Shown: one piece after another, positions 1 through 45,919 of the stretch
Layout: each line of letters starts with the position of its first letter
Position numbering within the stretch: position 1 is the stretch's first letter
NCBI GenBank assembly: GCA_902546375.1
Contig: CACCJO010000005.1
Location: 1 to 45,919, forward strand
From: an uncultured Pelagibacteraceae bacterium
GTDB lineage: Bacteria > Pseudomonadota > Alphaproteobacteria > Pelagibacterales > Pelagibacteraceae
Direction of reading: 5' to 3'
DNA length: 45,919 nt
Notes under the pieces: model-generated
Told to the model about the DNA's origin: nothing
The model's input: only the letters and a program-made list of their open reading frames with translations
Database searches by the model: none
Made by a program: the position numbers and the translations under genes

Positions 1-161
1 AAAGCGAAATAAAAAATTAATATAAATGGAAAATTAAATGAAAAATAATCAATGCTTAAATAATTGAAATCAAATTCATTAAATACAGATATAAATAAAG
101 CAAGAATTGGTAGCCAAGTATATATCTTGTAAAGTAAATTTTTCTTTTGAAATCTAATCAC
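1..161 (-). CDS. mreD: Rod shape-determining protein MreD (partial, N-terminal part)
   Basis: This is the first 53 codons of a gene that runs off the left edge. A GTG start at 161 overlaps the end of mreC by 8 bases (mreC stops at 154). The translation continues without a stop and has a short basic N-terminus followed by hydrophobic segments, including WLPILALFISVFNEFDFN and, near the edge, FPFILIFYFA. MreD is an integral inner-membrane partner of MreC and MreB in the elongasome, and its gene normally follows mreC directly, which is the order here. The call rests mainly on position, overlap and membrane character; the visible part is too short for a firm family match by itself. Confidence 0.75.
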   Translation of the reverse strand, partial: MIRFQKKNLLYKIYTWLPILALFISVFNEFDFNYLSIDYFSFNFPFILIFYFA

Positions 162-1374
162 TTATCTTTCCTTTTCGCATTATACATTCTTTATATTCTT
201 CAGTACCGACTTTAAAACCAGTGCTAAAGAGTTTTTTTGATTGACATTTTGAACTATAGATTAAATTTAATCTTAAGAATTCTAGCTCGTCTTGGTCTAA
301 ATTATGCTGTTGAATAACACTTTTTTGATACTCATTTTCTGTCTTTAATATCTCAATCTGTTTAGTTAAATCGTTTGTTAAAGTATTTAATTCTTTATTT
401 TCCTCTAAAAATTTAATGTTACTATCTTCTAAAATTTGCAATTCATCACTTATTAAGTCTAATTTTATTTGCTCAGTATTTGAAGAGACTTGTGTTTGAT
501 CATTTTCTTCAGTTTCAACAGGTGTGGGGATTAATTCATCAATCTCTGCAAAAACATATTTTAATTGACTAAAATCACTATAAAAGTTGATCAAAATTTT
601 TTCATTTTCATCTTTTAAATCAATCGTTCCGACAGGAATTCCACTTTTGAAAATTGAGCCAGTTCCTGAGGTATATGCAATACCTTGATCATCGATTTTA
701 TTTATAAGATCATTTTTAATATATTTAATTTCACCTTTTTTATCTCCATTACCAACCACAATTGCTTGAACATTTCCAGGCGTGATAGAAACAGGAATAT
801 TTGAATTTAAATCAGTTAATAACAATACTCTTGAATTTGTATAATTTACTTCGATGACCCGTCCTACAAGATAACTTCGATCATAAATATTTGTTCCAAT
901 TTTTATTTTTTCCTTACTGCCTTTGTTGATAATAATTGATCTTAAAAAAGGACTTTCGTGATCAACAATTACCTTTGCTAAAATCTTATTAGAAGTAATG
1001 GTATAACCATCAATTAGACTTTTGAGCTCCTCATTTTCGCTTTTAATAATTTTTGTTGAAATATTTTCAGATTTTAACTGATCTAATTCCTCTTTGGTTT
1101 GTTTATATTCTTTATAAAAATTAGTATATTCTTTTAAATTTAAATAAGAGGATTTGATAAAATTTTCTGGGATCGAAACTATAAATGAAGATCGATAGAC
1201 AATTTCTTTTATTACTGACTTTGTTACAGTTATCGCCTTGAAATTAAAACTAGATAAAACAGTTATAACAATTGAAAAAAAAACTAAAGTTAATAAAGAA
1301 AATTTTTGTTTTGTACTTTTATTTAAAAAAGCAGATCTAATTGCTATTATAAAATCATCTCTGCTTTCGGCCAT
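154..1374 (-). CDS. mreC: Rod shape-determining protein MreC with long C-terminal extension
   Basis: MreC is a bitopic inner-membrane protein that links cytoplasmic MreB filaments to periplasmic cell-wall synthases. The 406-residue product has a cytoplasmic N-terminus, one membrane segment at about residues 25-45, a coiled coil at about 80-120 (YKQTKEELDQLKSEN region), then the beta-barrel MreC core with ILAKVIVDHESPFLRSIIINKG and VGRVIEV-type motifs. It is longer than a typical MreC (roughly 280-370 residues): after the core at about residue 290 there is a second predicted coiled coil (about 300-365) and a tail with Cys377 and Cys397 framing a GFKVGTEEY motif. The ATG at 1374 lies 5 bases after the mreB stop, so it is probably co-translated with mreB. 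The extension is discussed in the findings. Confidence 0.93.
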   Translation of the reverse strand: MAESRDDFIIAIRSAFLNKSTKQKFSLLTLVFFSIVITVLSSFNFKAITVTKSVIKEIVYRSSFIVSIPENFIKSSYLNLKEYTNFYKEYKQTKEELDQLKSENISTKIIKSENEELKSLIDGYTITSNKILAKVIVDHESPFLRSIIINKGSKEKIKIGTNIYDRSYLVGRVIEVNYTNSRVLLLTDLNSNIPVSITPGNVQAIVVGNGDKKGEIKYIKNDLINKIDDQGIAYTSGTGSIFKSGIPVGTIDLKDENEKILINFYSDFSQLKYVFAEIDELIPTPVETEENDQTQVSSNTEQIKLDLISDELQILEDSNIKFLEENKELNTLTNDLTKQIEILKTENEYQKSVIQQHNLDQDELEFLRLNLIYSSKCQSKKLFSTGFKVGTEEYKECIMRKGKISD

Positions 1375-1379
1375 CTTTC

Positions 1380-3991
<2,612 letters not shown>

Positions 3992-4042
3992 ATAAATATT
4001 TTTTGTGCTCGAAATATACAACCTATCGTTTAGATTGCAAAA

Positions 4043-4058
4043 TAAAATAATTATTTTA
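4043..4058. terminator. A/T-only 16-base perfect palindrome between ilvC and leuA
   Basis: TAAAATAATTATTTTA is a perfect inverted repeat lying 19 bases after the ilvC stop. In the transcribed direction it is followed by TTTTG. It could act as a weak transcription stop or attenuator between ilvC and leuA, or as a protein-binding site. With only A/T pairs it would be a weak hairpin, and such palindromes occur by chance in very A+T-rich DNA. Confidence 0.25.
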
Positions 4059-4076
4059 GCCCAATTTAATCAATAT

Positions 4077-5111
<1,035 letters not shown>

Positions 5112-5119
5112 TTATCAAT

Positions 5120-5668
5120 TTATTTAAATGTTTGAGCACCTCTGGTCATAGCTATTGCCCCAGTTCTAGAAGTGCTTGTAAGACCTAAGGGTTTTAATTT
5201 TTTACTCATCTTATCAATTTCTCTTCTCAAAGCAGTTATTTGTACAACCACTGATTTATTTGTTTTGTCTAAAATTACAGGATTAAATTTTTTGCATTCT
5301 TTAAGACACTTATCTATCTTTTTTTTTTGTGCAACAATTTTAAGTAATGCCATCTCTTTAAAAATAACATTTTTATCTTCTCTTTTAAAATCTGCAACTT
5401 TATGGACTGGGACTAGTTTTTTCAGCTGAAGTTTAATTTGATCAATAACTTGTGGTGTTCCAGTTGTTACGATGGTTATTCTTGAAATATTTTTTGTTGC
5501 ATCAACTTCTGCAACCGCTAAGGACTCTATATTGTATCCTCTGCCAGAAAATAACCCTACTACCCTTGCTAATACACCAGATTCATTATCAACCCAAACA
5601 ACAAATATATGAGTATCTAATTTTCCTTTTTTAGTGGGGATACTATATGCTGATTTTGGAGATGACAT
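5120..5668 (-). CDS. ilvN: Acetolactate synthase small (regulatory) subunit
   Basis: The 182-residue protein has an N-terminal ACT domain (HIFVVWVDNESGVLARVVGLFSGRGYNIESL split over about residues 20-50) and a C-terminal ALS_ss domain. It binds the large subunit, stimulates it and confers valine feedback inhibition. The ATG at 5668 overlaps the stop of the large subunit by one base (TAATG), so the two are translationally coupled. The alternative name ilvH is equally acceptable; the symbol depends on which enterobacterial isozyme is used as reference. Confidence 0.96.
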   Translation of the reverse strand: MSSPKSAYSIPTKKGKLDTHIFVVWVDNESGVLARVVGLFSGRGYNIESLAVAEVDATKNISRITIVTTGTPQVIDQIKLQLKKLVPVHKVADFKREDKNVIFKEMALLKIVAQKKKIDKCLKECKKFNPVILDKTNKSVVVQITALRREIDKMSKKLKPLGLTSTSRTGAIAMTRGAQTFK

Positions 5669-7434
5669 TAAACTAATGATTTCCCTTTACCAGTAATTTT
5701 ATTTTCCTCTTTATCACTTGGACCTAAAATCATCTGATTATGAGGCTTTCCGGATGGTATCATTGGAAAACAATTTTCATTAGGATCTACATGACAATCA
5801 AATATTACTGGACCGTTATAATCAATCATCTCTTTAATTTTATTATCTAATTCATCTGGATTATCTGCCTTGATACCTTTACATCCGTAAGCTTCAGCTA
5901 ATTTAACAAAGTCAGGTAAAGCTTCGGAATAACTCTCTGAATAGTTTTTTTCATGCAGAAGTTCTTGCCATTGTCTTACCATTCCCATGTACTGATTATT
6001 TAGAATAAATATTTTTATGGGCAAATTGTACTGAACTGCTGTAGACATTTCTTGAATTGTCATCAATACAGATGCTTCACCTGCAATATCGATCACCAGT
6101 TTATCTGGGTGAGCAATTTGAGCACCTACTGCCGCTGGAAGTCCATATCCCATTGTTCCAAGACCGCCTGATGTCATCCATCTATTAGGTTTATTAAATT
6201 TATAGTGTTGAGCAGCCCACATTTGATGCTGACCAACTTCAGTTGTGATAAATGTATCTTGATTTTTTGTTAACTCATATAATCTTTTTACAGCATGCTG
6301 AGGCTTAATTTCTTTATCACTATTGATAAATCCTAGTGAGTCTTTCGTTCTCCACTTTTGGATTTGTTCCCACCATTTTGAAATTCTTTGTTTATTCGAT
6401 TCTTTTAAACCATTTTGTTTTTTATTTATTTTCTTAATAGCTGACTTTATTACTTCATTAACATCTCCAACTATTGCAAGATCTACTTTAATAATTTTAT
6501 TGATTGACGATGGATCAATATCAATATGAACTTTTTTTGATTTCGGCGAAAACTCATCGATCTTACCGGTTATTCTATCGTCAAATCTTGCACCAATGTT
6601 AATTAACAAATCACAATCATGCATTGCATTATTAGCTTCATAAGTTCCATGCATACCTAGCATTCCGATAAATTGATTGTCATCTCCTGGAAATGCTCCT
6701 AACCCTTGTAGAGTTGATGTGATTGGAAAACCAATTAATCTAACAAACTCTTTTAAAGTCTCGCTAGCCTGAGGCCCAGAATTTATTACTCCACCCCCAG
6801 TGTAAACAACCGGTTTTTTTGCTTTTGAAATCAAATCAATTAATTGATTAATTTCATTTTCAGAAAATTTATTATGTTTTTTTCCATTTAATTTTTTTTC
6901 TTTTTTAAATTTTGTATAATTAGTTTTTGCAAATTGGATATCTTTAGGAATATCAATTAGTACAGGTCCAGGTCTTCCAGTTGTTGCTACTTTAAAAGCT
7001 TCATGCATTACTTTTGGTAATTCTTTAATATCTTTAACTAACCAATTGTGTTTTGTGCAAGGCCTTGTGATTCCTGTAGTATCACACTCTTGAAAAGCAT
7101 CAGTGCCTATTAAATGAGTAGGAACTTGTCCAGAAATACAAACTAAAGGTATTGAGTCCATATAAGCATCAGTTAATGCTGTAACAACATTAGTGGCACC
7201 GGGTCCAGATGTTACTAAAACTACTCCAGGCTTGCCTGATGATCTTGCATACCCTTCTGCTGCATGGCCTGCTCCTTGTTCATGTCTAACAAGTATATGT
7301 TTAATTGATGAATGATTTTTAAGTTCATCATAAATTGGTAAAACTGCTCCACCTGGATAACCAAAAATATATTCAACCTCTTGATCTTCAAGACATTTAA
7401 ATACAATTTCTGCACCAGTATATAATTTAGACAT
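5668..7434 (-). CDS. ilvB: Acetolactate synthase large (catalytic) subunit
   Basis: This ThDP-dependent enzyme joins two pyruvates, or pyruvate and 2-oxobutyrate, in the first common step of valine, leucine and isoleucine synthesis. The 588-residue protein has the N-terminal ThDP-binding (PYR) domain with the catalytic Glu in VRHEQGAGHAAEGYAR, a central FAD-binding domain and the C-terminal ThDP (PP) domain with NNQYMGMVRQWQ. The metal-binding motif reads GEAS (Glu453) where many family members have GDAS or GDGS; see findings. It precedes ilvN/H with a 1-base overlap. The ATG at 7434 is preceded by a 53-base gap to miaA with no obvious ribosome binding site. The symbol ilvI would also be acceptable. 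Confidence 0.96.
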   Translation of the reverse strand: MSKLYTGAEIVFKCLEDQEVEYIFGYPGGAVLPIYDELKNHSSIKHILVRHEQGAGHAAEGYARSSGKPGVVLVTSGPGATNVVTALTDAYMDSIPLVCISGQVPTHLIGTDAFQECDTTGITRPCTKHNWLVKDIKELPKVMHEAFKVATTGRPGPVLIDIPKDIQFAKTNYTKFKKEKKLNGKKHNKFSENEINQLIDLISKAKKPVVYTGGGVINSGPQASETLKEFVRLIGFPITSTLQGLGAFPGDDNQFIGMLGMHGTYEANNAMHDCDLLINIGARFDDRITGKIDEFSPKSKKVHIDIDPSSINKIIKVDLAIVGDVNEVIKSAIKKINKKQNGLKESNKQRISKWWEQIQKWRTKDSLGFINSDKEIKPQHAVKRLYELTKNQDTFITTEVGQHQMWAAQHYKFNKPNRWMTSGGLGTMGYGLPAAVGAQIAHPDKLVIDIAGEASVLMTIQEMSTAVQYNLPIKIFILNNQYMGMVRQWQELLHEKNYSESYSEALPDFVKLAEAYGCKGIKADNPDELDNKIKEMIDYNGPVIFDCHVDPNENCFPMIPSGKPHNQMILGPSDKEENKITGKGKSLV

Positions 7435-7487
7435 TCAAGCAATCTAGCTGAAGTTGTGCTAATTGGTCAAGGCTAAGTAGAGAATAT

Positions 7488-8396
7488 CTAAATTTTTTTT
7501 AAGAGCTTATCTAAACTAGCTGGATTAACTTTATTCCAATCTTTCATGTGTCCTCGAGCCCAGGTGCTCTGTCTTTTAGCATATTGCCTGGTCTTTATTG
7601 ATATTTTCTCGGTTAATTGATCTGTTTGGATTTTTTTTTGAAGATATTGCTTAATCTCACTTATTCCGATTGCTTTACTTAGGCTTTTATTTTTTGGAAC
7701 TCTCATTTTGATAAATTTTTTAACTTCTAAAATTGCACCTAGTTTAATCATATTTTCAGATCTCTTATTAATTCTCTCAATTAAATCTTTCCTTGGAAAA
7801 TCAATACAAATTTTAAAGAAGTCATTATGACTGTAATCTGACTTAGTGTTTTTAAACCAACTAATCATAGATTTTTTTGTAAATGATTTAATTTCATATG
7901 CTCTTAAAGATCTTTGTACATCTAGAGAATTAATTTGATCTTTAATTAAAGGATCTATTTCTTGTAACTTTAAAAAAAATTTCTTTTGTCCTATTCTTTT
8001 GTGTAAATTTCGTACTTTGTTTCTAAAACTAATAGGAATTTTCGGAATATTAACTAAACCGTCAGTTAAGGCTTTGAAATAGAGACCTGTGCCTCCTACC
8101 AATATTGGTGTTTTATTTATTTTTCTACATTGCAAAATTTTTTGTTTTGCTAATTTAAGCCAATCTCCTGTAGAAAAATTTTTTTTAGCATTTTGAAATC
8201 CGTATAAATGATGCTTGATATTTTGATAATCTTTTTTAAAGGGTCTTGCTGTTAAAACCTTTAACTCTTTGTAAACTTGCATGCTATCAGCATTTATAAT
8301 CTGACCTGAAATTTTTTTTGCTAGTTTAATTGCAAATTTAGATTTTCCAGACGCAGTAGGACCGTAAATTAAAATAATTTTGGATTTTAAATCCAT
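7488..8396 (-). CDS. miaA: tRNA dimethylallyltransferase (A37 isopentenylation)
   Basis: MiaA transfers a dimethylallyl group to N6 of adenosine 37 in tRNAs that read codons starting with U, improving decoding. The 302-residue protein has the P-loop GPTASGKS (residues 12-19), the INADSMQVYK motif with the catalytic Asp/Ser, LVGGTGLYFKAL, and the C-terminal RQYAKRQSTWARGH region that contacts tRNA. Its ATG at 8396 is 3 bases from the protease gene stop, so both belong to the hflK-hflC-protease run. Confidence 0.97.
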   Translation of the reverse strand: MDLKSKIILIYGPTASGKSKFAIKLAKKISGQIINADSMQVYKELKVLTARPFKKDYQNIKHHLYGFQNAKKNFSTGDWLKLAKQKILQCRKINKTPILVGGTGLYFKALTDGLVNIPKIPISFRNKVRNLHKRIGQKKFFLKLQEIDPLIKDQINSLDVQRSLRAYEIKSFTKKSMISWFKNTKSDYSHNDFFKICIDFPRKDLIERINKRSENMIKLGAILEVKKFIKMRVPKNKSLSKAIGISEIKQYLQKKIQTDQLTEKISIKTRQYAKRQSTWARGHMKDWNKVNPASLDKLLKKI

Positions 8397-8399
8397 AAA

Positions 8400-9812
8400 T
8401 TAATCTAATTTAACGCCTATATATCTTTTCTGATTTTGGCTATTATAGATTACAAGTAAAATAGTCTTCTGGTTACTATTCAAAACTTGTTTTAAAGCTT
8501 GATTTAAGTCCTCAACATTTCTTATCTTTTTCTTCTGAGCTTCTAGAATGATACTATTTACTTCGATCGAGCCAGTTAAAGGACTATTTTTTTCAATACT
8601 TGTAATCACCAAACCACTAGTTTGGTTGGGTAATTTTCTCGTTTTAATATCTTGATCAGAGAGTTTTCTTACTTTTATTTTCAGATTCTCAATTAAGGTC
8701 TCTTTTGGTGATTCCTCTTTTTTTTCTGAAATTTTAAAATCCTCTGATGTCTCCAACCTTCCAAGTGTAATTGTTTTGATAATTTCTTTTTTATTTCTCC
8801 AGATTTTAACTTTTACTTTTTTTCCAACTTCAGTTCTTGCAACAATTATCGGAAGTTCTTTCATTTGTTTTATTTTTTCTCCATTAAATTCTAAAATAAT
8901 ATCTCCGCTTTTAACTCCAGCTTTTTCCGATGGACTATTTGGTGCAACACTTGCTACTAAAGCTCCTCTTGGTTCGTCTAATTTTTCAACATCTGCAATT
9001 TCTTTTGTTACATCTTGAATTCTTACTCCTAGCCATCCTCTTTTTGTTTCCCCAAATTCAATTAATTGATCAATTACAATCTTTGCGCTGTTTGATGGTA
9101 TTGAAAAACCTATTCCTACATTTCCGCTTCTACCAAGAATAGCTGTGTTAATTCCAATCACATTACCATTCATATCGAATAATGGACCACCTGAGTTCCC
9201 AGAGTTAATAGATGCATCAGTTTGAATATAGTCTTCATATCTTGATAATCCAATTGATCGATTTCTTGCAGAAATTATTCCTGAAGTAACTGTTCCACCT
9301 AAACCAAATGGATTTCCAATAGCTATAACCCAATCACCTATTCTTGCTTTATCTGAGTCACCAAATCTAACAGGTAAAAACTTTTCTTTTGACTCAATTT
9401 TTAGAACTGCAATATCTGAAAGAGGGTCTGCACCAATAACTTTTGCTTTAAATTTTTTTTCACCATTTACTTGAACAACGATGTCCTCTGCTCCTTCAAT
9501 CACATGATTATTTGTAACTAGTATTCCTTCTTCATCAATAATAAATCCTGAGCCCAGTGCTGAAGATTGTCTTTCTTGAGGTGTTCCAAATTCCTTAAAC
9601 ATATCACCAAATGGTGAGCCTGGTGGAAACTGAAAATTAGGAAATGGATTACTTCTCTCAACAACAGTTTGGGTTGTTGAAATATTCACTACTGAAGGCA
9701 TTAATTTTTCAGCTAAATCTGCAAACGAATTAGGAATATTTTGAGAATTAGATACTGATGAAAAATTTAATACTAATATTAAAGAGAGAAATATTGCTTT
9801 TATTTTCATCAT
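8400..9812 (-). CDS. degP: Do-type periplasmic serine endoprotease (DegP/DegQ/MucD family)
   Basis: The 470-residue protein begins with a signal peptide (hydrophobic at about residues 4-20, likely cleaved near SNSQ). It has a trypsin-like domain with the catalytic triad His103 (NNHVIEG), Asp133 (DPLSDIAVL) and Ser207 (NSGNSGGP), followed by two PDZ domains at about residues 255-345 and 375-465. It should degrade or refold damaged envelope proteins. It lies 1 base after the DUF2065 gene, downstream of hflK and hflC, a common alphaproteobacterial arrangement that groups envelope quality-control genes. Whether it is the DegP or DegQ functional equivalent cannot be decided from sequence alone. 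Confidence 0.95.
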   Translation of the reverse strand: MMKIKAIFLSLILVLNFSSVSNSQNIPNSFADLAEKLMPSVVNISTTQTVVERSNPFPNFQFPPGSPFGDMFKEFGTPQERQSSALGSGFIIDEEGILVTNNHVIEGAEDIVVQVNGEKKFKAKVIGADPLSDIAVLKIESKEKFLPVRFGDSDKARIGDWVIAIGNPFGLGGTVTSGIISARNRSIGLSRYEDYIQTDASINSGNSGGPLFDMNGNVIGINTAILGRSGNVGIGFSIPSNSAKIVIDQLIEFGETKRGWLGVRIQDVTKEIADVEKLDEPRGALVASVAPNSPSEKAGVKSGDIILEFNGEKIKQMKELPIIVARTEVGKKVKVKIWRNKKEIIKTITLGRLETSEDFKISEKKEESPKETLIENLKIKVRKLSDQDIKTRKLPNQTSGLVITSIEKNSPLTGSIEVNSIILEAQKKKIRNVEDLNQALKQVLNSNQKTILLVIYNSQNQKRYIGVKLD

Positions 9813-9813
9813 T

Positions 9814-9999
9814 TTAACTTTTTGTGTAATAAATAATTATAAATCCTATTAAAGCAAAAATTAATCCGCCAGTGCGTAATTGACTATCTTTGATTAACTC
9901 AAGCTTTTTCAACATATTCCTCATTTTTGATGGAAATAAGGCATATAAAATTCCCTCAATAAAAAAGAATAGACCAAATGCAATGATCAATTCTTTCAT
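9814..9999 (-). CDS. DUF2065 (YjeT-like) small membrane protein
   Basis: This 61-residue protein has two membrane segments (about residues 3-22 and 44-59) joined by a short basic loop, matching the DUF2065/YjeT family found next to hflC in many proteobacteria. The loop has the family-type pattern FPSKMRNMLKKL and the second helix begins after LRTGG. It lies between hflC (6-base gap) and the Do protease (1-base gap). Its function is unknown; position suggests a link to the HflKC complex. Confidence 0.88.
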   Translation of the reverse strand: MKELIIAFGLFFFIEGILYALFPSKMRNMLKKLELIKDSQLRTGGLIFALIGFIIIYYTKS

Positions 10000-10005
10000 T
10001 AAAGT

Positions 10006-10875
10006 TTACTCTGTTTGAGGTTTTATATTTCCAAAAAATTTAAAGAATTCACTGTCTGGAGATAGAATTAAAGATGTTTCTCCACCTATTAAAGCTTTTT
10101 CATAAGCTTGCATCGCTCTATAAAATGCAAAGAATTCTGGATCTTGTCCAAACGCTGCAGCAAAGATATTATTTCTTTTCCCATCTCCTTCACCTTTCAT
10201 AATTTCCGATTTTTTTTGTGCCTCAGCTAAAATTACAGTTACTTCTTTGTCAGCAGTTGATGTAATTGTTACTGCCATTTCAGCTCCTCTTGCTCTAAAT
10301 TCTTTTGCTTCTCTCTCCCTTTCGGTCTGCATTCTTCTAAAAATTGCATCACTGTTAGCTTGGGGAAGATCAGCTCTTTTAATTCTAACATCTACAATTT
10401 TAATACCAAAATTTTCAGCCTCATTATTTACACCCTCTTGAATTAAAGCCATTTGTTTTGTTCTATCTTCTGAAAGAAGGGTTTGCAGTTCTTGTTGTCC
10501 AAGAACGTTCCTAATTCTTGAATTTATAATGGTAGCTAATCTCGATCTTGCAACTCTTTCATTTCCAACTGAGATATAAAATTTCAGAGGATCAACTATT
10601 TGAAATCTAGCAAATGCATCAACTATCAATCTCTTTTGATCAGAGGCAATTACCTCTTCTGGCGGTGTGTCTAAATTTAAAATTCTCTTATCTAAAAATA
10701 CAACGTTTTGAATAAAAGGAATTTTGAAATTTAACCCAGGTTTTAGAATTATTCTTTTTGGATCTCCAAATTGAAGAACAATTGCCTGGTTAACTTCTTT
10801 AACAATAAAAATTGAAAAGAACGCAACTACTGCTAAAGCAACAATGATTCCAGCTGTAATTTTTCCTGCATTCAT
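10006..10875 (-). CDS. hflC: HflC, SPFH/band-7 subunit of the HflKC complex
   Basis: HflC and HflK form a large membrane cage that surrounds and modulates the FtsH protease. The 289-residue HflC has an N-terminal membrane helix (about residues 8-26), a band-7/SPFH domain (VNQAIVLQFGDPKRIILKPGLNFKIP, split over about 28-55), then a long helix rich in charged residues (REREAKEFRARGAEMA region) and a C-terminal hydrophobic stretch. It starts 1 base after hflK and is followed by the DUF2065 gene. Confidence 0.96.
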   Translation of the reverse strand: MNAGKITAGIIVALAVVAFFSIFIVKEVNQAIVLQFGDPKRIILKPGLNFKIPFIQNVVFLDKRILNLDTPPEEVIASDQKRLIVDAFARFQIVDPLKFYISVGNERVARSRLATIINSRIRNVLGQQELQTLLSEDRTKQMALIQEGVNNEAENFGIKIVDVRIKRADLPQANSDAIFRRMQTEREREAKEFRARGAEMAVTITSTADKEVTVILAEAQKKSEIMKGEGDGKRNNIFAAAFGQDPEFFAFYRAMQAYEKALIGGETSLILSPDSEFFKFFGNIKPQTE

Positions 10876-10876
10876 A

Positions 10877-11992
10877 TTAGTTTGTTACTTTCTTTTTTTG
10901 CAATTCAGGTAAAGGTAAGTAAGGCACTACACCAGATCCTGCATTTTTCTCAATTATCACTTTATCAATATCAGCTAAAACTTTTTCCATTGTTTCTAAA
11001 TACATTCTTTCTTGTGTTACAGATTTCGCATTTTTATATTCATTATAAATTGCTAAAAACCTGCTAGCTTCACCTTCAGCTTTTGCTACGACTTCTTTCT
11101 TATACGCTTCAGCCGCTTGTAAAATTTTTTCTGCTTCCCCTCGGGCTCTTGGTATCACATCGTTCGCATAAGCTTCAGCCTCATTCTTTGATCTTTCCAT
11201 GTCAGCTCTTGCAGCCTGTACATCTCTAAACGCATCAATTACTTGATCGGGTGGGTCTGCTTTTTGCGTTTGAACTTGTGTAATTTGAATACCACTAGTG
11301 TATTCATCCAAAATTTTTTGAATAATTTCTTGTGTATCTGTTTCTATAACTGATCTACCTTCAGTTAAAATAGGCTGAATATCGGATCGCGCGATCACCT
11401 CTCTCATTGCTGTTTCGGCTGCTGCTTTAACTGTCCCTTCTGGGTCTTGAATTTTAAATAAAAAGTTTCCTGCATCTTTGATTACCCAGAAAACAGAAAA
11501 ATCGATGTTCACAATATTTTCATCTCCAGTCAACATTAGGCTTTCTTGAGGAACATCTGCCACTCCACCTTGGGATGTAAAACCACTATCTCTTTCGGAT
11601 CTAAAACCAATATCAATTCTGTTAACTTTGGTAACTTTTGGAGTAAGAACGGATTCAACTGGAAACGGTATATGATAATTTAATCCTGGTTGAGTTGTTT
11701 TTACGAATTTTCCAAATCTTAATACTACTCCTTGTTCATCTGGTAGAACTCTATAAAGACCACTGGCTAACCAAACAAACCCTAAAATAATTAAAACTAA
11801 AACTACTTGCTTACCACCAGAAGAACTACCCCCTGGCAAAAATTTTTTAATCTTCTCCTGGAATTCTCTTATAATTTTGTCTATGTCTGGTGGCGTTGGA
11901 CCTCGGCCGGAACCATTACCGCTTCCACCACCGCTTCCCCCTGGGGGAGATCCCCAAGGACTTCCGCCTCCTCGTCTAAAATCATCTGACAT
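10877..11992 (-). CDS. hflK: HflK, SPFH/band-7 subunit of the HflKC complex
   Basis: The 371-residue HflK has the typical Gly/Pro/Ser-rich cytoplasmic N-terminus (GGGSPWGSPPGGSGGGSG), one membrane helix at about residues 65-82, a band-7 domain starting YRVLPDEQGVVLRFGKF, and a long coiled segment (about 240-330) with the DRxxA-type pattern of the family. It is the first gene of the long minus-strand run down to mreD and faces the mrp gene across 51 bases. A candidate promoter is listed separately. Confidence 0.96.
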   Translation of the reverse strand: MSDDFRRGGGSPWGSPPGGSGGGSGNGSGRGPTPPDIDKIIREFQEKIKKFLPGGSSSGGKQVVLVLIILGFVWLASGLYRVLPDEQGVVLRFGKFVKTTQPGLNYHIPFPVESVLTPKVTKVNRIDIGFRSERDSGFTSQGGVADVPQESLMLTGDENIVNIDFSVFWVIKDAGNFLFKIQDPEGTVKAAAETAMREVIARSDIQPILTEGRSVIETDTQEIIQKILDEYTSGIQITQVQTQKADPPDQVIDAFRDVQAARADMERSKNEAEAYANDVIPRARGEAEKILQAAEAYKKEVVAKAEGEASRFLAIYNEYKNAKSVTQERMYLETMEKVLADIDKVIIEKNAGSGVVPYLPLPELQKKKVTN

Positions 11993-12001
11993 ACGGCAAT
12001 C

Positions 12002-12029
12002 TATATAATGTCTTTATGAGGAAAAACAA
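12002..12029 (-). promoter_or_regulatory. Candidate sigma-70-type promoter for hflK
   Basis: On the minus strand TTGTTT (12024-12029) and TATATA (12002-12007) are separated by 16 bases. Transcription would start within a few bases of the hflK ATG at 11992, implying a very short leader. A TATAAT at 12004-12009 on the plus strand could serve mrp. This is pattern matching in A+T-rich DNA, so it is tentative. Confidence 0.3.
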
Positions 12030-12043
12030 GTTAAGATCCTATT

Positions 12044-12874
12044 ATGCCAAAGGAAAAACCAGAATTAAGTGACGCAATGAGAGCTAAAATGGGTAGAAAA
12101 CTACCTGATAAAAATCCAATTAAAGGCACTAAGTTTACAATTGCTATTTCAAGTGCAAAAGGCGGTGTTGGAAAATCTACTTTTGCAACAAACTTGGCTT
12201 TAGCTTTAAAAAAAATTGGATGTAGAGTTGGTTTACTGGATGCAGATATCTATGGTCCGTCTATTCCTAAAATGTTGGGAATTGAGGAAAAACCCAAAAG
12301 TGATGGACAAAAATTAGACCCCATTATTAAGTATGATATTCAGTGTATGTCTATTGGTTTCTTAACTGATCAACAAACGCCTATGATTTGGCGGGGACCT
12401 ATGGTGACTAGTGCAATTAGAACTTTCACGCAAAAGGTAAATTGGAAAGATTTAGATTTCATAATTGTTGATATGCCTCCTGGAACTGGAGACACGCAAC
12501 TCACTTTTTCTCAAGAGATAAAGATGGATGGAGCAATCATAGTTTCAACACCACAAGAAGTTGCATTACTAGACGTAAAAAGAGGCATTAAAATGTTTGA
12601 TAAACTAAATGTCAAAATTTTAGGTTTGGTTAACAATATGAGTTATTTTGAAGGTGATGATGGTAAAAAATACAAAATCTTTGGTGATGATAATGTAAAA
12701 AAAACTGCTGAAGAGTTTCAAAAAGAATTTTTGGGAGAAATACCAATCAACCCCGAAGTTGGAAAAAATGGAGATCAGGGAAAACCCATCGTTGAAGCAA
12801 ACTCAGATCACGAAATTTCAAAAATTTATATAAATTTTGCAAAAAAAATTAAATCTAATTATCTCAATTTATAA
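12044..12874 (+). CDS. mrp: Mrp/ApbC (Nbp35-type) P-loop ATPase, iron-sulfur cluster carrier family
   Basis: The 276-residue protein has the deviant Walker A motif KGGVGKS (residues 39-45), LLDADIYGPSIPKMLG, and the DMPPGTGD motif, all typical of Mrp/ApbC proteins that carry Fe-S clusters to target proteins. It lacks the N-terminal MIP18/DUF59 domain of longer homologues, having only about 25 polar residues there. The usual CPxC cluster-binding motif after NMSYF is absent and reads EGDDG instead (residues 203-207). It is transcribed divergently from hflK, and its last 6 bases overlap the convergent VTC-domain gene. Confidence 0.92.
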   Translation: MPKEKPELSDAMRAKMGRKLPDKNPIKGTKFTIAISSAKGGVGKSTFATNLALALKKIGCRVGLLDADIYGPSIPKMLGIEEKPKSDGQKLDPIIKYDIQCMSIGFLTDQQTPMIWRGPMVTSAIRTFTQKVNWKDLDFIIVDMPPGTGDTQLTFSQEIKMDGAIIVSTPQEVALLDVKRGIKMFDKLNVKILGLVNNMSYFEGDDGKKYKIFGDDNVKKTAEEFQKEFLGEIPINPEVGKNGDQGKPIVEANSDHEISKIYINFAKKIKSNYLNL

Positions 12875-13528
12875 GTAATTAGAGATTCCAAATAAATGTA
12901 AACCTCTTAAATATTTACTAAATCTTTTAGGGTTAAAATTAGAATTTTGAATTAAATTTAATGCTAAACTTGTATTTTCTGGTTCAAATTTTATTTCAAT
13001 AACATTCATGAAATCTTTCATTGTATTTTTTTTTAAAGAATGTTTATTTATTAACTTATAACTTATTTTACGATCGTAGGTGATCCTAATTTTTTTTTGA
13101 TACACAAAATATGATCTTAAATAACTTACATTCATTTTTGGTATAAGATTTTTATAGCTAAAGTAATTCAAAAAAAATTCATTCTCTTTCTTTTTAAGGA
13201 AATCATTTTTATTAGAAAATAAAAGATTAAAATCTAGCAAACTATGATCAGATTTTAAAAAAAGTTTTTTACCTAAATTATTTTTTTTTATCTTTATTTC
13301 ATAATTAAAATTTTTGGATTCATCGTTGTACCACCTGATTCTATACTTGCACCTGTTAGAAATTCCAGCAAGATTGTCTTTGGCAGTAGTAAAATTTTCA
13401 CTATCATAATAGATACTAGTAATTAATCTATCATCATATTGTTTTTGTATTTTACTTTTGAAGTTAACCCAATTATCAAAATATAATTCAAAATTATTGT
13501 TTATTGGGATTTTGATTTCACTTCGCAT
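12869..13528 (-). CDS. VTC-domain protein, predicted polyphosphate polymerase
   Basis: The 219-residue protein matches the VTC/triphosphate-tunnel fold that in yeast Vtc4 makes polyphosphate from ATP. Visible tunnel-type residues include Arg59, Lys61, Arg63 and Arg65 (SNRCKYRIRWY), Glu77 and Lys79 (YEIKIKK), Tyr136/Arg138 (VSYLRSYF), Arg148/Asp152 (IRITYDRKI), Glu178/Lys180 (VIEIKFE) and the late Ser204-Lys205-Tyr206 (SKYLRGL). There is no SPX domain and no membrane segment, so it is probably cytoplasmic. It is the last gene of a three-gene unit with CotH and DUF4956 (gap of 8 bases), and its end overlaps mrp by 6 bases. The catalytic activity is inferred from family and motif, not shown. Confidence 0.85.
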   Translation of the reverse strand: MRSEIKIPINNNFELYFDNWVNFKSKIQKQYDDRLITSIYYDSENFTTAKDNLAGISNRCKYRIRWYNDESKNFNYEIKIKKNNLGKKLFLKSDHSLLDFNLLFSNKNDFLKKKENEFFLNYFSYKNLIPKMNVSYLRSYFVYQKKIRITYDRKISYKLINKHSLKKNTMKDFMNVIEIKFEPENTSLALNLIQNSNFNPKRFSKYLRGLHLFGISNYL

Positions 13529-13536
13529 ATAAAAGC

Positions 13537-16197
13537 TTAATTATAAAGTTTTTTTATATCTATAACTTTTCCTCTAACTTTTTTACCATCTAAAATTAAA
13601 TCACTTCCTATTTGGACCAAGGGCAAACCACATGATGAAAATTGATCAATTTTTAAGTTGGCCCCAGAAAAATAAGATTTTTTTTGATAAACAGCAAAAT
13701 CATATGAATTACAGTTTGAAATTTTGATATTATTTCCATAAACATTGCTTGAGTCTTTACTTGCAATACCCATACCAGATGATGAGACCTCTAAATTATT
13801 AATCTTGAGATTTGTTTGTTCACCAGCTGAGATTGCTTTATCAAAAATATTTTTTGCATTTATATCCTTAAGATAAACATTCGAACCAGAAAGATCTATT
13901 GCGTCTCCACCAACTTTGTCAAAAAGAGTTTTTTTAATTTCTCCATTTCCAAAATCGATATCAATTGCATCAGAAATAGTGTTGGTAATTTCAGATGATA
14001 AAACTTTGAATTCTGATTTTACAAAATTAATTGCATCCTCGGACATTGAATTGTTGATAATACTATTAGAAATTACAACATTCGATTTTATGAAATTTAA
14101 CCCACCCGTTAATTGTATCTTTCCACTATCGAAATAAGAAAAATTTGAAATATTAACATAATTTAAAATAGAAGAGCTATTATTACTTAAGTCTGAATTT
14201 ACATAGATACCTTTCCAATTTTCCTTAGAATTTAATGATGAAATCTTAATAGGATAATTTTCAGTTCCATTCATTTTTATTGATCCATCTTTTAGTAAAA
14301 TATAAGAATCTTTAGACATTCTAAGAGTTGATCCTTTTTTTATAATTAAGTTATACCCATTTGGAACTATGATTGGATTATCAATAATATGTACTCCACC
14401 ATCTAAAATATAGTTCTTACCCATAATGTTAATTTTAGGATCCTTTTTATAACTAACATCATTTAAAAATTTATCATTTTTAAATCTATTATTTTCTATT
14501 CTTTCTTTTACAGAATTTTGTCTATTTAATTGATCTAAATATCTTATCTCTAAAAAATCATAGTCTTTATTTTCTAAATCAAAATTAATCTTTTTCGAAC
14601 TTAAATTTTCATAAGTACTAGGGTTCAAAATCAAATTTGAATCACTAATTTCAATTATCTTCTTACAATTTTTTTTACATTGTGAAACATCCTCTAAAAT
14701 TAGTTTATCTAAACGTAAAATTTCACTAGTTAAATTACTCAAAAAAATCTCTCCATCATCAAAAGCTCGAAAATGTATTTTTTTATCATTTAAATTTTTA
14801 ATATTCTGTGTATTGAAATTTTTATTTTTTATCTTTTCATTACTATTAGAAAAATTTTGAAAAATATTATTTTTTTCACTAATAATGAAGTTAATATTTT
14901 GCTTAATAAGTTCTAGATCAACTAAATTTTGACAATTTTTTCCAAAATTTTGACATGCTAATTCAAATTTTTTTTCAATTTTTTCAAAATTATTTTTATA
15001 CTCATTTACTACTTGAAAATATTTTTTTTGAAAATCCCTTGTAGGAAAAAGATTTTTATAAAGAATATTAAAATTATTCATAAATTTTTTAATTTCTTTT
15101 TGACTTGCTATATTTGAATGAGTTGTGTCAGTTAAAATTGGTTCTATTTTGAGATCATAAGGGTTGATATAATATCTTGAGTTAGTTGGCAATCTACTGT
15201 GGTAATCACCAAATATGGATGTTATTGCTACTATTTTTGCCATTAAATCTACATCCAAATGATCTTTTATTTTTTCATAATATTTTTCGTTTTCAACCAC
15301 AACTACTTCTTGAATATTTTTAAAAGCACTTAATAAATTTAAATTTGTTTTTTGATCAGGAATGTTAGTTTTCTTTAAAATTCTTTTTTTATTATAAACT
15401 TTAGTCTCTAATTTACCTTGCCATTTAATTATATCATCTAAATTTTCTAATTTTTGGTTAGCTATAATTCTTATGGTAAAATCATTTTCATTTGTCATTT
15501 TAAGTATTGGTGCCTCTTTTAATTGATTGTGAGCATAAAAAGAGTCTGAAAACTGTTCTTCTAAAAGCATTAATCCCCAGTTTTCTCCGTTAAAGTTAAC
15601 TCCAACTGTCTCATACCTTGGAGACAAGATTTTATTTTCTCTAAGAATATCAGAAATAACAAAATTATAGGGAAAATCTCTCTCAGTAAAAACAGAAATT
15701 GAAAATTCATTAAAGCCTAAAATAGTTTTGTTTTTATTTAACTTAATTCTTAAACTCCATTGTTTTATATTTCCCCAATGTTCTGATAAATCCCCTTTAA
15801 GTCTTGCTGTAGCTTTGTACTTTTTGCCTTGAAACAATAAATTAATTTTTACTTTTTGAGGGTTGATCAACTTTTTTAAGTAAAGAGCTTTATTTCTATC
15901 TTTTTTTAATTTCTCTAATTCTGAAAAATTGATGTCAATTTTTATATTTTCAAATTCATTTTTTTTTGAAAATTTATTCTCAATTCCATGAAATAATTTT
16001 ACTGAATAATCAATTATTCTATTTTGATAAACAGGTTTTGATTTTAAAAGTACCGGTTGGTATAATAAAATTCTTAAAGATTGTTCTAAATCTCCTTTTA
16101 AACCAGGTGTAATTTTTAGTAAAAATAATAGAAAAATAATAAAAAGGGCCAATAAAAAAAGAGGGATATTATTTTTTTTTTGTTTAAAAATTAACAA
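13537..16197 (-). CDS. CotH-like kinase domain fused to a C-terminal beta-helix, membrane anchored
   Basis: The 886-residue protein has one N-terminal membrane helix (about 11-29), then a CotH-type domain (about 115-400) and a right-handed beta-helix-like region (about 590-870) made of short repeating strands. CotH features visible are RLKGD (132-136), SLRIKLN (148-154), GLMLLEEQ (208-215), GDYHS followed by NSRYYINP (330-346) and EPILTDTTH with Asp357. CotH of Bacillus is an atypical protein kinase. The topology suggests that kinase and helix lie outside the cytoplasmic membrane. The only start at the right place is TTG at 16197, 5 bases after the DUF4956 stop, so the exact start is uncertain. 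It lies between DUF4956 and the VTC gene. The substrate is unknown. Confidence 0.82.
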   Translation of the reverse strand: MLIFKQKKNNIPLFLLALFIIFLLFLLKITPGLKGDLEQSLRILLYQPVLLKSKPVYQNRIIDYSVKLFHGIENKFSKKNEFENIKIDINFSELEKLKKDRNKALYLKKLINPQKVKINLLFQGKKYKATARLKGDLSEHWGNIKQWSLRIKLNKNKTILGFNEFSISVFTERDFPYNFVISDILRENKILSPRYETVGVNFNGENWGLMLLEEQFSDSFYAHNQLKEAPILKMTNENDFTIRIIANQKLENLDDIIKWQGKLETKVYNKKRILKKTNIPDQKTNLNLLSAFKNIQEVVVVENEKYYEKIKDHLDVDLMAKIVAITSIFGDYHSRLPTNSRYYINPYDLKIEPILTDTTHSNIASQKEIKKFMNNFNILYKNLFPTRDFQKKYFQVVNEYKNNFEKIEKKFELACQNFGKNCQNLVDLELIKQNINFIISEKNNIFQNFSNSNEKIKNKNFNTQNIKNLNDKKIHFRAFDDGEIFLSNLTSEILRLDKLILEDVSQCKKNCKKIIEISDSNLILNPSTYENLSSKKINFDLENKDYDFLEIRYLDQLNRQNSVKERIENNRFKNDKFLNDVSYKKDPKINIMGKNYILDGGVHIIDNPIIVPNGYNLIIKKGSTLRMSKDSYILLKDGSIKMNGTENYPIKISSLNSKENWKGIYVNSDLSNNSSSILNYVNISNFSYFDSGKIQLTGGLNFIKSNVVISNSIINNSMSEDAINFVKSEFKVLSSEITNTISDAIDIDFGNGEIKKTLFDKVGGDAIDLSGSNVYLKDINAKNIFDKAISAGEQTNLKINNLEVSSSGMGIASKDSSNVYGNNIKISNCNSYDFAVYQKKSYFSGANLKIDQFSSCGLPLVQIGSDLILDGKKVRGKVIDIKKLYN

Positions 16198-16202
16198 TTT
16201 GC

Positions 16203-16886
16203 TTAATCTACAATTTTATTTTCATAAAAAGAATAATCTAAATTATCGAATTCTTTATTTAAAGTATCCATTAAAAGCTTAATATTTTTTTCATTTCCAA
16301 ATGAAACTTTATAGTAAAGGGTGATATTATTTTTTTCTTTTTCAATTTTTGCTAAATTCGCTTCTAGACAATTTTTTTTAAGATGTTCTAAAATTTTGTC
16401 AAAATAATCTTGATTTTTACCTAAATCACATTCTATTATTAAATTAAAATCATTTATAATCACACTTTTTCTGCTGGATAAAAAGAACCAAATAATCAAG
16501 ATTAAGATTAAAAAAATAATACTTGTTGAATAAATTTGAAGTGCTCCATACCCAATACCAATAGCTATGGCAAAAAATAAAAAAGCTAAATCTTCAGGTT
16601 CTTTAACTGGAGTTCTAAATCTAATCACTGATAAAGCCCCAACTAAACCAAGTGACAATGCTAATGATGATTTAACAATCAAAATTACCAAAAATGTGAT
16701 GTTACTTAAAAGTGGAATTATTGCTGAAATTTGAATTTTTGAAGATAAGGAATTGGACTTACTTTTGTAAACATACATTAATATAAATGAAGAAATGATA
16801 CAAAAAAATAAACTTAATATAACTATTAGATAATCTGTTTCCCCAACAGTCTCTAAAGATCTAGATAGTTTATTTGTAATCTCCAT
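16203..16886 (-). CDS. DUF4956 membrane protein
   Basis: The 227-residue protein has about four hydrophobic segments in its first 145 residues and a soluble C-terminal domain of about 80 residues with an alternating strand/helix pattern. The conserved DUF4956 signature is clear: LGLVGALSVIRFRTPVKEPE followed by LAFLFFAIAIGIGYG. DUF4956 genes are frequently neighbours of VTC-domain and CotH genes in bacteria, as here. It is the first gene of this unit and lies 33 bases after thyX. Its biochemical role is not known; a transporter or membrane platform for the VTC polymerase is only a guess. Confidence 0.88.
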   Translation of the reverse strand: MEITNKLSRSLETVGETDYLIVILSLFFCIISSFILMYVYKSKSNSLSSKIQISAIIPLLSNITFLVILIVKSSLALSLGLVGALSVIRFRTPVKEPEDLAFLFFAIAIGIGYGALQIYSTSIIFLILILIIWFFLSSRKSVIINDFNLIIECDLGKNQDYFDKILEHLKKNCLEANLAKIEKEKNNITLYYKVSFGNEKNIKLLMDTLNKEFDNLDYSFYENKIVD

Positions 16887-16919
16887 GATAATCTAATTCT
16901 AATAATCTTTGTTTTTAAT

Positions 16920-17867
16920 CTAAATTATTTTTTCTTTTAAATCAAAGGCTTCCATCAATTCATTCCATTCTCTCTTAGATAAATCTGAGGTTTCTATTGA
17001 AACTTCTTCACCTTTAATTAGCTTTTGAAGAATATGTTTTCCTTTGGATGATACTTCAGTTCCACCTACTCTATAATCCATGAAAGCCTCATAGGTAACG
17101 GGCACCCATTTTTTTAAGGTGTCTAGCATAATATCTGCGTAAACTCTTATTTCGTATTGTGCATGATGATCTGCTCTTAGTCTTAGAAAATTCATTAAAT
17201 TTAATAAATCAGTTTTCCAATACCATTGAGTGTAGGTGTTTAAAGTTAAATTCATTCTGGCAAGCTCTCTTGCTAAACCTTTTTTACTTTCATCTACAGT
17301 GGATCCATCATATTTTTCGTTAAGCATCGCTTCATAGTTTGCATATGTTCTCTCAGCATCGTTCTTTAAAATTGCTAAAACTTCTTTTGCTTGTTTACCC
17401 TCCAATACATCACCTCTACCCTGTCTATTAGATGTTGATTGAGCAGCAAGATTCTCTTGGGAAGGTAAATAAAATTCTTTATCTAAAATTGAATATCTTG
17501 CAGAATATTCGTTAACATTAGCTGTTCGATGTCTAATCCACTGACGAGCAATAAATATTGGTAATTTTATATGATATTTAATTTCACACATTTCAAATGG
17601 AGTACTATGCCAATGACGCATTAAATATTTTATAAGACCAGCATCTGTTGAAACTTGTTTTGTGCCTTTGCCATAAGAAACTCTAGCTGATTGAACGATT
17701 GATGTATCATCACCCATGTAATCTACAACTCTTACAAATCCATGATCAAGAGCAGGTATTGCTTCATAGAGAATATGTTCTAGCTCAGGGGCTGTTACTC
17801 TTTTTGTTGAATTTTGTTGAGATTGCTGATTCTTAATATCTGCTAATTGTTCTTTAGTTAATTTCAT
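16920..17867 (-). CDS. thyX: Flavin-dependent thymidylate synthase
   Basis: ThyX makes dTMP from dUMP using methylenetetrahydrofolate, FAD and NADPH. The 315-residue protein carries the family signature [15 protein letters not shown] at residues 112-126 (RHRxxSxNExSxR type) and C-terminal [13 protein letters not shown] with the dUMP-contacting residues. It is longer than the roughly 220-250 residues of many ThyX proteins because of N- and C-terminal additions, which is common in alphaproteobacteria. No thyA is seen in the window. It is transcribed divergently from the glycosyltransferase gene at 17953. Confidence 0.96.
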
Positions 17868-17884
17868 TAGATTCTTTAAAAAAA

Positions 17885-17898
17885 TATCTTATAAGATA
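17885..17898. repeat. 14-base perfect palindrome in the thyX/glycosyltransferase divergent spacer
   Basis: TATCTTATAAGATA is a perfect inverted repeat placed between the divergent starts of thyX (17867) and the glycosyltransferase (17953). It could be an operator for a dimeric repressor controlling both, or a chance palindrome in A+T-rich DNA. It contains G/C positions, which makes it somewhat less likely to be chance than pure A/T palindromes. Confidence 0.3.
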
Positions 17899-17952
17899 AT
17901 TTAATAAATAAAGTAATAAAAATATAAATAATGATAAAACTTTTATAATCTG

Positions 17953-18639
17953 ATGAAACTCAGTGTTATAATGCCCTGCTATAATGAAGAAAATACTATA
18001 AGTAGAATTTTAGATAAAATTTTAAACGAGAATTCTATTGGTAAAGAAATAATTGTAATTGATGATTTTTCAACTGATAATTCTCGAAAAATTTTAGAAA
18101 ATTATGACAAAAAGGGTAAAATTAAGTTAGTTTTTAACTCTAAAAATAGAGGAAAAGGTTATTCAGTTAGACAAGGATTAAAATTAGCAAGTGGCGACAT
18201 CATATTAATTCAAGATGCTGATCTTGAATATAGCCCTGATGATTATAAAAGATTAATTAACCCAATTTTAAATGATGACGCTGACGTTGTATATGGATCA
18301 AGGTTTATTGGTGGACAAGAGACCAGGGTTTTATACTTTTGGCATACTTTAGGTAACAAGTTTCTCACTTTACTTAGTAATATGTTCACTAATTTAAATC
18401 TAACTGATATGGAGTGTTGTTACAAAGTTTTTAAAAAAGACATCATAAAAGATATAAATTTAAAAGAAGACAGATTTGGATTTGAGCCAGAAATTACTGC
18501 TAAAATCTCAAAAAAAAATTTAAAAATTTATGAAGTAGGTGTTAGATATTTTGGAAGAAAATATGAAGATGGTAAAAAAATAACTTGGAAAGATGGTTTC
18601 GCAGCTATTTTTTGCATCATTTATTACAATTTATTTTGA
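17953..18639 (+). CDS. Family 2 glycosyltransferase, dolichyl-phosphate mannose synthase-like
   Basis: The 228-residue protein has the GT-A fold with SVIMPCYNEENTI at the start, IDDFSTDNS (nucleotide-sugar binding), GKGYSVRQGLKLASGDI and the metal-binding DADLEYSP (DxD), all typical of DPM1-like polyprenyl-phosphate glycosyltransferases. It lacks C-terminal membrane helices. It probably loads a sugar from a nucleotide sugar onto a polyprenyl phosphate carrier. The convergent neighbour is a GT-C-like membrane protein, which could use such a carrier-bound sugar. The two genes overlap tail to tail by 16 bases. Confidence 0.88.
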   Translation: MKLSVIMPCYNEENTISRILDKILNENSIGKEIIVIDDFSTDNSRKILENYDKKGKIKLVFNSKNRGKGYSVRQGLKLASGDIILIQDADLEYSPDDYKRLINPILNDDADVVYGSRFIGGQETRVLYFWHTLGNKFLTLLSNMFTNLNLTDMECCYKVFKKDIIKDINLKEDRFGFEPEITAKISKKNLKIYEVGVRYFGRKYEDGKKITWKDGFAAIFCIIYYNLF

Positions 18640-19982
18640 AAAAAAATTTTTTTCAATTGCACTAAACCGTTGCCAAAAAATACAGATAAAAAAATGAGGG
18701 AAGGCATAAAATATCTCGAATTTCCAACCCAGCCTAAAATAAAAACAAAATATAAAACTAAAATTAAAATTAACAAATGAAAATTAATTTTAAATTTATT
18801 TGTAAAAATTTTAATTAAACCTAAAGCTATAATTGAATATACAATCAAACTGTATAAAAGCTTAAAGTAAAAATAATTTTGAGCTTCTTCACTTAAATGA
18901 AATTCTTTATTTTTATAAAGTTTATCATTGTATTTGTGCCAATAAAAAGTTTGAAGGGGGTTTAAAACTAAATGTGACAATGAATTTTTAAAATAAATTT
19001 TAATTGTTTTAATCTTATTATCCAACATAATTTGGATTGCCTGATCTTGAAGGAAGTTTGAATATTCATAATTCGATTTAAAATTATCTTCATTATAATA
19101 ATTTTCAATTTTCCATTTTTCCTCTTCTTTTTTTAGTTTTATTATACTTCCCTCATTTTCTTTAACGATTCTTTTTGCTATATAATGATAGTGTGCAGTT
19201 TTAGTTTGTGTTGGCATTATATATAAAATTCCAGTTTTTTTATAGTTATCTAATGTTAAGAAACTTAAAACTATAATAAAACCAGCAAATAATATTAAAT
19301 TATTTAATATCTTTTTTTCTTTTTCATCGAAAATTAAGTAGATAACAACAAAAAAAATTAAAAAAATCGCGACAGTTTTCTGCAAAAAAGTAATACCTAA
19401 TAAAATACCAATAACAAAAAAATTTTTATAAGATTTTTTTTCATTTATAATCAAACCCAATAAAACTAGTTGAAGTGAAAAAAAAATAGACTCTGTCCAA
19501 AATGTACTATGCCATTGAACAATATTAGGATCTAATGCGAGAAAACCTACAGTAAATAAGCTTAAATTTTCATCTTTGTAATATTTAACAAGTTTATTGT
19601 AAAAAAATATTAGCGAGCTGTAAAAAATAATTATTTGAAAAAAAAGAAACTTAAATTTACCCCCAATTGAAACAATTTTTTTTTCATAGTCTTGATAAAA
19701 TTTCTCATCAAAGATCAAATAAAATATTGATAAAATTTTAGATGGTAAAAAAGTTCTGGTATATTCTTTACCTGCACCTAATATTTTATGATTTTCAATT
19801 AAATCCTCTTTAAATTCGTGGGATTCTTTCCAAATTAAATTTATGTCTCCTCTGACCATCAAGTGTTCATTGAGATTTTGATTTTTATCGAAATATTTTA
19901 AGTTGAATAAAGAATATAAAATCGAAAAAGTTATACCTAAAGTAATAATTATAATTAGAGCTTTATTTGACTTAGTTGTCAT
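18624..19982 (-). CDS. Multi-spanning membrane protein, GT-C (GT39/ArnT-like) glycosyltransferase candidate
   Basis: The 452-residue protein has about nine or ten hydrophobic segments. The first is followed by a polar loop with an acidic pair candidate (VRGDINLIWKESHEFKED) where GT-C enzymes carry their catalytic acid, and later loops contain FLALDPNIVQWHSTFWTES, a pattern seen in GT39/PMT-like proteins near the donor site. I do not recognise a specific family member. Being next to a polyprenyl-phosphate sugar synthase supports a role in transferring a lipid-linked sugar outside the membrane, for example to lipid A, protein or glycan. This remains inference. Confidence 0.65.
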   Translation of the reverse strand: MTTKSNKALIIIITLGITFSILYSLFNLKYFDKNQNLNEHLMVRGDINLIWKESHEFKEDLIENHKILGAGKEYTRTFLPSKILSIFYLIFDEKFYQDYEKKIVSIGGKFKFLFFQIIIFYSSLIFFYNKLVKYYKDENLSLFTVGFLALDPNIVQWHSTFWTESIFFSLQLVLLGLIINEKKSYKNFFVIGILLGITFLQKTVAIFLIFFVVIYLIFDEKEKKILNNLILFAGFIIVLSFLTLDNYKKTGILYIMPTQTKTAHYHYIAKRIVKENEGSIIKLKKEEEKWKIENYYNEDNFKSNYEYSNFLQDQAIQIMLDNKIKTIKIYFKNSLSHLVLNPLQTFYWHKYNDKLYKNKEFHLSEEAQNYFYFKLLYSLIVYSIIALGLIKIFTNKFKINFHLLILILVLYFVFILGWVGNSRYFMPSLIFLSVFFGNGLVQLKKIFFQNKL

Positions 19983-19995
19983 CCAATTTATATAA

Positions 19996-20023
19996 TTGAT
20001 AGTTACATAAAATTTAATATATT
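19996..20023 (+). promoter_or_regulatory. Candidate promoter of the tmRNA gene
   Basis: TTGATA (19996-20001) and TATATT (20018-20023) are 16 bases apart on the plus strand, and transcription would begin near 20030, just before the acceptor part of the permuted tmRNA. The upstream neighbour reads the other way, so the tmRNA needs a promoter in this 60-base space. Confidence 0.4.
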
Positions 20024-20029
20024 AATACT

Positions 20030-20042
20030 GTTGATTATCAAC
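20030..20042 (+). repeat. 13-base inverted repeat at the 5' end of the pre-tmRNA
   Basis: GTTGATTATCAAC is a perfect inverted repeat (6-base arms, 1 central base) between the predicted transcription start and the P2 strand of the acceptor piece. It may be a 5' leader hairpin that is trimmed during processing, or a binding site. Confidence 0.3.
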
Positions 20043-20045
20043 TAT

Positions 20046-20340
20046 GACGATAAACGAATTTCGTAATAACCATTGCGGACGTGGGGGCAGTACCCACCAC
20101 CTCCACCACAAACATATTATGGGGGTGAACTAGATTCGACGAGTGACTAAAGGCTATTCTTTCGTTCGGAATTGTTCCTCCGTAAAGGGCTAATTTATAA
20201 TTGCTAACGAAAGTTACGCACTTGCTGCTTAATTAACATTGTTAATTATGCAGACGGGGTTTGGGGCACCTGGCAACAGAACGCCCCTTCCTAACTAATG
20301 CTTCGCTTGGTTTTAGATATTAATTAATATTTGGATTTAA
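20046..20340 (+). ncRNA. ssrA: Transfer-messenger RNA, circularly permuted two-piece alphaproteobacterial form
   Basis: tmRNA rescues stalled ribosomes and tags the unfinished protein. Here the acceptor piece comes first: a P2 strand, the GGACGTGGGGGCAGTACCCA T-arm, then CACCTCCACCA ending at 20108. After a spacer of only 12 bases (20109-20120) the coding piece begins GGGGGTGAACTAGATTCGAC at 20121. The acceptor stem pairs GGGGGTG with CACCTCC (one G-U). P2 is supported by GGCTATT/AATAACC (one mismatch) and a perfect TTCGTT/AACGAA match. The tag frame at 20203-20232 encodes ANESYALAA and a TAA stop, followed by a perfect 7-base-pair hairpin (20231-20247) and a pseudoknot-type GGGGC/GCCCC pairing. 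Both outer ends are approximate. Confidence 0.93.
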
Positions 20341-20360
20341 TTAGACGATATTTGGTAGTA

Positions 20361-20380
20361 AAGTTTAGTAAATTAAACTT
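20361..20380 (+). other. 7-base-pair hairpin downstream of tmRNA
   Basis: AAGTTTA and TAAACTT (arms at 20361-20367 and 20374-20380) form a perfect stem around a 6-base loop in the 3' trailer of the tmRNA transcript. It may guide 3' processing or support the terminator that follows. Confidence 0.4.
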
Positions 20381-20383
20381 ATT

Positions 20384-20408
20384 AATCATATTATGATTAT
20401 TTTTTTTT
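20384..20408 (+). terminator. Putative intrinsic terminator of tmRNA, overlapping the methyltransferase 3' end
   Basis: AATCATA and TATGATT form an inverted repeat immediately followed by A and a run of nine T residues on the plus strand. The T run lies inside the last codons of the minus-strand methyltransferase gene (stop at 20397), where it encodes lysines. The stem is A/T rich and its loop tight, so termination strength is uncertain. Confidence 0.55.
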
Positions 20409-21107
20409 CCCAAAAAATGTGAAGTGGTGTCCACTTTCTTTAGTGCTGGTTAATGATCCACTATAATGACCAATTTTTAATGGTTTAAATAATCTAAATT
20501 TATTTTTTAAATCTTTTTCACTTTTCGTAAAATTTATATAATGATGATAAATATTTTGTTTTTGTCTTTTTTTATAATTTTTATCTGAACTTAAATTTAC
20601 TTTATGAAGTCCATTATTACTTTTTCTTTTATCACAAAAATGTTTGTAATATTCATGTTTAGTACCCATCATTGAAAAATAAACATAACCACCTGGTTTT
20701 AACATTTTATTAAAACTTATTAATCTATTTTTTAAATCTATATCATTTAGATAATACAAAACTTGCCACGATATTATTAAATCGAATTTTTTTTTAAAAA
20801 AATCATCATTTTGATTAACATCAAAATCAATCAATTTAAATTTTTTTTTATTTATTTTTTTTTGACAATTTTTTATACTTGGTTTGGATATATCAACACC
20901 ATATCCATCATATCCATGTTTTTTAATTAGATAATGAATATTTGACCCCTCTCCACATCCATAATCTAAAACTTTTAATTTTTTTTTTGAGTTGATAAAT
21001 AAATTAAGTAATTTTGGTTTTAATCTAAAAATAAAACTTTCTACGTTAGGGGCGTAATATACCCTATTCCAAAATTTTTCATTAATTTTTTTGTAATTAT
21101 TTTCCAT
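20397..21107 (-). CDS. Class I SAM-dependent methyltransferase, substrate unknown
   Basis: The 236-residue protein has a Rossmann-type methyltransferase domain with motif I VLDYGCGEGSNIHYL (about residues 45-59), an acidic motif II end YGVDIS, the LIISWQVLYYLND motif and KPGGYVYFSM. The C-terminal 80 residues are basic and rich in Lys/His/Tyr and do not suggest a substrate. It stands alone between the tmRNA and a pyrophosphohydrolase gene, with 183 bases upstream in which I see no gene or RNA. Small-molecule or sugar methylation is possible. Confidence 0.8.
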   Translation of the reverse strand: MENNYKKINEKFWNRVYYAPNVESFIFRLKPKLLNLFINSKKKLKVLDYGCGEGSNIHYLIKKHGYDGYGVDISKPSIKNCQKKINKKKFKLIDFDVNQNDDFFKKKFDLIISWQVLYYLNDIDLKNRLISFNKMLKPGGYVYFSMMGTKHEYYKHFCDKRKSNNGLHKVNLSSDKNYKKRQKQNIYHHYINFTKSEKDLKNKFRLFKPLKIGHYSGSLTSTKESGHHFTFFGKKK

Positions 21108-21290
21108 ACCAATTTTTAAATTAATGTAGTTAAATTTATTTACAACTTAAATATTACTCATGAACCTAAATTGATATTCCACGAATAGATTAAAAAGAAT
21201 TAAGAATGTCGGAGTAATTGAAAGTTGTAGCAAAAAAAGTCACATATTATGTTATCAATAAAGATTAAAGGCAAAACAGAACATCCTTTC

Positions 21291-21662
21291 CTATTTTATA
21301 TATTTGCTCAAATCTGGCTTAAAATAATTAGGACCTTTCATAACTTTACCTTTATCATTATAAATAGGTTTGCCATCTTTATCTAATTTACTCATATTCG
21401 AATTTTGAACTTCTTCGAAGCATGCATCAAGATTTATACCAAATGCATGTCCTGCACCATATGTAACGTAGAGAATATCTGTTAGTGCATCAGCTACTTC
21501 GACTAAATCTTTTTTATTCATTGCTTCTATTAATTCATCAAGTTCTTCCTTGATAAGACTTACCCTTAATGCATTAATCTTATCAGTACTAAATGAAGAA
21601 CTCTGTTTAACGTCTTGGCCAAAAGTTTTCATAAAAGTGCCTACTTTTTCAAAATTTGTCAT
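21291..21662 (-). CDS. MazG/HisE-like all-alpha NTP pyrophosphohydrolase
   Basis: The 123-residue protein has the all-alpha NTP-PPase metal-binding pattern: IKEELDELIEAM (ExxE-type) followed by VEVADALTDILYVTYGAG (ExxxD-type). Homologues are often annotated as phosphoribosyl-ATP pyrophosphohydrolase-like. It is not in a his operon, so removal of a non-canonical or excess nucleotide is as likely as a role in histidine synthesis. A good AGGAG site lies 5 bases before the ATG at 21662. It is divergent from fumC across 53 bases. Confidence 0.85.
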   Translation of the reverse strand: MTNFEKVGTFMKTFGQDVKQSSSFSTDKINALRVSLIKEELDELIEAMNKKDLVEVADALTDILYVTYGAGHAFGINLDACFEEVQNSNMSKLDKDGKPIYNDKGKVMKGPNYFKPDLSKYIK

Positions 21663-21715
21663 TTTGCTCCTATTAGTTGTCTTTTTTTTAATATATAAGT
21701 GTTAGTAAATTATCA

Positions 21716-23104
21716 ATGAAATTTCGTAAAGAATTTGACAGTATTGGATCAATTAACGTTCCTAATGATAAATATTGGGGTGCTTCAACACAAAGATCAA
21801 AAAAATATTTTGATATTGGAGATTTTTTAGTTCGTCCAATTTTGATTAAATCTATTGCGATCATTAAAAAAGCAGCTGCAATAGTACATTTGAAAGAAAA
21901 ACAACTTTCACCAAAAATTTCGAAAGCAATAATTGCCTCTTCTAATGAAGTTATTGCGGGAAAACTTGATAATCAATTTCCATTAAAAGTTTGGCAAACT
22001 GGTTCAGGTACACAGACTAATATGAATGTAAATGAGGTTATCGCTAACAGAGCTATTGAAAAATTAGGGGGAAAAAAGGGGTCTAAAAAGCCTGTTCATC
22101 CAAATGATCATGTAAATAAATCTCAATCCACAAATGATGTTTTTCCAACTGCGATGCATATTGCTATAGCTATTGAAACAAAAAATAAATTATTACCCTC
22201 TCTTAAATTGCTGGATCAAGAGCTTAAAAAAAAAGTATCAAAATTTAGAAAAATAATAAAAGTGGGTAGAACTCATTTACAGGATGCAACACCTCTATCT
22301 TTAGGTCAAGAATTTTCAGGTTACCAATCTCAAATTAAGGATTGCATTGATAGAATTAGTATAGCTTTAAATGAAATTTATTCACTTGCGCAGGGAGGTA
22401 CTGCTGTTGGAACTGGAATAAATAGTAAAAAATATTTTGATAAAAAGATAATTTATGAAATTAGAAAAATTACAAAACTTCCATTCAAACCAACAAAAAA
22501 TAAATTTGCAGCTCTTGCTGCTCATGATGAAATCGTAAACTTCTCAGGTACTTTAAACACTACCGCAGTTAGCTTAATGAAAATTGCTAATGATATAAGA
22601 TTTCTTGGCTCTGGTCCAAGAGCAGGTTATGGAGAATTGATTCTACCTGCAAATGAACCAGGTTCATCAATTATGCCAGGGAAAGTTAATCCCACTCAAT
22701 CAGAAGCGGTCACCATGGTATGTGTTAAAGTAATAGGTAATCATAACGGAATAACAATGGCAGGGTCACATGGTCATTTCGAGTTAAATGTATTTAAGCC
22801 TTTAATCGCACATAATATTTTACAATCTATTAGTCTTTTATCTGACAGCATAAAAAATTTTTCACTTTATTGTGTTAGAGGATTAAAAGCTGATAAGACA
22901 AAAATAAAAGAATACTTAAATAATTCTTTAATGTTAGTTACTGCACTCGCACCTCACATTGGTTACGATAATTCAGCTAGAATTGCTAAACTAGCTCTCA
23001 AAAATAAAACAACTCTCAAACATGAAGCGTTAAAGTCTAAACTTATAAATGAAAAGGATTACAATAGAATTGTAGATCCAAAAAAAATGATTTATCCTGC
23101 ATAA
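21716..23104 (+). CDS. fumC: Fumarate hydratase, class II
   Basis: FumC reversibly hydrates fumarate to malate in the TCA cycle without an iron-sulfur cluster. The 462-residue protein is of normal length and has the fumarase/aspartase signature GSSIMPGKVNPTQ at residues 316-328, the substrate-site motifs SGTQTNMNVNEV and HPNDHVNKSQSTND, and VGRTHLQDATPL. The final 13 bases overlap the convergent AsmA-like gene. The oxygen-stable class II enzyme fits an aerobic marine lifestyle with low iron. Confidence 0.97.
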   Translation: MKFRKEFDSIGSINVPNDKYWGASTQRSKKYFDIGDFLVRPILIKSIAIIKKAAAIVHLKEKQLSPKISKAIIASSNEVIAGKLDNQFPLKVWQTGSGTQTNMNVNEVIANRAIEKLGGKKGSKKPVHPNDHVNKSQSTNDVFPTAMHIAIAIETKNKLLPSLKLLDQELKKKVSKFRKIIKVGRTHLQDATPLSLGQEFSGYQSQIKDCIDRISIALNEIYSLAQGGTAVGTGINSKKYFDKKIIYEIRKITKLPFKPTKNKFAALAAHDEIVNFSGTLNTTAVSLMKIANDIRFLGSGPRAGYGELILPANEPGSSIMPGKVNPTQSEAVTMVCVKVIGNHNGITMAGSHGHFELNVFKPLIAHNILQSISLLSDSIKNFSLYCVRGLKADKTKIKEYLNNSLMLVTALAPHIGYDNSARIAKLALKNKTTLKHEALKSKLINEKDYNRIVDPKKMIYPA

Positions 23105-24678
23105 ACCTGGAAAAATTCTTTTACAAAATTTCTTATAGTAACTTTATTAAAGGAATTTTTTTTCTTTCTTTTATTAAATTCATTTAAAAATTTATCTATT
23201 TTATTTAAAGATTTATTATCAATTTTTAAATTGTTCATGGTTAGCTTATCAAGGGTAAGATCGTAGACAAAATCTAAATTTATTGTTTCAAAAACATCTC
23301 GATAATTTCTTTTAATTTGAAAGTATCTAAAAAATTTTTCTATATCCTCAAAATCAAAATTAATTTCACCAACTAATTTTTTGCCATCAATATCATTTAA
23401 AAACTCTATTTCATTAGATCTTATAAACACAGCTTCATTCCATTGAGTGTTAAAATTTTTCATAAAAATTCTTCCATCTACCAATTGTATTTTAGAAATA
23501 AAATCTTGTAAGTACTCAAATTTATCGATTTTATCAATTTTTAAATTGATTGATGCATTCAAATTTGGATTATTCAATAATTCTGAGTCAAGCAAATCTA
23601 CAAGCAAAGAGTCACTCTGAAATATTTTTTTTTGACTTATGTAATTAAAATTTAAATCTGTTGTAAAATAAAATGGTTTAAAATTTATCTCACCTTTAAA
23701 GTCTTTCTCTGACGATAAAAAATTCAAAGAATTATTTTTAATTACATATGAAAATAAATTTCTTTTATTGATTGATGTTATATCAAAAAAACCACTTATC
23801 ATTGATTCGTTGTATTCAACTGAAGTTTCTATGTTTAATCTAATTTTTTTTGAGGATAATTTCATATTCTTATTTTCACTATTATCATATTTTGAAATAT
23901 CCAATTTGAATGGAACATTGAATACTTCAAAATTTGATTTTACATTTTGAACATTATTCACATCATCATAAAAAAAACTGAAATTTTTTATTTTTGTTAG
24001 AAATAATAGATCATCATTTTGATCTTTATAAAAAAATTTAGATTTTTTGAAAATAAACTGATTTTCTTTATCAGAGCTATTTAAAGCTTTAAGAAAAAAA
24101 TTAATATTATTTGAGTTTATATTAAATTCTGTGGTTTGAAAAACTACATTTTTTAATGAGATATTTTCTGATATAAAAAAATTCCTAAAAGAAATGTAAA
24201 ATTTTACATATTCTGAATTAGCTATAACTTTTTCATTATAATTAATATTTAGATTCTTAGTGTAAAAAAATGGTTTAGGAAATAATCCATATTTAACTTC
24301 TTCATTGAATTCAATTTTTATGTCATATCTATCTGAAATTTGATTTATTAGAGAAGTTTTAATTTTATTGTCTTCGTAAAATGCTGGAATTAAGAAATAA
24401 CTAATAGAAAGTATAAATACAGAAGCAATGGAAATAGCTATCTTATTGTTTAAATAATAAAATTTTCTCTTACTCTGATTGAATTTTTTTAAATTTTGAA
24501 ATCTATCAAAAAAACTTTCGATCCTACCATCTAGCTGAATTATTTTTTTTTTTATAGGTGTTTGCTTAATTGATTGAGACTTTGACCTATTTAATTCATT
24601 AAAAAAACTTCCTATAATTCTATTAATTGGTAATAATAATTTTTTTAACTTTTTTTTATAAAAACTTAAATTAAACAT
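23092..24678 (-). CDS. AsmA-like envelope protein
   Basis: The 528-residue protein has a basic cytoplasmic N-terminus of about 78 residues, a single membrane helix at about 79-99 and a long, mostly beta-strand periplasmic part rich in Asn, Phe and Lys. The segment just after the helix (ISDRYDIKIEFNEEVKYGLFPKPFFYTKNL) resembles the AsmA start pattern in which a chorein-like groove begins. AsmA-family proteins help move phospholipids across the periplasm or keep the outer membrane balanced. The similarity is weak by eye. The long N-terminus before the helix is unusual for the family. It lies divergent from uvrD and overlaps fumC at its end. Confidence 0.6.
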   Translation of the reverse strand: MFNLSFYKKKLKKLLLPINRIIGSFFNELNRSKSQSIKQTPIKKKIIQLDGRIESFFDRFQNLKKFNQSKRKFYYLNNKIAISIASVFILSISYFLIPAFYEDNKIKTSLINQISDRYDIKIEFNEEVKYGLFPKPFFYTKNLNINYNEKVIANSEYVKFYISFRNFFISENISLKNVVFQTTEFNINSNNINFFLKALNSSDKENQFIFKKSKFFYKDQNDDLLFLTKIKNFSFFYDDVNNVQNVKSNFEVFNVPFKLDISKYDNSENKNMKLSSKKIRLNIETSVEYNESMISGFFDITSINKRNLFSYVIKNNSLNFLSSEKDFKGEINFKPFYFTTDLNFNYISQKKIFQSDSLLVDLLDSELLNNPNLNASINLKIDKIDKFEYLQDFISKIQLVDGRIFMKNFNTQWNEAVFIRSNEIEFLNDIDGKKLVGEINFDFEDIEKFFRYFQIKRNYRDVFETINLDFVYDLTLDKLTMNNLKIDNKSLNKIDKFLNEFNKRKKKNSFNKVTIRNFVKEFFQVYAG

Positions 24679-24710
24679 AAACTGTTGAGACTTATAATTA
24701 AATTATTCAA

Positions 24711-26747
24711 ATGGTAAACTCTGATTATTTAAAAAATCTTAATGAGGCCCAAAAACAAGCTGTCTTAGCTTTAGATGGACCATTATTAATAGTTGCTGGA
24801 GCTGGTTCTGGTAAAACAAAAGTTTTAACAAGCAGAATTGCACACATAATAAAGAGTAAAAATGCTTTTCCTAATCAAATTCTTGCTGTGACGTTCACAA
24901 ATAAGGCGGCAAAAGAAATGCAAAATAGAGTAAGTAAAATTTTAGGTTCTTCTGCTGTTGGTTTATCTTGGCTGGGAACATTTCACTCAATATGTGCAAA
25001 ATTACTTAGGAAACATGCCCCCGCAGTAAATCTAAATTCAAATTTTACAATTATTGATACTGATGATCAAATCAGATTGATTAAGAACATTTGTAAAGCA
25101 GAAAATATTGACGTCAAACAACTTGCACCAAGATATGTTATCGCAATTATAGATAAATGGAAAAATAAAGGTTTGTATCCAAATGAAGTAAAGATTAATT
25201 CTAAGGATACTTATGAAAAAACAATCTTGCCTGTCTACAAAATTTATCAACAGAAACTGATTGAGTTGAATGCTTGTGATTTTGGAGATTTAATCTTACA
25301 TTCAGTTAAAATTTTAGAAAATAATAAAGATATTAGGCATATTTATTCCAAAAATTTTAAATACATTCTTGTTGATGAATATCAAGATACAAATTTTATA
25401 CAAAGTCGATGGCTTAATTTATTAGCAGAAAAAAATAGGAATATATGTTGTGTTGGAGATGACGATCAATCAATTTATAGTTGGAGAGGAGCTGAAATTA
25501 AAAATTTTTTAGATTTTGATAAGATTTATGAAAATACTAAGATAATAAGATTGGAAGAAAATTATAGATCTTCAAAAAATATTTTATCCGTTGCTTCATC
25601 GTTAATTTCTAATAATCAAAACAGAGTTGGTAAAACTCTAAAATCTACAATGGATGAAGGTGATCTTATAAAATTAAATTGTTTTAAGAATGGAAAAGAT
25701 GAGGCAATAGGGATTTCAGATGAGGTAGAAAACTTAAAAAAACAATATTCACTTAATAATATTGCAATTTTGGTAAGAGCTATTTTTCAAACAAGAGAAT
25801 TTGAAGAAAGATTTTTAAAAATTGGAATGCCTTATCGAATTTTAGGGGGGATTAAATTTTATGAGAGAGCTGAGATAAAAGATTGTGTAGCCTATTTAAG
25901 ATTGATTAACCAAGAAAAAGATGATCTGGCTTTCGAAAGAATTGTCAATAATCCCAAAAGGTCTGTCGGTGAAAGTACAATTAAAACAATACACGAATAC
26001 TCAAAAAAAAATAAAATTAGTTTAGAAAGTTCATCAAGAAAAATGATTGAAAAAAATTTGATTAAACCAAAGGCAAAAATAGGTTTAACTTTATTTTTAG
26101 ATTTAATTTCTAAATGGAGAAATGATTTAAAAATTAAAAAATTTAATCATGTAAAATTATTGCAAATTCTTTTAGACGAGTCTGGATATTCTGCAATGTT
26201 AAAAAATAAAAAAGATCTTGAAAATGAAAATCGTTTAGAAAATATCAAAGAATTATTGAGTGCCATGAAAGAATTTGACAACTTAGAGAGTTTTTTAGAT
26301 CATGTATCACTTGCAACGTCTATTGATCAAGATTGGGAGGGTGAAAAAATTAATATGATGACTATGCATGCTGCCAAAGGATTAGAATTCGACGTCGTTT
26401 TTTTACCTGGTTGGGAAGAGGGATTATTTCCTCATCAAAAATCGATAGAGGAAAAAGGACACAATGGTTTAGAAGAGGAAAGAAGATTAGCTTATGTTGG
26501 AATTACAAGAGCTAAAAGAAATGCAATTATCTCGTTTTCAATGAATAGGTTTTATCAAGGTGATTGGATAGATAGTATGGCATCAAGATTTATTGATGAG
26601 CTTCCAGAGAAAAATTTAGAAAAAAATTCATATTTCGATGAAAATAAAGATACATTTGAAGAATTTGAATTTAATCAAGATTTTGAATTAGAAGACGACT
26701 CTAAAAGAAGCCCTGGTTGGATACGATATCAAAAAAGAATTAAATGA
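24711..26747 (+). CDS. uvrD: UvrD/PcrA-type superfamily 1A DNA helicase
   Basis: The 678-residue protein has the SF1A helicase motifs in order: Q motif (LNEAQKQAV), Walker A AGAGSGKT (residues 29-36), motif Ia VTFTNKAAKEM, motif II VDEYQDTN, motif III GDDDQSIYSWRGA, motif IV (LEENYRSS), motif V (MTMHAAKGLEFDVVF) and motif VI (RRLAYVGITRAK). It unwinds DNA in excision and mismatch repair and removes proteins from DNA. Its TGA overlaps the ATG of the aminopeptidase by 4 bases (ATGA). It is a little shorter than the 720-residue enterobacterial UvrD. Confidence 0.95.
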   Translation: MVNSDYLKNLNEAQKQAVLALDGPLLIVAGAGSGKTKVLTSRIAHIIKSKNAFPNQILAVTFTNKAAKEMQNRVSKILGSSAVGLSWLGTFHSICAKLLRKHAPAVNLNSNFTIIDTDDQIRLIKNICKAENIDVKQLAPRYVIAIIDKWKNKGLYPNEVKINSKDTYEKTILPVYKIYQQKLIELNACDFGDLILHSVKILENNKDIRHIYSKNFKYILVDEYQDTNFIQSRWLNLLAEKNRNICCVGDDDQSIYSWRGAEIKNFLDFDKIYENTKIIRLEENYRSSKNILSVASSLISNNQNRVGKTLKSTMDEGDLIKLNCFKNGKDEAIGISDEVENLKKQYSLNNIAILVRAIFQTREFEERFLKIGMPYRILGGIKFYERAEIKDCVAYLRLINQEKDDLAFERIVNNPKRSVGESTIKTIHEYSKKNKISLESSSRKMIEKNLIKPKAKIGLTLFLDLISKWRNDLKIKKFNHVKLLQILLDESGYSAMLKNKKDLENENRLENIKELLSAMKEFDNLESFLDHVSLATSIDQDWEGEKINMMTMHAAKGLEFDVVFLPGWEEGLFPHQKSIEEKGHNGLEEERRLAYVGITRAKRNAIISFSMNRFYQGDWIDSMASRFIDELPEKNLEKNSYFDENKDTFEEFEFNQDFELEDDSKRSPGWIRYQKRIK

Positions 26748-28441
26748 TTAAAAAAAGAATAAATAAACTTCGAAGCCAATTTTCAGAATATGGAATCGAT
26801 GGATATGTAGTACCAAAAAATGACGAATTTTTTTCTGAATACTCTGATAAAGACAGGCTTAAGTTTATTTCAAATTTCACGGGTTCTGCAGGTTATGCAA
26901 TAATTTTAAAAGATAGAAACTACCTTTTTGTTGACGGAAGATATACGATCCAAGGTAAAATCGAAAGTGGAAAGCATTTTAAAATTTTCGATTATTTAAA
27001 AATTATTAATATAAGTGTTTTTAAAAATTTGAATTTAGGAATTGACCCCACATTATTTACCTCAAGACAAATTAAAAAATTTTTTTTAAAAAATAATAAA
27101 ATTACAATTATAAAAGAAAATCTTGTTGATAAAATTTCCAAAACACGAAATAAAAAAAAATCTTCTTTTTATTCTATTAATAAAACTATTGCTGGTGAGA
27201 GCCATCACAAAAAAATTTCTAGAGTTTCTTCTTTTTTAAAAAGAAATAAATACGATTATTTATTTATTACAGCACCAGAAAATATAGCATGGTTGTTAAA
27301 TATCAGAGGATATGATAGTCCAACAAGCCCGATACCAAATGGTAATCTTTTATTAACAAAAGAAAAACATGTTTTCTTAATTGTTGAAAAAAATAAGACA
27401 AAAAAACTTTTGAGTGAAAAAAAACTCAAAAAAAACCAGATAGTTAATCCAAAGTATATCCTAGATTTTTTTGTTAAATTAAAAAAAGGAAGTATTTTAT
27501 TAGATGAGAAAACATGTTCTATATATCTAGAAAAATTAATAGAGAAAAAATTCAAAGTAATTAAAAGAGAAGACCCAATCTATATCCTTAAGTCTATAAA
27601 AAATAATATTGAAATCAAAAATACGATTAATGCTCATATAACAGATGGAGTAGCATTAACAAAATTTATCTATTGGATAAAAAATTTGAAAAAATTGAAT
27701 ATTACTGAGGTTGATGCTCAAAATAAATTAGAGAAAATTAGAAGAATGAGTCCAAAATATTTATTTCCAAGTTTTAATACTATAGCTGGCAGTGGAAAAA
27801 ATGGAGCTATAGTTCATTATAGAGCTACAAAAAATAATACAAAACTCTTAAAAAAAAATGAAATATTCCTATGTGACTCCGGAGGCCAATATAAGTTTGG
27901 TACAACAGATGTAACAAGAACTATCTGCTTTGGAAAACATAATAAAAATATAAAAAATATTTTTACAAATGTTTTAAAAGGACATATTGCTGTTGCTCAA
28001 ACTGACCTTAATAAAAAAAAAACTGGAAAACTCATTGACAAAGATGCAAGAAAATTTCTTAAAAAAAACCACCTAGATTATAGTCATGGCACAGGACATG
28101 GGGTTGGTTTTTTTCTCAATGTTCATGAGGGACCACAAGCTATCTCAAAATTTAATTCAGTAAAAATTCAAGAAGGAATGATACTTAGTAATGAACCAGG
28201 TTATTATAAAAAAGATAAATTTGGGATTCGCATTGAAAACTTAGTTTATGTAAAAAAAATTGGCAGAAAATTAGGTTTTGAAAATTTAACTTTAGCTCCA
28301 ATAGAAAAAGAATTAATCAACTTTAATCTCCTAACCAAACAAGAAAAAAACTATCTTTTTAATTATCATTTAAAAGTTTACTCAAAATTATCTCCATTTT
28401 TAAATAGAAATGAAAAAAAATGGTTAGCAAGTTTTATTTAA
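26744..28441 (+). CDS. pepP: Xaa-Pro aminopeptidase (M24B, aminopeptidase P)
   Basis: The 565-residue protein has two creatinase N-terminal-like domains and a C-terminal pita-bread M24 domain, the long form found in alphaproteobacteria and eukaryotes (XPNPEP1-like). Metal ligands are visible in order: Asp in FLCDSGGQYKFGTTDVTRT (two Asp), His in SHGTGHGVGFFLNVHEGP, and Glu in LSNEPGYYKKDKFGIRIEN (two Glu). It removes N-terminal residues before proline, probably in the cytoplasm since no signal is present. It is coupled to uvrD by a 4-base overlap and runs into ligA from the other side, overlapping by 8 bases. Confidence 0.94.
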   Translation: MIKKRINKLRSQFSEYGIDGYVVPKNDEFFSEYSDKDRLKFISNFTGSAGYAIILKDRNYLFVDGRYTIQGKIESGKHFKIFDYLKIINISVFKNLNLGIDPTLFTSRQIKKFFLKNNKITIIKENLVDKISKTRNKKKSSFYSINKTIAGESHHKKISRVSSFLKRNKYDYLFITAPENIAWLLNIRGYDSPTSPIPNGNLLLTKEKHVFLIVEKNKTKKLLSEKKLKKNQIVNPKYILDFFVKLKKGSILLDEKTCSIYLEKLIEKKFKVIKREDPIYILKSIKNNIEIKNTINAHITDGVALTKFIYWIKNLKKLNITEVDAQNKLEKIRRMSPKYLFPSFNTIAGSGKNGAIVHYRATKNNTKLLKKNEIFLCDSGGQYKFGTTDVTRTICFGKHNKNIKNIFTNVLKGHIAVAQTDLNKKKTGKLIDKDARKFLKKNHLDYSHGTGHGVGFFLNVHEGPQAISKFNSVKIQEGMILSNEPGYYKKDKFGIRIENLVYVKKIGRKLGFENLTLAPIEKELINFNLLTKQEKNYLFNYHLKVYSKLSPFLNRNEKKWLASFI

Positions 28442-30455
28442 GCATCTTTAACCAAGAAGACTGGTCTAAGATTTTTACACCTAAATTTTTTGCTGCATCG
28501 ACTTTCCTATTAGTTGGTTTTTCACCAATAATAAGATAATCAAGTTTTTTTGTAACATTGCTGACTATTGATCCTGAATTTTGCTCAATTAAAGATTTTG
28601 CCTCAGAACGGCTCATGTTTGATAGTTTGCCTGTAAACATAAATGTTTTATTATTTAATGGACCACCAACTTTGGGTTTTTCTATGTCTTTAACTTCAAG
28701 TAATTCATCTAAATTTTTTAACACCTTTAAATTTGCATCGTTGTTAAAAAAATTTTTAATTGAATTTATCTGAGTTTCACCTATTCCATCAATATTCATT
28801 AGATCATCAAAATTATTTTTTTTTGAGAGTGCTAAAAAATTTTTAAATGATTTTAAGTTCTTAGATATGATTTTAGCATTTTCTAAACCAATGTGCCTGA
28901 TGCCCAAGGAATAAATAAATTTTTCAAAAGAAATTTTTTTTCTTAAATTTATCGAATATTTTAAATTAGCAACTGATTGTTTACCCCACCCATCCAAATT
29001 TTCAATTTTTTTAAAATCAAGTTTGAATATATCTGGTGGGAGTTTGATTAAATTCAAATTCCAAAAGTTTTCAACTATCTTTTTACCGAAACCCTCGATG
29101 TTAAAAGCTTCTTTGGAGACAAAATGTTTGATTTTCTCTATAGTCATTTTTTCACACTCATATCCCTCACTAGAGCATCTTCTTACTGCATCTTCTTTTT
29201 TAGTCGTTAAGTTAAAATCTTTGATGGTTTTTGATCCGCAAGATGGACATTTAAGAGGAAAATTAAATTTTTTTGAATCCTTATTCCTCATTTTTAAATC
29301 TACAGAAATTACATGTGGTATTACATCGCCAGCTCTTTCAATTAAAACTGTATCATTCACCCTTATATCTTTTCTATTTATTTCTTCTTCATTATGTAAA
29401 GTTGCATTTGAAACGACTACTCCTCCAATATTTACAGGATTGATTTTTGCTACAGGTGTTAATGCGCCAGTTCTGCCAATTTGAATCTCTATATCTTTTA
29501 TTTTTGAAATTCCGCTATTGGCTGAAAATTTGTGAGCAATAGCCCATCTAGGAGCATTAGCAACATTCCCTAACCTTTTTTGTAATTGAAAATTATTAAC
29601 TTTATAGACGATCCCATCAATATCAAAATCTATATCACCTCTTTTTTTTTCAATTTCATGATAGTTAGTCATTAAATTCTCTATATTTTCTAGAGTTTTA
29701 TTTAAAGGATTAGTTTTAAAACCCCATTCCTTTAAATTTTTCAAATATTCATCTTGTGATGTAGCCTTCAAACCTTTTTCGTAACCAAACGTGTAAGCAA
29801 TAAATTTTAAGGGAATTTTTTTTGTTTCTTTAGGGTCTTTTTGTCTTAAAGATCCAGAGGCTGCATTTCTTGGATTTGCAAACTTATCTTTTAATTTCTC
29901 AAAATCACTATTTTGGATAAATACTTCACCTCTTATATCTATTTCTTTTGGAAAATTTTTTGACTTTATAAGATATGGAATATCTTCAATAGTTTTCAAA
30001 TTTTCAGTTATATCTTCTCCCTCTTTTCCGTCACCTCTTGACAAACCATTAGTAAATTTTCCATTTTTATAAATTAAAGAAGCTGATATACCGTCAATTT
30101 TAGGCTCGGCGCTATATATTATATTGAAATTCTTGTCTTTATTTAAAAAATTTAAAATTTTTTTTTCAAAATTTATCAAATCATTTTCATCAAAAGCATT
30201 TCCCAAAGAAAGCATTGGAACTGTGTGTTTCACTTTTTTAAAAGCTTTAGACGGTCTAAAACCTATTGTATTAGATGGTGAATTAATATTATTTAGATTT
30301 TTATATTTTTTCTCTAATTTAATTATTTCTAGCTTTAGTTTATCAAATTCTTGATCATTTACTAAAGGATTATTCAAATCATAATAATGCTTATTATACT
30401 TTTGAAACAACTTAATCTTTTTTAAGTAATCTTGATTAATTTTATCATCAGACAT
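28434..30455 (-). CDS. ligA: NAD+-dependent DNA ligase
   Basis: LigA seals nicks in replication and repair using NAD+. The 673-residue protein has the N-terminal Ia domain (YYDLNNPLVNDQEFD), the adenylation motif EPKIDG with Lys119, a Zn finger (CPSCG then CSSEGYEC), tandem helix-hairpin-helix motifs (about residues 450-590) and a C-terminal BRCT domain (GPLNNKTFMFTGKLSNMSR). All parts of the family are present. It is 1 base after bamD; recN, which often lies between these two genes in alphaproteobacteria, is absent here. Confidence 0.98.
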   Translation of the reverse strand: MSDDKINQDYLKKIKLFQKYNKHYYDLNNPLVNDQEFDKLKLEIIKLEKKYKNLNNINSPSNTIGFRPSKAFKKVKHTVPMLSLGNAFDENDLINFEKKILNFLNKDKNFNIIYSAEPKIDGISASLIYKNGKFTNGLSRGDGKEGEDITENLKTIEDIPYLIKSKNFPKEIDIRGEVFIQNSDFEKLKDKFANPRNAASGSLRQKDPKETKKIPLKFIAYTFGYEKGLKATSQDEYLKNLKEWGFKTNPLNKTLENIENLMTNYHEIEKKRGDIDFDIDGIVYKVNNFQLQKRLGNVANAPRWAIAHKFSANSGISKIKDIEIQIGRTGALTPVAKINPVNIGGVVVSNATLHNEEEINRKDIRVNDTVLIERAGDVIPHVISVDLKMRNKDSKKFNFPLKCPSCGSKTIKDFNLTTKKEDAVRRCSSEGYECEKMTIEKIKHFVSKEAFNIEGFGKKIVENFWNLNLIKLPPDIFKLDFKKIENLDGWGKQSVANLKYSINLRKKISFEKFIYSLGIRHIGLENAKIISKNLKSFKNFLALSKKNNFDDLMNIDGIGETQINSIKNFFNNDANLKVLKNLDELLEVKDIEKPKVGGPLNNKTFMFTGKLSNMSRSEAKSLIEQNSGSIVSNVTKKLDYLIIGEKPTNRKVDAAKNLGVKILDQSSWLKMLK

Positions 30456-30456
30456 T

Positions 30457-31290
30457 TTAAAAAAGACTCTTGATTTTACTTAAAATTTTACTTTTTTCTT
30501 TTTTCTTTTTCGGAGCTGAAATTTCATATTTCCTATTAAAAATTTTATAAGTTTCTTTATACCATTCTCCAGAATTATAATTGTAACCTAATAATGAAGC
30601 ATATTTGAGAGACTCTTCCTCCATGCCTAGTTTGTAATATATTTCTACTAGTCTATGTATCGCCTCTTCTACATGGATTGTAGTTTCGTATTCTTTTAAA
30701 ACATTCTTGAATCTATTAAGAGCAGGTATCCACTTTTTTTTTTTGATATAATGTCTGCCAATATAAACTTCCTTCGCAGCAAGTATATCGTTAATTAAAT
30801 CAATTTTAAATTTTGCATCGTAAGCATAATCACTATTGGGAAAATTTTTAATTACAAAATTAAATTCTTTTTTAGATAGAAGCAGTGGAGCTAGATCTTT
30901 TTTTTCACCCTCGATAGTCTCATAATAACAAATCGCTAAAAGATAATGTGCATATGCTTTATTTTTGTCGTTGGGATAAGTTTTAAAATATCTTTTGATA
31001 TTTTCAATGGCTAAACTGTAATAGCTCTGCATGTAATAAGAGTAGGATGCCATTAAAACTGATTTAGGTGCCCATTCTGATTGTGGGAATAAAATTTCAG
31101 CTTCTAGAAATTTTTTACTAGCTGCAAAGTAATCACTTATTTCAAATAATTCCATTCCTTTCTCATAGGCTGAGATCATTTCTATTTTTTGATCAGTCTC
31201 TTTTATTACCTTAATGTTTTCAGTTTTTTTACTGCACGAATAAAGAAATATAAGAGAAAAAATAATTAAAACTATTTTAAATTTGTACAT
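30457..31290 (-). CDS. bamD: Outer membrane protein assembly factor BamD (lipoprotein)
   Basis: The 277-residue protein has a lipoprotein signal with Cys19 (IFLYSC), followed by TPR-like repeats: a pattern such as YEKGMELFEISDYFAASKKF, IENIKRYFKTYPNDKNKAYA and LLSKKEFNFVIKNFPNSDYA. BamD is the essential partner of BamA in folding outer membrane beta-barrels. It is longer than many BamD proteins at the C-terminus, with a Lys-rich tail. The gene is followed by ligA. Its upstream 73 bases are duplicated at 31416-31488, which is a separate feature. Confidence 0.95.
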   Translation of the reverse strand: MYKFKIVLIIFSLIFLYSCSKKTENIKVIKETDQKIEMISAYEKGMELFEISDYFAASKKFLEAEILFPQSEWAPKSVLMASYSYYMQSYYSLAIENIKRYFKTYPNDKNKAYAHYLLAICYYETIEGEKKDLAPLLLSKKEFNFVIKNFPNSDYAYDAKFKIDLINDILAAKEVYIGRHYIKKKKWIPALNRFKNVLKEYETTIHVEEAIHRLVEIYYKLGMEEESLKYASLLGYNYNSGEWYKETYKIFNRKYEISAPKKKKEKSKILSKIKSLF

Positions 31291-31312
31291 TTCTCAAACT
31301 ATATAGATTTTA
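31240..31312 (-). repeat. Direct repeat copy A: bamD upstream region plus signal-peptide codons
   Basis: This 73-base stretch covers the leader of bamD and its first 17 codons. It matches copy B (31416-31488, 176 bases upstream) at about 60 of 73 positions counted by eye, with both ATG codons aligned and no gap needed. The first 13 bases (TAAAATCTATATA) are identical in both. Confidence 0.75.
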
Positions 31313-31466
31313 GAAAAATCATTCTGGGTTCACCTTTAATAAGATTATCAACGAAACATATGGTATCAGAGTAATCATAACTACTTGAACTATTAAAATA
31401 TATGCCAATTAAAAAATAAAAAAATATTAAAGAGAGGATAATTAAAATTGTTTTAAATTTATACAT
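31299..31466 (-). CDS. Small hypothetical membrane protein sharing the bamD leader
   Basis: A 55-codon frame starts at ATG 31466 and stops at TAG 31299. Its first 17 residues (MYKFKTILIILSLIFFY) closely resemble the BamD signal peptide start (MYKFKIVLIIFSLIFLY), but the lipobox Cys is not kept, so the segment should remain a membrane anchor with a short tail of about 30 polar residues that matches nothing I recognise. The stop lies in the duplicated leader of bamD. It may be a new small gene made by partial duplication, or a non-functional remnant; expression is unknown. Confidence 0.45.
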   Translation of the reverse strand: MYKFKTILIILSLIFFYFLIGIYFNSSSSYDYSDTICFVDNLIKGEPRMIFLKSI

Positions 31467-31488
31467 CTCAAAAAGTATATAGATTTTA
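31416..31488 (-). repeat. Direct repeat copy B: duplicated bamD leader
   Basis: Partner of copy A (31240-31312). It provides the start and anchor of the 55-residue ORF. Synonymous and conservative changes dominate (for example ATT to ATC, CTT to TTA), which suggests that the reading frame was kept for at least some time after duplication. Confidence 0.75.
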
Positions 31489-31514
31489 AACGAAATTATA
31501 AGGATGAATCTAAT

Positions 31515-32435
31515 TTAAGCTATTGATCTTAGCAAACTTCTATTAATTAATGTATGAGGTAGTGTTCTTTCCTGAATTTCAATGATAGAAAAATTATCTT
31601 TATTGCTAAATACTTCTCTCAATAAGCTATTAGTTAAATAGTGTCCACCTTGAGAACATTTTATACTAGCTATCATTCTGTATCCAGACGTGTAAAGATC
31701 ACCAATGCAATCTAGTATCTTATGATTAACGAATTCTTTGGAATTTCTTAAACCCTCTGAATTTAATACTTCCTCACCCTTAACAACAACAGCATTTTCT
31801 AGACTTCCACCTTTAGCAAGACCGTTTTTTTTAATTTTCTCTATGTCTTCGTAAAGACAGAAAGTTCTTGATTCAAAAATTTCTGTTAGATCATCTTCAT
31901 AAACATTTTTTTTGTTTCTTTGATTTCCTATAATCTGATTTTGATATTTTAATTCAAAATCGATATCCAAACTTAATTTTGATGGCTCAATTGAAATAAA
32001 TTTATCACCATTTTTAAATTCAATTTTTTTGTTAATCTTAATTATTTTAATAGGTTTGTTACTCAGCTCTAAACCTGCTGTTAATATTTCTTCAATAAAA
32101 ACTTTCGCTGACCCATCTAAAATTGGTACTTCCTCATTATCAATTTCAATCAATGCATTATCAATTCCGATTCCAAATATAGCCCCCATTAAATGCTCAA
32201 TAGTTGATACTTTCACTCCATTCGTGTTACTGATAGTAGTATTCAATGCTGTGTTACTCACATTCATAAAATTTGGGTAAATCAGATTGTTATCTTTTAG
32301 ATCTATTCTTTTAAATACAATGCCAGTGTCTGGACTTGATGGTTTGACACAAATCTTAACTGGTTTTCCAGAGTGAAGACCTATTCCACTGAAAGATACA
32401 GAATTTTTAATAGTTTTTTGATTTAATAAAGACAC
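31515..32435 (-). CDS. lpxC: UDP-3-O-acyl-N-acetylglucosamine deacetylase
   Basis: LpxC performs the committed, zinc-dependent step of lipid A synthesis. The 306-residue protein has zinc ligands His81 (STIEHLMGAIFG), His238 and Asp242 (NHKILDCIGDLY) and catalytic His265 (GGHYLTNSLL), at positions nearly equal to those of E. coli. The start is GTG at 32435; a stop codon lies 4 codons upstream in frame, so no longer form is possible, and the N-terminal motif NSVSFSGIGLHSG supports it. It follows the FtsA-like gene by 63 bases, the place where ftsZ usually stands. Confidence 0.97.
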   Translation of the reverse strand: MSLLNQKTIKNSVSFSGIGLHSGKPVKICVKPSSPDTGIVFKRIDLKDNNLIYPNFMNVSNTALNTTISNTNGVKVSTIEHLMGAIFGIGIDNALIEIDNEEVPILDGSAKVFIEEILTAGLELSNKPIKIIKINKKIEFKNGDKFISIEPSKLSLDIDFELKYQNQIIGNQRNKKNVYEDDLTEIFESRTFCLYEDIEKIKKNGLAKGGSLENAVVVKGEEVLNSEGLRNSKEFVNHKILDCIGDLYTSGYRMIASIKCSQGGHYLTNSLLREVFSNKDNFSIIEIQERTLPHTLINRSLLRSIA

Positions 32436-32498
32436 ACAGAACTTTTAGTCTGGTAATCTTTAAATTTAAAAACAACAAATATTACAAGAAAATACGAG

Positions 32499-33200
32499 CT
32501 AGTTAAAAAAATTAAAGAATCTCTCAAAAAATCCTAATTTTTTTGAGTATTTATTTGTGATATACACCTCATTTTGGTTAAAACCATTTAAAATTTTTTG
32601 CGCCATTACATACAAATTATCATTTTTATCTTCTAAAAAACTATTTAAGTAATCTAGGCTCAATATTTTATCCAAAGATATTTGGTATTTTCTAAGAACA
32701 TCTTCAATAGTTTTTGAGATCCTTTTAGGTATACATATATAACTGACTTCAATAGAAAGATTATTACAATTTTTTTTTTCTGGTAAAGTTTCAAAGTAAG
32801 TTCCATCAATATAAAACTTATCAATCTTCATATGAAGAATATCAAGATCTTCTAGAGTTTTGTTACAGCAACTTTTTGCCTCTAATATCAATTTATGTAT
32901 AGAATTAGAATTTATAATAATATTATCAAATTTATTTTTAATAGATAAACGAATTGGAAAAATATTCTGATGATCAATAATCAAAAAAATATTTTTAACA
33001 AATTCATTAAGTTTTTTTTCTATCTTAAAAATATTTTCATTAAGGAAATTATCTAAAAAATCTAACTCGATTTGATTGTTCTGATTATTTGTTAATTTTT
33101 CTCCTCTATAAACAAACTCATTAGTGGAATTTATTGCAACAATCGTAAATTTATTGATTCCTAAAAAAAGAAAAATCTTATTTTCTAAATTATTTACCAT
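32499..33200 (-). CDS. ftsA: Truncated FtsA-like division protein lacking the ATPase half
   Basis: The gene sits directly after ftsQ (11-base overlap), the normal ftsA position, but the product is only 233 residues against about 400-420. Aligned by eye with E. coli FtsA, residues 8-65 match the start of domain 1A, residues 66-190 match domain 1C (KNIFLIIDHQNIFPIRLS for SSVYLALSGKHISCQNE; then CIPKRISKTIEDVLRKYQISLDKIL-type segment), and the end KLGFFERFFNFFN resembles the amphipathic membrane-targeting helix. The phosphate-2 motif (DIGGGTxDI) and the adenosine motif of domains 2A/2B are missing. It may bind partners and the membrane but not ATP. Identity as ftsA is inferred from position and this pattern. 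Confidence 0.6.
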   Translation of the reverse strand: MVNNLENKIFLFLGINKFTIVAINSTNEFVYRGEKLTNNQNNQIELDFLDNFLNENIFKIEKKLNEFVKNIFLIIDHQNIFPIRLSIKNKFDNIIINSNSIHKLILEAKSCCNKTLEDLDILHMKIDKFYIDGTYFETLPEKKNCNNLSIEVSYICIPKRISKTIEDVLRKYQISLDKILSLDYLNSFLEDKNDNLYVMAQKILNGFNQNEVYITNKYSKKLGFFERFFNFFN

Positions 33201-33864
33201 TTAATATTATTTGATCTTTTTGACGAAAATCAATTACTAATTCATTCTTAAATCTATCTTCATTAGATAAACGAACAAACAAGTTTAGATTTTTTTCAAC
33301 ATCATTTCTCGATAATTTTATCAAATATCCCGCTGATGTTTCAATATCCCATCTTTTTGATTTGAAATAATATAGTTTTATTATTTTTTTAAAATCAAAG
33401 TTTGATTTATCAACTTCATTCTTTAGTTTTAGAAATTCTTCAACATTCAAATCACCAAACACAAATGGCAAACTAGAGCTTGAATCATCATTCAGAATTA
33501 ATTTTCCATTTGATCCAATAAAATAATTGGAACTGTTTTTTTTTGTTTGTGCAAGTATTTTTGTTTCTTTTACAAATATTTTTAAAGTTGAGGGATAATT
33601 TTTAAATATTTCAAAATGCTCAATAATATTAATTGAATCAATTTTTTCTTTTAAATATTGTTTATCTAAATTAAAAATATTTTTAAAATTTGCATCATTT
33701 ATAATACTCTCAATTTTATTTCTCTCATTTAGATTTAGACCAATAATTTCTATCTTATTGATTTTTGGAAAACTAAAATTCATCAATGAAATATTGTTTA
33801 TTGATACAAGGAAACAAAATAGTAATAAGTAAATTATAATTTTTTTACTTATTAATAGATGCAT
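33190..33864 (-). CDS. ftsQ: Cell division protein FtsQ
   Basis: The 224-residue protein has an N-terminal membrane helix (about residues 9-27) and a periplasmic POTRA domain (INKIEIIGLNLNERNKIESI, about 35-100) followed by the FtsQ beta domain with FVFGDLNVEEFLKL. FtsQ links FtsA/FtsZ-side proteins with FtsB/FtsL at the septum. It is short for the family because the cytoplasmic N-terminus is only about 8 residues. The ATG at 33864 overlaps the end of ddl by 20 bases. Confidence 0.9.
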   Translation of the reverse strand: MHLLISKKIIIYLLLFCFLVSINNISLMNFSFPKINKIEIIGLNLNERNKIESIINDANFKNIFNLDKQYLKEKIDSINIIEHFEIFKNYPSTLKIFVKETKILAQTKKNSSNYFIGSNGKLILNDDSSSSLPFVFGDLNVEEFLKLKNEVDKSNFDFKKIIKLYYFKSKRWDIETSAGYLIKLSRNDVEKNLNLFVRLSNEDRFKNELVIDFRQKDQIILNGK

Positions 33865-34759
33865 CTTTTAAAATTAATTTGATTAGATTTATGAAATTAA
33901 TTCCAATATACGCTGATATCTCTGGAACTAAAGATAGTTTTGTCATTCCAGGCTGTGTATTAATTTCTAAAAGATAAAATTTACCCTTAAAATATTTAAA
34001 ATCTGATCTTGTAACTCCTCTACATCCCAACAAATTATGTGCTTTTAAAGTTATGTTCATAAGATCTTTGTATTTTCTTTTTGGTAAATCTACTGGAATA
34101 ATATGTTCTGTCTTGGCACTAGAATTATACTTTGCTTGATAATCATAAAATTTTCTCTTAGGTTTTAGTTCGATTGCTCCAAGTTTCCTCTTACCAATTA
34201 TAGCTGATTGAATTTCTCGTCCAGGAATAAATTGTTCAATCATTACTTTTTTGTAATCTTTTAAGAATTTTAAGTTTTTTAATAAATTATTTTTAGTGCA
34301 GATGTAAACATTTACACTAGAGCCTTCATTAATTGGTTTAATTACAACTGGAAAATTGAATTTTTTTTTTACAAAACTTACGAGTTCCTTATTCGTTTTA
34401 TTAAAATTATAAATAAAATATTTAGGTGTCAAAATTTTATTTTTTAAAAATATTTTTTTCGAAATTTCTTTATCCATTGCCTTGGCAGAAGCAATAACAC
34501 CCGAATGAGTGTAAGGTATTCCTAATGTTTCTAGGATGGTTTGTATGTATCCATCTTCACCAAACTGACCATGTAAAGCATTAAAGATGCAATTAGGTTT
34601 GAAGTCTTTTATAGCAGATAATAAATCTTTATCTGGTTCACATGTTTTTACCAGATAATTATTTTTTTTTAGTTCTTTAGCAACCTGTTTACCGGTCTCT
34701 AAGCTAATAATTCTCTCCTTAGAAATACCACCAGAAATTATCAAAATTTTTTTTTTCAA
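33845..34759 (-). CDS. ddl: D-alanine-D-alanine ligase
   Basis: Ddl makes D-Ala-D-Ala for the peptidoglycan stem. The 304-residue ATP-grasp protein has the N-terminal signature IISGGISKERIISLETG, FNALHGQFGEDGYIQ, the ATP-grasp lid PINEGSSVNVY, and the metal-site LLEINTQPGMT. The only start compatible with the N-terminal motif is TTG at 34759; a stop codon lies 2 codons further upstream. It follows murB by 1 base and overlaps ftsQ by 20 bases. Confidence 0.96.
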   Translation of the reverse strand: MKKKILIISGGISKERIISLETGKQVAKELKKNNYLVKTCEPDKDLLSAIKDFKPNCIFNALHGQFGEDGYIQTILETLGIPYTHSGVIASAKAMDKEISKKIFLKNKILTPKYFIYNFNKTNKELVSFVKKKFNFPVVIKPINEGSSVNVYICTKNNLLKNLKFLKDYKKVMIEQFIPGREIQSAIIGKRKLGAIELKPKRKFYDYQAKYNSSAKTEHIIPVDLPKRKYKDLMNITLKAHNLLGCRGVTRSDFKYFKGKFYLLEINTQPGMTKLSLVPEISAYIGINFINLIKLILKDASINK

Positions 34760-34760
34760 A

Positions 34761-35669
34761 TTATTCTAATATCTTAATTTCTTTATCTAATTTTATACCA
34801 GTTTTTTCTAAAACTTTTCTGGAAACAAAATCAATCAATTTTTTCATATCATTAAATGTTGCATTGCCTTTGTTTACAAAAAAATTTGAGTGTTTTTCTG
34901 ATATATGTGCATCACCAAATTTAGTATCAATAGAAACTGACTCTCTTATCAACTCCCAAACTTTTTTATTCGTTTGATTTATTGGGTTTTTAAAAGTACT
35001 TCCACCAGTTTTAATTTTCATTGGCTGATTTTTCTCTTTCAAAGATTTCATTTTTTTAACTTCACTATTTACTTTGCTATAATCACTTTTTACCCCTTTA
35101 AAAGAAGCGCTCAAAAAAATTAGGTCCTCAGGCAAATCGTTGTTTCTATAATCAAAATTAATTTCATTTGACGGAATAGTTAGTAAATTCCCTTTTTTAT
35201 TAATTGCTTGAATTGATAGAAGAATATCTTTGAATTCTTTACCAAAACATCCAGCATTCATCTTAATTCCTCCTCCAATTGACCCAGGAATACAGGATAA
35301 AAATTCAAACCCACTTAAATGACTCTCAGTGGCAAACTCAGATAAACTTTTATCTAAAACAGCACTACCAGAAATAATTACATCTTCCTTCAATAAAGAT
35401 ATTCGATTAAAATTTTTACTGAGCTTTATTACAACTCCATCAAAAATATTATCTGAAATTAAAGTATTAGATCCCGCACCGATAACAAAGATTTTTTCCT
35501 TATTATCGAGCAATTTTAAAAATTTAATTAGATCCTTTAAATTTTCAGCCTTATAAAAAACTTTTGACTTTCCTCCAATATTAAACCAATTTTTTTTCTT
35601 TAAATCTTGACCATAAATTATATTTTTATCAAAATCTTTTAGTAAGTTCTTAAGCTGAGGTATTTGCAT
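34761..35669 (-). CDS. murB: UDP-N-acetylenolpyruvoylglucosamine reductase
   Basis: MurB reduces the enolpyruvyl group to make UDP-MurNAc, using FAD and NADPH. The 302-residue protein has the FAD-binding motif VIGAGSNTLISD, CIPGSIGGGIKMNAGCFG, and GGSTFKNP with the catalytic Ser. It is the short type lacking the E. coli insertion. The ATG at 35669 overlaps the murC stop by one base (TAATG). Confidence 0.97.
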   Translation of the reverse strand: MQIPQLKNLLKDFDKNIIYGQDLKKKNWFNIGGKSKVFYKAENLKDLIKFLKLLDNKEKIFVIGAGSNTLISDNIFDGVVIKLSKNFNRISLLKEDVIISGSAVLDKSLSEFATESHLSGFEFLSCIPGSIGGGIKMNAGCFGKEFKDILLSIQAINKKGNLLTIPSNEINFDYRNNDLPEDLIFLSASFKGVKSDYSKVNSEVKKMKSLKEKNQPMKIKTGGSTFKNPINQTNKKVWELIRESVSIDTKFGDAHISEKHSNFFVNKGNATFNDMKKLIDFVSRKVLEKTGIKLDKEIKILE

Positions 35670-37063
35670 TACATTAATTCAGGTAATTTTTTCATCCAAT
35701 TTGAGATTGAGCCAGCACCCATTCCTACGACGATTTTTTTTCCGTAAATATTTTGTTTAAGAAATTTAGCTAATTCAATATTATTTTTAATCATAAATAG
35801 TTTTACTTTTGAATTTTTTATTATTCCCTTTGCAAAATCATTATAATTAAAACCTAATTTTATTTTTTCTCCAGCTGTAAAAATGGGGCATAATATAATT
35901 GTGTCTGCATCTCTGAAGCAATGAGTAAATTCATTTCTTAAATCTTTTAATCTTGATATTCTATGTGGTTGAAAAATACACACTCTTTCAAACTTATCAA
36001 AAACTTTTTTTACTCCCTCTAACACAGATTTTATTTCTGTTGGATGATGAGCATAATCATCATAAAAATCAACTCCATTAAATGTAAATATTTTATTAAA
36101 TCTTCGCTGGACACCTTTAAAATTTTTAAGACCTTTTTTAATATTAGACACTGGAATTCCAACAGTAAGAGCAACTGCAATTGCAGCTGTAGAATTTCTT
36201 ATATTATGAACACCTAATAATGGGATTTGAAAGTTTTTTAAGATAGTTTTTTTTTTATTTGGTAAATTAATAGATAAATCAAATTTTGAAAAAAGTTTTT
36301 CTTGAATTATATTTTTGATAAGAAAATTAGCGTTAGACTTGACTCCATAAGTAAAAAAATTTTTATTTTTGATATCTTTTATTAATTCATTGTTAATTTT
36401 ATCATCAATACAAATAAAAGATTTTCCAAATGATGGAACTTTTTTTACAAAGTGTAGAAAATGATTTTTTAAATCCTTCATAGATTTATAAAAATCCATG
36501 TGTTCTCTATCTATGTTGGTTATAATTGAATATGTAGGAGAGATATGAGTAAAGCTTCCATCTGACTCATCTGCCTCTAATATAGACCAGTCACTCTTAC
36601 CTAATTTTGCAGTACTCTTAATTGAATTTATTATGCCTCCATTGATTATTGTAGGATCTAATTTTGTGTTTTCAAAAATAGAACTTACTAAAGATGTCGT
36701 TGTTGTTTTGCCGTGGGAGCCAACTACAACAATATTTTTCATTAAAGAAACAAGATTTGCTAACATCTTCCCTCTTTTAATTACTGGTAATTTTTTTCTT
36801 TTAGCTTCTAGTAATTCTGGATTACTTTTTTTTATCGCAGAGGAAGTCACTACAATTGTAACATCTTTTATATTTTGCTTTTTGTGACCAATAAAAATTC
36901 TGACACCCTGTTTTTTTAATTTTTCAATATTTTTATTCTTATTAATATCGCTTCCTTGAATTTGAAAACCTTTTGCCTTCATAATCAATGCAAGACCGCT
37001 CATACCTATTCCACCAATACCTACAAAATGGATAATTTCTTTTTTAGCTAATTCAATTTTCAT
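35669..37063 (-). CDS. murC: UDP-N-acetylmuramate-L-alanine ligase
   Basis: MurC adds L-Ala to UDP-MurNAc, the first step of the peptide stem. The 464-residue Mur ligase has the N-terminal dinucleotide-like motif FVGIGGIGMSGLALIM, the P-loop GSHGKTTTTS, NIDREHMD, and the C-terminal FQPHRISRLKDL motif. Starts inside the end of murG (11-base overlap). Confidence 0.98.
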   Translation of the reverse strand: MKIELAKKEIIHFVGIGGIGMSGLALIMKAKGFQIQGSDINKNKNIEKLKKQGVRIFIGHKKQNIKDVTIVVTSSAIKKSNPELLEAKRKKLPVIKRGKMLANLVSLMKNIVVVGSHGKTTTTSLVSSIFENTKLDPTIINGGIINSIKSTAKLGKSDWSILEADESDGSFTHISPTYSIITNIDREHMDFYKSMKDLKNHFLHFVKKVPSFGKSFICIDDKINNELIKDIKNKNFFTYGVKSNANFLIKNIIQEKLFSKFDLSINLPNKKKTILKNFQIPLLGVHNIRNSTAAIAVALTVGIPVSNIKKGLKNFKGVQRRFNKIFTFNGVDFYDDYAHHPTEIKSVLEGVKKVFDKFERVCIFQPHRISRLKDLRNEFTHCFRDADTIILCPIFTAGEKIKLGFNYNDFAKGIIKNSKVKLFMIKNNIELAKFLKQNIYGKKIVVGMGAGSISNWMKKLPELM

Positions 37064-38117
37064 TTATAACTTCCAATATTTTTTGATTTATATTATTCCA
37101 TGAGTTTTGGGAATTATGTTTTTCTAAGTTATTTTTTTTTATATTATATTCGGACTTATTCATAATTATATGATTTAAAAATTTTTCTAAATTAACGTCA
37201 TTAAAGTCTTTTTGATTCATAATCCAACAGCAACCTAAATTTTGATAAAAATTTGCGTTTTCAAATTGATGATTATCTTTTGCTGAAACTAAAGGGATTG
37301 TTAGGAACGGTTTATTCATGATTGATAATTCTGCTAAGGTAGATGCACCAGCACGTGTAATACATAGGTCTGATTGATTTATCAAATCTGCCAAATTTTC
37401 CTCAAAATCAAAAATGGTATTTTCAATTTTAGCCTCATCATAAATACTTCTTAATTGATCAGTATTACTTTTATGAGTTTGTTGAATGATTTTGATTTTA
37501 TTTTTTTTCGACAAATTAACGATTACATTTTTTACCACATTGTCAAAAATCTTTGCTCCTTGACTGCCACCAACAACCAAAAGACAGAATGCTTTATTTT
37601 CTGTTTTAATTTCTCTTTTCTCATAAAAATTTTTTTTAACTAGTGGAGTTATTATTTGAATTTTATGTTTAAGTTTTTCGGGAAAGTTTTTTAAGCTTTC
37701 TGTATAAGTAAAAATTTTTTTACAAAAACCTAAAAAGAGTCTGTTTGCTCTACCTAAAACAATATTGGGTTCAAGTAGGTATATCTTTATTCCTAATAAT
37801 TTTGCACCAAAACAAACAGGTAATGACATATATCCTCCTGTTGAAAAAACGATATTAATCTTATTTTTTTTTAATAATAAAACTGTTTTAATCACCAAAT
37901 AAATTACTTGGAATATTTTAAATATAAAAAATATATTAAGATTTAATTTAGGAGTATTTATCAAAATAATATCATTTTTTTCACCATCTAGATATTTCAG
38001 CCCTCTTGAGTCAGTAGAAATAAAAACATTAAAATTTGAATGCAAATGTTCACTTAGAATTTTTGCTGGCACTACATGTCCCCCTGATCCTCCTGTTGAA
38101 ATTAATATATTTTTCAT
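37053..38117 (-). CDS. murG: Undecaprenyldiphospho-muramoylpentapeptide GlcNAc transferase
   Basis: MurG converts lipid I to lipid II at the inner face of the membrane. The 354-residue GT-B protein has the N-terminal ISTGGSGGHVVPAKIL loop, the LLVVGGSQGAKIF motif and the UDP-GlcNAc site ITRAGASTLAELSIMNKP. The ATG at 38117 overlaps ftsW by 4 bases (ATGA). Confidence 0.97.
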   Translation of the reverse strand: MKNILISTGGSGGHVVPAKILSEHLHSNFNVFISTDSRGLKYLDGEKNDIILINTPKLNLNIFFIFKIFQVIYLVIKTVLLLKKNKINIVFSTGGYMSLPVCFGAKLLGIKIYLLEPNIVLGRANRLFLGFCKKIFTYTESLKNFPEKLKHKIQIITPLVKKNFYEKREIKTENKAFCLLVVGGSQGAKIFDNVVKNVIVNLSKKNKIKIIQQTHKSNTDQLRSIYDEAKIENTIFDFEENLADLINQSDLCITRAGASTLAELSIMNKPFLTIPLVSAKDNHQFENANFYQNLGCCWIMNQKDFNDVNLEKFLNHIIMNKSEYNIKKNNLEKHNSQNSWNNINQKILEVINEN

Positions 38118-39241
38118 TCAGTTATTTTTCTTTTTGTTAAATTCAAAATTATACCAGACATTATAGAAATACTTATAATCGATGAACCCCCATAACTTAA
38201 AAATGGTAAAGTCATTCCTGTAGTTGGGAATAATCTAATATTTACTCCTATATGAATCATTGCTTGCATGAGTATTAAGCTAATAGATCCGGTTAGGATT
38301 AATTTGATCTTTTTGTCATTTTCTTTGTAAACTTTTTTCAGAACTGAAAATATTAATACTAGGTAGGTTAATAAAATTAACATTATGAAGATTACTCCAA
38401 ACTCTTCCGAAATTACTGAAATAATGTAATCTGTATGAGCTTCAGGGACTCTGTTTTTTAATGTTCCCTCTCCAATGCCTTTTCCAAAAAAACCTCCACT
38501 TATTATAGCTTCTAATGCTTTATCTGATTGAAAGTTATGAGTACCCATTTCAGGATTAAAAAAGGAAAATAATCTATCTTTTATGTATTTAAATTGTGGA
38601 AGGTAACTAATGATAGATGCTATCGTGGCTAGAGAGATAAAAAAAACTAAGCTCAAAAAAAATATACTAATACCAGAAATAAAAATCAAAACTAACCAAC
38701 TAAAACCAATTAAAAGAGTTTGACCAATATCTGGTTGAAGTATCAAAAGACACGATATCAATATAGTTAACAAAAAAGATAAGAAGTATTTCAAATTAAA
38801 ATTAGTATATTTTTGAGAGCAAATTATCATACTCATTATCACTATTAAAAAAGGCTTTACAAACTCAATAGGTTGTACTCTTGGCAAGACCACCAAATCA
38901 ATCCATCTCTTGGAACCCTTAATCTCTACTCCAATTATAGGAACCAGGAATAACAAAACTAATGATAAACAAAAAAATATTAGTGAAATTCTATAAATTT
39001 CTTTTTCAGGTATAAAAGATAAAATAAAAATTAAAAAAAAGCCAAAAAAAACAAAAACTGTATGTTTAAAAAAAAAGAAATAAGTATTCGTATCTAATTT
39101 ATCAGATGCAATTAGGGAAGTTGATACTAATGAGAAGAATAAACCCGCCAAAAATAAAATTAAGATCAATGATAGAATAGGTTTATCAATACTTTTCCAC
39201 CATTGATAAAAAGAAATATAACTAAATAATTTTTCTTTCAT
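38114..39241 (-). CDS. ftsW: FtsW, SEDS-family septal peptidoglycan polymerase
   Basis: The 375-residue protein has about ten membrane segments and SEDS motifs: RWIDLVVLPRVQPIEFVK, LQPDIGQTLLIG, a GFFGKGIGEG loop and the C-terminal LRLFPTTGMTLPFLSYGGSS-type signature (read as IRLFPTTGMTLPFLSYGG). It polymerises lipid II at the septum with FtsI, also encoded in this cluster. Its start lies 20 bases inside the end of murD. Confidence 0.96.
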   Translation of the reverse strand: MKEKLFSYISFYQWWKSIDKPILSLILILFLAGLFFSLVSTSLIASDKLDTNTYFFFFKHTVFVFFGFFLIFILSFIPEKEIYRISLIFFCLSLVLLFLVPIIGVEIKGSKRWIDLVVLPRVQPIEFVKPFLIVIMSMIICSQKYTNFNLKYFLSFLLTILISCLLILQPDIGQTLLIGFSWLVLIFISGISIFFLSLVFFISLATIASIISYLPQFKYIKDRLFSFFNPEMGTHNFQSDKALEAIISGGFFGKGIGEGTLKNRVPEAHTDYIISVISEEFGVIFIMLILLTYLVLIFSVLKKVYKENDKKIKLILTGSISLILMQAMIHIGVNIRLFPTTGMTLPFLSYGGSSIISISIMSGIILNLTKRKITE

Positions 39242-40532
39242 TAATATATCTTTTTATCAACTTATTAAAATATGAACCTCTTTCCTCAAAATTTTTAAAA
39301 CTATCAAATGATGCAGAGGCTGGACTAAATAAGATTGTATTATTTGAGTTTTTCTTTTTATGAATATTCTTAAAAATTGCTGATACTGCAAGATTTAAAT
39401 TTTTAAAACTTTTAAGTTCCGCATTTTTCTTTAAATCTCTTGAAAATTTTTTAAAATTTTTACCAAAGACATAAATCTTAATATTTCTAAAATATTTTTT
39501 TGATAACGATATTTTGTCATCTTTTTTTGGAATACCACCAATTAACCAATGAATATTCTTGTACATTTCTAATAATTCTTTTGAAGAAGAATAACTTGTT
39601 GATTTTGAATCATTAATGATGATTAATTTATTTTTGTTATAAATAATTTTCTGCCTATAATTCAATCCTTTGAATTTATTTACGCTTTCTAATAATTTAT
39701 TTGATTTTATATTAAATTTTTTTATCATTTCTAAAACAAATGAGAGATTTGCTTGATTTGATCTTGATAAAAAATATTTGTTTCTAATTTTTTTCAAAAT
39801 TAGATTGTTCAATTTTGTATCTACATTTACCAGTTTTAATTTAGGCTTTATTGTTTTAATTCTTTTTTGAATTAAATGATCATTTTTATTTACAAATCCA
39901 ATTGCTCCTCTTTTTCGATTATTAAAAATTTTAAATTTTGCCTCTATATAATTTTTTAAATTACCATGTCTCTCCAAATGATCTGGCGCAATATTAAGGA
40001 TAGCGGCAAATTTTGATGAAAAAATTTTACTATATTCTAATTGGTAGGATGAAGCCTCAATAACGAAAATTGTTTTTTTTGAGATCTTATTTATAGATAG
40101 AATTGGTGTACCAATATTTCCTGCTAATCTTACGTCTTTTTTTTGATCTTTTAAGATATCATATAGGAGTTTGCATGTGGTGGACTTTCCGTTTGTGCCA
40201 GTTATTGTTAATGAGACATTTTTATAAAATGAGTAAAAAACATCTAGATCAGTATAGATATTCTTATTTTTTTTTCTAAGTAAATTTTTTAACTTACATT
40301 TTTTTATATCAATTCCTGGGCTTAATATAATTATATCAAATTTGGTTTTTAATAATTTTTTAAAATTGAGAGTTTTTTTTTTAATCGACTTATTTATTTT
40401 AAGATTTGGGTTATCATCAAATAAATAAACATCATTTTTATTTCTTAAAAAATTGAATGACGAAAGTCCACTTTTTCCTAATCCATAAATTAAAATTTTT
40501 TTATTAAAGAAAATTTGTGAATTATCACTCAT
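39222..40532 (-). CDS. murD: UDP-N-acetylmuramoylalanine-D-glutamate ligase
   Basis: MurD adds D-Glu to UDP-MurNAc-L-Ala. The product of 436 residues has ILIYGLGKSGLSSFNFL near the N-terminus, the P-loop TGTNGKSTTCKL, NIAPDHLERHG and the C-terminal SPASASFDSFKNFEERG motif. I chose ATG 40532, which overlaps the mraY stop by one base (TAATG); a TTG 57 bases further up would add 19 residues unlike the family. Confidence 0.96.
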   Translation of the reverse strand: MSDNSQIFFNKKILIYGLGKSGLSSFNFLRNKNDVYLFDDNPNLKINKSIKKKTLNFKKLLKTKFDIIILSPGIDIKKCKLKNLLRKKNKNIYTDLDVFYSFYKNVSLTITGTNGKSTTCKLLYDILKDQKKDVRLAGNIGTPILSINKISKKTIFVIEASSYQLEYSKIFSSKFAAILNIAPDHLERHGNLKNYIEAKFKIFNNRKRGAIGFVNKNDHLIQKRIKTIKPKLKLVNVDTKLNNLILKKIRNKYFLSRSNQANLSFVLEMIKKFNIKSNKLLESVNKFKGLNYRQKIIYNKNKLIIINDSKSTSYSSSKELLEMYKNIHWLIGGIPKKDDKISLSKKYFRNIKIYVFGKNFKKFSRDLKKNAELKSFKNLNLAVSAIFKNIHKKKNSNNTILFSPASASFDSFKNFEERGSYFNKLIKRYINERKII

Positions 40533-41617
40533 TATCTTAGTTTTAATGTAGCAAGTCCTATCATTGCTAAAATAATAGAAATTATCCAAAATCTAATTAC
40601 AACTGTTGATTCAGGCCAACCTTTCTTCTCAAAATGATGATGGATTGGTGCCATTTTAAAAACTCTTTTACCAGTAAGTTTAAATGATATTACTTGCACA
40701 ATCACTGAAACTGCTTCAAGAACAAATAAACCTCCAGTAATTGCTAAAACTATTTCATGCTTTGTTATTATACCAACTGCTCCTAAAGAGCCACCCAAAG
40801 ACAAAGATCCAGTGTCTCCCATAAAAATTTTTGCTGGAGGTGCGTTGAACCATAAAAAGCCTAAGCAAGAGCCAATGATTGCTCCACAAAAAATTGAAAC
40901 TTCCCCAGTTCCCTCTATGTAAGGAATTTGCAAATAATTTGAGAATACAATGTTTCCTGTAACATAACTTATAAATGCAAAACAAGCTGCAACAAGTATA
41001 ACAGGCACTGTTGCTAACCCATCTAATCCATCAGTGAGATTTACAGCATTCGATGAACCAATAATTACAAATATTGAAAAAGGTATAAAAAACCATCCAA
41101 GATTAATGATTAGGTTTTTAAAAAAAGGAAAGTATAGATTTGTTAAATCTTGATAGTCATTAAAGTAAACATAAAAAATAACACCAATTATTGCTAGTAT
41201 TATTTGAAAGGTTAATTTTAACTTTGATGAGATACCTGAAGAGTTACTATACTTTATTTTTTTATAATCATCGAATGCCCCAAGCAAACCAAAAGAAATT
41301 GCGATATATAAACAAAATAAAACATTTAAATTCGATAAATCAGCCCAGAATAGCACTGATATTAACAAACCAATCAAAATAATTACTCCACCCATAGTCG
41401 GAGTTCCTATTTTCTTAACTATATGATCTTCTGGACCATCATTACGGATAGGATTTAAAATTTTTTGTTTTGAAAAAAGTTTTATAAAAGTTCCTCCAAT
41501 AATTAAAACAATAATTAATGAAGTAAAAAAAGATAAACCAGTCCTAAATGTTAGATATTTAAATACATTTAAAAAACTAAAACTATCAACAAAATTTAGT
41601 AAAAATTGATAAAGCAT
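40532..41617 (-). CDS. mraY: Phospho-N-acetylmuramoyl-pentapeptide transferase
   Basis: MraY transfers phospho-MurNAc-pentapeptide to undecaprenyl phosphate, forming lipid I. The 361-residue protein has ten membrane segments and the motifs GTPTMGGVIIL, FGLLGAFDDYKK, NLTDGLDGLA, NAPPAKIFMGDTGSLSLGG and APIHHHFEKKGWPE. It begins directly after the murE-murF stop (TAAATG, no gap). Confidence 0.98.
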   Translation of the reverse strand: MLYQFLLNFVDSFSFLNVFKYLTFRTGLSFFTSLIIVLIIGGTFIKLFSKQKILNPIRNDGPEDHIVKKIGTPTMGGVIILIGLLISVLFWADLSNLNVLFCLYIAISFGLLGAFDDYKKIKYSNSSGISSKLKLTFQIILAIIGVIFYVYFNDYQDLTNLYFPFFKNLIINLGWFFIPFSIFVIIGSSNAVNLTDGLDGLATVPVILVAACFAFISYVTGNIVFSNYLQIPYIEGTGEVSIFCGAIIGSCLGFLWFNAPPAKIFMGDTGSLSLGGSLGAVGIITKHEIVLAITGGLFVLEAVSVIVQVISFKLTGKRVFKMAPIHHHFEKKGWPESTVVIRFWIISIILAMIGLATLKLR

Positions 41618-44461
41618 TTAATTTAAACCCTTCAAGTTATTTACTATACTGTTGAAACCTGTCGCATTTGAGGCTTTAATCATTAAATAATCATTATTAT
41701 TGAAATCTTTCTTTATTAATTCAAAAATTCCTGATTTATTTTCTAAAATTCTTCCTCTTTTTACTTTTATAATATTATCGAATATTTCTCTTACCATTTT
41801 TCCCATAACAAATACTTTATCAATATTTGTCTCGTTTATTATAGGAACTATTGATTGGTGAAGTTTTTTTGAATGAGAACCAAGTTCCATCATATCTCCA
41901 AGCAAAAGATATTTACGATATTTTTTTGTATCTATATTGTCATAATTTTTTAAGGCTGATTTTAAAGATAGAGGATTAGAATTATAACTTTCATCAATTA
42001 AGTTTATTTTTTTGTTACCTATCTTTATTATAGAATGATCTCCTCTTCCTGCTGGACTTCTAAAATCTAAGAAAATTTTTTCATTAAGTTTAAGCACATC
42101 TTTGTAAATACTTATTACACTTAAAGCGCTTAAAATATTATAAATATTACTTTGAAAATTATTAGAAATTATAAAATATTTAAACTTATCATTAAGTTTA
42201 ACTTTAATTTTAAATGCCTTTTTAACTTTTTTAATATTAAACAACTTAACATTTGCTTTTTTAGTTTTAATCCCAAAAGAAATTACATTAATATTATTAT
42301 TTTTAGCAATTTTTTTATGTAATTTGAAAAAACTATCATCAGCATTCAAGACAACAAAACCATTGGGTAATATGTTTTTAATTATCTCTGCTTTAGCTAA
42401 AGCAATTTGTTTGATATTTTTGAAATTTTTTGCATGTGCATAATTTATGTTAGTTATCAAGCCAACATTCGGTTTTATAATATTTGTTAAATTATCTATC
42501 TCCCCTTTTTTATCCATACCAACCTCTAAAACTCCAAATTCATCACTATGTTTTAAATTAAGTAAACTTAATGGAACTCCAAATTTATTGTTATATGATT
42601 TTGGAGAAATACTAACACTAGAAATCTTTCCTAACAGATTGCCCAATAATTCTTTGAGAGTAGTTTTTCCACAACTTCCTGTAATAGCTATAATATTTGT
42701 ATCGATATTTTGTCTAAATATTTTTGAAATTTCAGTCATAAATTTCAATGTATTTCTTACTTTTATCTGACGTTTGCTATTAAATTTATTTTGAACTTTA
42801 TTTACTACAACTAATGATGCTTTATTTTTGAATGCCTCTCCAATATATCTATTTCCATCATTTTTTTTTCCTTTAATAGCAAAAAAGATATCATTCTTAT
42901 TTACCTCTTTGGAGTTAATTCTTACTTTATCTGCTTTTACTAAAGGAATTTTATTTTTGATTTTTGATAATTCTTTAATAATATTTATCTTAAAGTTTTT
43001 TGATAAGCTTGTATTCTTAAGTTTAATACAATCTAAAATAATTTTTTTGTCTGAAAAATAAATTTTCTTTTTACCAAAATCTTGAGTTTTCTCATGACCT
43101 TTTCCAGCAACCAACAAAATATCACCTGTATTTAAATTTTTGATGGCCTCAGAAATAGCTTTTTTTCTATCAGGAATTTCTTTTATCGAAGTGTCTTGAA
43201 TACCCTTTTTAATATCATCTCTTATTTTTCTTGGATCTTCAAATCTAGGATTATCATCTGTTAAAAAAATTTCGTTAGAATAATCACATGCAATCTTTCC
43301 CATTTTAAATCTTTTATTTTGATCTCTATTTCCGCCACAACCAAAGAGTAAAATTATCTTTTTATTTGGAAATTGCTCTTTAAGGTTCGAAAGACATATT
43401 CTAAGTGCATCTGGTGTATGTGCATAATCAAGTATTACTTTAGACCTATTTTTGATTTTACCTATTTTTTCAAGTCTTCCATCTATTGGCTTAAGTTTTG
43501 ATAAAACATTTAGAATTTTGATTAAACTTATATTGCTATTTTTTGCTGCAATAATCGCCATTAAAATATTTTTTAATTGTATTTTTCCAATAAGATTTAA
43601 ATTTATTTCTCTTGTTAGATTATAGTATCTAATTTTTAATATTTGTTTCTCGCCTCTATAACTATGAGATAAAATTTGAAATTGATTTTTGCTATTATTT
43701 AAAACCTGCAATTTCAATTTTCTAGAAATTGCGATTTTTTTTATTCTTTTAAATTCTGGTAATGTTTCATCTGTTATTACATTTCCTTTTTTTCTTATCA
43801 AATTTTCAAATAAGTACTGTTTTGCTCTAAAGTAATCTTTAAAATTTTTATGATAATCTAGGTGATCTTGAGATAAATTTGTGAAAATACCAGATGAAAA
43901 CTTTAGACCATCCAACCTATGTTGAGTTAGACCATGGCTGGATGCTTCCATAATTACATTATTAATTTTTTGAGATTTTAATTTAGATAATATTTGTCCC
44001 ATTCGAATTGGGTCTATCGTAGTATTTTGTAAATTTCGTCTTATATTTTTCGATTTTATACCTAATGTTCCGATTGAGGCGACTTTTATTTTATTAAGTT
44101 TTAACAATTGAAAATAAAAATCTGAAACAGATGATTTTCCATTTGTTCCAGTTACAGCAATTAAATTATTTGGTTTATTCTTATAAATTTTAAAAGCGAT
44201 TTCTGCTAAAAGTTTTCTTATATTTTTAGTATGAATGAATAAAATATCCTTTTGAGGATTTGTAATTCTTTTCTCGCTTATAATAATTTTAGAGCCTTTT
44301 TTTATTGCAATAGAAATGAATTTATTTCCATCGAAATGGTTACCTTTTATGGCAAAAAAAATGTTATCTTTTTTAATATCTTTTGAATTGAATGAAATCC
44401 CTGAGAAAAAAATTTTTTTTTTACTATTATCTATATTGGTAAAATAATTGCCTAATAACAT
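41618..44461 (-). CDS. murE-murF: Fused MurE-MurF: meso-DAP-adding and D-Ala-D-Ala-adding ligases
   Basis: The 947-residue protein joins two complete Mur ligases. The MurE half (about 1-480) has the P-loop TGTNGKS (104-110), the SSHGLTQHRLDG motif and DDNPRFEDP (Asp402-Pro410); DNPR is the meso-diaminopimelate specificity motif. The MurF half (about 490-947) has its own P-loop TGSCGKTT (594-601), EVGMDKKGEI and DESYNSNPLSLKSAL. There is no stop or frame break at the junction. It would perform two consecutive steps, from dipeptide to pentapeptide, in one chain. It lies between ftsI (2-base gap) and mraY. Both halves keep their N-terminal UDP-binding domains, which still resemble each other (DNIFFAIKG and NDIFFAIKG). 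Confidence 0.97.
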   Translation of the reverse strand: MLLGNYFTNIDNSKKKIFFSGISFNSKDIKKDNIFFAIKGNHFDGNKFISIAIKKGSKIIISEKRITNPQKDILFIHTKNIRKLLAEIAFKIYKNKPNNLIAVTGTNGKSSVSDFYFQLLKLNKIKVASIGTLGIKSKNIRRNLQNTTIDPIRMGQILSKLKSQKINNVIMEASSHGLTQHRLDGLKFSSGIFTNLSQDHLDYHKNFKDYFRAKQYLFENLIRKKGNVITDETLPEFKRIKKIAISRKLKLQVLNNSKNQFQILSHSYRGEKQILKIRYYNLTREINLNLIGKIQLKNILMAIIAAKNSNISLIKILNVLSKLKPIDGRLEKIGKIKNRSKVILDYAHTPDALRICLSNLKEQFPNKKIILLFGCGGNRDQNKRFKMGKIACDYSNEIFLTDDNPRFEDPRKIRDDIKKGIQDTSIKEIPDRKKAISEAIKNLNTGDILLVAGKGHEKTQDFGKKKIYFSDKKIILDCIKLKNTSLSKNFKINIIKELSKIKNKIPLVKADKVRINSKEVNKNDIFFAIKGKKNDGNRYIGEAFKNKASLVVVNKVQNKFNSKRQIKVRNTLKFMTEISKIFRQNIDTNIIAITGSCGKTTLKELLGNLLGKISSVSISPKSYNNKFGVPLSLLNLKHSDEFGVLEVGMDKKGEIDNLTNIIKPNVGLITNINYAHAKNFKNIKQIALAKAEIIKNILPNGFVVLNADDSFFKLHKKIAKNNNINVISFGIKTKKANVKLFNIKKVKKAFKIKVKLNDKFKYFIISNNFQSNIYNILSALSVISIYKDVLKLNEKIFLDFRSPAGRGDHSIIKIGNKKINLIDESYNSNPLSLKSALKNYDNIDTKKYRKYLLLGDMMELGSHSKKLHQSIVPIINETNIDKVFVMGKMVREIFDNIIKVKRGRILENKSGIFELIKKDFNNNDYLMIKASNATGFNSIVNNLKGLN

Positions 44462-44463
44462 TG

Positions 44464-45919
44464 TTAATTAATTTGCGCGTATTTTGTGGCTAAAATAGGC
44501 CCAATCTTTTCTATAATTTGACCAACAACTTCAACTGAAGTCCAACCTGCAGTATTAAAAGGAGTTCCTTTGTATTTTATTCCTGATCCATCTCTATAAT
44601 TATAAACGTACTCACTATTTGTTTTAGGCTCATCCAACATCACAACTAAGCTATACTTAGGATTTGAGGCTGGAAATACTGAAGCAAAAGTATTTATCTT
44701 TTTCCGAGAGTATCCACCCTCTAAAATTTTTTCTGCGGTACCAGTTTTTCCTGCAACCTCATAACCTTCTACATTAGCTAGAGTTGCTGTACCTTCTTTT
44801 GTAGTTACAATTTTTCTTAATATTGAAACAAGATTTGATGAAACATTTTCCTCTAAAATTCTTTCTCCTTTAACATATTTTTCTTTTTTTATAAGAGTTG
44901 GATTGATCCTAAAACCACCGTTAGCAATAGTAGAGTAAGCGCTAGTCAATTGTAAAATTGTAGTAGTTATTCCATGTCCATATGAAGTTGTTGCAAGCTT
45001 ACACTTTCCCCAATTAAAGGGTATTGGTTTACCCATTTCCTCTATGTCAAATTGTATTGAGTTAATTAAGTCAAGATCATTTAAAAATTTTTTATATTTT
45101 TCAATCCCAATTGCTTGGCCGATTCTTACTGAACCTATGTTGCCTGAGCGGATTAATATTTCTTCAGCAGTTAAGTTCGAGGGAATTTTTTTGTCATATT
45201 CACTTATTTTATTTTTTCCACAAGTGATATTTTTTTCTAAATTTTTAAATTCAGTATTTGGCTCTATTATCTTTTCATTTAAGGCTGCTGCCAAGGTAAA
45301 AGTTTTAAAAACAGAACCTAATTCATAAACACCTTTAGTTGCTCTATTAATATAATTCACATCTGTAATATTTTCTCTTTGATTAGGGTCAAAATCAGGC
45401 AGCGAAATAATCGATAATATCTCACCATTATCAATATCCATTAAAATTGAGGCACTACCTTTAGTTTTAAATATTTTATTGAACTTTATTAACTCTTCTC
45501 TTATCAGGAACTGAATATCTTTATCGACAGTAAGTTGAATAGATTTATCGTTTTTTTTTAAATCTACATCTAATGATTTCTCTAACCCAGAAATCCCCAA
45601 GTTATCATCATCTATTTGTCCTATTATATGACTAAATAAATTTTTTTGTGGATAAACTCTTATAAGATTTTCATGTGGTTTTATTGATTTATCACCCAAC
45701 ATCATAATTTTCTCATAATTCTCATCTGAAATTTTTTTTTCAAACCAAAAAAATTTATCTTTTGAAAGTTTTGAATTAATTAATTCAAAATCTTTATCAG
45801 GAAAAATATATTTTAGATTAAGTAGCAATTTTTTTTTATTTATCGCTTCAACTGGATTTATTCCAATATCAATAGAATTAACAGTTTTTGCTAAAAAATG
45901 ATTGTTTCGGTCTAAAATA
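44464..45919 (-). CDS. ftsI: FtsI/PBP3, septal peptidoglycan transpeptidase (partial, N-terminus beyond the edge)
   Basis: The frame stays open to the right edge, reading ILDRNNHFLAKTVNSIDIGI there, the start of the penicillin-binding protein dimerisation domain, so the cytoplasmic tail and membrane anchor lie outside the window. A TTG at 45828 is internal, not a start. Transpeptidase motifs are complete: SVFK with the active Ser codon at 45313-45315, SGN (in IRSGNIGS) and KTGT near 44740-44755. FtsI crosslinks septal peptidoglycan made by FtsW. It leads into murE-murF with a 2-base gap. Confidence 0.96.
   Translation of the reverse strand, partial: ILDRNNHFLAKTVNSIDIGINPVEAINKKKLLLNLKYIFPDKDFELINSKLSKDKFFWFEKKISDENYEKIMMLGDKSIKPHENLIRVYPQKNLFSHIIGQIDDDNLGISGLEKSLDVDLKKNDKSIQLTVDKDIQFLIREELIKFNKIFKTKGSASILMDIDNGEILSIISLPDFDPNQRENITDVNYINRATKGVYELGSVFKTFTLAAALNEKIIEPNTEFKNLEKNITCGKNKISEYDKKIPSNLTAEEILIRSGNIGSVRIGQAIGIEKYKKFLNDLDLINSIQFDIEEMGKPIPFNWGKCKLATTSYGHGITTTILQLTSAYSTIANGGFRINPTLIKKEKYVKGERILEENVSSNLVSILRKIVTTKEGTATLANVEGYEVAGKTGTAEKILEGGYSRKKINTFASVFPASNPKYSLVVMLDEPKTNSEYVYNYRDGSGIKYKGTPFNTAGWTSVEVVGQIIEKIGPILATKYAQIN

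What the first reader, a model, noticed from the sequence alone, without database searches (positions are those of the whole stretch)
12869..16886. Three-gene DUF4956 / CotH-beta-helix / VTC cassette: a possible polyphosphate-linked surface kinase system
Seen: three tightly packed minus-strand genes (gaps of 5 and 8 bases) encoding a DUF4956 membrane protein, a membrane-anchored CotH-like kinase fused to a long beta-helix, and a stand-alone VTC domain that keeps most basic and acidic tunnel residues. Known: VTC domains make polyphosphate in yeast, CotH is an atypical kinase of spore coat proteins, and these families recur as neighbours in bacteria with no settled function. Inference: cytoplasmic VTC makes polyphosphate, DUF4956 couples it to the membrane, and CotH phosphorylates or modifies an exported target held by its beta-helix. 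Such a system in a minimal, phosphate-limited marine genome, kept despite gene loss, is striking.
Basis: partly seen in the sequence, partly recalled or inferred. Interest (0 to 1): 0.8.

Follow-up and report, generated by a model that had tools for sequence, protein, structure and literature searches.

The report
Mobile polyphosphate–surface protein gene trio
A three-gene unit that sits at different genome sites in relatives of a tiny ocean bacterium pairs a likely polyphosphate-making enzyme and its membrane partner with a large exported protein built from a kinase-like fold and a polysaccharide-enzyme fold, and may put phosphate chemistry on the cell surface.

Summary
In detail: at 12869-16886 (minus strand) lie VTC, CotH-fold/beta-helix and DUF4956 genes, 8 and 5 bases apart. 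In the genus VTC occurs in 27 of 151 genomes sampled, always with the other two where the contig reaches. It is not retained by descent: the trio fills the thyX/mrp junction exactly, which is closed in 12 of 22 relatives checked; other relatives carry a diverged trio between leuA and ilvC, a site empty here. Similar trios occur in many phyla, mostly without PelG (found in 1 of 35 tested, 0 of 27 in the genus), although a 2025 paper reports the arrangement only in Pel loci. VTC keeps the Vtc4 tunnel residues. The CotH domain has the CotH fold but His at catalytic Asp228, so 'kinase' is doubtful. New link: a pyrophosphatase with a signal-like N-terminus lies in, beside or fused to the cassette in 5 genus genomes and one Campylobacterales MAG. 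Best reading: VTC-DUF4956 makes polyphosphate and feeds it to the membrane; the exported proteins use or process it at a surface glycan. Polyphosphate synthesis here, its export and the substrate remain inference.

The parts
12869..13528 (-). VTC-family polyphosphate polymerase (triphosphate tunnel fold), stand-alone, 219 aa, no TM segment by hydropathy
   Evidence: Pfam VTC E 1e-25; profile A4 vs yeast Vtc4 3g3q E 1.4e-22; R2, K6, Y40, K61, R63, R65, E77, K79, K88, Y136, R138, R148, D152, E178, K180, K205 invariant in the 52 aligned; no TM segment
13537..16197 (-). Membrane-anchored/exported CotH-fold protein fused to a right-handed beta-helix, 886 aa; N-terminal TM about residues 11-29, CotH domain about 84-380, low-confidence linker, helix about 590-860
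   Evidence: Profile match to B. cereus CotH E 1.9e-15; Foldseek 5jd9 E 4.6e-10; beta-helix vs AlgG Z 26.9; TM 11-29; Asp228 site is His333, Asp251 site is Asp357
16203..16886 (-). DUF4956 membrane protein, 227 aa: helical membrane part with an invariant GALS-x-x-RFR motif plus a ferredoxin-like (ACT/PII-like) C-terminal domain
   Evidence: Pfam DUF4956 E 8.6e-16; model pLDDT 84.8; C-terminal 145-227 ferredoxin-like, e.g. SpoT 7qpr Z 9.3 rmsd 2.6 79 aligned, tied with ribosomal S6 and others; ACT of Rel by sequence E 0.0021; invariant G83 A84 L85 S86 R89 F90 R91 in the 47 aligned
16920..17867 (-). thyX-like flank (same strand, 33 bases upstream of DUF4956); right border of the insertion; not part of the cassette. 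Name read from the sequence; no family search was run on it
   Evidence: Directly abuts mrp in 12 of the 22 relatives in which mrp was found
12044..12874 (+). mrp-like flank; left border of the insertion; not part of the cassette (name read from the sequence, no family search run)
   Evidence: its last 6 bases overlap the end of the VTC gene
4022..4076 (.). Empty second site between leuA and ilvC, where relatives G009, G012 and G118 carry their own diverged trio
   Evidence: leuA/ilvC identified by Pfam on L048 and by tblastn from the window genes

Best explanation
The trio is a horizontally exchanged cell-surface cassette. The cytosolic VTC protein polymerises phosphate from ATP into polyphosphate; DUF4956 docks it to the inner membrane, regulates it through its ACT/PII-like domain, and probably passes the chain to or across the membrane, as the TM part of the eukaryotic VTC complex does. 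On the outer side the membrane-anchored CotH-fold/beta-helix protein acts on a surface glycan, using or binding the phosphate polymer; because its Asp228 is replaced, it is more likely a diverged phosphate-handling or binding domain than a classical protein kinase. Where a pyrophosphatase with a signal-like N-terminus is present, it removes pyrophosphate or short-chain end products. Shown: the three families, VTC tunnel residues, co-inheritance, changing genome sites, CotH and AlgG-like folds, loss of Asp228, PPase linkage. Inferred: polyphosphate synthesis in this organism, translocation, export of the PPase (N-terminus read by eye), the glycan substrate, and the chemistry of the CotH domain.
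For: VTC aligns over the whole tunnel with yeast Vtc4 (E 1.4e-22); R63, R65 and E178 fall on chain residues 267, 269 and 429 of 5iiq, i.e. R264, R266 and E426 with a constant offset of 3, the residues changed to inactivate Vtc4 (PMC9911596, passages). DUF4956 is in the cassette in 18 of 18 genus loci whose contig reaches that far, beside VTC in 9 of 9 other loci examined and within 6 kb of VTC in 73 of 80 loci. Two alphaproteobacterial loci are DUF4956-VTC-PHO4 phosphate transporter. Distances of VTC, DUF4956 and CotH correlate (Mantel r 0.88, 0.88, 0.94; 0 of 2000 shuffles each; 18 loci). PF00719 PPase: separate gene within or beside the trio in G012, G066, G061 and fused to the CotH-beta-helix protein in G155 and G067; these 5 are the convincing hits of the 6 found in 151 genus genomes, all 5 among the 27 VTC genomes (hypergeometric 1.3e-4, if both calls drew the same 151); also in a Campylobacterales MAG, next to DUF4956. 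DGD-x-x-D, D-x4-D-x-K and YK motifs present in 6 of 6 (their catalytic role recalled). In Bacillota, trios sit with a chitin-synthase-like GT2 (17 of 80 loci); EAL/GGDEF and MBOAT plus AlgX neighbours were seen in the representatives scanned; the helix fold is that of alginate epimerase AlgG.
Against: No enzymatic or localisation data for any member here. The matches listed for DUF4956 cover mostly its C-terminal domain, so a channel role is analogy only. The window genome has PPK1, so VTC is not its only polyphosphate route, and no PPase of this kind was found in it (genome 72% complete). In S. intermedius the DUF4956 and CotH mutants, but in the passages I saw not the VTC mutant, are named with reduced Pel and aggregation (PMC12345266). 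Four of 80 loci have DUF4956 and CotH without VTC within 6 kb, three neither. The CotH-helix model is only moderate (pLDDT 60.3). In two of the 9 other loci the DUF4956 call by my profile is weak (E about 0.001-0.002).
Confidence: 0.45

Rival explanations
1. Accessory/regulatory module for an exopolysaccharide synthase: the trio tunes or modifies a polysaccharide made by a separate synthase (Pel, chitin-synthase-like GT2 and so on); polyphosphate is a signal or by-product.
For: Published Pel linkage in streptococci, clostridia, bifidobacteria (PMC7112168, passages) and mutant phenotypes on Pel output (PMC12345266, passages); GT2 in 17 of 80 loci, MBOAT and AlgX neighbours; AlgG-like helix.
Against: In G000 the insertion at thyX/mrp is the trio alone, with no synthase inside; PelG in 0 of 27 VTC genomes of the genus and 1 of 35 genomes tested elsewhere (only PelG searched, many genomes incomplete); DUF4956-VTC also occurs without CotH.
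Confidence: 0.25
2. One reading: polyphosphate polymerase plus an active CotH protein kinase that phosphorylates an exported protein target held by the beta-helix.
For: CotH fold and Asp251-site aspartate kept (Asp357; Asp in 21 of 22 genus and 11 of 14 other beta-helix forms).
Against: Asp228 site is His in 18 of 22 genus sequences including the window; no fourth gene in the insertion as a target; no ATP is expected in the periplasm (general knowledge).
Confidence: 0.12
3. VTC-DUF4956 is simply a regulated phosphate-storage polymerase, and CotH-beta-helix is an unrelated surface adhesin carried along.
For: DUF4956-VTC occurs without CotH (12 of 80) and with a PHO4 phosphate transporter (2 of 9 non-genus loci).
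Against: In the genus VTC was not seen without CotH and/or its helix where the contig allows (26 of 26); the three co-vary; PPase fused to the CotH-helix protein itself ties it to phosphate chemistry.
Confidence: 0.12
4. The VTC domain is not a polymerase but a phosphate-polymer hydrolase or sensor of the wider triphosphate-tunnel superfamily.
For: Tunnel enzymes include triphosphatases (general knowledge); I saw no biochemical test of a bacterial member in the passages read.
Against: Profile matches VTC specifically and aligns along the full Vtc4 tunnel; partner architecture mirrors VTC (catalytic plus membrane part).
Confidence: 0.06

Closest known systems
cotH / polyphosphate polymerase / DUF4956 accessory set of Gram-positive Pel loci (PMC7112168; S. 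intermedius SIR_1592-1594, PMC12345266; passages seen)
   Same: Same three families as neighbours; secreted CotH, membrane protein with ACT domain, polyphosphate polymerase domain
   Different: No PelG here (0 of 27); CotH lacks Asp228 and is fused to a beta-helix instead of FN3; three-gene unit at changing sites; PPase in relatives
Eukaryotic VTC complex (Vtc4 catalytic domain plus membrane channel; PMC9911596, passages)
   Same: Catalytic tunnel residues; polymerase paired with a membrane subunit that has conserved basic residues
   Different: VTC domain only, no SPX; membrane partner is DUF4956 (relation to Vtc1 not found, not excluded); ACT/PII-like domain instead of inositol-pyrophosphate sensing; inner membrane instead of vacuole
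Bacillus CotH spore-coat kinase (5jd9)
   Same: Fold and Asp251 site
   Different: Asp228 to His; extra conserved His140; beta-helix fusion; membrane anchor; not a sporulating organism (inference)
AlgG-type periplasmic polysaccharide epimerase/lyase beta-helices
   Same: Fold (Z 26.9) and presumed exported location
   Different: About 14% identity; own invariant set (D743, D746, D768, K814, S817); epimerase residues not tested
Acidocalcisomal soluble pyrophosphatase (PDB 5cuu and others, name from PDB)
   Same: Homologous PPase (E 2.4e-12 for the L058 enzyme); by analogy on the far side of the membrane from VTC's catalytic domain (its organism and role recalled)
   Different: Only in relatives' cassettes, not in the window; the closest solved relatives by score are ordinary soluble PPases (5ls0, E 9.3e-18)

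Membership tests
VTC polyphosphate polymerase | Pfam VTC match over curated cut-off | tested here: met
   91.1 bits vs 23
VTC polyphosphate polymerase | Basic tunnel and metal-site residues | tested here: met
   Invariant set; 15 of 16 identical in Vtc4 in the alignment; R264/R266/E426 named as catalytic in PMC9911596
VTC polyphosphate polymerase | ATP-dependent polyphosphate synthesis | not testable with these tools
   needs purified protein
Eukaryotic-type VTC complex | SPX domain and VTC TM domain in the subunits | tested here: not met
   219 aa, VTC domain over residues 22-211, no TM segment
CotH kinase | Pfam CotH match for the protein itself | tested here: not met
   0 families for the window protein; 3 of 19 relatives match
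CotH kinase | CotH fold / homology by profile | tested here: met
   5jd9 E 1.9e-15 by profile, E 4.6e-10 by Foldseek
CotH kinase | Catalytic Asp228 | tested here: not met
   His333 in the window; H 18, A 2, Q 1, D 1 of 22 genus sequences (the D is L043, cut before any helix); D in 53 of 53 without beta-helix (2 of 91 rows dropped for gaps). In 9 of 14 non-genus beta-helix forms an Asp lies one or two residues on and may substitute
CotH kinase | Catalytic Asp251 | tested here: met
   Asp357
DUF4956 (PF16316) | Pfam match over cut-off | tested here: met
   58.6 bits vs 30.6
DUF4956 (PF16316) | Membrane helices plus C-terminal ACT-like domain | tested here: met
   the structural matches fit any ferredoxin-like fold, ACT rests on E 0.0021 by sequence
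Pel-locus accessory set | Contiguity with pelDEADAFG | tested here: not met
   PelG not found in G000 (72% complete) nor in any of 27 VTC genomes incl. one 100% complete; no other Pel family searched
AlgG-type epimerase | Catalytic epimerase residues | not tested
   only the fold was compared

The most novel reading that the evidence does not exclude
A bacterial counterpart of the acidocalcisome: polyphosphate made in the cytosol by VTC is threaded through DUF4956 to the periplasm, where it serves as an ATP-free phosphoryl donor for a CotH-fold transferase acting on a surface glycan held by the beta-helix, and an exported pyrophosphatase pulls the reaction by destroying the PPi end product. 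It would answer how extracytoplasmic kinase-like enzymes get a phosphate donor where there is no ATP.
Probability: 0.18. Interest if true: 0.88.

Novelty: new variant of a known kind. Interest (0 to 1): 0.62.

Why it matters
The trio is already tied to biofilm polysaccharide in streptococci, yet in the papers I saw the joint role of the polymerase, DUF4956 and CotH is open. This genus offers a three-gene form without PelG, so the core function can be tested alone. A pyrophosphatase with a signal-like N-terminus, inside, beside or fused to the cassette, is genomic evidence that its phosphoanhydride chemistry reaches the outside of the inner membrane. Occurrence without PelG goes against what a 2025 paper reports and widens the question to many phyla. 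Diverged trios at different sites in genomes whose flanking genes are 97-100% identical mark it as a fast-exchanged, probably surface, trait in what I infer to be SAR11, among the most abundant ocean bacteria (recalled).

Tried and rejected
Chance or mis-called ORFs: rejected by family scores and conservation. Pel association here: rejected by PelG search (PelF and other Pel families not searched). VTC as the only polyphosphate route in the window genome: rejected, PPK1 present (PP_kinase in 6 of 21 genomes searched), although the complete genome G012 has the trio and no PP_kinase match. Pho-box control: 2 sites in the window at up to 3 mismatches against 2.78 expected, none at the trio. Reading H333 as an alignment slip: considered; the context T-x-N-F-[H]-G or close to it in several genus members against T-Q-N-F-[D]-G in 5jd9 argues against it there, but in other beta-helix CotHs a nearby Asp may take over, and the window has Asp331 two residues before; the model is poor at 330-339. 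DUF4956 membrane fold: no solved relative of it was seen among the listed matches; that is not evidence of a new fold. MgtC relation of DUF4956: E 0.0077, below cut-off, for one homologue. A sixth PPase hit, in G103 (E 9.9e-4), was dropped because the longest reading frames of its + strand show no PPase by eye. The Fisher value for Asp228 ignores relatedness and is not used. The sub-cut-off VTC hit in G328 was not examined. loci are the best 80 of at least 588 and were found with ten DUF4956 sequences that all come from loci with CotH, so the 61 of 80 figure is biased upwards. For one search I chose 35 of the 80 loci (34 with all three families within 6 kb, plus L086, whose contig begins inside the helix protein); their completeness is not told. 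Literature: (SAR11, Pelagibacter, CotH, VTC domain; at least 3) listed one Roseobacter paper, not opened; (bacterial VTC, VTC-like, periplasmic pyrophosphatase, polyphosphate polymerase, exopolysaccharide; at least 2) listed one microalgal review, not opened. So I found nothing on this trio in SAR11 or on an exported PPase with VTC, in an open library that lacks most subscription papers.
Full report
What is there. Three minus-strand genes, 12869-13528, 13537-16197 and 16203-16886, separated by 8 and 5 bases, encode a VTC-domain protein (Pfam E 1e-25), a protein without Pfam match of its own, and a DUF4956 protein (E 8.6e-16). The middle protein is a CotH-fold domain with an N-terminal membrane anchor, fused to a beta-helix: a 19-member profile hits B. 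cereus CotH at E 1.9e-15, the model hits it at E 4.6e-10, and its C-terminal third superposes on alginate epimerase AlgG with Z 26.9, rmsd 3.2 over 276 residues. The model is moderate (mean pLDDT 60.3; most of the helix 72-96). The host is an AT-rich 0.86 Mb, 72% complete genome; that it is SAR11 is my inference, no tool named it.

A unit. VTC occurs in 27 of 151 genus genomes sampled, the window's own included, against 8 of 396 other genomes sampled in the phylum, 7 of them over the cut-off. I fetched stretches for all 27 genomes (28 loci with the window; G149 has two). CotH and/or its helix is beside VTC in 26 of 28 and DUF4956 is in the cassette in 18 of 28; all the missing ones are cut by a contig end. 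Layout varies: DUF-VTC-CotH in L043, VTC on the other strand in L064, an extra gene in L039. Pairwise distances of the three proteins correlate strongly over the 18 complete loci (Mantel r 0.88, 0.88, 0.94; 0 of 2000 shuffles each).

Mobile, not retained. Of 28 genus genomes searched for mrp, 22 had it. In 12 of these thyX abuts mrp (overlap or at most 27 bases), including four (G012, G019, G061, G118) that carry the trio elsewhere. G083 has a gap of about 0.8 kb, and nine showed no thyX in the stretch held (one stretch, L169, is cut short); among these nine is G073, which carries a trio at this very site. In the window the junction is filled by exactly the three genes. Three relatives (G009, G012, G118) hold a trio between leuA and ilvC, and G019 and G020 show one of these flanks; the two genes are 55 bases apart in the window. 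G118's leuA, mreB and ilvC are 97, 100 and 98% identical to the window's, but its CotH and VTC are only 25% and 24% identical. So genomes with near-identical flanks carry different trios at different sites: horizontal exchange of a diversifying trait. This contradicts 'kept despite gene loss'.

Beyond the genus. I looked at 9 VTC loci from 7 genomes outside the genus, all those over the cut-off; each has DUF4956 next door by my profile, two of them weakly (E about 0.001-0.002). Two have CotH by my profiles and a third (L076) has a CotH that Pfam finds; two are DUF4956-VTC-PHO4 phosphate transporter. A DUF4956 scan of species genomes gave 80 loci (best of at least 588; all ten seeds from CotH-bearing loci, so biased) from many phyla: VTC within 6 kb in 73, CotH in 65, both in 61, neither in 3. 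PelG was not found in any of the 27 VTC genomes of the genus and was found in 1 of 35 genomes chosen from the 80 loci (Peribacillus, within about 6 kb of its trio by the coordinates); only PelG was searched and many genomes are incomplete. The S. intermedius paper says its analyses fail to find this arrangement of the three genes outside Pel (PMC12345266, passages; I did not see how wide its search was); these results show it elsewhere. In Bacillota a chitin-synthase-like GT2 follows in 17 of 80 loci, much as in the C. perfringens table of PMC2879425 (passages).

The polymerase. In 52 aligned VTC proteins 16 columns are invariant; in the alignment to yeast Vtc4 (E 1.4e-22) 15 of them are identical and one (K61) is not. 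R264, R266 and E426 were changed to inactivate Vtc4 (PMC9911596, passages); with a constant numbering offset of 3 in the 5iiq alignment they fall on R63, R65 and E178. DUF4956's model has helices in the membrane part and a ferredoxin-like C-terminal domain, ACT-like by sequence. Its invariant RFR motif (47 aligned) could play the part of the basic ring of the yeast channel; that is analogy.

The CotH domain. CotH D228Q is inactive and D251A also (PMC7821199, passages). The Asp228 column is Asp in 53 of 53 CotH proteins without beta-helix, but His 18, Ala 2, Gln 1, Asp 1 of 22 in the genus (the Asp is L043, whose contig ends before a helix) and His 9, Gln 3, Asn 1, Arg 1 of 14 in other beta-helix forms; 2 of 91 rows were dropped for gaps. 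The Asp251 column stays Asp in 21 of 22 and 11 of 14. In 9 of those 14 an Asp one or two residues later may substitute; in the genus 5 of 22 have an Asp at or within two residues of the site, the window (Asp331) among them. Beta-helix forms also share a His at 140 (18 of 20 and 14 of 14 with a residue there). Of nine residues identical in all 21 genus proteins showing both parts, seven lie in the helix (D743, D765, D768, D786, K787, D815, S817), though some of the 21 are cut at the N-terminus. I therefore treat it as a separate subfamily whose kinase activity must not be assumed.

The pyrophosphatase. An inorganic pyrophosphatase with a hydrophobic, signal-like N-terminus (read by eye, no predictor) lies between CotH and VTC in L049 and L058 and next to DUF4956 in L046, and a PPase domain is fused to the C-terminus of the CotH-helix protein in L059 (N-terminus off the contig) and L062. 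Searching 151 genus genomes with one of them gives these 5 and one hit I dropped; all 5 are VTC genomes. A Campylobacterales MAG has helix-VTC-DUF4956-PPase, the last with a signal-like start and overlapping DUF4956 as called. The expected PPase motifs are there in 6 of 6, but the G012 copy is shorter and its extended match holds stop codons, so it may be truncated. None was found in the window genome. This is the best genomic pointer that phosphoanhydride chemistry reaches the periplasm; the PDB holds related enzymes named acidocalcisomal pyrophosphatase, acidocalcisomes being where kinetoplastid VTC deposits polyphosphate (start of abstract and passages of PMC13375126, which speak of a membrane-bound, not this soluble, PPase).

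Verdict. What I did not see in the papers: the PelG-free, mobile three-gene form in this genus, the beta-helix CotH subfamily without Asp228, and the pyrophosphatase. What remains unproved: polyphosphate synthesis by this protein, its passage through DUF4956, and the substrate.

Noticed in passing
L082 6023-9012 and L084 7121-10272: DUF4956-VTC followed by a PHO4 phosphate transporter in two alphaproteobacterial genomes, a layout that points to phosphate homeostasis without CotH.
   Followed up: partly
L086 3-3460: Campylobacterales MAG with beta-helix, VTC, DUF4956 and a pyrophosphatase with signal-like start in one run, next to genes that read as sugar-nucleotide enzymes.
   Followed up: partly
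window 4022-4076 and 12869-16886: The window holds both an occupied (thyX/mrp) and an empty (leuA/ilvC) cassette site about 9 kb apart.
   Followed up: yes
L043 5299-7485: A C-type-lectin domain plus autotransporter beta-domain protein lies upstream of a DUF4956-VTC-CotH locus.
   Followed up: no
L053 2456-3358: A calcineurin-like phosphoesterase with a hydrophobic N-terminus abuts VTC in one genus locus, another phosphate enzyme near the spot where others have the pyrophosphatase.
   Followed up: no
L076 6415-7566 and L085 2272-3339: HlyD-type export adaptors next to VTC-DUF4956.
   Followed up: no
L108 11422-14128: MBOAT plus AlgX-type acetyltransferase behind VTC-DUF4956-CotH in a Lachnospiraceae MAG; four loci of this kind by clustering, one scanned.
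   Followed up: no
window 17953-21107: GT2, PMT_2-type glycosyltransferase and methyltransferase genes directly beyond thyX; relatives of the GT2 occur near the trio in 7 of 28 genus loci, the window included.
   Followed up: partly
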